From the NCBI GenBank assembly GCA_944324365.1, contig CALUWA010000021.1:1-37367 (forward strand): a stretch of DNA of 37,367 nt, read 5' to 3'. Of the stretch, positions 1 to 37,367 are shown one piece after another. Position 1 is the first letter of the stretch. Each line of letters starts with the position of its first letter. The position numbers and the translations under genes were made by a program. The notes beneath the pieces are model-generated. The model was not told the DNA's origin and ran no database searches. It saw only the letters and a program-made list of their open reading frames with translations. Source of the DNA: Candidatus Gastranaerophilales bacterium. GTDB taxonomy: Bacteria; Cyanobacteriota; Vampirovibrionia; Gastranaerophilales; Gastranaerophilaceae.

Positions 1-1
1 A

Positions 2-79
2 GATAACAGAAAAGTTAAAGAAGATTTCTGCGTAACGCAATTCTCATATTGTAGTATTCTTGAGAAGATTATTTCATAA
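2..79 (+). CDS. Possible C-terminal tail of a CDS cut by the window edge
   Basis: A reading frame is open from base 2 to a TAA at 77-79, giving about 25 residues ending in EKIIS. A hairpin (GTGATAA/TTATCAC, about 94-116) and an AT-rich hairpin (about 172-210) follow, as would fit the end of a transcription unit. The tail is too short to assign a family and could be chance. Confidence 0.25.
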   Translation, partial: DNRKVKEDFCVTQFSYCSILEKIIS

Positions 80-232
80 TTAATACAACTTTGTGATAAA
101 TATTGAACTTATCACCAAACTCTGCTACAATTTTATGTCGAAGAGTTTCAAAGTCGTAACCTTAACGACAAATAAAAAGAGAGGTTAATAGCTCTTGTTT
201 TATTTGTTTATAAGGTTGAGGCGAATCCGTAT

Positions 233-251
233 TTGGGGTTCAGCGCAAGCC
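233..251 (+). repeat. 19-bp imperfect direct repeat, left copy
   Basis: TTGGGGTTCAGCGCAAGCC matches the copy at 1174-1192 at 17 of 19 positions; only the central TT/GG differs. The two copies bracket the toxin-antitoxin pair. Confidence 0.6.
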
Positions 252-267
252 GAGCAGAGGGCGAAGT

Positions 268-306
268 CTTTTTGCTTACGGCATATATGCCGTTCAAAGC
301 AAAAAG
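268..306 (+). repeat. Long hairpin in a GC-richer intergenic element
   Basis: CTTTTTGCTT (268-277) pairs with AAGCAAAAAG (297-306). Inside lies the perfect palindrome CGGCATATATGCCG (279-292). The structure is seen directly. Whether it is a transcribed RNA, a recombination site or a decayed element is not known. Confidence 0.6.
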
Positions 307-339
307 TGTAGACCCGTTTAATGCGAGGCGCAGCAAGAT

Positions 340-359
340 AAGTCCCGTCGTCGACACCA
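340..359 (+). other. tRNA 3'-end-like fragment, possible attachment-site scar
   Basis: The 20 bases read as the end of a tRNA: part of a T-loop (AAGT), a 5-nt T-stem half (CCCGT), a 7-nt acceptor half (CGTCGAC), discriminator A and CCA. The matching upstream half of a tRNA (ACGGG-TTC and the body) is absent, because unrelated bases precede it. Elements that integrate into tRNA genes leave such 3'-end duplications. The match is short, so this is a hypothesis. Confidence 0.35.
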
Positions 360-360
360 T

Positions 361-393
361 AAAAAGGATTACTTTTGTTTAGTAATCCTTTTT
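361..393 (+). terminator. Strong intrinsic terminator
   Basis: A 13-bp perfect stem (AAAAAGGATTACT 361-373 with AGTAATCCTTTTT 381-393) encloses a 7-nt loop and ends in a T tract. Its A and T flanks make it usable in both directions. It isolates the upstream element from the toxin-antitoxin operon. Confidence 0.85.
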
Positions 394-460
394 ATTATGT
401 CAAGGGGACTTGAACAATAAATTTTCTGGAGGAGAAAATTTATTAGTTTTAGCCAAAGTA

Positions 461-489
461 TTGACAAATTGTATGTTATAACATACAAT
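461..489 (+). promoter_or_regulatory. Toxin-antitoxin promoter with palindromic operator
   Basis: A near-consensus promoter is visible: -35 TTGACA (461-466), 17-bp spacer, -10 TACAAT (484-489). A perfect 22-bp palindrome (468-489, half-site ATTGTATGTTA) fills the spacer and -10 box. Its position predicts that a bound repressor blocks RNA polymerase. The likely binder is the HTH antitoxin encoded downstream, giving autoregulation of the operon. Confidence 0.85.
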
Positions 490-505
490 ATAGTAAAGAA
501 GAATT

Positions 506-817
506 ATGAAACAAGTCATCTATTACACAACCATAGACGGTAAATGTCCTTATCAAGACTGGTACAAAAAATTGGATAAATCTGTAAGCCAGCAGGTTGA
601 CCGCAGAATTGACAGACTTGAAGAAGGTAATTACGGTGATTATAAAAGAATATCTAACGACCTTTTTGAACTGCGTTTCAAAATAGGTTCAGGTTACAGA
701 ATATACTTTACTGAATCACAGGATGTAATTATCTTGATTCTTTGTGCAGGTGATAAATCATCGCAGAGTAAAGATATTGCAAAAGCAAAAACTATTATTA
801 ATGAAATAAAGGAATAA
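506..817 (+). CDS. RelE/HigB-like toxin (addiction-module killer protein)
   Basis: The 103-residue protein matches the short RelE/ParE-superfamily killer proteins that sit upstream of their antidote (Gp49/HigB-like type). Family signs include YYTT near the N-terminus, an amphipathic segment with DRRIDRLEEGNYGD (about 32-45), and the FELRFKIGSGYRIYF core (about 55-69). Such toxins usually cleave mRNA at the ribosome; that activity is inferred from the family. The gene follows its promoter by only about 16 nt, with a weak AAGAAG ribosome site. The antitoxin gene starts 5 nt after its stop, in toxin-first order as in higBA-type modules. Confidence 0.88.
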   Translation: MKQVIYYTTIDGKCPYQDWYKKLDKSVSQQVDRRIDRLEEGNYGDYKRISNDLFELRFKIGSGYRIYFTESQDVIILILCAGDKSSQSKDIAKAKTIINEIKE

Positions 818-822
818 TTAAT

Positions 823-1146
823 ATGAAAATTAAATCCAATGTTTTAAAAAGAGGTATAACTCATGAACAGCATATGCAGGAAGTTCTTAAAGATACAGAG
901 TATCAAAAGGATTACTTAAGACTAAGCATACAAGAATATGCACAAGACGGTGACTATACGCTGTTTTTTAAATCTCTTGAACGTGTGATAAAAGCAAGAG
1001 GTTCAGTAAGCAAATTTGCACAGGAAATTGACCTTAATCGTTCAAATTTATGTAATATTTTAAAAGGTAAAGTACAGCCCAGCTTTGACACGACAATGAA
1101 AATTTTAAGAGGTCTGGGTGCTGATATTGAAGTTAAGTTTGCATAA
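823..1146 (+). CDS. HTH antitoxin (addiction-module antidote protein)
   Basis: The 107-residue protein has a C-terminal helix-turn-helix (about 60-100, core SVSKFAQEIDLNRSNLCNIL) and an N-terminal part expected to bind the toxin, as in the putative addiction-module antidote family. It would neutralise the upstream RelE/HigB-like protein and, with it, repress the promoter through the 22-bp palindrome at 468-489. The two genes form one transcription unit. The AAGGA just before the start lies inside the end of the toxin gene. No promoter of its own is evident. Confidence 0.88.
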   Translation: MKIKSNVLKRGITHEQHMQEVLKDTEYQKDYLRLSIQEYAQDGDYTLFFKSLERVIKARGSVSKFAQEIDLNRSNLCNILKGKVQPSFDTTMKILRGLGADIEVKFA

Positions 1147-1357
1147 AATTATGTATACTTAATCCCAAGAGTTTTGGGGGGCAGCGCAAGCCAAAGTGTC
1201 CAAACAAAAACGTAAACAATCAGTAGGCCAGTGTTAGGTTCTCTGTATTCAAAAGGTGTTATTGTTGACTGGTGAGTTTTGTTCTGGTAGATGATATTTC
1301 CGGCGCAATGTTTTGAATTAAAATCTGAGCGATAATTTAATGTAGAAAGGCTAATTT
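1147..1357. other. Intergenic region with a repeat copy
   Basis: It contains a small hairpin (CCCAA/TTGGG, about 1164-1179) and the second copy of a 19-bp repeat (1174-1192) whose first copy lies at 233-251. No gene is seen. The AGAAAGG before 1358 is the ribosome site of the next gene. Confidence 0.6.
1174..1192 (+). repeat. 19-bp imperfect direct repeat, right copy
   Basis: TTGGGGGGCAGCGCAAGCC is the same-orientation partner of the copy at 233-251. It begins 28 nt after the antitoxin stop codon. Confidence 0.6.
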
Positions 1358-1897
1358 ATGAAAGTACAACGAGTAAAAAGTAATATATCTATGGGTGCTT
1401 TATATTTTCCAAATAAGCCTCAGCTAGGTGCGGATTTTTCTTCCGAAATAAAGCGGGCTATTGAAAATAATCCATATGTTAAATCTTTGTCAAAAACAGA
1501 AGATGTATTTGCTCGGTTTGTACCGAAGGGCCAAAATGGTATGATGCAGCACCTGTTAATTTTGGATATTATTGATTTTAGTAAGCTTCAAACGAAGAAA
1601 TCTTTGTGGTTCTCTTCAAGATTATTTGGTGGTGTAAAAGATATTAGTGCAGTAGATTTTCTTAACAAAATTGAACAGCCTCGTACAAACAAAACTACAA
1701 AATCTTTTTGGAAAAAACTCTTAACCAGCCATAAAAATCCAAATCAAACAAAATATTATAACTATCAAGAAGTTATTGCCAATACAGATAATGATGTCCT
1801 GCTAAAAAATGGTTTAAACACAGAGAATGATGCACTCAAAGAAGCAGAAAACAGAAGAGTGCAGCTGAATGCAGATATAATGAAAGAGTTCCATTGA
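1358..1897 (+). CDS. Hypothetical protein, lineage-specific style
   Basis: This 179-residue soluble protein has no recognised domain. Its N-terminus (MKVQRVKSNISMGALY) resembles the short openings of many uncharacterised Gastranaerophilales proteins, which is a style impression, not a family assignment. The middle (about 60-100) has hydrophobic strands (LLILDIIDF, LWFSSRLFGGV). The C-terminal 60 residues are charged and probably helical. There is no signal peptide or membrane segment. AGAAAGG 8 nt before the ATG supports the start. It converges on the glycosyltransferase gene with about 75 nt between them and no clear terminator. Confidence 0.7.
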   Translation: MKVQRVKSNISMGALYFPNKPQLGADFSSEIKRAIENNPYVKSLSKTEDVFARFVPKGQNGMMQHLLILDIIDFSKLQTKKSLWFSSRLFGGVKDISAVDFLNKIEQPRTNKTTKSFWKKLLTSHKNPNQTKYYNYQEVIANTDNDVLLKNGLNTENDALKEAENRRVQLNADIMKEFH

Positions 1898-1971
1898 TTA
1901 GCTGAAGAAATAATATTGCAAATGGAATTTTCACGCTTGCTGAAAAGTTCCTACGTATAGTACTAAAATAA

Positions 1972-3021
1972 TTAATCGAATGAGAAAAATTTTCCAAAAC
2001 AAATAATATATTTTTGCTGTTTATTCCATTTGATCTTTAGAATATTCTTGAAAATATTATTCATCTTAAGTCGTAAAAAATATAAATAAGGGTGCGATTT
2101 TAAATAATCTACCTGTTTTTTTATGTTTTCGGGCAAGAATTTGCTATTGATATTACTTACAAAATTTTTTGCTTCAGAGATTCGTTGCTTATATGAATTT
2201 TGATCTTTCATGCTTAATACAATATTGATATATACAATCTCTCTTTTATACAGATTCTTTAGAATTTTTGGTGAAGATATATTATTCTGGCTTAGCCAGG
2301 TATGTATTTCACGGCTCCGTTTGAACGGGATTGTGTAATCTTTCAGGGCATCATAGTCGTATAATGTTTCTACTCTCCAATGATAATATGCTTTTGAGGT
2401 GTATGCAATTTTTTCTGCCAGACACATTGTCTGAACCTGAAACGGATTATCTGTCCAGCCTGCGCCCGGGGCTTCAATCATTCGGATATTGTTTTTGTTT
2501 AGAAATTCCCGCCTGTAAATTGCGGACCAGATACTCGGGTGGTAAGAAAGAAATTCCGGACAATCTTCGATTTTGAAAGCGCCTTGAGGAATACTAAATT
2601 TATCTGCAAAGTCAAACAAGATGCAATTTTTGTATGTTTTTACTTCATAGTTAAGGTAATAAGCTGATTTTGCAATATCTGCTCCGGTTTGTTCCGCAAG
2701 AGTAAACAAGTCTTCAAACATGCGGCTGTCAATAAAATCATCGGGTTCTATAATTGCAATATATTTTCCTTTTGCTTTATCAAGTCCAACGTTAACGCTG
2801 GCGCCGTAGCCGCTGTTTTCTTTATGAATTGCTGTGATGCGTGAATCTTTCGACGCATATTCATCTATAATTTGAGGGCAATTATCTTTGCTGCCGTCAT
2901 CAATTAAGAGTATTTCAAAATCATTAAAAGTTTGCGCCAATATGCTGTCAAGACATTGGTGTAAATACTTTTCAGCTCCGTAAACCGGAATAATAACCGA
3001 TAATTTAGTTTTGCTATCCAT
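1972..3021 (-). CDS. Family 2 glycosyltransferase
   Basis: This 349-residue protein starts with a GT-A fold: SVIIPVYGAEKYL (8-20), the nucleotide-binding DDGS (41-44) and the metal-binding EPDD in the DXD position (92-95). It should transfer a sugar from a nucleotide donor at the cytoplasmic face; the acceptor is unknown. The C-terminal third is lysine-rich, without clear membrane helices. The gene lies 26 nt downstream of flgC on the same strand, so it may be co-transcribed with the flagellar rod genes. It also has its own extended -10 box 6 nt before the ATG and no ribosome site, suggesting a separate leaderless transcript. A role in flagellar or surface glycosylation is inference from position only. 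Confidence 0.88.
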   Translation of the reverse strand: MDSKTKLSVIIPVYGAEKYLHQCLDSILAQTFNDFEILLIDDGSKDNCPQIIDEYASKDSRITAIHKENSGYGASVNVGLDKAKGKYIAIIEPDDFIDSRMFEDLFTLAEQTGADIAKSAYYLNYEVKTYKNCILFDFADKFSIPQGAFKIEDCPEFLSYHPSIWSAIYRREFLNKNNIRMIEAPGAGWTDNPFQVQTMCLAEKIAYTSKAYYHWRVETLYDYDALKDYTIPFKRSREIHTWLSQNNISSPKILKNLYKREIVYINIVLSMKDQNSYKQRISEAKNFVSNINSKFLPENIKKQVDYLKSHPYLYFLRLKMNNIFKNILKIKWNKQQKYIICFGKFFSFD

Positions 3022-3036
3022 AAACTAAGTATAACA
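3022..3036 (-). promoter_or_regulatory. Extended -10 box, predicted leaderless start
   Basis: On the minus strand TGT-TATACT (3036-3028) is followed by 6 nt and then the ATG of the glycosyltransferase (3021). There is no Shine-Dalgarno sequence. Transcription would begin at or next to the start codon. Confidence 0.6.
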
Positions 3037-3047
3037 TAAAGATTAAA

Positions 3048-3491
3048 TTATCTGCCGATTTCGATTGCTTTTTGCGCCATTGATTTTGTAATGCTGACCA
3101 AAGCAAGGTTAGCTTCGTATGCTCTTTGTGCCAAAATTGCATCTGCCATTTCGACCATAGGGTTTACGTTTGAAGCCCTTATATAACCTTCCGCATCTGC
3201 ATCAGGATGACCCGGTTTATAAATTTTTTCCCCTAATGTCGGGTCTTCGACGCTTCCGTTAAATACAACCCCGCCGGTTAAATACGGTAAAGTTCCGACT
3301 CCGAATACATCTTCTTTCATTGCATTCATTAAACCGTGAAAAGAGATATCGTCTGTAGAATTTAAAACAGGAATTTTACGGACATAGTTTGGGGTATCAA
3401 CGTTTGCGATGTTCTTTGAGTGGACATCAAGTCTGTATCCGTGTGCTCTTAAGGCCTTTCCGCCTATATTCATTGATTCTAATATACCCAT
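3048..3491 (-). CDS. flgC: Flagellar basal-body rod protein FlgC
   Basis: The 147-residue length is normal for FlgC. The N-terminal rod motif (LDVHSKNIANVDTPNYVRK, about 22-40) and the C-terminal helix with NPMVEMADAILAQRAYEANL (about 111-130) are hallmarks of this proximal-rod protein. It is exported by the flagellar type III apparatus and builds the periplasmic rod with FlgB, FlgF and FlgG. It is last in the rod operon, 15 nt after flgB, with AGGTGAT as ribosome site. The two conserved terminal helices, which pack as a coiled coil in the rod, are intact. Confidence 0.95.
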   Translation of the reverse strand: MGILESMNIGGKALRAHGYRLDVHSKNIANVDTPNYVRKIPVLNSTDDISFHGLMNAMKEDVFGVGTLPYLTGGVVFNGSVEDPTLGEKIYKPGHPDADAEGYIRASNVNPMVEMADAILAQRAYEANLALVSITKSMAQKAIEIGR

Positions 3492-3506
3492 AAGATATCA
3501 CCTGCC

Positions 3507-3854
3507 TTATTTACCGACATTTATTACTGTTTTCATTTCCGTTATAATATTAGACATTCTTCTTGTTGCCATTGAATATAGCAGCGAGTTGTTTTGAAGT
3601 TCCATTAACTCTTTGTCAGGGCGGATTTCTTCCTGATATTTTTCTTCAATAATTGCTGAAGGTCCCAGCCTTTGCGATAACTTCGTTTCAAGAGGACTGT
3701 TCATAGAGCCAAGGTATTCCTGAAAGTTTATATCTCTTCTGACATACCCAGGAGTGTGCATATTGGCCAGGTTTGAACCCAGTGCAACCTGCCTTTGGGA
3801 TACCAAATCCAGCATTAAATTTACTTTACCCATACTATCTAGCGGTGTGTACAT
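3507..3854 (-). CDS. flgB: Flagellar basal-body rod protein FlgB
   Basis: This 115-residue protein carries the rod motif ALGSNLANMHTPGYVRRDINF (about 25-45, split here as ALGSNLANMHTPGY then VRRDINF) and a C-terminal helix (NNSLLYSMATRRMSNIITEM). Both match FlgB, the most proximal rod subunit, which follows FliE on the MS ring. It lies directly upstream of flgC in the usual flgB-flgC order and 19 nt after the FlgF/FlgG-type gene. It is slightly shorter than typical FlgB (about 130), mainly in the middle, with no sign of damage. Confidence 0.93.
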   Translation of the reverse strand: MYTPLDSMGKVNLMLDLVSQRQVALGSNLANMHTPGYVRRDINFQEYLGSMNSPLETKLSQRLGPSAIIEEKYQEEIRPDKELMELQNNSLLYSMATRRMSNIITEMKTVINVGK

Positions 3855-3873
3855 ATTTTTATCCTCTTATTTG

Positions 3874-4587
3874 TTATTCTCTGATGTTAATTGATTTGTT
3901 ATACATATCATCAACAACTTTCATCATTCTTGTGCTGGCGAGCATTGACGCATTCAACCTTAGCATATCGCCTACGGAATCCATAATATCTATGTTTGAA
4001 TTTTCAAGATTGTTTTGTACTATGCAGTTGTGTTCTTTTACAAGAATCGGTTCTCCGGATTCGTCTGTCGGTGTCATTTTATTCATATCGGTTAATTCAA
4101 GTCCTTCCGGATTTGCAAATCTTACAAGCGGTATGTTGCCTATTTTTTGGCCTTTGCTTTGTGTTTTTTCGTAGGCATACACGTCTCCGTTGCCTTTGAT
4201 TACAAATCTGTGGCAGTTTGACGGAATTTTTATCCCGTTTCCTACAATCCAGTCATCAGATGTTACGAGGTACCCGTCTTTGCCTTGTTTCAGGGCTCCG
4301 TCGCGTGTATAGGCAACTTCTCCGGTTTTTGAGAACACAGGAATATATCCTTGCCCGTTTATAGCAATATCATAAGGGTTACTTGTCACTTGTATTGACC
4401 CTTGCGACATATCGGTTCTGAGGGCGCCTGTTAAGTAACCGTCCTCTTTCAGCATCTGTTCAAAGCGTACTCCTTTATAGCCTCTTGTGTTGTAATTCGC
4501 TAAATTATTAGCTACATAACCCAGCTTATCCCACTGGTTAAGTACGTTGTTTGTGTTTTTTCTGATTATTCCCTGAAGGTTTTTCAT
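3874..4587 (-). CDS. Flagellar hook-basal body protein, FlgF/FlgG type (second copy)
   Basis: The 237-residue protein has the rod N-terminal motif (VANNLANYNTRGYKGVRFEQ, about 25-44), a central FlgE/F/G-like region with DIAINGQGYIPV and YTRDGALKQGKDGYLVT (about 73-107), and a C-terminal rod helix (LRLNASMLASTRMMKVVDDM). It is a rod component exported through the flagellar secretion system. Sequence reading alone does not separate FlgF from FlgG, and both this gene and its upstream neighbour fit. Its length is nearer FlgF/short FlgG than FlgE. It is the second gene of the operon, 15 nt after the first. Confidence 0.85.
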   Translation of the reverse strand: MKNLQGIIRKNTNNVLNQWDKLGYVANNLANYNTRGYKGVRFEQMLKEDGYLTGALRTDMSQGSIQVTSNPYDIAINGQGYIPVFSKTGEVAYTRDGALKQGKDGYLVTSDDWIVGNGIKIPSNCHRFVIKGNGDVYAYEKTQSKGQKIGNIPLVRFANPEGLELTDMNKMTPTDESGEPILVKEHNCIVQNNLENSNIDIMDSVGDMLRLNASMLASTRMMKVVDDMYNKSINIRE

Positions 4588-4602
4588 AATTTTATACCTC
4601 TA

Positions 4603-5301
4603 TTATGATGCTGAACCTAATTGATTTATTACTTTTTGCAGATTTTGGTTTTGTATTAAAAATACCTGTCTGTTTGCTTCAAAATTTCTTATAACAGGCA
4701 TCATTTCAATAAATTCATTTTGAAGAGCAACGTTTGAATATTCGTTATATCCTTGTTTAACGTTTGGATCTTCTACCATCGTACCGCGAGCATCTACTAC
4801 GCCGACTCTTGCAACAGCTTCCAGTTTTCGTGTTTTGTCGTTAAAAACGCTGACCATACCGCTGTCATCAATCTTTATTTTTTGCAAATCGTCCGGCACT
4901 ATATGTAATTTTATCGGCATACCGGCATTAGATAGTACTCTGTAATCCTCAAGTGTCAAGAGATTTCCGTCTTTATCCAGTTTAAATCTGCCGTCGCGGG
5001 TTAATTTTACTCCGGCATCGGTTTCAACCTGGAAATATCCCTTATTTGCGATAGCCAGATCAAGCGGATTTTGAGTCATCATAATACGTCCGATTTTATC
5101 ATCGGTGGATTTTGAAATACCCTGTACGCCCAAAAATTCCGTAAACGATGATACGACGACTTCTTGTCTTTGATATCCGACTTTATCGAAGCCTGTAATA
5201 TTTTCGTTATGGATACCCATAATTTCACTCTGTACCTGCATAGCCCTGAGCGGGATACGCATACCGTTCTGAAAATATTCAATTCCGCCGTTAATCTTCA
5301 T
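4603..5301 (-). CDS. Flagellar hook-basal body protein, FlgF/FlgG type (first copy)
   Basis: The 232-residue protein contains a rod-type N-terminal segment (NENITGFDKVGYQRQEVVV, about 32-50), the central region PLDLAIANKGYFQVETDAG with LTRDGRFKLDKDGNLLT (about 78-116), and a C-terminal helix with YNEYSNVALQNEFIEMMPVI (about 185-204), typical of FlgG/FlgF. The canonical N-A-N of the rod motif is replaced by N-E-N-I-T. It leads a four-gene operon (two FlgF/G-type genes, flgB, flgC). A sigma-28-like promoter lies about 58-84 nt upstream and AGAGG precedes the ATG. The distal-rod-before-proximal-rod order differs from the enteric flgBCDEFG order. Confidence 0.85.
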   Translation of the reverse strand: MKINGGIEYFQNGMRIPLRAMQVQSEIMGIHNENITGFDKVGYQRQEVVVSSFTEFLGVQGISKSTDDKIGRIMMTQNPLDLAIANKGYFQVETDAGVKLTRDGRFKLDKDGNLLTLEDYRVLSNAGMPIKLHIVPDDLQKIKIDDSGMVSVFNDKTRKLEAVARVGVVDARGTMVEDPNVKQGYNEYSNVALQNEFIEMMPVIRNFEANRQVFLIQNQNLQKVINQLGSAS

Positions 5302-5358
5302 TTACAACTACCTCTGCTTACTCATTACTAATAACGGATTATTTACCATGATGAATTA

Positions 5359-5385
5359 ATTTTCGGAAATAAAATCATCCGTTTA
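5359..5385 (-). promoter_or_regulatory. Sigma-28-like flagellar promoter candidate
   Basis: On the minus strand TAAA (5385-5382), a 15-nt spacer and CCGAAAAT (5366-5359) resemble the FliA/SigD consensus TAAA-N15-GCCGATAT. It lies about 58 nt upstream of the first rod gene. A FliA/WhiG sigma factor is encoded at 8155-8982. Confidence 0.5.
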
Positions 5386-5453
5386 TATGAGTTTTATCAG
5401 AAGTTTAATGATTTTTTTTAAGAAGTCAATCAGGGCTTAAAAAAGATAAGATG

Positions 5454-5702
5454 CTATTGTTCCAAAATTTCGTAAAGAGTCGGGGCTTCCTGCACGCTCA
5501 CGTTATTCTGCGGAATTTTTAAAACTCTTACGCATACATTTCTGTTTGCGTATTCAATTGTAATTATATCTCCTTCTTTTAATTGCTTTGCTGCTTTGGC
5601 CTGAGTTCCGTTAACAAGTATTCTTCCCATATCGGAAACTTCGTTTGCAACAGTTCTTCTTTTTATTAATCTTGATACTTTCAAAAATTTGTCTAAGCGC
5701 AT
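5454..5702 (-). CDS. rqcP: S4-domain RNA-binding protein, RqcP/Hsp15-like
   Basis: The 82-residue protein is almost entirely an S4 domain: MRLDKFLKVSRLIKRRTVANE at the N-terminus (with residues 1-20 forming the RNA-binding helices), then GRILVNGTQAKAAKQLKEGD and a strand ITIEY. Length and pattern match RqcP (YabO) of Gram-positive bacteria and the related Hsp15. These bind 50S subunits carrying stalled peptidyl-tRNA and assist ribosome quality control with RqcH. Function is inferred from the family, and no rqcH is in the window. AAGGGA 9 nt before the ATG supports the start. It is divergent from the phosphoesterase gene. Confidence 0.82.
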   Translation of the reverse strand: MRLDKFLKVSRLIKRRTVANEVSDMGRILVNGTQAKAAKQLKEGDIITIEYANRNVCVRVLKIPQNNVSVQEAPTLYEILEQ

Positions 5703-5720
5703 ATAAATTTCCCTTTGTGT

Positions 5721-5756
5721 TACATTTTAGCATAACCATCTCTTTCATGCTATAAT
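5721..5756. promoter_or_regulatory. Divergent extended -10 promoters
   Basis: Plus strand: TGC-TATAAT (5748-5756) faces the phosphoesterase. Minus strand: TGC-TAAAAT (5733-5725) faces rqcP. The TAGCAT/ATGCTA parts of the two boxes form an inverted repeat 13 nt apart. The -35 regions are weak, as extended -10 promoters allow. Confidence 0.6.
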
Positions 5757-5787
5757 TGTTTCGAGAATATGGAGTAGTAATTTATTT

Positions 5788-6600
5788 ATGCTTAAAAAAC
5801 TTTTTATTATATTTTGTACTGTTTTAGGGATGGTTTTTGCCGGTGGGGCTTATGCCGGAGAAATAAAATTTGTCCAGGTTACGGATACACATGTGTCTAA
5901 GGATAATCAGTATTCCCAGCAGATATTGAGGGATGCGGTAAAAGATATTAATTCATTGGAAAATATTTCATTTGTTGTATTTACCGGAGATAATATCGAT
6001 CCTTCCAATTATGAAAATCTTGAGGCTTTTCTTAAAATTATAAACAAACTGAATGTAAGGTATTACCTTGTATTTGGAAATCATGATGTGTTTAAGAGCA
6101 GTGGATTATCCAAAAAAAGATATTTGGAAATTGTGCGGGCTCATAATTGGTTTTACTGGCCGCCAAAACCTAATTACGTATTCAAACGCGGCGAGTTTGT
6201 CTTTATCGTGTTGGACGGAGCTAAAGAAACTATTCCCGGAACAAACGGGTATTATAAGCAGGCAACTTTGGAATGGTTTGACCAACAGCTTACAAAATAC
6301 AAAAATAGGCCTGTTGTTGTGTTTCAACATTTTCCTGTATTACCTCCTACTGATGATCGTTCGCATAAGGTTTACAAACCTGAGGATTATATGGCGGTTT
6401 TAAACAGACATGATAATGTAATTGCGGTTGTGTCCGGGCACTATCATACCAATAAGGAAAAAATGGATAACGGAGTTTATCATATAAATTCCCCTTCACT
6501 TATCGGGGTTCCTAATCCATATAAGATTATTGATATTGTAACAACAAAAGGGTTTTCACCTATGATATACACCCAGCTTAGGGAAGTAGAGGCAAATTAG
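5788..6600 (+). CDS. Secreted calcineurin-like metallophosphoesterase
   Basis: The 270-residue protein opens with a signal peptide (MLKKLFIIFCTVLGMVFAGG, cleavage probably after AYA at about 23). The metallophosphoesterase motifs are complete: DTH (about 32-34), GDN (about 66-68), GNHD (about 96-99), a later QHFP (about 182-185) and GHYH (about 214-217). These residues bind two metal ions that hydrolyse phosphomono- or diesters. The signal peptide places it in the periplasm or outside the cell. The substrate is unknown; nucleotide or phosphodiester cleavage is possible. The extended -10 promoter at 5748-5756 and a GGAG upstream fit the start. Confidence 0.9.
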   Translation: MLKKLFIIFCTVLGMVFAGGAYAGEIKFVQVTDTHVSKDNQYSQQILRDAVKDINSLENISFVVFTGDNIDPSNYENLEAFLKIINKLNVRYYLVFGNHDVFKSSGLSKKRYLEIVRAHNWFYWPPKPNYVFKRGEFVFIVLDGAKETIPGTNGYYKQATLEWFDQQLTKYKNRPVVVFQHFPVLPPTDDRSHKVYKPEDYMAVLNRHDNVIAVVSGHYHTNKEKMDNGVYHINSPSLIGVPNPYKIIDIVTTKGFSPMIYTQLREVEAN

Positions 6601-6675
6601 TACTCTTGCTTTTTTTTGAGTGTAATATTATAATTTAGATGATAAGACGTTTTATAAAGGATAAAAATAAGATTA

Positions 6676-8028
6676 ATGGGTGAGACGGGCAATATAGTTT
6701 TTAATTTAATGATAATAGTTTTATTGTTATTTTCGAACGGTTTTTTTGTAGCTTCCGAGTTCGCAATGGTAAAGGTTAGAAAAACCAGAATCGAGCAGTT
6801 GGTTAAAGAAGGTAATATTGATGCCAAAATTGCTCTGGAAGCTGTGAAAGATTTGGATAAGTTTATTGCCGCAGTTCAGCTTGGTGTTACGATATCAAGT
6901 ATCGGTTTAGGTTGGGTCGGCGAAGGTACTCTGGCAAGAATTGTAGAGCCTATATTTACCTTCTTGCCGGGAATAAGTGCTACTGTTGCGACTCATACTG
7001 TTTCTGCGACGATTTCGTTTGCCTTAATTACATTTTTACACGTGGTATTGGGTGAACTTATTCCAAAATCCATTGCTCTTGAATATACCGAAAAAACTGC
7101 TCTCTGGGTTGCAAGACCTATGCAGGCTATAACGTTTGTTTTTAATCCTTTTATATGGGCATTGAACGGATTTGGTAATTTCGTTTTGAAAATGCTTCAT
7201 ATTCCGCATTCGCACAAAGCTTCTCTTGTACATTCAACAGAAGAGCTTGATATGTTGGTAAATGCAAGCTACAACGGCGGCGTTTTAAACGAAACTGAAA
7301 AAGATATGCTTCATAATGTATTTAAATTCTCGGATTTAACTGCAAAACAGGTTATGGTTCCGCGTACGGATATGGTTTGTATTCAGGTAGATACAAGCTT
7401 TGAAGAACTGAATGCACTTGCTGCCGAAAGCCAGTATACAAGATATCCTGTATATGATGAAGATATTGATCATATAATAGGGCTTGTGCATGTTAAAGAT
7501 TTGTATTCACTTTCGTTAAAAAATCAGACCTGTCCGGTGAAAAATATTTTGCGTGAGGTTCTTCTTGTGCCGGAAACAATAACAATGGATAATTTGGTTC
7601 TTGAATTTAAAAAACGTAAAGGCCAAATGGCTATTGTAGTTGATGAATTTGGCGGAACCTCCGGTTTGATTACTCTGGAAGACGTTTTGGAGGAAATTTT
7701 CGGAGAAGTTCAGGATGAATTTGACGAAGAAGAAGAATGCGATATAAGAGAAATTGCCCCTAATACATATATGGCAAACGCTATGATGAGGTTGGATGAA
7801 GTTTCCGAATTCTTTGGGTTTGATAAAGATGACCTTGAAGATGACGATGTGGATACAATAGGCGGCTTTGTCGTGAAGCTGCTCGGGCGTATTGCAGAAA
7901 TAAACGATGAAGTCACATTTAAAGATTTAACTTTTATTGTAAAAGAAATTGATGGTGCAAGAATTACTAAATTAAAAATTATGAGAAAGCCTAACGAAGA
8001 AGAAAAAAAAGACGATGGAGAAAACTAA
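6676..8028 (+). CDS. CNNM/CorC-type membrane protein with CBS domains (hemolysin family)
   Basis: The 450-residue protein has the three-part family layout. A DUF21/CNNM membrane domain lies at about 5-190 (helices around 8-28, 95-120 and 135-155). A pair of CBS domains follows (about 205-335, with VMVPRTDMVCI and GLVHVKDLY), then an acidic linker (DEFDEEEECDI) and a CorC_HlyC domain (about 350-440). Relatives export or sense magnesium; some are called hemolysins, a historic label. Proteins of this type regulate divalent cations by binding nucleotide in the CBS pair. It stands alone between the phosphoesterase and the sigma factor. AAAGGAT precedes the ATG by about 13 nt. Confidence 0.92.
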   Translation: MGETGNIVFNLMIIVLLLFSNGFFVASEFAMVKVRKTRIEQLVKEGNIDAKIALEAVKDLDKFIAAVQLGVTISSIGLGWVGEGTLARIVEPIFTFLPGISATVATHTVSATISFALITFLHVVLGELIPKSIALEYTEKTALWVARPMQAITFVFNPFIWALNGFGNFVLKMLHIPHSHKASLVHSTEELDMLVNASYNGGVLNETEKDMLHNVFKFSDLTAKQVMVPRTDMVCIQVDTSFEELNALAAESQYTRYPVYDEDIDHIIGLVHVKDLYSLSLKNQTCPVKNILREVLLVPETITMDNLVLEFKKRKGQMAIVVDEFGGTSGLITLEDVLEEIFGEVQDEFDEEEECDIREIAPNTYMANAMMRLDEVSEFFGFDKDDLEDDDVDTIGGFVVKLLGRIAEINDEVTFKDLTFIVKEIDGARITKLKIMRKPNEEEKKDDGEN

Positions 8029-8154
8029 AATCCTTCTATAACGGGCTTCTCATTCTTATACTTTAAGCGAAAAAGATTTTTTCCTCTTTTTAAATGATGT
8101 ACCAAAACCTGATTCGTATAGAATAGATATGTAAAGACAATCTTGGGTGGATTA

Positions 8155-8982
8155 ATGAGTCAGAGTTTTGATTTTACATCTTATAACAATATTAAAAAGC
8201 TGTCGGAAGATGAGCTTTATGCCCTTTGGGGTGAATATTTTAAAGATAAATCAAATAAGACTGTTCGTGATACTTTAATTGTTCAATATATTTATCTTAT
8301 TCGTTATGTTGTGGGACGCGTTAAAGTTACACTGCCTGCTACAATTTCTATCGAGGATATTGCCGGTTACGGTGTTGAAGGTTTGATTAACGCGATAGAA
8401 AGATACTCCCCTCAAAAAAATACGAGATTTGAAACCTATGCGCTTATAAGAATTCGCGGTGCGATTTTAGATAGAATTCGTGCTGAAGACTTTTTGCCTA
8501 GAAGTGTCAGAAAAAAAATTAAAGATATAAAAGCTGCGCAGGAAAGTTTAAAACAAAGCCTCGGGCGTATGCCGACCACTTCTGAGGTTGCAGAGTATTT
8601 AGATATGGATGCCGAAAAGGTCAGCCAAATCCTATCGGAAGATACGACGATGACTTCAATTTATGATAAGCGCGGCGGTGCTGATGATAGTCTTGAAATT
8701 ATTGATACTATTCAGGATGAGAAGCTTAATCCGCAGGAAAAAATGGAAGAAAAAAACGTAAAACAGGAATTGGAGAAAGCTTTGGGGAGATTGCCGGAAC
8801 GTGAACGCATTATAATGGTTCTTTACTATCAGGAAAATATGACATTGAAAGAAATCGGTGCAACTATTAATATGTCGGAATCAAGAGTTTGCCAACTTCA
8901 TGCGCAAGCCATTATGAAACTGAAAAACATTCTCTCGCAAACAAGAGAATCCCGTCTTAACAAGAGTATTATAGCATCTTAA
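8155..8982 (+). CDS. fliA: RNA polymerase sigma factor, FliA/WhiG (sigma-28) family
   Basis: The protein is a three-domain sigma-70-type factor without region 1.1. Region 2 contains DTLIVQYIYLIRYVVGRV and FETYALIRIRGAILDRIRAED (about 75-115 overall), the WhiG/FliA signature. Region 3 contains RSVRKKIKDIKAAQESL and region 4 ends in the HTH MTLKEIGATINMSESRVCQLH. The start was moved from an upstream in-frame TTG (8143) to the ATG at 8155, because GGTGGA lies 4-9 nt before it. The factor should direct flagellar or motility genes, including the rod operon with its sigma-28-like promoter. No anti-sigma FlgM gene is adjacent. It converges on lysC with 7 nt between stops. Confidence 0.9.
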   Translation: MSQSFDFTSYNNIKKLSEDELYALWGEYFKDKSNKTVRDTLIVQYIYLIRYVVGRVKVTLPATISIEDIAGYGVEGLINAIERYSPQKNTRFETYALIRIRGAILDRIRAEDFLPRSVRKKIKDIKAAQESLKQSLGRMPTTSEVAEYLDMDAEKVSQILSEDTTMTSIYDKRGGADDSLEIIDTIQDEKLNPQEKMEEKNVKQELEKALGRLPERERIIMVLYYQENMTLKEIGATINMSESRVCQLHAQAIMKLKNILSQTRESRLNKSIIAS

Positions 8983-8989
8983 AACCTTA

Positions 8990-10255
8990 TTATTGCGGAG
9001 GTAAATCGCCTTTTACATCGGCAATAACATCACTTGCTAACTCAAATTCATCATGTAAGGCCTGAACAGCCTTGTTTGCATCGGTTTTATCAACAAGACA
9101 ACTGATTTTGATTTCACTGGTAGATATCATCTTGATGTTAACCCCGAGCCGTGCAAGCGTTTCAAACATTGCAGATGCAATACCCGGTCTGTCAATCATA
9201 CCGGCGCCTACGATGGAAACTTTCGCAATATCTGAATTTATTTGGATTTCTCCGCAGTGAAGAGTTTCTTTTAGTTTGTTAAGCGTTTCTTCCGTCTTAT
9301 CAATATCTGCACTGTCTATCGTAAATGCAATATCATTTGTGTTAGAAACTTTTCTGGCATAGGATTGGATAATCATATCAACGGAAATATTTTCCTGCGC
9401 TAATTTAGAAAATATTTTAGCTGCCTGACCCGGAACATCCGGTACGTCACAAACAACAATTCTTGCCTGTGTTAAATCTGCTGCCACTCCGGTGACGGGT
9501 TTATCAATTTCCATTTTATCTACTCCCAGTATTAAAGTACCCATATCATCTGTTTTGAAACTGCTTCTGACTCTCAGTGCAACGTTGTTTAGTTTTGCAG
9601 TTTCTACACTGCGAGGGTGAAGTACTCCGGCTCCTGCGTGCGCAAGCTCCAGCATTTCTTCATATGAAATTTCTTTTAGTTTAGAGGCTTTTGGAACTAC
9701 GCGCGGATCCGTTGTATATACTCCTTCAACGTCTGTATATATGTCGCATCTTTCTGCATTCAGTGCTGCAGCAAGTGCTACTGCAGAAGTATCAGAGCCG
9801 CCGCGTCCGAGTGTCGTAATTTCTCCGTCTTCCGTTACTCCCTGAAATCCTGCAACAACGATGATTTTCCCTTCATTGAGATTATGCTGCAGTTTTTCTG
9901 TATTAATTTTTAAAATTCTTGCTTTTGTATGAACATTTTCGGTATATATTCCGGCCTGGGTTGCGTTGAAGCTGACTGCATCATACCCTTGAGCCTGTAT
10001 TGCCATTGTTAAAAGTGCAATAGAAATCCCTTCGCCGGTAGAAAGAAGCATATCCATTTCTCTTCCGGACGGAGTTTTTGATAATTCTTTTGCCATTTTG
10101 ACCAAATGATCAGTGGTATGCCCCATAGCAGAAACAACAACAACAACATTGTTTCCGTTATTTTTTTCCTTGATGACAATCTTGGCTACGTTTTTAATTT
10201 TTTCCGTATCGGCGACAGATGTGCCGCCAAATTTTTGAACAATAATCCTTCTCAA
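8990..10255 (-). CDS. lysC: Aspartokinase
   Basis: This 421-residue monofunctional aspartate kinase makes aspartyl-phosphate, the first step to lysine, threonine, methionine and diaminopimelate. The N-terminal kinase domain has KFGGTSV (8-14), STGE and the TLGRGGSDTSAVALA substrate loop. Two C-terminal ACT domains (about 265-335 and 345-410) would sense lysine and/or threonine. The length matches feedback-regulated LysC of cyanobacteria and Gram-positives. Translation begins at a TTG, 7 nt after the TPR gene stops upstream; AGTAGGT precedes it. The 7-nt gap leaves no room for a lysine riboswitch here, so any transcriptional control must lie further upstream. Confidence 0.95.
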   Translation of the reverse strand: MRRIIVQKFGGTSVADTEKIKNVAKIVIKEKNNGNNVVVVVSAMGHTTDHLVKMAKELSKTPSGREMDMLLSTGEGISIALLTMAIQAQGYDAVSFNATQAGIYTENVHTKARILKINTEKLQHNLNEGKIIVVAGFQGVTEDGEITTLGRGGSDTSAVALAAALNAERCDIYTDVEGVYTTDPRVVPKASKLKEISYEEMLELAHAGAGVLHPRSVETAKLNNVALRVRSSFKTDDMGTLILGVDKMEIDKPVTGVAADLTQARIVVCDVPDVPGQAAKIFSKLAQENISVDMIIQSYARKVSNTNDIAFTIDSADIDKTEETLNKLKETLHCGEIQINSDIAKVSIVGAGMIDRPGIASAMFETLARLGVNIKMISTSEIKISCLVDKTDANKAVQALHDEFELASDVIADVKGDLPPQ

Positions 10256-10262
10256 TTTTTAC

Positions 10263-11750
10263 CTACTTATACATATCTTTCAGTTCTGCGTATTCACCTG
10301 AATACTTGAAGCCGTTCTCATCAATTGATTTAATTTTATCACCGATTGACAGGGTTTCTCTTACATTATATTCGCAATTATTTTGTTTTACAAGTATGTA
10401 ACTAACATGAAATAAAAGGTTTAATATTTCTAAGTCATTTCCTTTTAATTTAAGTGCGCGTCTTAGTTTTCGCTGTGCATTTTCAAAATCGTTATTTTTT
10501 AGCAGGAACTGTGCATACTGTATATAATTTTTGGTGTCCGCCGGATTTTCGACAAGTGATTTTTCAAAATATTCTTTGGCGTTATTGTTATCGTTTAATT
10601 GCTCATAAGCGCATGCTATGTAATAATTTATAGAGGTATCAAAGAATATTCGCTCTTTAATTTTTTTACAAATTTCTATTGCATCATGCCAGTTTCCGTC
10701 TTTGAAGGCAATTATTGCAATAGCTTTTGCGTAAACATAGTTGGAATCGTCAAGGTTTGTAATACTGTTTATAATATTTTTTGCCTCGTCAATTTGCCCG
10801 AGTCCGGCAAGGGCCAGCGCGATACCTGCGCGTGTTTCGTTGTCGCCTTCGGAAAGAGCCTCCGCTTTTTCAAATTTTTCTTTTGCAAGTTCAAATTCGT
10901 TATATATTTGCAGCGTTACGCCCCAGTCGAAAAATAAATGCGGGGTTATAAGATCTCTTTTAAATGCTTCTTCATACATTTTGAAACTTTCTTCTTTTTG
11001 GCCTTTTATGGCAAATAATTTGCCTAAAAGAAGGTATGCTGGAAGCATGTTTTTGTTAAATTCCAGAGCCTTTTTGGCATAGTGAATTGCATTGTCCCAA
11101 TCCTGCTTTATGTACTTTAGATTTGCATATTCATAGTTGTTTGTTTCGTTCGGGCAGACATTTGCCAGAAAACTTAATTTCGTTTCCGCTTCATTATATT
11201 GACCCGTTCTGACTTCCATAATTGCAGCAAGCAGAAGTGCCATAAAATTGTATTTGTTAATTTTTACTGCTTCAAGAAATTTTTCATGAGCCTCGTTGTA
11301 TCGTTTCTGCTTCATTAGAGCCATACCCCAGCCTGCAAAAACGTCAGTATTCATCGGGTTTATTTTATTGGCATTTTCAAAAGAATCTTCGGCTTCTTCA
11401 TTTTTTCCGCTGTTAACAAGCGAAAACCCCAGAAGCCTCCAGATTTCTTTATCGCTTTTATTTAGATTTGCAGATTTTTTGTATGCATTTATTGCATCAG
11501 TTAGTCTTCCGGTGCGTTCGTAGACTATGCCTAAGTATTTGTGTACAAGCGCATCTTCCTGCGGTAGTGCGCAGGCTTCCGTAAGTATTTGTTCAGCTTT
11601 TTGAAAATCGTTATTTTCAATACATTTTTTTGCACGGTTTACAAATGCTAATGACGGCATTGCCTGCACCACGGAATCTTTTTCGTATTTATCAAGCGAG
11701 GCGCTTATATGTTTGATTTTTTCTATTACTCTTTTTAGTTTGTCAAACAA
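10263..11750 (-). CDS. TPR-repeat protein
   Basis: The 495-residue protein is nearly all tetratricopeptide repeats, about 11-12 in tandem from residue 40 to 460 (for example ALVHKYLGIVYERTGRLTDA and EIWRLLGFSLVNSGKNEEAE). The short N-terminus is charged, with no signal peptide, so it is probably cytoplasmic. TPRs bind partner proteins; the partner is unknown. Its start overlaps the end of the KdsC-like phosphatase gene by 16 nt, so the two are translationally coupled. lysC follows 7 nt after its stop. The three genes form one operon whose members have no obvious common pathway. Confidence 0.88.
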   Translation of the reverse strand: MFDKLKRVIEKIKHISASLDKYEKDSVVQAMPSLAFVNRAKKCIENNDFQKAEQILTEACALPQEDALVHKYLGIVYERTGRLTDAINAYKKSANLNKSDKEIWRLLGFSLVNSGKNEEAEDSFENANKINPMNTDVFAGWGMALMKQKRYNEAHEKFLEAVKINKYNFMALLLAAIMEVRTGQYNEAETKLSFLANVCPNETNNYEYANLKYIKQDWDNAIHYAKKALEFNKNMLPAYLLLGKLFAIKGQKEESFKMYEEAFKRDLITPHLFFDWGVTLQIYNEFELAKEKFEKAEALSEGDNETRAGIALALAGLGQIDEAKNIINSITNLDDSNYVYAKAIAIIAFKDGNWHDAIEICKKIKERIFFDTSINYYIACAYEQLNDNNNAKEYFEKSLVENPADTKNYIQYAQFLLKNNDFENAQRKLRRALKLKGNDLEILNLLFHVSYILVKQNNCEYNVRETLSIGDKIKSIDENGFKYSGEYAELKDMYK

Positions 11751-12211
11751 TCGGCTACCTCCCTGAAAGCTCCTTTTCCGCTTTCGTGCTCGGTTATTTG
11801 TATCCCAGGAATATCTTTAACTTTTTGAACAGCATGGGGAACTGTTATTTTATATTTTGCATAATTCAAGCATTCCATATCGTTTATATCATCCCCGATA
11901 TAAACATATTCTTCCTGCGTGATGTTATGTTTTTCAAGAATTGCCTTTAGAACTTCGATTTTGTTATGAATTTTTTGATGAACTTCCGTTAACTTAAATT
12001 TGTTAGTTAAAAGTTCTATTGCGGGATTTTTTTCGCCCGAAATAATGGCTATTTCGTAATTATTTTTTCTCAAGTTATTAAACCCGATAATGTCTTGGAA
12101 GTTCAGCCGTCTGGTCATAGAATAATCGTCATTAATATAAACGAAATTGTCCGTAACAACCCCGTCAAAATCTGTTATTATCCATTTTATAGACTGCGGT
12201 AATTTTAACAT
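11735..12211 (-). CDS. KdsC-like HAD-superfamily phosphatase
   Basis: The 158-residue protein has the compact, cap-less HAD layout of KdsC (3-deoxy-manno-octulosonate-8-phosphate phosphatase). Motif I is DFDGVVTD (about 13-20), with motif II in IAIISGE, a lysine in motif III and motif IV in YIGDDINDM (about 103-111). KdsC-type enzymes act on Kdo-8-P, and relatives act on other sugar-acid or sialic-acid precursors. No kdsA, kdsB or sugar cytidylyltransferase gene is in the window, so the substrate is unproven. It leads the operon phosphatase-TPR-lysC. TAGTAT lies 6 nt before the ATG, with no ribosome site. Confidence 0.82.
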   Translation of the reverse strand: MLKLPQSIKWIITDFDGVVTDNFVYINDDYSMTRRLNFQDIIGFNNLRKNNYEIAIISGEKNPAIELLTNKFKLTEVHQKIHNKIEVLKAILEKHNITQEEYVYIGDDINDMECLNYAKYKITVPHAVQKVKDIPGIQITEHESGKGAFREVADCLTN

Positions 12212-12257
12212 TTATTTATACTACTTCCTTTAAAGTATTAACAACTAAATCCCTGTT

Positions 12258-12269
12258 TGCTATAATTAT
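12258..12269. promoter_or_regulatory. Divergent -10 region before the histidine kinase
   Basis: TGC-TATAAT (12258-12266) on the plus strand faces the histidine kinase. TATAATTATA is its own complement, so a minus-strand TATAAT (12269-12264) overlaps it and faces the phosphatase operon about 50 nt away. Confidence 0.5.
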
Positions 12270-12313
12270 ACCATAAATTACTAAATAAGCAGTTAAGGTT
12301 AAAAAACGTAAAG

Positions 12314-13585
12314 ATGCTCTGGTATATAATAAATTTCGGTATAATTGTTGTATTTATTCTGCTGTTTTTGATAACGCGCCAGACAAATAAACGCTGGTCA
12401 AAGATAAATGATTATCTCGGTACTGTGACTAATACCGTAAATTCAATCAGATACGGGGATTTGTCAACTAAAATAGAAAAGCTTGAGCATCCCACATACC
12501 AGAATGTTACAGATAGTATTAACCGAATGGTTGAAACCCTGAATGACAGAGAAAAAATGATTGTTGAATATCAGGGTGAGCTTATGCGGCAGAATAAACT
12601 GCTTGAATCCGTTATCAACTCACTTTCTGACGGTATTTTAATCGTTAACGAGCAATTGCATATTTTGCGTGCCACACCTAAAATTACAAGCTGGTTCGGC
12701 GTGAAAGGTGCTAATATTGTAGGGCGCAGCATTACGGATTTTGTACAGTTTCCGGAAGATATTCACCTGGATAGGATGACTTCAAAAGATGTGTTTATAA
12801 AACATACTCCGACAAATAATTTTGTTTTGAGTTCTATTAAACTTTCCATGGATGATAACAAAAAGCGTTATGTAATGATTATAAAAGATGTTACGACGGA
12901 AAGAGAAATAGAAACATTGAAAGAAGATTTTGTTGCAACGCTTACCCATGATTTGAAGGTGCCTATTGTTGCTGAAGCAAATATTTTGGAATTTCTTGTA
13001 AACGGTAAGTTTGGTGAAATAAATGATAAACAGCGGCTTGCTATTACAAATATGCAAGCCTCCAATAAAGAGCTTTTAAATTTGGTTCAAATTGTGCTTG
13101 ATACTTATAAGATGAAAGACGGCGGGATAAAACTTTTTAAAGAAAATATTAAATTGAACGAATTTATTACCAAAATAATTGCGGATATGGAGCCGATAGC
13201 CTCAGATGCCGGGCTGCATGTGAATTTTAAACCGGACAGGAACATTAAAGTGACGGCTGATCCGCTTCAATTGGAGCGTGTTGTTAAAAATTTGATTAAC
13301 AATGCAATTTATCACAGTAATACCAAGAAAGATATTGATATCAAAGTAGGCGAACTTCCCGGATATATAACAATTTCCGTAATTGATTACGGTCAGGGAA
13401 TTTCCGAAAATGATATTAAGCTTATTTTCAATAAATATTATTCCGCATCTAAAAAATTCCGTAAAATCGGAACTGGTTTGGGGCTGTATCTTTCCCAGCA
13501 GGTAATCACATCCCACGGCGGAGAAATTGTTGTCACCAGTGAAGAAAATGTCAGAACGGAATTTTGTATTAAGCTGCCGTTGTAG
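12314..13585 (+). CDS. Sensor histidine kinase (orphan)
   Basis: The 423-residue kinase has one N-terminal membrane helix (about 4-22), a HAMP-like linker, and a PAS domain (about 95-185, LLESVINSLSDGILIVN onward). A HisKA dimerisation domain has the phosphorylated His at 212 (THDLKVP). The HATPase domain has the N box NLINNAIYHSN, DYGQGIS, and the G box GTGLGLYLSQQ with SHGGEI near the end. With no second membrane helix there is no periplasmic sensor, so the PAS domain probably senses a cytoplasmic cue. No response regulator gene is adjacent. The start has no strong ribosome site; AAGG lies about 18 nt upstream. Confidence 0.92.
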   Translation: MLWYIINFGIIVVFILLFLITRQTNKRWSKINDYLGTVTNTVNSIRYGDLSTKIEKLEHPTYQNVTDSINRMVETLNDREKMIVEYQGELMRQNKLLESVINSLSDGILIVNEQLHILRATPKITSWFGVKGANIVGRSITDFVQFPEDIHLDRMTSKDVFIKHTPTNNFVLSSIKLSMDDNKKRYVMIIKDVTTEREIETLKEDFVATLTHDLKVPIVAEANILEFLVNGKFGEINDKQRLAITNMQASNKELLNLVQIVLDTYKMKDGGIKLFKENIKLNEFITKIIADMEPIASDAGLHVNFKPDRNIKVTADPLQLERVVKNLINNAIYHSNTKKDIDIKVGELPGYITISVIDYGQGISENDIKLIFNKYYSASKKFRKIGTGLGLYLSQQVITSHGGEIVVTSEENVRTEFCIKLPL

Positions 13586-13599
13586 TTTTTTATTTAATT

Positions 13600-13629
13600 T
13601 TGACAAATATAGCCACTGTACAATATTAT
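13600..13629 (+). promoter_or_regulatory. Promoter of the acyltransferase gene
   Basis: A -35 TTGACA (13600-13605) is followed by an 18-bp spacer and TATTAT (13624-13629). It lies about 30 nt before the GTG start. Confidence 0.6.
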
Positions 13630-13660
13630 AGAATCAATACTGTAATTGTTGAGGTGCGAT

Positions 13661-14728
13661 GTGGAAAATATTAAAAATGTGGAATTTTTGCGTTTAGTTT
13701 TTATAATGATTGTTGTCTGGTCTCATTTGCGTTTTGGAGTCTTTGACATTGATAAACTTGATGTATATAAAGAGTTTATTGTAAATGCAGGTTGGGCATG
13801 GATTGTTTGTGATTACTTTTTTATAATTTCTGGGTTTTTCTTATTTTATAAAACAGATTTTACAAAAAATTTTTTAAAATTTGCAGCAAAAAAACTTGCA
13901 AGATTTATGCCGGTTATATATTTTATTTTGCTGCTGTTGTGGTTCTCTTCTCTTTTTACTCCGATAAAATATGCTGTATGGGATAATTTATTTATTATAT
14001 TAAATATTCAATGTGTAGGATTAACTTTTCATGGCGGCGGAATTGGTTCTACTTGGTTTGTTTCTTCATTGTTCTGGGCTTTGTGTTTCTATTTTTATTT
14101 ATATAAAATAATCGACAAAAAATATTTTAATTTGATAACAGCTTGTCTTATTTTCTTTTGTTACGGAATTCATCTGCATGCAAATCTTGAACATTATAAA
14201 AATTTTGCAAATCTTTTTAATATTGGTCTATGTCGAGCTTTTGCAGGTATTGGAATCGGATATTTTATAGCAGAATTCTACAAGGATAATATTGAGCGTA
14301 TTAAGGTGAAAATTTTAAAAAGCTGGCAAAAGATTTGTATTACTATTGTGGAATGTTATTTGTTTTTGTTTCTTATTCGTTATTTAGTTTTAGATAGAAT
14401 GCATTATGAAAATTTTTTAATAATGATTCCGCCTTTTATTGGTTTGTTTATTTTGTTTCTTATAAAGAAGGGGTATTTTTCGCTATTAATGGATAATAAT
14501 ATATCTGTTTACTTTGGAAAATTTACATATTCTATTCTTATATCTCATCAATTGGTCAAAGATTTATGGGTGTATTTTGTTTGCCAAAAACATACGAACT
14601 GGGTGTTAATGCATCCAAATTTAAATTTAATTATGCTTTTATTATTGATAATTTTGTTTAGTGTGTTAACCTACTATATTGTGGAAAAACCGTCATTTGT
14701 GTATCTTAAAAAGAAATTCGGATTATAA
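13661..14728 (+). CDS. Membrane acyltransferase, acyltransferase-3 (OafA) family
   Basis: The protein has about ten hydrophobic segments and the family opening: NVEFLRLVFIMIVVWSHLRF, with the H that follows the first helix, near residues 5-24. Acyltransferase-3 proteins O-acylate surface sugars such as O-antigen, capsule or peptidoglycan. The GTG at 13661 is chosen over the in-frame TTG at 13646, because GAGGTG lies 4 nt before it. Its codons are more AT-rich and its Phe/Ile/Leu content higher than in neighbouring genes, which partly reflects membrane composition but could also indicate transfer. It has its own promoter and no partner gene; the acceptor sugar is unknown. Confidence 0.88.
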   Translation: MENIKNVEFLRLVFIMIVVWSHLRFGVFDIDKLDVYKEFIVNAGWAWIVCDYFFIISGFFLFYKTDFTKNFLKFAAKKLARFMPVIYFILLLLWFSSLFTPIKYAVWDNLFIILNIQCVGLTFHGGGIGSTWFVSSLFWALCFYFYLYKIIDKKYFNLITACLIFFCYGIHLHANLEHYKNFANLFNIGLCRAFAGIGIGYFIAEFYKDNIERIKVKILKSWQKICITIVECYLFLFLIRYLVLDRMHYENFLIMIPPFIGLFILFLIKKGYFSLLMDNNISVYFGKFTYSILISHQLVKDLWVYFVCQKHTNWVLMHPNLNLIMLLLLIILFSVLTYYIVEKPSFVYLKKKFGL

Positions 14729-14737
14729 AATATTTTA

Positions 14738-14746
14738 TGCTATAAT
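14738..14746 (+). promoter_or_regulatory. Extended -10 promoter of recJ
   Basis: TGC-TATAAT lies 18 nt before the recJ ATG, and the short leader holds AGGGATAGG as ribosome site. Unlike the leaderless group, this spacing leaves room for a Shine-Dalgarno sequence. Confidence 0.6.
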
Positions 14747-14764
14747 TTTACCAGGGATAGGATT

Positions 14765-17137
14765 ATGGCTGTTAAAGAATGGATTGTAAAGAAAAATGAT
14801 TGCACCGACAAGTCTTTAATAAAAAGACTTTTGTATTCACGCGGGGTAAAAACGGATGAAGAAATTCATGAATTTTTAAACCCGTTAGAAGTAAAATTGA
14901 CTCATCCAAAAGCTTTTTTAGATATGGAAAAGGCGGTTGAGCGTATTTCTTCCGCAATTTCTAATAATGAAAAAATTGTAATATACGGTGATTTTGATGC
15001 CGATGGGGTTACTTCTACTTCTTTGTTGTATAAAACCTTGACCTTTCTCGGGGCAAATGTAAGTTATTTTATTCCGGACAGAGAAAAGGAAGGGCACGGG
15101 TTTGATACAAAAGCGCTTGTTAAACTTATGACAGCCTTAAAGCCAAAGCTTATCATCTCGGTTGATTGCGGAATTAGTGACGTTGAGCCGGTTAGTTTTA
15201 TAAAAAGTTTTAAAATTGATGTTATTATTACGGATCACCATGAAGCGCCGGAGGTTTTACCGGATGCGTTTGCCATAATTAACCCTAAGGCTCCAAATGC
15301 ATTGGACGAATATTTATCCGCAAAACAAATTAACTCTTTGGCATCTTTGGCCGGGGTCGGGGTTGCATTTAAGCTTGCGCAGGCTTTACTTGAAAAGTAT
15401 AACAGGCTTGAATTTATTCCGGAAATTCTTCCGTTTGTTGCGGTGGGTACTGTTGCAGACGTTGTACCTTTAGTCGGGGAAAACAGATATTTTGTAACAA
15501 AGGGTATTGAACTTATCAAAAGCGGGAACCACTACGGTTTAAAAAGACTATTGGAAGCTGCAGGATGTAGTTTGGACAAAGGGCTTACGGCAGAAACTAT
15601 TGCATTTGTCGTTGCTCCGCGTATTAATGCTTCCGGCAGGCTTGATACTGTGGAAGAAGCTATAAAACTCCTCATTTCGGACAATCACCAGGAAATTGAG
15701 ATGGCAATTGTAAATTTAAACGAATTTAACAAAGTTCGCCAAACATTATGCCAGGAGGTGTTTGCTCAGGCTGATGATATGGTTCAGCGCGAAGGGAATC
15801 GTAATCCTGCCATAGTTCTTTTTAATTCAAAATGGCATGTCGGAATTATTGGTATCGTAGCTTCAAAACTTGTTGAAAAATATTATAAGCCCGTGTTTTT
15901 GATGACTTATTCAGAGGAAACAAAGCAGATTAAATGTTCAGCAAGAAGTATCGAAGGGGTTCATCTTTATGAGGTAATAAGTGCGATAGGAGATATGCTT
16001 GACGGGTTTGGCGGTCATTCGCTTGCTGCGGGTTTGTCTTTTTCGCCGGACAAGACACCTTTCAAAAGTGTGAAAGAACAGCTGAACCGAATTGTGAAAG
16101 AGGTTACAAACGGTAAAGTTTTAAAACCTTTTATTAATATTGATTTGGAGCTTGAACCTGAGGATATCAGTGTAAATCTTGTAGAAGAGCTTTCAAAGCT
16201 TGAGCCTTACGGAGCTTCAAATCCAAGCCCTGTTTTTGTCCTCAATAATTGTACTTTAATGCAAAAAAAACTTATGGGGGATAATAAAAATCACCTGCGT
16301 TTGGTTGTGCAGAATAAAGATAAAAACTTTACCTGTGTACGCTGGCAGAATGGTGATGTTTCCTTATCTGCGGGAGATTCTTTGGATATCGCTTTCCATC
16401 CGCAGATTAATGAATTTCAGGGGCAGGTCAGTGTTCAGCTTATTATAGATGATATCCATTCCCCTAATTTGAAAGAAGAAATTGTCCCTGTATCAGGCGG
16501 TATTAAATTATATGACCACAGAAAAAAAACTGATATTCTTCCGTTGGTTGAAGATTATGTAAAAGGGTCGAAACTTAATATAAAAGTTTTTGCGGAAAAT
16601 AAAAGGATATGTGATGAACTCTCAAATTATAAAACTTTATACAGCCGTATTGTAAACAGAGAAAATTTGGAGCATTGCGACTCTTTAATGTTTTTTGATT
16701 ACCCGGCGGACAGAGATAGTTTTGAAAGTATTATCCGGGAGGCTTCTCCTGATAGTATTCATTTTATGAATTACAATATTAAATATTTTGATGATAAAGA
16801 GTTTTTGAAAACGATAAGCGGCATGTTAAAATTTGCCTGCCATAATAATGGCGGCAAAGTTGAACTTTTGAGATGCGCAAGTTTTTTAGGTAAGTCTGTT
16901 CAATTGGTACGTTCATTTTTAGATTTGCTTGAAAAATGCTCGGTTATTTCTATATCAGAACGGAATGAAAAATTCTATACGGTACAAATCTCTGACGGGG
17001 CAGATATGACTGCAGTTTTACATAATCCTGAGTACGGAGAAATTTTGAATTTGGCAGAGGATTGTGAATTGTTCCAAAAGTCGTTATTGGAAGATGATAT
17101 TTCAGATATTGACAATTCTTTGAGCGTGATATTATAA
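14765..17137 (+). CDS. recJ: Single-stranded-DNA-specific 5'-3' exonuclease RecJ
   Basis: This 790-residue DHH-family nuclease acts in RecF-pathway recombination, base-excision repair and mismatch repair. Motifs in order are GDFDADG (75-81), SVDCGISD (132-139), DHH (157-159), GTVADVVPL (about 234-242) and a DHHA1 domain with FGGHSLAAGLSF (about 420-431). An OB-fold region follows, with EPYGASNPSPVF. The protein is longer than E. coli RecJ (577); the extra C-terminal part from about 575 on resembles the C-terminal extension of Gram-positive RecJ. The catalytic Asp/His set appears complete. The stop lies 24 nt before the next ATG, so the small anchored protein may be co-transcribed. Confidence 0.95.
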   Translation: MAVKEWIVKKNDCTDKSLIKRLLYSRGVKTDEEIHEFLNPLEVKLTHPKAFLDMEKAVERISSAISNNEKIVIYGDFDADGVTSTSLLYKTLTFLGANVSYFIPDREKEGHGFDTKALVKLMTALKPKLIISVDCGISDVEPVSFIKSFKIDVIITDHHEAPEVLPDAFAIINPKAPNALDEYLSAKQINSLASLAGVGVAFKLAQALLEKYNRLEFIPEILPFVAVGTVADVVPLVGENRYFVTKGIELIKSGNHYGLKRLLEAAGCSLDKGLTAETIAFVVAPRINASGRLDTVEEAIKLLISDNHQEIEMAIVNLNEFNKVRQTLCQEVFAQADDMVQREGNRNPAIVLFNSKWHVGIIGIVASKLVEKYYKPVFLMTYSEETKQIKCSARSIEGVHLYEVISAIGDMLDGFGGHSLAAGLSFSPDKTPFKSVKEQLNRIVKEVTNGKVLKPFINIDLELEPEDISVNLVEELSKLEPYGASNPSPVFVLNNCTLMQKKLMGDNKNHLRLVVQNKDKNFTCVRWQNGDVSLSAGDSLDIAFHPQINEFQGQVSVQLIIDDIHSPNLKEEIVPVSGGIKLYDHRKKTDILPLVEDYVKGSKLNIKVFAENKRICDELSNYKTLYSRIVNRENLEHCDSLMFFDYPADRDSFESIIREASPDSIHFMNYNIKYFDDKEFLKTISGMLKFACHNNGGKVELLRCASFLGKSVQLVRSFLDLLEKCSVISISERNEKFYTVQISDGADMTAVLHNPEYGEILNLAEDCELFQKSLLEDDISDIDNSLSVIL

Positions 17138-17161
17138 TGAGTTGAAGTGATAGGAGAGCTT

Positions 17162-17605
17162 ATGCAGAAAAGAAAGAATCTTAGATTAATTGTATTATCA
17201 GTATTGGCTGTGTTATCGGGTTTGTTATATTTTGCGGTTGCGAACCCTTGGTCGCCGATTGCTAATGTTTGTGAGGATCTTGAATACGCAAACGAGCAGT
17301 ATGCACATAAAAATATTAAAAAACGTAACAAGTTTATTGTTCTGAGAAATAAACATTGTAAAGTTTTGTTATCTGAAAGAAAAAATGCAAAAGGCATTTA
17401 TGATAAGCTTGAAAATTGTTCAATCCTTGACTATGCAGTTGATGCTTCCGACAGATATATTGATTTGGTAAAAGCTAAAGACCCTGCTGCGGTAAAAAGT
17501 AATATCCAATTTTTTGAAGAAAATCTTGATAACTTCAATTACTGTCCGCAATACGGAGATGTTGCCAATAAGTTTAAAAAGCTGAGTGAAGCTTACAATA
17601 AATAG
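17162..17605 (+). CDS. Small membrane-anchored or secreted protein, unknown function
   Basis: The 147-residue protein starts with KRK and a hydrophobic stretch (about residues 8-25, LIVLSVLAVLSGLLYFAVAN), a signal anchor or signal peptide. The exported remainder is lysine- and asparagine-rich with four cysteines (VCEDL, KHCKV, NCSIL, YCPQY) that could form disulfides. No family is recognised. The start is the ATG at 17162, with TAGGAGAG just upstream, not the in-frame GTG at 17147. It follows recJ closely and is probably in its operon. A terminator overlapping the converging murF-like gene lies 6 nt after its stop. Confidence 0.75.
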   Translation: MQKRKNLRLIVLSVLAVLSGLLYFAVANPWSPIANVCEDLEYANEQYAHKNIKKRNKFIVLRNKHCKVLLSERKNAKGIYDKLENCSILDYAVDASDRYIDLVKAKDPAAVKSNIQFFEENLDNFNYCPQYGDVANKFKKLSEAYNK

Positions 17606-17610
17606 TTCTT

Positions 17611-17640
17611 AAAAAGCCGCTTTTATGAGCCGGCTTTTTT
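17611..17640. terminator. Bidirectional terminator between converging genes
   Basis: AAAAAGCCG (17611-17619) pairs with CGGCTTTTT (17631-17639), followed by more T. The A and T flanks serve both strands. The last codons of the murF-like gene lie inside the stem. Confidence 0.85.
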
Positions 17641-18999
17641 TATAACTTCTACTGTTTTGTATAATTCACTTGAATGTGAAGATTTAATCATAATGTAATC
17701 GTTATCCTCAAGCAATTCCAAAATATTCTGATTTAAATCATCAACGCTTTGAAAATACATGCAATTAAATTCATCTCTAATTTCTTCATAAAGATTTTTT
17801 ATATCGTTTCCGCAAAGAATAACTTTTTTAGGTGTGATTTCTCTTACGGATTTTGATATATCCCTGTGATAAAGCGGAGAATCCGGCCCGCATTGAGCCA
17901 TATCACCAAGTATAAGTATTTTGTTTTTATCTGCGTATAATTTTCCAAAACCTTCAATTGCAGCCTTCATAGAAAGAGGGTTTGCGTTGTATGATTCATC
18001 GATAAGTGTGATTTGTTTTTCCCCGAGATTGATAGAATCGGCGGCTCCGCGGCCTTCTATAAGAGTAAAACTTTTCAGGGTATTTAAAACTTCTTCAATC
18101 GGAATATTTTCTTCGCTTGCAATTGCGATAGCTGCTGCCATGTCAAGTAAAATATGTTTTGCAAGGGGAGCTGAGTCTATTGTGTATTCACATCCGTTAA
18201 TAAAGAATTTATTTTCATCTCCGGCGGAAATTCTTATTGTGCAATCTTCGCTTTCTCCAAAAGTAATAATTTTCAGTTTTTTATATTCTGCGGCGTTTTT
18301 TAATATATCAAAATACGCAGCTTCTCTATAGATTATTGCGGTATCTCCTTCCTGCATATTGTTAAATATTTTGCTTTTTGTGTGCGCAATATCTTCAAAC
18401 GTCATATCTTTTGCAAGGTGGACCGGAGCGATATTTGTAATAATTGCGTAGTTAGGTTTTGTGATTGCGGCGTTTCGTGCCATTCCGCCGCCGAGAGATG
18501 TTTCTATAACCCAGTAATCAGCATCAATGTCAAAACAGCACATATTCCAGGAAATTCCCCAGGTTGTGTTTGCTTTGTTAAGGTTTGCACTGACCTTATG
18601 GTTTGCAGAAAGAATATTATACAGGATTTGTGTTGTGGTAGTTTTCCCGGAACTTCCGGTAACCGCGCAGACTTTACCGTTGAAGCATTTTCTGATATAT
18701 CTGGCGCAATCCGTTATTGCAAGATTAGTGTTAGTTTTTATTTCAATAATTGGTTTATTGTATTGAAAATATTCGGTAGAATCCGTGCAGATTATGGCTG
18801 CGGTCTTATCTAATATTTTCTTGAGATAAGGAGTTGTTATGCCCTTATCTTCGCCTTTGCGTCTTGCAAGTACGATGGCTCTTTGCGGTACATCTTCGTG
18901 CCATATTACAAGCCCGTTTGCAGACCAATTTGGCGGAAAGTTATATAATTTAGCTTCCGGTAATGCTTCTTTTACTCTTTGCTCATTCCAAAAATCCAT
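17623..18999 (-). CDS. murF: MurF-like Mur ligase
   Basis: The 458-residue ATP-dependent ligase has a P-loop TGSSGKTTT (114-122), a central domain with TNIAPVHL, and DESYNANPLSMKAAI (about 330-344), the MurF-type hallmark. MurF adds D-Ala-D-Ala to UDP-MurNAc-tripeptide in the cytoplasm. The acidic motif here reads VIETSLGGGMARNA instead of the usual MurF E-M-G-A. That resembles the ETxxGG of cyanophycin-synthetase or MurC-like ligases, so substrate specificity is less certain than the hallmark suggests. The N-terminal domain (1-105) is atypical. It is not next to murE, which is at 24552. It has no ribosome site but an extended -10 box 6 nt before ATG. Confidence 0.8.
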   Translation of the reverse strand: MDFWNEQRVKEALPEAKLYNFPPNWSANGLVIWHEDVPQRAIVLARRKGEDKGITTPYLKKILDKTAAIICTDSTEYFQYNKPIIEIKTNTNLAITDCARYIRKCFNGKVCAVTGSSGKTTTTQILYNILSANHKVSANLNKANTTWGISWNMCCFDIDADYWVIETSLGGGMARNAAITKPNYAIITNIAPVHLAKDMTFEDIAHTKSKIFNNMQEGDTAIIYREAAYFDILKNAAEYKKLKIITFGESEDCTIRISAGDENKFFINGCEYTIDSAPLAKHILLDMAAAIAIASEENIPIEEVLNTLKSFTLIEGRGAADSINLGEKQITLIDESYNANPLSMKAAIEGFGKLYADKNKILILGDMAQCGPDSPLYHRDISKSVREITPKKVILCGNDIKNLYEEIRDEFNCMYFQSVDDLNQNILELLEDNDYIMIKSSHSSELYKTVEVIKKAGS

Positions 19000-19014
19000 A
19001 ACCGGAGTGTAGCA
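19000..19014 (-). promoter_or_regulatory. Extended -10 box, predicted leaderless start (murF-like)
   Basis: Minus strand TGC-TACACT (19014-19006), then 6 nt (19005-19000), then ATG. No Shine-Dalgarno sequence is present. Confidence 0.55.
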
Positions 19015-19081
19015 TATATTTCCCCTGCTTGCAACTTTAATTTTTATTGCTAAATTTTGGAAATTAGTATAAAATTCTTTT

Positions 19082-20740
19082 ATGATAATTTACAGAAACC
19101 AAATTTTCAAAAAGCCTCTAAAAGTGTTTAAAGCCTTCAATTATGATGAATTTTTTGATATGCTTGGGCAAATTGAGGAATTGAGCAAGACTTTTTATCT
19201 TGTAGGGTATATTCGTTATGAGGCGAAGAATCTGTTTTTTGATAAATCGTATACTTGCAGTTCTCCGCTGTTATACTTTGAAATGTTTGATGAATATGAA
19301 GAGTATGTTCCGCAAAACCAGCAGAGCTATTCCCTAAGCCCTGTTCCGGCAATTTCTTTTGAAGAATATTCGGATGCTATAAACACGATTAAAGATGAAA
19401 TCTTAAACGGCAATACTTATGAAGTTAATTATACTTACGATTGGCTGGTTGATTTTTGCGGGGATGAGCTTGCTTTATACGATTATCTTTTGAATAAGCA
19501 GAAAACTCCTTATAATGCATTTTTTAAAAATGAATATGATACAGTACTTTCATTTTCTCCGGAATTGTTTTTTGAAATAAAGAACCGACATATTTTAACA
19601 AAACCTATGAAAGGTACGATTGCAAGAGGGCGGGATTATATAGAAGATAAAGCAAATATTGAGTTCTTAAAAAACGATATAAAAAACCGTGCGGAAAATG
19701 TTATGATTGTTGATTTGCTGCGTAATGATTTGGGCAGAATTGCAAAGACAGGAACAGTTAAGGTTGAAAAGCTTTTTGAAATAGAAACGCATAAGACTCT
19801 TCATCAGATGACATCGGAAGTAGAGGCGGACTTGAAAGATGAAGTATCGCTTGCTGATATAATTAAAGCGATTTTTCCTTGCGGTTCAATTACGGGTGCT
19901 CCGAAAATAAGTACAATGGAAATAATTGACAGAGTTGAAAAGGGTTCAAGGGATGTTTATTGCGGAGCTATTGCCTATTTGGCGCCAACAGAAACAGTGT
20001 TTAGTGTTCCTATTAGAATTTTGCAGCGAAAAACCGGAGAAGCTTCTTTTAAATACAGAGTTGGCGGTGCTGTTGTCTGGGATTCTTCAATTCAGGATGA
20101 GTGGGCGGAAACTCTTACTAAGACAAAATTTTTGCAGGCGGATTATTCTCTTGTGGAAACTGTTAAAGTTACTAATAAAAAGATTTTTCTTGCGGATGAG
20201 CATTTTGCAAGATTAAGGCAGTCTGCGCTTGAATTGGGTTTTAATTTTAATGACGAAATTTTAAATATAAAACCTGAGAAGGACGGTATTTTGCGGATTT
20301 TGCTTCATAAAAACGGTGAATTTCAAACCGAATATAAATCTTTTGAACGTGTTCCTATTAATAATGTCAGAATATCTCCTGTAAAAATAAGTTCGAAAAA
20401 TTATCTGCTTCGTTATAAAACTACATATCGTCCGTTTTATATTGATACTCATAAAAAAATTCTTGCAGGTGAAGTTTATGATGAACTGTTTTTCAATGAG
20501 TTTGGAGAATTGACGGAAGGTTCCCGGACAAATGTCCTTATAGAAAATGGAGGTAAGTTTTTTACACCTCCTTTAAAATGCGGTTTGTTGAATGGAGTTC
20601 TGAGGCAAAGCCTCTTGGATGCCGGAGTTTGCTCAGAGAAAGTAATGTATCTGGAAGATGTTATAAATGCTGATGCGATTTATTGCATAAATTCCGTCAG
20701 AGGTATAAAAAAGGTTTATTTAGATGATATTAATAGATAA
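19082..20740 (+). CDS. pabBC: Fused aminodeoxychorismate synthase I and aminodeoxychorismate lyase (PabBC)
   Basis: The 552-residue fusion has an N-terminal chorismate-binding PabB domain (to about 355) with KPMKGTIARGRD, VMIVDLLRNDLGRIA and CGSITGAPKISTMEII. The C-terminal part (about 365-552) is a PLP-dependent class IV aminotransferase-fold lyase (PabC), with FFNEFGELTEGSRTNV and GLLNGVLRQSLL. Together they turn chorismate and ammonia into 4-aminobenzoate for folate. PabA, overlapping by 17 nt, supplies ammonia from glutamine. TATAAA lies 8 nt before ATG and there is no ribosome site, so the start may be leaderless or nearly so. An anthranilate synthase reading is unlikely because of the fused PabC domain. 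Confidence 0.92.
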   Translation: MIIYRNQIFKKPLKVFKAFNYDEFFDMLGQIEELSKTFYLVGYIRYEAKNLFFDKSYTCSSPLLYFEMFDEYEEYVPQNQQSYSLSPVPAISFEEYSDAINTIKDEILNGNTYEVNYTYDWLVDFCGDELALYDYLLNKQKTPYNAFFKNEYDTVLSFSPELFFEIKNRHILTKPMKGTIARGRDYIEDKANIEFLKNDIKNRAENVMIVDLLRNDLGRIAKTGTVKVEKLFEIETHKTLHQMTSEVEADLKDEVSLADIIKAIFPCGSITGAPKISTMEIIDRVEKGSRDVYCGAIAYLAPTETVFSVPIRILQRKTGEASFKYRVGGAVVWDSSIQDEWAETLTKTKFLQADYSLVETVKVTNKKIFLADEHFARLRQSALELGFNFNDEILNIKPEKDGILRILLHKNGEFQTEYKSFERVPINNVRISPVKISSKNYLLRYKTTYRPFYIDTHKKILAGEVYDELFFNEFGELTEGSRTNVLIENGGKFFTPPLKCGLLNGVLRQSLLDAGVCSEKVMYLEDVINADAIYCINSVRGIKKVYLDDINR

Positions 20741-21323
20741 CTATGATTCTTTTACTTATAACATTGTGCAATACCTTAGAGAATTAGGTGTTGAGCCTGA
20801 AATTTATGAAAATGACAAGATTTCTGTCGAAGAGTTAAAATCTAAAGATTTTAAAAGTATTATTCTTTCTCCGGGTGCCGGAAATCCGGATACGGCAGGA
20901 ATTTGTCTGGATGTTATAAGAGAATTTTATAAAACTAAAAGAATTCTTGGGGTTTGCTTGGGGCATCAGTGTATCGCACAATTTTTCGGAGCTTCTGTGG
21001 TTAAGGCTAAAGAACCTTGTCACGGAAAAGTTTCAAAAGTTTTTTATAATAAAGACAGCATTTTGTTCAACGGACTTCCGCAGGGATTTGAAGTAACCAG
21101 GTACCATTCGCTAACCGTGGCGCCAGAAAGCGTCGGCGCTGAGCTTTTAGTTACCGCAAATACTGAAGATGGTGTTGTTATAGGCATAAGGCATAAAAAT
21201 TATCCTGTATATGGTGTTCAGTTCCATCCGGAAGCTGTATTAAGCCAATACGGGCATGAAATATTTGCGAGATTTTTAAGCCTTAGTATTTTATCAAATA
21301 ATTTTCAATCCCGTCCGCGATAG
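20724..21323 (+). CDS. pabA: Glutamine amidotransferase subunit PabA (TrpG family)
   Basis: The 199-residue class I glutamine amidotransferase starts with the typical ILIDNYDSFTYN. It has the nucleophile loop GVCLGHQ (Cys at about 75) and the catalytic QFHPEA near 170. It releases ammonia for the aminodeoxychorismate synthase encoded just upstream; the 17-nt overlap indicates coupled translation. TrpG is a close relative, and only the pabBC neighbour decides the call. Its 3' end overlaps the converging amidase gene by 41 bp, the largest overlap in the window. Confidence 0.92.
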   Translation: MILIDNYDSFTYNIVQYLRELGVEPEIYENDKISVEELKSKDFKSIILSPGAGNPDTAGICLDVIREFYKTKRILGVCLGHQCIAQFFGASVVKAKEPCHGKVSKVFYNKDSILFNGLPQGFEVTRYHSLTVAPESVGAELLVTANTEDGVVIGIRHKNYPVYGVQFHPEAVLSQYGHEIFARFLSLSILSNNFQSRPR

Positions 21324-22650
21324 CTTTTGCTGTTTTCTTTTGAAATTCTTTATCTATAAGTTTAGCGTTATCTGACGGGTTTATAAGATATCCCGTTTCA
21401 ATTAAAAGGCTTAATGCATTTGTATTTCTTACTACTGCAAAGCTTTGCTGTCTTATTCCGCGGTTATTTACGCCGAGTTCGTTTACCATTGCATTCATAA
21501 TCCAGTCTGCAAGAGGTTTTGCCTGGTTGTAGTAATAGTAAATCTCGGTTCCCGAATGTTTCATCGGATCTTGATTGTCCGGAAGCGCATTGCCGTGAAG
21601 GCTGATAAATATCATGGAATTTTCATCATTGGTAAATTCCACTCTGTCGTTCAGGCTTATATCTGAATCTCCGGTTCTTGTCATAGAAACGGAAGCCCCG
21701 CGGTTTTTAAGTTCATCTTCAAGATATTTTGCAAATTCAAGATTTATATTTTTTTCAAGATCCCCAAGACAGCCGACAGCACCGGCTTCGCTGCCGCCAT
21801 GACCCGGGTCTATTGTGATTTTTATGTTCTTGAGCGGTTTTGGGCTGTCAGGCAAAATCGGTTTTCGTATTTTTACTATAAAATCCGTGCCGGAAAAATT
21901 AGCACTGTATCCCAAAAGCTTTTTTCCGCCTAACGCTTCCTGAACCGGAAAGTCCATAACGTAAGTGTTATCCGGCTGATCCTGAACATTATATAATTTT
22001 ATAAGAAACGGATTTGATTCAACAAGTTCCCAAGGTGTTTGACGGTTTAGGTGAAATACGAATATATAGAATTCATCTGTATCAAGATAGTCATAGCCTT
22101 TGAGTTCTGCAAGCGAGGAGCCGCTTTCTTCCATTTTGACATTTGATTTCGAAATCCAGCCTTCTTTGACTGCACCTAAGATAACTCTGTAGAAATTTCC
22201 TTTTTCTCCGTCTATAACCAGCGGTATTCCTTTTTGCAGATTTGCAATCCTGTTTATTCCGCCATCTACCGGGGTTGTTCTGATTGGCGAATTGTCGGAA
22301 GATACTGTTGCATATTTCATGTCATCGTATTCTTTAAGCTGCGGAGGTGTCCAGGTACCCCCTGAAGCTTGCGGGCGAGTAATTATGTACGTAAGGGTAT
22401 CGTTTCCGGATTTTATTGTGAAAGTGTTTTTCCCCGTAACGAGCGGAACTGTTTGCGCAAATCCGCCTGATGAATGTACAGGAACCTTGTTCCCGTTAAT
22501 TGTTAAATCTTTTTTTGTGTCGGCAGAGCCTACAAAAAATGTGCTTGCAGAATTAATAGTTACCTCAGTTTGCTTGGGGTATACGATGTTTAGAGCAAAT
22601 GCAGCTTGTCCTAAAAAAATAAGTAATGTTATTAAAAATAATTTTTTCAT
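21283..22650 (-). CDS. N-acetylmuramoyl-L-alanine amidase (AmiC type) with SH3-like domain
   Basis: The 455-residue exported enzyme has a signal peptide (1-19, ending in AFA), an Ig/SH3-like region (about 100-175, with NLQKGIPLVIDGEKG), a linker, and a C-terminal Amidase_3 domain (about 275-452). Zinc ligands are visible in DPGHGG, EKNINL and SLHGN, with the catalytic Glu in LLIETGYL. It cuts the amide between MurNAc and the stem peptide, usually for cell separation. The gene lies beside pbp/ftsI and murE but on the opposite strand. It has no ribosome site and an extended -10 box 6 nt from the ATG. The 3' end overlaps pabA by 41 bp. Confidence 0.93.
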   Translation of the reverse strand: MKKLFLITLLIFLGQAAFALNIVYPKQTEVTINSASTFFVGSADTKKDLTINGNKVPVHSSGGFAQTVPLVTGKNTFTIKSGNDTLTYIITRPQASGGTWTPPQLKEYDDMKYATVSSDNSPIRTTPVDGGINRIANLQKGIPLVIDGEKGNFYRVILGAVKEGWISKSNVKMEESGSSLAELKGYDYLDTDEFYIFVFHLNRQTPWELVESNPFLIKLYNVQDQPDNTYVMDFPVQEALGGKKLLGYSANFSGTDFIVKIRKPILPDSPKPLKNIKITIDPGHGGSEAGAVGCLGDLEKNINLEFAKYLEDELKNRGASVSMTRTGDSDISLNDRVEFTNDENSMIFISLHGNALPDNQDPMKHSGTEIYYYYNQAKPLADWIMNAMVNELGVNNRGIRQQSFAVVRNTNALSLLIETGYLINPSDNAKLIDKEFQKKTAKAIADGIENYLIKY

Positions 22651-22665
22651 ACCAAAATTATACCA
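22651..22665 (-). promoter_or_regulatory. Extended -10 box, predicted leaderless start (amidase)
   Basis: Minus strand TGG-TATAAT (22665-22657), then 6 nt, then ATG (22650). There is no Shine-Dalgarno sequence. This is a perfect -10 hexamer in the leaderless arrangement. Confidence 0.65.
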
Positions 22666-22764
22666 GATGTGTTTTTATAAAAAAAATCGTAAACATTCGT
22701 TAATATTTTAGTTTTTCACTATCTCCTTATGATAAAATTCTATTAGTATCGGGGAGAGAATAAG

Positions 22765-24528
22765 GTGGCAGAAAAACGAAACAGTGCGTCGCGTGCTGAG
22801 CGAAAAAGCAATAAGAGATTTGACAGTGTTATAAGCTGGCTGTATGTTTTGTTTATTTTGTTTGCGGCAGCACTAATCATACATTTATTCTTTATTCAGG
22901 TTATTGACATAAAAAAATATAAAGTAAAAGCCAAAAAGCAGCGTGCAAGCCAAAATTTTGCGGTGCGCGGTGATATTTATGACAGAAACGGTATAAAACT
23001 TGCGACCGATGATGTTTTTTATAATATTTTTGCAAGAAGAGCTGATTACGATGAAGATGAATCTTCTCCGGAAGTTATTGCCAAAAAACTTGCGCCTATT
23101 TTGAAAATGTCAAAAGAAGATTTGTTGAAAAAGTTAAACAGCCCCGAGCAGATTATTGCGGTTAAAAAAGATGTTGACAGAAATACGGCAAAGCAAGTGG
23201 CGCAGCTGCATTTGCGAGCAATAAGCCTTGACAAGAAAAATACCCGTGTATATCCGCAGGGATCTCTGGCGGCGCATGTTTTGGGGTATTATAATTTTGA
23301 TGCCGATATCGCAAACGGTGTTGAGTATGCAGCAAAAGATAAGTTGGAACATATCGAAAATACGGTTAAGTATCAAAGAACTCAAAAAGGTAAAATAATT
23401 TATGATTTTTCAACCGATCCTGTTGCAACTGCGAAAAACCCTAAAGGACAGGATGTTACATTAACTATTGATGCTGCAATCCAGCATATTTGCGAAAAAG
23501 AACTGGCTAAAATGATTGAAGAAAAGCAGGCTCTGCGCGGTACCGTTATTGTAATGAACCCGCATAACGGTGAAATTTTGGCCTATGCTGTTTATCCGAC
23601 GTATGACCCGAATAACTATAGAAATGCAACTCCGGAGCAGATAAAAAACTGGACTTTAACGGATGTATTTCCGCCCGGTTCAACCTTTAAGACCGTAACT
23701 GTTTCAAGTGCTATGGATTTGGGGAAAATCAATGAAAATTCTACAATTCTTGATACCGGTAAAACTAAAATAGGCAATTGGGAAATTAAAAATTACGACT
23801 ATGACGTACACCCTTATCCGGGGCATATTTCGCTTGAGTATTTGTTTGAACATTCAAGTAACATAGGTTCTATAAATATCGCAAAAACAATGATGCCGCG
23901 TGAATTTTACGGAATGCTTAAAAAATTCGGCTTCGGAGCAAAAACAGGTATAGATTTACCGGGTGAATCCTCCGGCCTGCTCCCGTATTGGAGCAATTGG
24001 GATGCCGGTATTCATGCGACAATGTCATACGGATACGGAACTTCCGTAACTGCGGTTCAGATGCTGTCTGCGGTTTCTGCTCTTGCTAATAACGGAGTTA
24101 AAGTTACTCCGCATGTGATTAAGTATTCACCGGAAGAGGCAGCTATAAAAATTAAAAAAGAACAGGTCGTTTCTCCGGAAACTGCGCATTCTGTGACAAG
24201 GCTTTTGGCTAAAAGTATTAATAACGGACGTTCGGTTATTAAAATGGACAACTACAACGTTGCCGCAAAATCAGGGACTTCAAGAAAGCCAAAAGAAAAC
24301 GGTGTTGGGTATACCCCTTACAACTATACTTCAATAATCGGGTATCTCCCGGCTTCCAATCCGCAGATTTTGGTTTATGTCATGATTGACAGCGCAAAAG
24401 TCGGCGCAATTTGGGGAAATACGGTTGCCGGGCCTGTGTTCCATGAAGTTACAACCCAAATTGCCAGGATGCTGAATTTGAAACCGGATAAAAACGTTCC
24501 GCAAAATGTCAACAAATCTGTTAATTAA
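22765..24528 (+). CDS. Penicillin-binding protein transpeptidase, FtsI/PBP2 class
   Basis: The 587-residue class B penicillin-binding protein has a short cytoplasmic N-terminus, one membrane helix (about 24-46), a pedestal domain starting QNFAVRGDIYDRNGIKLA, and the transpeptidase domain. Active-site motifs are S306-T-F-K309, S364-S-N366 and K502-S-G-T505. It crosslinks peptidoglycan. The gene leads directly into murE (23 nt), as ftsI-murE does in dcw clusters, so septal FtsI is favoured over elongation PBP2. No mraZ, mraW or ftsL is upstream. Translation starts at GTG with GGGGAG 8 nt before. Confidence 0.9.
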   Translation: MAEKRNSASRAERKSNKRFDSVISWLYVLFILFAAALIIHLFFIQVIDIKKYKVKAKKQRASQNFAVRGDIYDRNGIKLATDDVFYNIFARRADYDEDESSPEVIAKKLAPILKMSKEDLLKKLNSPEQIIAVKKDVDRNTAKQVAQLHLRAISLDKKNTRVYPQGSLAAHVLGYYNFDADIANGVEYAAKDKLEHIENTVKYQRTQKGKIIYDFSTDPVATAKNPKGQDVTLTIDAAIQHICEKELAKMIEEKQALRGTVIVMNPHNGEILAYAVYPTYDPNNYRNATPEQIKNWTLTDVFPPGSTFKTVTVSSAMDLGKINENSTILDTGKTKIGNWEIKNYDYDVHPYPGHISLEYLFEHSSNIGSINIAKTMMPREFYGMLKKFGFGAKTGIDLPGESSGLLPYWSNWDAGIHATMSYGYGTSVTAVQMLSAVSALANNGVKVTPHVIKYSPEEAAIKIKKEQVVSPETAHSVTRLLAKSINNGRSVIKMDNYNVAAKSGTSRKPKENGVGYTPYNYTSIIGYLPASNPQILVYVMIDSAKVGAIWGNTVAGPVFHEVTTQIARMLNLKPDKNVPQNVNKSVN

Positions 24529-24551
24529 ATAATTTTTAAAAGGAGATAAAA

Positions 24552-26030
24552 ATGAAACTTGATGAATTGATTGAACATTTAGACTATAAAGATTTGATTA
24601 ATTTTAAAAATGTCGAAATTTCAGGCATATCTTATAATTCAAAAACTACTAAAAAAGGCGATATATTTGTTTGTTTAACCGGTGAATACACAGACGGGCA
24701 TGAATATGCACAAAATGCGATAGAAAATGGCGCGGCGGCTTTGTTTGTTGAACATAAAGTTGATGTTGATAAAAAAATTCCTCAAGTTGTAGTAAGTAAT
24801 ACAAGGCACAAAATTGCGGATATAGCTGACAGATTTTATTCAAGCCCTTCAAGAGGAATTAACTTAATTGGTATAACGGGTACAAACGGCAAAACCACAG
24901 TTACGCACCTGATTCAGAAAATATTTGAACAGAACGGACAGAAATGCGCGCTTATAGGGACTTTGGGATATAAGTTATCTTCAACTGGCGAGTATCGCGA
25001 TGCCAAGCATACAACTCCGCAGGCTCCGGAATTGCAGGCAACATTAAGGATGATTAAAGATGTTGAAAAAATTGATAATGTTGTAATGGAAGTAAGTTCA
25101 CACGCGCTTGAGCAGAACCGTGTCGGCGGATGCTGTTTTAACGGTGCAGTTTTGACAAACCTTACACAGGATCATTTGGATTACCATATTACGATGGATA
25201 ACTATTTTGAGGCTAAGGCTCTTTTGTTCAAGGGGCTCTCAGAAGGCTGTTTTGCCGTAATAAACGCAGATGATAATTATGCGGAGCGTTTTTTGTCAGT
25301 AGTACCGGAAGGGGTTAGAAAATACACTTACGGGGTTAAGACAAACGCAGATGTAATGGCGCGTGATATTAATTTTTCTCTCAACGGGGCTGAGTTTACG
25401 CTTGTCACAAAAGATGCGGAATATCCGGTTAACCTTCATATGAACGGGATGTTCAGTGTTTACAACGTGCTGGCTGCAGTTACAAGTGCTTTGGCAATGG
25501 GTATTGAGCTTAAAATTGCATTGAAGGCTCTGGAGAATGTAAAAGGTGTTGCGGGAAGGTTTGAAGTTGTGGCTAAAAAGCCTCTCGTAATTGTCGATTA
25601 CGCTCATACTCCGGACGGGTTGGAAAATGTATTAAATTCTGCAAGAGAAATTACGCCGAAAGACGGCAAACTGATTTGTCTTTTTGGCTGCGGCGGCGAC
25701 AGAGATGCTACAAAGCGTCCTAAAATGGGGGCTATTGCAGAGAAAATTGCTGATAAAATCGTTATAACAAGCGATAATCCGCGCAGCGAAGATCCGCAGC
25801 AGATTATAACGGATATAATTGCGGGATTAAAATCCGTAAATCCGGATAAGGTAACGGTTGAGCCTGACAGAGGTCATGCAATTGCACTTCTTAAAGATAT
25901 TGCAGACAATAACGATGTTGTTGTTATTGCGGGTAAAGGGCATGAAGATTATCAAATTCTTAAAGACCGGACAATCCACTTTGATGACAGAGAAGAAGCA
26001 AGAAAAGTCTTTGAAGGAAGCGTAATCTAG
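24552..26030 (+). CDS. murE: UDP-MurNAc-L-Ala-D-Glu:meso-diaminopimelate ligase MurE
   Basis: The 492-residue ligase has an N-terminal UDP-binding domain, the P-loop GTNGKTT (110-116), the HTTPQAPELQ substrate region, and the motif D408-N-P-R411, which in MurE indicates meso-diaminopimelate rather than lysine. It adds the third amino acid to the stem peptide in the cytoplasm. It is the second gene of the pbp-murE pair, with AGGAG 6 nt before the ATG; nagA follows 24 nt after its stop, so the three are probably one operon. The lysC in this window supplies the diaminopimelate pathway. Confidence 0.96.
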   Translation: MKLDELIEHLDYKDLINFKNVEISGISYNSKTTKKGDIFVCLTGEYTDGHEYAQNAIENGAAALFVEHKVDVDKKIPQVVVSNTRHKIADIADRFYSSPSRGINLIGITGTNGKTTVTHLIQKIFEQNGQKCALIGTLGYKLSSTGEYRDAKHTTPQAPELQATLRMIKDVEKIDNVVMEVSSHALEQNRVGGCCFNGAVLTNLTQDHLDYHITMDNYFEAKALLFKGLSEGCFAVINADDNYAERFLSVVPEGVRKYTYGVKTNADVMARDINFSLNGAEFTLVTKDAEYPVNLHMNGMFSVYNVLAAVTSALAMGIELKIALKALENVKGVAGRFEVVAKKPLVIVDYAHTPDGLENVLNSAREITPKDGKLICLFGCGGDRDATKRPKMGAIAEKIADKIVITSDNPRSEDPQQIITDIIAGLKSVNPDKVTVEPDRGHAIALLKDIADNNDVVVIAGKGHEDYQILKDRTIHFDDREEARKVFEGSVI

Positions 26031-26054
26031 ACGAGTTACGGAGATTAAACTTAT

Positions 26055-26963
26055 ATGAAAACAAAACTTTTGATAGAACAGCATTTTCACGGGTGTTTCG
26101 GAATTGATTTTAATAAGGCATCTATTGATGATGTGCTGTTTCTGTCAAAGGAAATCTTAAAATATGGTATCGGCGGGATTTTTCCGACTATAGTTACAGA
26201 TACGGTAAAAAATACGAAACACGCTGTCTGGACTATTAAGGAGGCTGCAAAATTACAAACTCCGAAAATGGCAAAAATTCTCGGAGTTCATCTTGAGGGG
26301 GTTTTCCTTAACCCGGAAAAAAAGGGTATCCATAATCCTGAGCATTTTCTGGTGCCTAATGTTGATAATTACAAGTTAATAGAAGATGATTTCATTAAAA
26401 TTGTGACATTAGCGCCTGAACTTGATGATGGACTGATAGATTACCTGAATACAAAAGGTGTGAAAGTTCAGGCAGGACACTGTGTCGGTGGTAATTTAAC
26501 CGGTTGCAGCGGGACTACCCACACCTTTAATGCTATGAGCGGGATTTCCCATCGCGGAAAATCGACCTCCCTTTCTGCTTTAATAGATGATAACTTGTAT
26601 TCGGAAATTATAGCTGACGGGGTGCATGTGTCTGATGATGCTTTAAAGTTATTTTTTAAGGCAAAACCGGCAAATAAGGTTCTCCTTGTAAGTGATTGTC
26701 TGCCGTGTACAAAAAGCAGCCTGAAAGAATTTGTTTTCGCGGATGAAACCGTATATTATGACGGTTTTAAAGCAACTTCAAAAGAAGGAACTATTGCGGG
26801 CAGCACAACGCTTTTGCCGGATATAATCAAGCGTTTAAATTCTATTGGGCTCTTCAATCCTGAGTTTATAAATAATCCTTATGCCTATCACAACATTGAT
26901 ATCCCAGGTTCAATTGAGTGGGACGATGAGTATAATATAAAAAATGTTAAGGCAGATTTTTAA
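26055..26963 (+). CDS. nagA: N-acetylglucosamine-6-phosphate deacetylase NagA (short form)
   Basis: The 302-residue protein keeps the TIM-barrel core of NagA: EQHFHGCFG near the start (metal-site HxHG), GVHLEGVFLN (about 76-85), AGHC, GTTHTFNAMS, ADGVHV and SDCLP with the catalytic Asp. It converts GlcNAc-6-P to GlcN-6-P in cell-wall sugar recycling. At 302 residues it is about 80 shorter than usual. The N-terminal beta-sandwich segment is missing and the protein starts straight at the barrel, with the C-terminus also trimmed. Its 3' end overlaps a converging prepilin remnant by 17 bp. It is likely co-transcribed with murE. Confidence 0.87.
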   Translation: MKTKLLIEQHFHGCFGIDFNKASIDDVLFLSKEILKYGIGGIFPTIVTDTVKNTKHAVWTIKEAAKLQTPKMAKILGVHLEGVFLNPEKKGIHNPEHFLVPNVDNYKLIEDDFIKIVTLAPELDDGLIDYLNTKGVKVQAGHCVGGNLTGCSGTTHTFNAMSGISHRGKSTSLSALIDDNLYSEIIADGVHVSDDALKLFFKAKPANKVLLVSDCLPCTKSSLKEFVFADETVYYDGFKATSKEGTIAGSTTLLPDIIKRLNSIGLFNPEFINNPYAYHNIDIPGSIEWDDEYNIKNVKADF

Positions 26964-27410
26964 AATAATTTGGGTCGCTCAATGCTTTTGCAGCACATGT
27001 TAATCCATTATATGCAGCATGTGCGAAACTGCTGCTTGTTGAGCAGTGTTCTGGTCGTTCCCCGTTTGCTCCTGCTGGAACCAGCACACCTGTACCGCCT
27101 TTGTTTTTGATTTTAAAAATAAACACGTCATGCCCCAGTGCATTTGGCTTTTTCCAGTAACCGTTTACATCTACGCTGATTTCCGCGCTTGCGGCAGAAG
27201 AGCCATGGTTAACGTTACAGGTTACTAATGCGCCATCAACTAGATAGAATTGTTCATCATCAAGGGCATCACTTACGATATAGGTGTTAGTTTTTGTGTA
27301 ATTTGTGTAATGTCTGTCCCTGCTTTTTTGAAAGCATCCTTCTGTTCCGGTTTTACATTTTTTATTAATTTTAAAAATATAGTTATCCTTGTATAAAAGG
27401 AGTGCTAATG
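26947..27410 (-). pseudogene. Prepilin-like protein remnant (C-terminal part only)
   Basis: The minus strand is open from about 27410 down to a TAA at 26949-26947. The translation includes KTGTEGCF, LDDEQFYLVDGALVTCN, ISVDVNGYWKKPNALGHDVF and a C-terminus ending YFKNLP. It shares the SVDVNG..KKPNALGHDVF core and the YFKNLP end with the remnant at 33640-34239, so both belong to one family. This is the C-terminal domain of type IV pilin/pseudopilin-like proteins in this lineage; the family assignment is from memory of sequence style. No start codon or N-terminal methylation helix is present, because that end is replaced by the XRE gene. Confidence 0.65.
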
Positions 27411-27728
27411 GATAATGATAAGCTGCTTGTAGGGCAGAAGGTTAAGGAAATCAGGAAACAAAACGGACTTACTCAGGAAAAATTTTGTGAAAAAATCGGG
27501 ATTGAACCGTCATCGCTGAGTAATATTGAGACCGGAAAGAGTTTCCCCTCTATGGGTACTATTCTTACAATAATGGAAAAATTCGGAATAACTCCTGAAA
27601 GTTTTTTTGATTTTGCCTATCTATGTGATAATGAAAATCTTGAAGATGCGATAATTAAAATAGTTAAATCTCTCCCGTATGAAAAGAAGCAGATAGCATT
27701 TAGGATTCTCAAGCAGTTTGTTGTATGA
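27408..27728 (+). CDS. XRE-family HTH transcriptional regulator
   Basis: The protein of about 106 residues has a full XRE/Cro-type helix-turn-helix (about 8-62: GQKVKEIRKQNGLTQEKFCE, then IEPSSLSNIETGKSFPSM). A short helical C-terminus (ESFFDFAYL onward) may mediate dimerisation. It is a DNA-binding regulator with unknown targets. AAGGAG lies 5 nt before the ATG at 27408; an in-frame GTG at 27402 is less likely. The coding start abuts the broken end of the prepilin remnant, so an insertion of this gene may have removed the pilin 5' half. Its 3' end overlaps the converging Fe-S gene by 20 bp. Confidence 0.88.
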   Translation: MDNDKLLVGQKVKEIRKQNGLTQEKFCEKIGIEPSSLSNIETGKSFPSMGTILTIMEKFGITPESFFDFAYLCDNENLEDAIIKIVKSLPYEKKQIAFRILKQFVV

Positions 27729-28776
27729 TATCAGCCTTTGAAAGGAACTCTGAGAAATACATAACTTTTGGCTGTTTTCCGAAAAATCCGCATTCCTGAA
27801 TAAGCCCCTGTTTTATTCCCAGAATACAGGCAGGGCAAGTCGTTAGAATTATATCAGCTCCGGTGTTAATTGCATTTTTTGCTTTTTTCTTGGTAAGCGC
27901 AAGTGATAACTTTCTGTTAGTTAGCGCAAATTGTCCCGCAAAACCGCAGCAATCGTCGTAATTTTCCATTTCTCTGTATTCTATATTTTCACATTTGCTG
28001 AGAATTACTTTCAAAAACGTGTCATCTTTTAGGTGGCAGGGTTTATGAAAAGTAATAGTTTGCTTTTCTTTGAAAATAAATTTTATATTCTGCTGTGCGA
28101 TAAAATCTGATGTATTAGTTACTTTTTTGTTCAAATTTGGATAATTTTTAAGGGCATTTTCGCAGCTGGTACAGTCGGTTAGGATAAAATCTCCGTTTTG
28201 TTCGTTTAGCAGGCGGGTGTTGTATTCCATTGCCTCATTGTATCTTTCCAGATTCCCGCTTGCTAAAAACGGTACTCCGCAGCAGTCAAAATCCGGTTCG
28301 TTTGTTTCGAAATTCAATACTTTTAGAATATCTCTTATTGCATAAGTATTGTTCGGGAAAATTTTTTCTGCGCAGCCGGCAAAGTATAGGGTATTTCCTT
28401 TTGCCGAAGATTTTTTTCTGTTGAATATTTTCAGCAAATTCTTAAATACGGCTTTTGATTGGATAAATCTTATTAATTTTCCTTCAAGTGTGTTTTTTAA
28501 GTATTCATGTTTTGCTGTTCTGAAAATTTCGCAAACGTCAATTCCGCTTGGGCAAAAGTCAGTACATTTTCCGCATTTTAGGCACATCTCAAGGTATTTA
28601 TTTATGGTTTTGTTAAGTTTTAAATCCCCTTTTAATACGCCGTCAAGCATAACAAATTTTCCGCGTGAAACTGCGCAGTCGTTTCCTGTTTCTTTATATA
28701 TCGGACATACGGCCTGGCATAATCCGCATTTTGAGCATTTATTAATTTCGTCAGCGTAATCTTTTAATTCCTTCAT
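27709..28776 (-). CDS. GlcF-like (Fe-S) oxidoreductase subunit
   Basis: The 355-residue protein carries two 4Fe-4S ferredoxin motifs (CSKCGLCQAVCP, about 14-25, and CLKCGKCTDFCP, about 64-75) and two CCG cysteine-rich domains (CCGVPFLASG and CCGFAGQF, with CTSC and HKPCHLKDD). This is the layout of glycolate oxidase iron-sulfur subunit GlcF, LldF/LutA-like proteins and HdrD-like subunits. These pass electrons from a flavin dehydrogenase to a quinone or other carrier. No GlcD-like FAD gene is adjacent, so the partner is missing from this window. It has no ribosome site, and TGC-TATCAT lies 6 nt before the ATG. Confidence 0.88.
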   Translation of the reverse strand: MKELKDYADEINKCSKCGLCQAVCPIYKETGNDCAVSRGKFVMLDGVLKGDLKLNKTINKYLEMCLKCGKCTDFCPSGIDVCEIFRTAKHEYLKNTLEGKLIRFIQSKAVFKNLLKIFNRKKSSAKGNTLYFAGCAEKIFPNNTYAIRDILKVLNFETNEPDFDCCGVPFLASGNLERYNEAMEYNTRLLNEQNGDFILTDCTSCENALKNYPNLNKKVTNTSDFIAQQNIKFIFKEKQTITFHKPCHLKDDTFLKVILSKCENIEYREMENYDDCCGFAGQFALTNRKLSLALTKKKAKNAINTGADIILTTCPACILGIKQGLIQECGFFGKQPKVMYFSEFLSKADIIQQTA

Positions 28777-28791
28777 AACTTAATGATAGCA
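28777..28791 (-). promoter_or_regulatory. Extended -10 box, predicted leaderless start (Fe-S protein)
   Basis: Minus strand TGC-TATCAT (28791-28783), 6 nt, then ATG (28776). No Shine-Dalgarno sequence. Confidence 0.55.
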
Positions 28792-28837
28792 CGAAAAACT
28801 TCTTAGTGCCTCAGGCACCAACATGAATTATGTAGCT

Positions 28838-28864
28838 TTTACATCCCTGTTTTTATTGTATAAT
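28838..28864 (+). promoter_or_regulatory. Promoter of ilvD
   Basis: A perfect -10 TATAAT (28859-28864) lies about 21 nt before the ilvD ATG, with a TTTACA (28838-28843) at 15-bp spacing. No leader peptide or attenuator fits in the short leader. Confidence 0.55.
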
Positions 28865-28885
28865 TACAGGCAGAAGGTGTATGTT

Positions 28886-30535
28886 ATGAAAAGTGATAAT
28901 ATAAAAAAGGGATTAGCTAAGACCCCGCACAGAGGGTTGTTGATGGCAACAGGTGTCAGCAGAAAGATGATGAAAGCTCCGTTTATCGGGATTGCATCTT
29001 CGTTTTCGGATTTGGTGCCGGGACATATAGGTATGCGGGATTTGGAACGCCAGATTGAAAAGGGTATTCATTCAGCCGGCGGCCAGGCATTTGTGTTTGG
29101 AGTTCCTGCTATTTGCGACGGGATTGCAATGGGGCACAGCGGAATGAGATATTCCCTGCCGTCAAGAGATTTGATTGCTGATTGTGTTGAGAGTGTTGCC
29201 GCGGCTCATCAGCTCGACGGGTTAGTATTATTATCAAACTGCGATAAAATTACCCCCGGAATGCTTATCGGGGCATTGAGATTAAATATTCCGGCAATAA
29301 TAGTTACTGCCGGGCCTATGCTCGACGGTATGTGTAAAGGTGAAACTAAGCTCACAATGGTTACTGGTTCTTTTGAGGCTGTCGGCCGTTTTAGAAAGGG
29401 TGAAATTACCCAAGATGAACTTCTTGCATTTGAAGAAAATTCTTGCCCTTCGGCCGGTGCCTGTCAGGGAATGTATACGGCAAATACTATGGCTTGCTTA
29501 ACGGAAGTGCTTGGAATGAGTATGCCTTACTGCGCTTCGGCGTCTGCAGTTTCGGCTTTAAAAAGACGTATTGCATTTGAAAGCGGGATGCAGATTATTG
29601 AGCTTGTTAAAAATGATATAAAGCCTTCCGATATTATTACAAAAGAGAGTATGCTTAATATGATAAAATGTGACCTTGCTCTCGGTGGCTCTACTAATAC
29701 GTTCCTGCATACTCTGGCGGTTGCAAATGCCGGCGGAATAGATATTACAATAGACGATTTTGACAAACTCAGCCGCAAAATTCATCAGATTGTAAAGATT
29801 AATCCTTCTTCCACTCTTACAATGACTGATTTCCATAACGCTGGCGGTGTCCCTGCCGTATTAAAATCTATGAAATCCCTGTTATCCGATACTAAATCAG
29901 TTTCTGGTTTAAGTTTGTATGAGATAGCAGATTCTGTGTATGAGGATGAAAAAATTATTCCGCCTTATGAAAGTTCTGCTTATCATGAAGCGGGGCTTGG
30001 AGTATTATACGGTAATTTGGCAAAAGGCGGCTGTGTAATAAAAATATCCGGTGTTGATCCGTCATGTTACGTATTTGAAGGTTCTGCAAGAACCTTTGAC
30101 AGCGAAGAAGAGGCAATGGCTGCTTTGGAAAATGATGAGATTAAACCCGGGGATGTTATTGTAATAAGGTATGAGGGGCCTAAAGGCGGGCCGGGTATGA
30201 GAGAAATGCTTGCACCTACATCGCTTCTTGTCGGCAAGGGGCTTGGAAAATCCTGTGCGTTGATTACGGACGGTCGTTTTTCCGGGGCAACGCGAGGTAT
30301 CTGCGTTGGGCATATTTGTCCGGAAGCTGCAAATGGCGGAGTTATAGCACTGATTAAGGATGGAGACAAAATTAAAATAGATATTCCTAACCGTTCGATT
30401 GAATTGTTGGTTCCTGATAGTGAGCTTGAAGTACGTAAAAATAATCTAAAACCATTTGAGCCGAAAGTTAAGTCCGGATATCTTGCAAAATATGCAAATA
30501 ATGTTCAGGATGCAAGCCACGGTGCTATTGTTTAA
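28886..30535 (+). CDS. ilvD: Dihydroxy-acid dehydratase IlvD
   Basis: This dehydratase of about 549 residues makes the 2-keto acids of valine and isoleucine from dihydroxy acids. Fe-S cysteines are seen in [11 protein letters not shown] and in [17 protein letters not shown]; the active-site region GRFSGATRG lies near 465. The start at 28886 ([10 protein letters not shown]) is preferred over an in-frame ATG at 28823: AGAAGG lies 6 nt before it, the promoter -10 sits between the two, and the upstream residues do not fit the family. No other ilv genes are nearby. Its end overlaps the converging kinase-like gene by 11 bp. Confidence 0.95.
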
Positions 30536-31883
30536 GCGCCAGCGCAAAATTAGGGGCAGAAATTCCGCATCCGTTCGCAAATTCAAATTGAATTCCTTTT
30601 ATTCCGGGGCGCAGCGGGTCAGTAAATGTTGAATCCCCTATATCTATTACTTTGTAGGTGCCGTTTGCTTCTACAATATTAGTACTGCAGACATCATTAT
30701 AGTGTATTCCGAGCAAGTTCATATCCTTTATGAGGTTATTCCCTTCTATAAGATTTTCTGTCTTAACGGTTTGTCTGCCTTCTATGAAATCATATAGTCC
30801 CGAATTTGACGCGTAGTCAAAAAAGTGGAATTTTACAGTATTTTTACAGTTGTGAAGGTTGAGGTAGTAATCAATTTGTGCATTAATAAACGCGGAATCC
30901 GGTCTGTAAGCAAAACTTTCCTGTGCCGCATGACTTTGCTCGCTGCCAAATAACTCCTGAACCTTTAGTACATAAGCTTTGCCCATTTTTTCTGTTTCAG
31001 GGTTAAAAAATTGAAGTTTCATTGCATATTTCCCGGATAGTCCTTCCTGTAACGGCAGCATAGTAAAATGCTGTCCGCCGTATTCAAGCGGTACCGGTTT
31101 TTTATATGCTTCTTTACTTTGATGCCCTATTCCTCTTCTTATATCTGTAAGCCAGTTGACAAAGTGTGTATAATCTTTTATGTTTTGAAATTCTCCCGGA
31201 AGTGTCCCGAACTGAATATTTTTAGAGTTGCATTTGTGCATAAGATAATATATGTGCCAGTTAGGTGATAGTTTTATCATATCGTCAATAGACATATCTT
31301 TTACCAGATGTCTGAATAGTTCAGTATATGCTTCCTGGTATCCTTTAGGGGCTTGCAGCCATTCTGCAAGATTTTTCCAGCCGCCCGTTTTTTCCTGCAG
31401 GATATTTAAAATTTTCCCGGACTGGCGCGGATCGTTTATAACTTCTTTTATAAATTCTCCGCCGGCATCCTTGTCTGATGTTATCCCAAATAAAAATTCT
31501 TTAACCTTCTGCGGTTCAGAGTTTATATTTGAGATAAATTCCATAAAACCTTTATTGCTTTCTTTAAATGTTTTGTATAATTCACATTTTTCAAACGGTA
31601 AAAGTCTGTACGGAATAAGTGTTTCCGGTTTGTTTGTGCTGCTTGGCGGAGAATAATTGTTCTTAGCTTTATTCAAAGCTTCATTTAGCTTTTGAATGTT
31701 TCCTCGCTGTCTGATGATTATGGCACTAAGCCCTATTATTCCGGCAGCTGCTATGCTGCCGGTTATGAGCGCAGTTTTATCAATCCCGGGTTGTTCCGGC
31801 TTAACCGGTTTGACTTCTGTATTCTCCGTTTTAGGCGGAGTCTTGTAAATTTTATCCTGTGTAAGTGTGCCTACATTTTGCAT
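30525..31883 (-). CDS. Membrane-anchored protein with a kinase-like fold
   Basis: The 452-residue protein has a Pro/Lys-rich N-terminus (about 10-35), one membrane helix (about 38-60), a coiled segment, and a large globular part. The C-terminal half resembles protein kinases and kinase-like effectors. Candidates are AYVLKV (K307) for the ATP lysine, YDFIEGRQ (364-371) for the hinge, HYND (394-397) with N402 for the catalytic loop, and IDIGDS (413-418) for the DFG motif. The spacing HxxD-x4-N is typical. The match comes from reading motifs, so a phosphotransferase or pseudokinase is inference. It has no ribosome site and TGT-TTTAAT lies 6 nt before ATG. Confidence 0.7.
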
Positions 31884-31898
31884 GTGTTTATTAAAACA
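31884..31898 (-). promoter_or_regulatory. Extended -10 box, predicted leaderless start (kinase-like)
   Basis: Minus strand TGT-TTTAAT (31898-31890), 6 nt, then ATG (31883). The hexamer matches TATAAT at 5 of 6. No Shine-Dalgarno sequence. Confidence 0.5.
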
Positions 31899-31921
31899 TG
31901 AACAAATATTTTTTTGCTACT

Positions 31922-31947
31922 AAAAAAGCCCCGAAGGGCTTTTTTTT
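31922..31947 (-). terminator. Intrinsic terminator of the zinc-ribbon/TM2 operon
   Basis: AAAAAAGCCC (31922-31931) and GGGCTTTTTT (31936-31945) form a 10-bp stem around CGAA. On the minus strand it reads GCCC-TTCG-GGGC plus T tract, a classic UUCG terminator. It lies at the stop of the last gene of the operon. Confidence 0.9.
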
Positions 31948-32428
31948 ATTTTGCTAAATTATACAGATGAATAAAATAACCTATAAAGACAAATGAGCAA
32001 ATAACATTAACTATCAAGCCGGTTGCAGCTATGTTAGTTTTATGTTTTTTGACCAGAGCAATAATGTATGGAACTATAGTTATAAGCATGGGTTCCAGGA
32101 CTAAACTTACGTAATCCGATATTGATAAAATTAAGTCCCCATGTTTGTCCTTTTCAATTAATACTGCCGGGTGTGTGCTCAAAAATCCTATGAGAATAAA
32201 ATTTAGAGCCAGCCATATTAAACTTAACACAAGGCCTAAAATTATTAGGATGTTCGGGTTAAATTTTTTGTGTAATTTTGTGGTGCAACAAGGGCAAACT
32301 TCGTCATATGCCTTAATCATCTGTTTACAGTAAGGACATTGGACTGTAAGGTCTTTATTGCAGGAATGGCAGATACTCTCATTTTCTTCCACAGTATTAT
32401 GACAGTAAGGACAGTGTTTTTCCTTCAT
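31946..32428 (-). CDS. Double zinc-ribbon membrane protein
   Basis: The 160-residue protein starts with two zinc ribbons built from four Cys pairs (CPYC, CHSC, CPYC, CPCC; about residues 6-50). Three hydrophobic helices follow (about 57-80, 105-125 and 132-155). The ribbons face the cytoplasm if the usual topology holds. No family function is known to me. It is the last gene of a four-gene operon, 17 nt after the zinc-ribbon TM2 gene, with AAAGGAA as ribosome site, and ends in the terminator at 31922-31947. It shares the N-terminal zinc-ribbon plan with its neighbour, suggesting a common partner or regulation. Confidence 0.8.
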   Translation of the reverse strand: MKEKHCPYCHNTVEENESICHSCNKDLTVQCPYCKQMIKAYDEVCPCCTTKLHKKFNPNILIILGLVLSLIWLALNFILIGFLSTHPAVLIEKDKHGDLILSISDYVSLVLEPMLITIVPYIIALVKKHKTNIAATGLIVNVICSFVFIGYFIHLYNLAK

Positions 32429-32445
32429 AAGTAAATATTCCTTTC

Positions 32446-32868
32446 TTATTTAATGATGGCAGCTGTAAATAGTGCTGTCATTGCAACAACCGCCAATATT
32501 AATATAACTAAAGGTATTAGGCTTATTACAAAAAGCGTAATCCCAATATTAGCATTGTAGTTGCTCAAATGTCTGCCTTGCCCGTCTTTAAATTTATTAA
32601 AGCATATTAAGATAAAATCTATGTATGCCCAAATTACGCAGCCGCCAAAAGTTAATAGTTGCGTAATTCCTATCGGAATATTACCTGTATAAAATCTGTG
32701 AATGCCAAAGACTCCGAGAAAATATGCAAAAAGCAGTGTCGGAAGAAATTCCTGCGGTTTATCTTCTGCCGGAATATTTTCATCTGTTAACCACTCTTTG
32801 CAGACATAACATCTTTGGGCTTCACTGTCTATTTCAGCCCCGCAGTGGGGGCAGTTTTTGGTTGCCAT
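32446..32868 (-). CDS. Zinc-ribbon TM2-domain protein
   Basis: The 140-residue protein has an N-terminal zinc ribbon (CPHC at about 6-9 and CYVC at about 19-22), then a TM2 domain: two helices with the signature GIHRFYTGNIPIGITQLL and the ending WAYIDFILICFNKFKDGQG. A third hydrophobic segment lies at the C-terminus. TM2 proteins are small integral membrane proteins of unknown role. It is the third gene of the operon, 29 nt after the simpler TM2 gene. AAAGGAG lies before the ATG. Confidence 0.88.
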   Translation of the reverse strand: MATKNCPHCGAEIDSEAQRCYVCKEWLTDENIPAEDKPQEFLPTLLFAYFLGVFGIHRFYTGNIPIGITQLLTFGGCVIWAYIDFILICFNKFKDGQGRHLSNYNANIGITLFVISLIPLVILILAVVAMTALFTAAIIK

Positions 32869-32897
32869 TATTAATATTCTCCTTTCAGGTTATATTT

Positions 32898-33209
32898 CTA
32901 GTGCTGTGCAAGTGATAGAATTCCGCCGGCATATGCTAGAATTGAAATAGCAAATAGTGCTACCCAAACAAAGAAAAATATCATCCCAAGTGTTTTGTTG
33001 TAATCTGCAAGTTCATTACCTTGGGCGTCTTTGTAATTGTTAAAGCAGATTCTGATAAAATCAATTAATGCCCATATTCCGCAGCCGCCGCCTGTTAAAA
33101 GCTGTATAATTCCGAAACCTATGTACCCTGTGTAAAAACGATGGATTCCAAGTCCGCCAAGAAAAAATGACAACAATAGTGTTGCTGTGTAATTTTTTCT
33201 GTTTTCCAT
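32898..33209 (-). CDS. TM2-domain protein
   Basis: The 103-residue protein is a TM2 domain with little else: a short polar N-terminus, GGLGIHRFYTGYIGFGIIQLL (about 18-37; the key part is HRFYTG), then WALIDFIRICFNNYKDAQGN and a third hydrophobic helix (about 77-98). It is a close paralogue of the downstream zinc-ribbon TM2 protein, minus the ribbon. It is the second gene of the operon, 44 nt after the DUF2752 gene, with AGAGAGG as ribosome site. Function unknown. Confidence 0.88.
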   Translation of the reverse strand: MENRKNYTATLLLSFFLGGLGIHRFYTGYIGFGIIQLLTGGGCGIWALIDFIRICFNNYKDAQGNELADYNKTLGMIFFFVWVALFAISILAYAGGILSLAQH

Positions 33210-33253
33210 AAGTAAAACCTCTCTTTCTTTCTACTTCTTGATGCCTTCTACGT

Positions 33254-33547
33254 TTATGTGTTATTTTTAGTTAATTTTATTTCTTTTGTAAGTGTTTGAA
33301 GCCAAATCACAAGCATAAGCGGAGCTACAATAACTATTCTTGGATTATATTCATAAGCTTTTGTGAACTGCATATTGAATAATGCGTCAAAAGCTCTTGT
33401 GATACCGCATCCCCAGCATTCATGACCCGTCAAAAGTTTACAAAGACATATACTGTGCGGATTGTATGCAACCATGAATTTTACTCCGATATAAAAAAAT
33501 ACAGGTAGCAATGCAAGAATTATTAAATTAAGCTTCTTTTTCAGCAT
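33254..33547 (-). CDS. DUF2752-family membrane protein
   Basis: The 97-residue protein has an N-terminal helix (about 6-26), then the DUF2752 signature HSICLCKLLTG with CWGCGITRAFDALF (about 31-57), and a second helix (about 70-88). The conserved CxxCGxTRA segment might bind metal or lie at the membrane surface; the family function is unknown. It leads the four-gene operon running to 31946. GAGAG precedes the ATG. DUF2752 and TM2 genes are often neighbours, as I recall from other genomes, which suggests joint function. Confidence 0.85.
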   Translation of the reverse strand: MLKKKLNLIILALLPVFFYIGVKFMVAYNPHSICLCKLLTGHECWGCGITRAFDALFNMQFTKAYEYNPRIVIVAPLMLVIWLQTLTKEIKLTKNNT

Positions 33548-33639
33548 ATTCTCTCATCTTAACTAATCTTCACAAGCTCCATTACGGATGAAGTTACAAG
33601 AAACTTTAATTTTTCATATATATTATGTAGGAATGTTAA

Positions 33640-34239
33640 GAGACTGTGTAAAAACTATTATTTTATATTTAAATCCGGATATATGCTGTTTAAATCTATT
33701 TCTAAAATTATACAAAGAATGTCGTTTGAAGAGGGAAGAGATATAACCTGGGATAATTATCCTGATAAACAGTTTGCACCTGTGTTTAAAACTTATTTAA
33801 AAATGCTCAATTCATGTGGAAAATTAAATTGCAGCTCCAGTGATATTGATCCTTCCAAAATATATAAAACTTATAATAAAAAAATTCCCCGTATAACGAT
33901 TGGTTTAATGAAGGACAAGCTATTTTAGCTGACGGGATGTTTATTATGATAAATAATTATACTGTACGGGAACATGGAATAATTATTTCTGTTGATGTGA
34001 ACGGAATAAATAAAAAGCCAAATGCCTTAGGACATGATGTTTTTTCGTTTGAGATATATGGTCAAAAAGTAATCCCATTGGGTTCTCCCGCACAAAAAGT
34101 CGGCTCAGCCGGTGATGATGACATTTGGTTTAACTCGGAAGGCTTTCCGTGTAGTATAGACAGTTCAGATAAAAACAACGGTATGGGATGTACATACCGT
34201 GCTTTAAATGAAAAAGATTATTTTAAAAATCTTCCGTAA
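33640..34239 (+). pseudogene. Prepilin-like protein remnant with frameshift
   Basis: Two frames together encode one protein. The first (33683-33928) gives LFKSISKIIQRMSFEEGRD, DKQFAPVFKTYLKML and NSCGKLNC. The second frame, readable from about 33889 (DWFNEGQAILADGM, then 33937 onward), carries ISVDVNG..KKPNALGHDVF and ends YFKNLP. The two overlap in a way that requires a frameshift, most simply in the A7 run at 33878-33884. The N-terminal methylation helix of a prepilin is absent and no start or ribosome site is convincing. It is homologous to the remnant at 26947-27410. It converges on proC with 4 nt between stops. Confidence 0.7.
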
Positions 34240-34243
34240 TATT

Positions 34244-35050
34244 CTATTTACCGAGTTCGTACGCTTTTTTAGCGGTTTTATCTATTACATCATAGAATAA
34301 TTTGTCAGAGTGTTCTTCTTTCATTGTTTCTATGCCGACAAATGTGCAGCCGCCTTTTGTTGCTACATTATCTATTAGGGTTTGAACGGAAGTTTCCCCT
34401 CTGTTTTCTATCATTTTAGCAGAACCTAGAGCTGTTTGGGTAGCTAAAAGAAGCGATTTTTCATAGTCTAAGCCCAATTTTTCTCCTGCTCGTGCCATAT
34501 CTTCAATAACCTGATAGAAAAATGCCGGGCCGGATCCTGAAATTGCTGTCACAATATCCATTTGAGTTTCCGTTACTTCAATACATTTGCCGATACCGGA
34601 CAAAAGTGTTTTTACGAATTCAATATCTTCATCTTTTGCAAATTCGCCTTTGCAAACTCCGCTCATACCTTCCTTTACAAGAGCCGGAGTGTTTGGCATA
34701 ACACGAATAATTCTGTGCATACTGATTATATTTGAAATCTTTTCTGTGCTTACGCCTGCTGCAATAGAAACAATTAACTTCTCTTCCGTAAGTTCGTCTT
34801 TAATTTCTTCTAATACTTGTGCTGCGTAATTGGGTTTTGTTGCAATGAAGATAACATCGCTGTCTATTGCAAGAGCTTTGTTATCAGAAAGTACTGTTAT
34901 TCCAAGTCTTGCTTGCGCAGCTTCTGCAATTTCGCAATTGAGCTCGGAGCCTTTAAGTTCAAGATGATTTTTGTGCTCGGAGTTTAGTATCCCTTTTATT
35001 ATTGCGCTTGCCATTTTGCCGCAGCCTATAAATCCTATTTTTTTGTTCAT
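34244..35050 (-). CDS. proC: Pyrroline-5-carboxylate reductase ProC
   Basis: The 268-residue protein makes proline from pyrroline-5-carboxylate using NAD(P)H. It has an N-terminal Rossmann fold (KIGFIGCGKMASAIIKG, 4-20), the middle MPNTPALVKEGMSG (about 117-130), and a C-terminal all-alpha dimerisation domain with GSGPAFFYQVIEDMA, LLATQTALGSAKM and VATKGGCTFVGIE. Length and motifs are complete. GGGAGAGG lies 9 nt before the ATG. It is divergent from rpmH, with about 97 nt for the two promoters. Confidence 0.95.
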   Translation of the reverse strand: MNKKIGFIGCGKMASAIIKGILNSEHKNHLELKGSELNCEIAEAAQARLGITVLSDNKALAIDSDVIFIATKPNYAAQVLEEIKDELTEEKLIVSIAAGVSTEKISNIISMHRIIRVMPNTPALVKEGMSGVCKGEFAKDEDIEFVKTLLSGIGKCIEVTETQMDIVTAISGSGPAFFYQVIEDMARAGEKLGLDYEKSLLLATQTALGSAKMIENRGETSVQTLIDNVATKGGCTFVGIETMKEEHSDKLFYDVIDKTAKKAYELGK

Positions 35051-35077
35051 ATATTTTAACCTCTCCCTTGTAAGATG

Positions 35078-35106
35078 TTGACTATTTGTTTTTTTTTATT
35101 TAACAT
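35078..35106 (+). promoter_or_regulatory. Promoter of rpmH-rnpA
   Basis: A -35 TTGACT (35078-35083), a 17-bp T-rich spacer, and -10 TAACAT (35101-35106) lie about 42 nt before rpmH. A second TATAAT (35124-35129) nearer the gene is an alternative -10. Confidence 0.5.
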
Positions 35107-35147
35107 TTGAATTATACGACAAATATAATGGAAAAGGAATTAAAGAA

Positions 35148-35300
35148 ATGAGACGTACACTAGAAGGAACAAAGATAAAAAGACAACGCGTAAGCGGTTT
35201 TAGAGCAAGAATGGCTACTCCTGGCGGCAGAGAAGTTATTAACAGACGCCGTGCTAAAGGTCGTCATACTCTTGGTATCGTTGCTAAAAAACGTGCATAA
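35148..35300 (+). CDS. rpmH: 50S ribosomal protein L34
   Basis: This 50-residue protein begins [20 protein letters not shown] and continues [20 protein letters not shown], the unmistakable L34 pattern (basic, RRxKGRHxL). It is part of the 50S subunit. AAAAGGAA lies about 10 nt before the ATG. rnpA follows 82 nt downstream, the near-universal bacterial pairing. The usual dnaA neighbour is not upstream; proC is, on the opposite strand. Residues 2-9 (RRTLEGTK) differ from the common KRTYQPSK, which fits a deep-branching or cyanobacterial-type L34. Confidence 0.95.
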
Positions 35301-35326
35301 GATTTTATAATTATTTATTTACAGTG

Positions 35327-35355
35327 AACGGTGCATCTTTATAAGACGGACCGTT
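35327..35355 (+). other. Hairpin between rpmH and rnpA
   Basis: AACGGT (35327-35332) pairs with ACCGTT (35350-35355). The following TTATTGTGTTTAT is T-rich but interrupted, so it may only weaken read-through, keeping rnpA below rpmH. A processing site is equally possible. Confidence 0.35.
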
Positions 35356-35382
35356 TATTGTGTTTATAAGGAATTTGATAAA

Positions 35383-35736
35383 ATGCTTCCTAAAAACTTG
35401 AGATTAACAAAAAAATCTGCTTTTGCCGCGACATACAGAGTAAAACACTCCTGTTACTGTCGCGGGGTTGCACTTTTTGCCGGTCTTCCTAAAAAAAATC
35501 CCGATGATATTACAAGAGCAGGTTTTGTTGTAAGTAAAAAAACTCATAAACGCGCGGTTAAGCGTAATCGCCTTAAACGTCTGATTCGTGAAAATTACAG
35601 ATTGCTGTTAAAAGACGAAGATGTCGGAAATTCTCAAAAATATATGTCTATAATATTTGTAGGACACGAAAAAGCTATCGGAAAATCGTTTGCGGAAATT
35701 GGTGTTATTGTCAAAAAATTATTGGGAGAAATTTAA
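35383..35736 (+). CDS. rnpA: Ribonuclease P protein component
   Basis: The 117-residue basic protein assists RNase P RNA in trimming tRNA 5' ends. It starts LPKNLRLTKKSAFAATYR and has the RNA-binding signature FVVSKKTHKRAVKRNRLKRLIRE (about 48-70; the RNR motif is KRNRLKR). The C-terminal helix IGKSFAEIGVIVKKLL is normal. It lies in the rpmH operon. The next gene starts at the final base of its stop codon (TAATG), so translation is coupled. Confidence 0.95.
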   Translation: MLPKNLRLTKKSAFAATYRVKHSCYCRGVALFAGLPKKNPDDITRAGFVVSKKTHKRAVKRNRLKRLIRENYRLLLKDEDVGNSQKYMSIIFVGHEKAIGKSFAEIGVIVKKLLGEI

Positions 35737-36257
35737 TGTTTGAGGGGATGTATGTTGATCAGGTCTTGATGCATGAGAATATTCGTGCATATCCGATTAT
35801 GCCGCAGGAGACTTCCGGTGTGGATCTGGGTTCCAAGGCTATATACAGATACGCACTGAAAGAATCCGACTATCCTACATTAATTTTGGTTGATCCTATT
35901 TATGATAATGCGGGTAATGTTATTTTGCCCGGATATTATGAACTTGCACTTTCTGATATGAGAGATTTTTTGATATTAATCCAAAGTAAAAAGGCTTTCG
36001 CTATAATTCCTGTTTTTAAGGTTGAAGAGGACGCATCTGAGCCGCAGCGTATAAATGACAAAAAGTACAAAAAACAGCTGAAAAAGGAAGCTAAAGAACG
36101 TAAAAAAGTAAATGAAGAGCGTGCGCGTGCCGGAATGCCGCCGGATGAGGAGAAAGTTCATATGGAGGCCTCGATAGAATATGAACCTAAAGGGGAATAT
36201 TATTTGATAAAATATGAACGCGGCACGGTAAGAGCCTGGGGCGCGATTAAAGGTTAA
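35736..36257 (+). CDS. Conserved-looking hypothetical protein coupled to rnpA
   Basis: The 173-residue protein has no family I recognise. The first 95 residues look like a compact beta-rich domain (TLILVDPIYDNAGNVILPGYYELAL). A highly charged Lys/Glu/Arg helix follows (about 108-143, QLKKEAKERKKVNEERARAG), then a short beta-like C-terminus ending RAWGAIKG. No signal peptide or membrane helix is seen. It overlaps the rnpA stop by 1 nt, with GGGAGA 6 nt before the ATG, so it is translated with RNase P protein. In most bacteria yidD and yidC occupy this place; neither is seen here. The basic helix would suit RNA or ribosome contact, which is only a guess. Confidence 0.78.
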   Translation: MFEGMYVDQVLMHENIRAYPIMPQETSGVDLGSKAIYRYALKESDYPTLILVDPIYDNAGNVILPGYYELALSDMRDFLILIQSKKAFAIIPVFKVEEDASEPQRINDKKYKKQLKKEAKERKKVNEERARAGMPPDEEKVHMEASIEYEPKGEYYLIKYERGTVRAWGAIKG

Positions 36258-36334
36258 TGTTGATAAATTAGAAAGATTTCTATAAAATAGTTATGGCTCT
36301 TACAAAATATTTGTTACAATATTCCTATTATGGG

Positions 36335-36363
36335 TTGAAATTTTGGCTGAAATAGTGTATATT
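36335..36363 (+). promoter_or_regulatory. Promoter-like sequence for a short RNA
   Basis: TTGAAA (36335-36340), 17-bp spacer, TATATT (36358-36363) preceded by TG. Transcription would start near 36370 and meet the hairpin at 36374-36414 at once. Confidence 0.4.
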
Positions 36364-36369
36364 ATATAT

Positions 36370-36418
36370 GTATAGTCCTAGACGATGTACCACTTTTGTG
36401 GAGTTGCTAGGGCTTTTG
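36370..36418 (+). ncRNA. Candidate short stem-loop RNA or terminator at the abi 3' end
   Basis: AGTCCTAG (36374-36381) pairs with CTAGGGCT (36407-36414), one G-U, and an inner stem CCAC-TTTT-GTGG (36390-36401) is enclosed. A T-rich tail follows, so the structure terminates plus-strand transcripts. Because a promoter-like pair lies directly upstream, it could also be a roughly 48-nt RNA. It is antisense to the last codons and stop of the Abi gene. The terminator reading is the more certain of the two. Confidence 0.4.
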
Positions 36419-37087
36419 CTTTATTAACCCTTTAAACCTAAAAGTATGTTCAAAAATTTCTGCATAATCTTTTGAAAGCGAATACAAAACCCTATGCGTT
36501 TTGTCATAACAGTTTTCAATGCCATTTTTATTGTTGATTATTATTTCATGGTGAAATATACGGTTTCTTAATCTTAAAATTTCTTTTAATTCTGGAAATA
36601 TAACTTTTGTTTTATCCCATGTAGGACTGATGAAATAATTGTCAAAATCTGGAAATACATTACTAAAGAAGTCTTGCTTATCCCATAAACTGTTTTTATA
36701 TGATTTTTTACAAAGATTTACCCAAAATCCAAAGGTTAATTCAGCAATTATTGCACCAGTTGAAGGTGTATTATGTTTTCTCTTTAATTTATTGTATGCC
36801 TCTAATAAAATATTTCTTTCGTTATCGGAAAGGATATTTTTATTCTTGACTTCTTCTAATAACCAGTTTTCACCTTTTAATTTCGCAATAGCATTATACA
36901 ACCTATTTCTTAAGGCAACTTCTAATACCGCAATAATAGGATAAAAACTTTCTGAAATTTGAACATTATAGATATATCGGTTTAAGATTAAGTCCGTATC
37001 ATCGCTATTATCATACTTATAAGATGATAATCTATCAATGCTTATGTTCTCTATAATTTTTGAAATATTTTCGTTTAAAAATTGCAT
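36407..37087 (-). CDS. Abi-like protein with HEPN motif
   Basis: The 226-residue protein resembles the Abi_2/AbiD-F group of abortive-infection proteins. Helical segments follow the N-terminal region: SFYPIIAVLEVALRNRLYNA (about 47-66), TGAIIAELTFGFWVNLCKK (about 110-128), and RLRNRIFHHE (172-181). The last contains R174-N-R-I-F-H179, the Rx4H motif of HEPN ribonucleases. Such proteins kill or arrest phage-infected cells, usually by RNA cleavage; this is inferred. The R and H are both intact. It stands alone, without a recognisable protein antitoxin. The start has no ribosome site but a perfect TGC-TATAAT 6 nt before ATG. Confidence 0.85.
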   Translation of the reverse strand: MQFLNENISKIIENISIDRLSSYKYDNSDDTDLILNRYIYNVQISESFYPIIAVLEVALRNRLYNAIAKLKGENWLLEEVKNKNILSDNERNILLEAYNKLKRKHNTPSTGAIIAELTFGFWVNLCKKSYKNSLWDKQDFFSNVFPDFDNYFISPTWDKTKVIFPELKEILRLRNRIFHHEIIINNKNGIENCYDKTHRVLYSLSKDYAEIFEHTFRFKGLIKQKP

Positions 37088-37102
37088 GACCTAATTATAG
37101 CA
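37088..37102 (-). promoter_or_regulatory. Extended -10 box, predicted leaderless start (Abi)
   Basis: Minus strand TGC-TATAAT (37102-37094), 6 nt, then ATG (37087). No Shine-Dalgarno sequence; best match of the leaderless group. Confidence 0.65.
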
Positions 37103-37309
37103 CAGATATTTGCCTTAGAATTTATACAGGTAATTTTATACATCACCGCCAATAAACTTTTCATCATCAGCCGAAGAATGCTCTCATTCTTTTTAATCAC
37201 CGCCGGCGATTTTGTAACCGAGAAAAATCTCACAGCCGAGAACTTGTGTCCACGACAAAGAAACCTCATCATGCAATGAGACGGGCTGTATGGGGTACTT
37301 GCAATAAAT
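37103..37309. other. Intergenic region, no gene seen
   Basis: About 200 bases without a supported gene. A small CTCAT/ATGAG hairpin lies near 37265-37280. Weak open frames here lack starts, ribosome sites and recognisable content. Confidence 0.6.
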
Positions 37310-37366
37310 TTATTCTCCTAAGGGGATTAATTCAGGTAAGTCTTCTGGTCGTTCTTCTGCAATTCT
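37310..37366 (-). CDS. C-terminal tail of a CDS running off the window
   Basis: On the minus strand a frame is open from the window edge to a TAA at 37312-37310, giving RIAEERPEDLPELIPLGE. The composition is protein-like (acidic, Pro/Leu-spaced), and the gene would be upstream of the Abi gene on the same strand. It is too short to name a family. Confidence 0.4.
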   Translation of the reverse strand, partial: RIAEERPEDLPELIPLGE

Positions 37367-37367
37367 C

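Follow-up and report, generated by a model that had tools for sequence, protein, structure and literature searches.

The rtT repeats of Escherichia coli, located behind the tyrT gene, reportedly consist of tandem units of ~180 bp that each contain the last ~19 nt of the tRNA, and their RNA is said to be possibly released with the tRNA. REP, ERIC and MITE-type repeats are short, dispersed, palindrome-like, multi-copy and non-coding, with copy numbers that vary between relatives. Genomic islands at tRNA attachment sites have direct repeats of the tRNA 3' end, can grow by tandem accretion and bring cargo such as toxin-antitoxin (TA) systems; the stretch from the T-loop to the end of the tRNA is a usual integrase site. 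Casposons also insert at tRNA 3' ends, with a target duplication of ~14–15 bp.

We have found in Candidatus Gastranaerophilales a family of short modules that shares features with several of these. Like rtT, they are units behind a tRNA that contain the 3' end of that tRNA, also in tandem. However, rtT is said to belong to one tRNA in enterobacteria, while the modules described here are found at many tRNA types and at the tmRNA, have a conserved covarying core and an arm complementary to the host tRNA, and the DNA in which we detected them has no Rfam match. In common with REP, ERIC and MITE-type elements they are short dispersed repeats in many copies, with no gene inside and a copy number that varies between relatives, but no terminal inverted repeat or fixed short duplication was noticed, the flanks fit each tRNA and the ends fall within the T-loop and after the discriminator. 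With the tRNA-site islands they share the direct repeats of the tRNA 3' end, the tandem arrays and the TA cargo, but the units are short, lack an integrase, appear at many tRNAs at once and have a structured core. Unlike casposons, the module contains no genes. None of the known element types tested explains units in which one arm is a copy and the other a complement, fitted to many tRNAs, and no description of such modules was found among the titles and opening lines of abstracts listed in searches of an open-licence library.

The window analyzed (37,367 nt, the whole stretch of DNA considered here) is an entire contig, C21, of a genome of 2.05 Mb in 36 contigs (G000). An earlier note, made from the letters of this DNA, had pointed to a tRNA 3' end without the rest of the tRNA, preceded by a GC-rich structured block and directly followed by a terminator, and all of this was borne out. 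The 20-mer AAGTCCCGTCGTCGACACCA, at positions 340–359 of the + strand (as are all the features given below), has the T-loop, the T-arm 3' strand, the acceptor 3' strand and the CCA of a tRNA-Leu-like gene, and ARAGORN called no tRNA gene over the whole 37,367 nt. The stretch 211–360 has a GC content of 50.7% against 36.4% for the window, and just 0.54% of the 150-bp stretches are equally GC-rich. The fold of 205–395, which takes in the terminator hairpin, reached -65.8 kcal/mol (z -5.26), and 0 of 200 shuffled sequences were as good. Sequence and fold both indicate the intrinsic terminator hairpin at 361–397. We delimited the module to approximately 211–359. Within it, the left arm (215–228, GTTGAGGCGAATCC) is predicted by the fold to pair with the tRNA-end copy and also with a copy of the tRNA T-arm 5' strand (GGGGTTC, 235–241), and the structured core occupies 242–339. 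Upstream of the module, by eye, there is a candidate sigma-70-like promoter at 103–131 (TTGAAC, 17 bp, TACAAT), a possible remnant of a tRNA-Leu at 137–170 (start GTCGAAG, similar to that of the tRNA-Leu(CAG) of L012, end ACGACA; no tRNA is called there by ARAGORN) and a terminator-like hairpin at 171–208. The search against Rfam 15 gave 0 matches at the curated gathering threshold across the whole window, and nothing convincing in positions 1–1400 at E values up to 10, where we considered mir-142 and the other sub-threshold matches as chance. When 8 further loci were compared with Rfam the matches were to tRNA and 5S rRNA, none over a core.

Comparison at the DNA level detected the block in 29 of 97 genomes, its own included, although in several of these just the terminator or the tRNA end matched, over a short stretch. 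A covariance search, which the earlier note had proposed for this block, was productive. We built a covariance model (R1) from 14 aligned cores, that of the window (83.6 bits) being one of the 14, and found matches in 199 of 239 genomes of the same family (38 of 41 genera), scoring up to 17 candidates per genome. The window genome alone has 16 strong copies and 2 weak ones. In a class-wide sample searched with stricter filters, 47 of 146 genomes matched (E up to 1e-6), all 47 within the family of the window. Numbers varied widely even inside one genus, g6, from none (G017, G201 and G217) to 24 (G346). One exact pattern was found at no fewer than 116 loci in named collections, whose titles corresponded to Candidatus Gastranaerophilales, Melainabacteria, Cyanobacteria or unnamed bacteria, with the exception of three titled "Acinetobacter" and one "Brachyspira" (titles as recorded); a search of the viral_contigs collection with one exact pattern gave 0 stretches.

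The core covaries. Over 94 distinct sequences (100 matches from 80 of 116 loci, in an alignment fitted to the model) the covariation score was 0.301 against 0.101, with 0 of 500 shuffles as high, and the starting alignment gave 0.308 against 0.101. Changes on both sides were found in 11 of the 15 pairs, and 92.0% of the cells pair. One G-U pair was kept in 90 of the 94, which favours a structure formed on this strand. Among the matches listed, highly similar cores appear at unlike tRNA types, for example 97% over 108 bp between L158 (tRNA-Asp) and L194 (tRNA-Leu), and in many pairs of copies from different types the core is the only region that aligns. A more extensive match, 231 bp at 91%, was found between L108 (tRNA-Ala) and L110 (tmRNA), each right end still fitting its own host. 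Besides, further core types (such as GGATTTGCGGACGG..., GCTGCATAC... and CATCCTGCCTCGTA...) were seen by eye in the same slot of the module (L030, L037, L048, L052, L054, L057 and L060 of the window genome, and also L079 and L080); the presence of other inserts in the same place in some copies of the window genome indicates that this architecture accommodates more than the window's type of core.

We have examined the position of 116 copies, 100 from other loci and 16 from the window genome, with respect to tRNA and tmRNA genes. About half of them (63) have such a gene on the same strand ending within 900 bp upstream. The distance to the core was 61–106 bp in 53 of these linked copies and 194–457 bp in ten, seven of which are second units of tandem arrays and three belong to L122. 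An exact match of 12–43 nt between the flank following the core and the 3' end region of the upstream tRNA was found for 52 of the 63, against means of 3.0–7.6 nt with other tRNAs from the set; for three of these 52 (L107, L142 and L144) the longest match begins at or behind the CCA end. The remaining 11 share just 3–11 nt: L181 is at a cut contig, L130 and the three in L122 have no copy, that of L142 is a second unit, L103, L124, L146 and L154 have diverged, and L117 carries the end of some other tRNA-Leu, as does L013. The copied stretch usually begins at a constant place of the T-loop, approximately position 58, and ends anywhere from the discriminator to well into the trailer. Matching ends were found at tRNAs of 13 amino acids (Leu, Asp, Gly, Ser, Thr, Val, Arg, His, Ile, Asn, Lys, Tyr and Ala) and at the tmRNA, whose gene on contig C5 of the window genome (L110, tag AKNNVIEADFSRAYALAA) also has a module with its own 3' end copied. 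The tRNA-Glu, located at a cut contig, is not counted among them. Several upstream tRNAs (L098, L110, L103 and L175, by eye) have no encoded CCA while the copy has it; a tally by a rule that misplaces the discriminator in some tRNAs gave 30 cases with CCA in neither, 11 in both, 2 in the tRNA only, 1 in the copy only and 7 unplaced. For 53 of the 116 copies no tRNA was called within 900 bp, so the linkage is not universal. Even so, 12 of the 52 tRNA-less copies with enough flank end in a tRNA 3' 12-mer, compared with 143 of 20,000 random 25-mers. In the window genome a tRNA or tmRNA was called upstream of 11 of the 16 copies, 12 if a tRNA-Tyr cut by the contig end is counted by eye.

The same picture is seen from the side of the tRNA genes. 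In 80 loci selected because they contain the core, 35 of the 56 tRNA genes have a 15-nt copy of their own end downstream, and seven have two or more. The usual distance from tRNA to copy was 160–204 bp, while at L124 the single copy of the tRNA end was at +4490. We also counted, independently of the core, the tRNA and tmRNA genes followed within 500 bp by an exact copy of at least 13 of their last 24 nt, taking the expectation from mismatched tails. The window genome has 14 such genes out of 38 and G004, of the same genus, 15 out of 41 (0.1 expected in both), and the set of genes with a spare end is not the same in both. The core-free genomes gave 0 of 43 (G017, same family) and 0 of 31 (G081, same class; 31 genes called from 29 regions, the tRNA model giving 39 matches). 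In the two copy-rich genomes, the spare 3' ends are often found inside a conserved, RNA-shaped module. Modules may also be the reason why several contigs of the window genome end at tRNA genes.

Read from the tRNA, the module consists of the left arm, a small hairpin, the T-arm 5' strand (GGGTTCG), the core, the T-arm 3' strand, the acceptor 3' strand and sometimes CCA. In many cases a terminator-like hairpin lies between the tRNA and the left arm, and others were seen by eye within and behind many copies. The left arm, GGGAT-GAG-AACCC or a variant, approximates the reverse complement of the host T-arm. In 52 copies from other loci, the left arm and the right end of the same copy paired at -12.59 kcal/mol on average, against -10.51 with the ends of other copies, and a second pairing gave -6.83 against -5.90 (0 of 2000 permutations in both cases, n = 52). 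Being host-specific and complementary to the copied T-arm, the left arm would allow the module to fold as a three-way junction, with the core as third arm.

To find sites with and without the unit we screened 259 tRNA loci for pairs of the same type that differed in having a copy, and two tRNA-Gly loci were informative. At tRNA-Gly(CCC), L080 (G241) carries a module with a different core type, and L086 (G187) carries no module. The two agree at 364 of 373 positions when the tRNA and the 300 bp before it are compared, and at 60 of 65 aligned columns behind the site (63 nt available). What sets them apart is a single unit that ends in a second, exact AGTCCCGTCTCCCGCT (16 bp, T-loop to discriminator). 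At tRNA-Gly(GCC), L079 (G204) has an extra unit between the tRNA and a module common to L086 and L080; L079 and L086 share 133 of 134 positions across the tRNA and the 60 bp before it, and 679 of 700 downstream. L080 has a similar unit on the far side of the common module, its module order differing from that of L079. These pairs indicate that the whole module is the unit gained or lost; both could also be explained by precise loss between direct repeats. No clean empty site was found in the genus of the window: the orthologous tRNAs of G000, G004 and G017 differ in whether they have modules, but the downstream flanks do not align.

The window copy itself has no host in sight. The earlier note named the absence of any tRNA with this 3' end from the genome as a refutation. 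No tRNA has it exactly, and the sole other place within 3 mismatches is the 3' end of a tRNA-Leu(GAG), with 3, near the end of contig C34. However, the window is a whole contig, and the host tRNA may have been lost or lie beyond the contig end. Behind the terminator we identified a toxin gene of a HigB/Gp49-like pair (506–817, Pfam PF05973) and its antitoxin, an addiction-module antidote (823–1146, PF21716), followed by what by eye seems to be the truncated start of a second module (approximately 1161–1192, AATCCC...TTTTGGGG..CAGCGCAAGCC, cf. 224–257). G049 (L020) has a near-identical pair, preceded by a tRNA-Leu(GAG) and a module with a different core type. The highest similarity to the window copy (91%) is shown by one in G054, which repeats the end of a tRNA-Leu(GAG) located ~4.5 kb upstream; a RhuM/Fic gene is among the genes in between. 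From the tRNA-Leu(GAG) of these genomes and of C34, we infer that the window copy is probably the distal module of a tRNA-Leu array or the orphan of a lost tRNA. Contig C1 of the window genome has a similar TA pair, named from its translation, with a tRNA-Ser module on one side and, on the other, a second core that has the tRNA-Ser end. The proposal that the TA genes of the window are cargo of a mobile element thus receives partial support: in both places the pair is flanked by module pieces.

The best reading of these data, which we consider fairly probable, is that the modules form a non-coding, RNA-shaped family, fitted to the tRNA ends, whose members come and go at tRNA genes. A module arriving behind a tRNA or tmRNA would repeat the gene from the T-loop to at least the discriminator base, leaving the tRNA whole. 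Its left arm would pair with the second copy of the T-arm and hide the spare end, the core being the third arm of the junction. If the region is transcribed, as we suppose, concealing the extra 3' end would prevent misfolding of the real tRNA by read-through transcripts, and this protective role would make the tRNA site a safe haven. The direct repeats would let the arrays grow and shrink, genes such as TA pairs would become trapped between modules, and each of the cases described above would be an insertion and not a precise loss. Related genomes differ in the tRNA genes that have a module, and this may represent a new way for small pieces of DNA to live safely at essential genes.

The main rival, not mutually exclusive with the former, starts from the covariation of the core, which could reflect a function as cellular RNA. 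The module would be an RNA gene associated with tRNAs, comparable to the rtT RNA of E. coli, transcribed past the terminator, freed by the processing of the tRNA and acting as a decoy or mimic of its top half. A covarying core that keeps its G-U pair in nearly all the sequences and pairs well on this strand only, a left arm fitted to the host tRNA, the terminator-like hairpins and the tandem units are all consistent with such a gene; its distribution is harder to reconcile, since it is patchy, absent from all the tRNAs of a genome of the same family (G017) and ranging from none to 24 matches within g6, and there are filled and empty site pairs and copies without tRNA. We consider it possible but doubtful.

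A more elaborate alternative is a tRNA-anchored cassette system, somewhat like a CRISPR array or an integron, in which a putative integrase would insert modules at tRNA and tmRNA genes, duplicating from the T-loop to the discriminator, with both arms rewritten to the local tRNA and arrays that occasionally include TA cargo. New modules would perhaps be added at the end proximal to the tRNA. The extra module of L079 would fit, but the order found in L080 does not in any simple way, and we regard this scheme as unlikely.

The earlier note had suggested that the 20-mer might be the att scar of a mobile element. Part of this stands, as a duplicated tRNA 3' end does mark the edge of a unit gained or lost, but not the single scar of one integrase element. 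More generally, the modules might be attL/attR scars left by tyrosine-integrase elements that use tRNA 3' ends, accumulated in tandem. The direct repeat of the tRNA 3' end expected from attL and attR was found, spanning from the T-loop to the tRNA end, and genes (the TA pairs, RhuM/Fic) lie between some copies. The integrase that should be between the repeats was not found: the usual units, with 160–204 bp from tRNA to copy, are too short, and none of the ORFs listed for L124 and L194, the two cases of kb scale, looked integrase-like by eye (two ORFs of L124 were also scanned for domains). Neither do the copies follow the integrase content. All 17 genomes tested have tyrosine-recombinase/integrase domain matches, with no excess in the ten copy-rich genomes (4, 3, 9, 5, 6, 4, 3, 5, 4 and 2) over the seven core-free ones (4, 9, 9, 10, 5, 4 and 3), and G346 combines 24 core matches with 2 integrase matches. 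Because of the copy number (16 strong cores in the window genome, 11 with a tRNA or tmRNA upstream), the host range (13 amino-acid types plus tmRNA) and these integrase counts, we reject a single att scar, against which the covarying core also speaks; scars of integrase elements in general seem to us quite improbable.

Other enzymes did not provide a better candidate, and none of those considered (tyrosine recombinase, TnpB, Y1 transposase and RVT_1) tracks the copies convincingly. Y1 transposases matched in six of the ten copy-rich genomes and in one of the seven without the core, an unconvincing difference, and a Y1 gene flanked by the repeat, the arrangement that defines RAYT/REP pairs, was not found for the core at 9 of the 10 Y1 matches (nine examined), so we discarded it as mobiliser. 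Reverse transcriptase was discarded as well, RVT_1 being absent in 4 of 10 copy-rich genomes (G000, G004, G054 and G187). That the module is the guide-RNA-like unit of a TnpB/IS605-type element, the core being the scaffold, the tRNA end the guide and GTTCR of the T-loop the adjacent motif, is hardly credible in spite of the scaffold-then-target-copy order and of the GTTCR that precedes the target in the tRNA, for PF07282 is absent from the window genome while 6 of 14 control genomes match, which mostly refutes it there, the copied stretch reaches 43 nt and more (50 nt at tRNA-Glu(CTC)) and the complementary left arm is left unexplained.

Some minor observations concern other repeats. At L120, L132, L137 and L147, in four genomes, the core lies inside what appears to be another RNA gene (TTTTAAGACTT..core..AGTTTTAAGAG); a promoter-like site was seen there by eye, and Rfam gave no match. 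At L141, L145 and L161 it lies inside a hairpin of a ACTCTGCCG-family repeat, L141 and L145 also having 5S rRNA genes, and at L013 the nesting is reversed. The window genome also offers a mirror case, in which the tRNA genes for Thr, Phe, Ile, Leu(TAA), Pro and Leu(GAG) (L028, L034, L046, L048, L053 and L064) are preceded by copies of the tRNA 5' end. By eye and by 11-nt matches, several of these copies include the promoter and are in tandem, with other inserts (CCAGTGGAGTGAAACGGAACG... and ACTCTGCCG...GAGAGG) in or near the D-loop. Exact 13-nt copies of the 5' end were found for 3 of 38 genes in G000, 2 of 41 in G004, 0 of 43 in G017 and 0 of 31 in G081. The ACTCTGCCG...GAGAGG type of repeat, present in these 5' copies, flanks (by eye) RAYT-like Y1 transposase genes of ~177 aa at L338 (G144) and L339 (G187), and such transposases may be its mobiliser.
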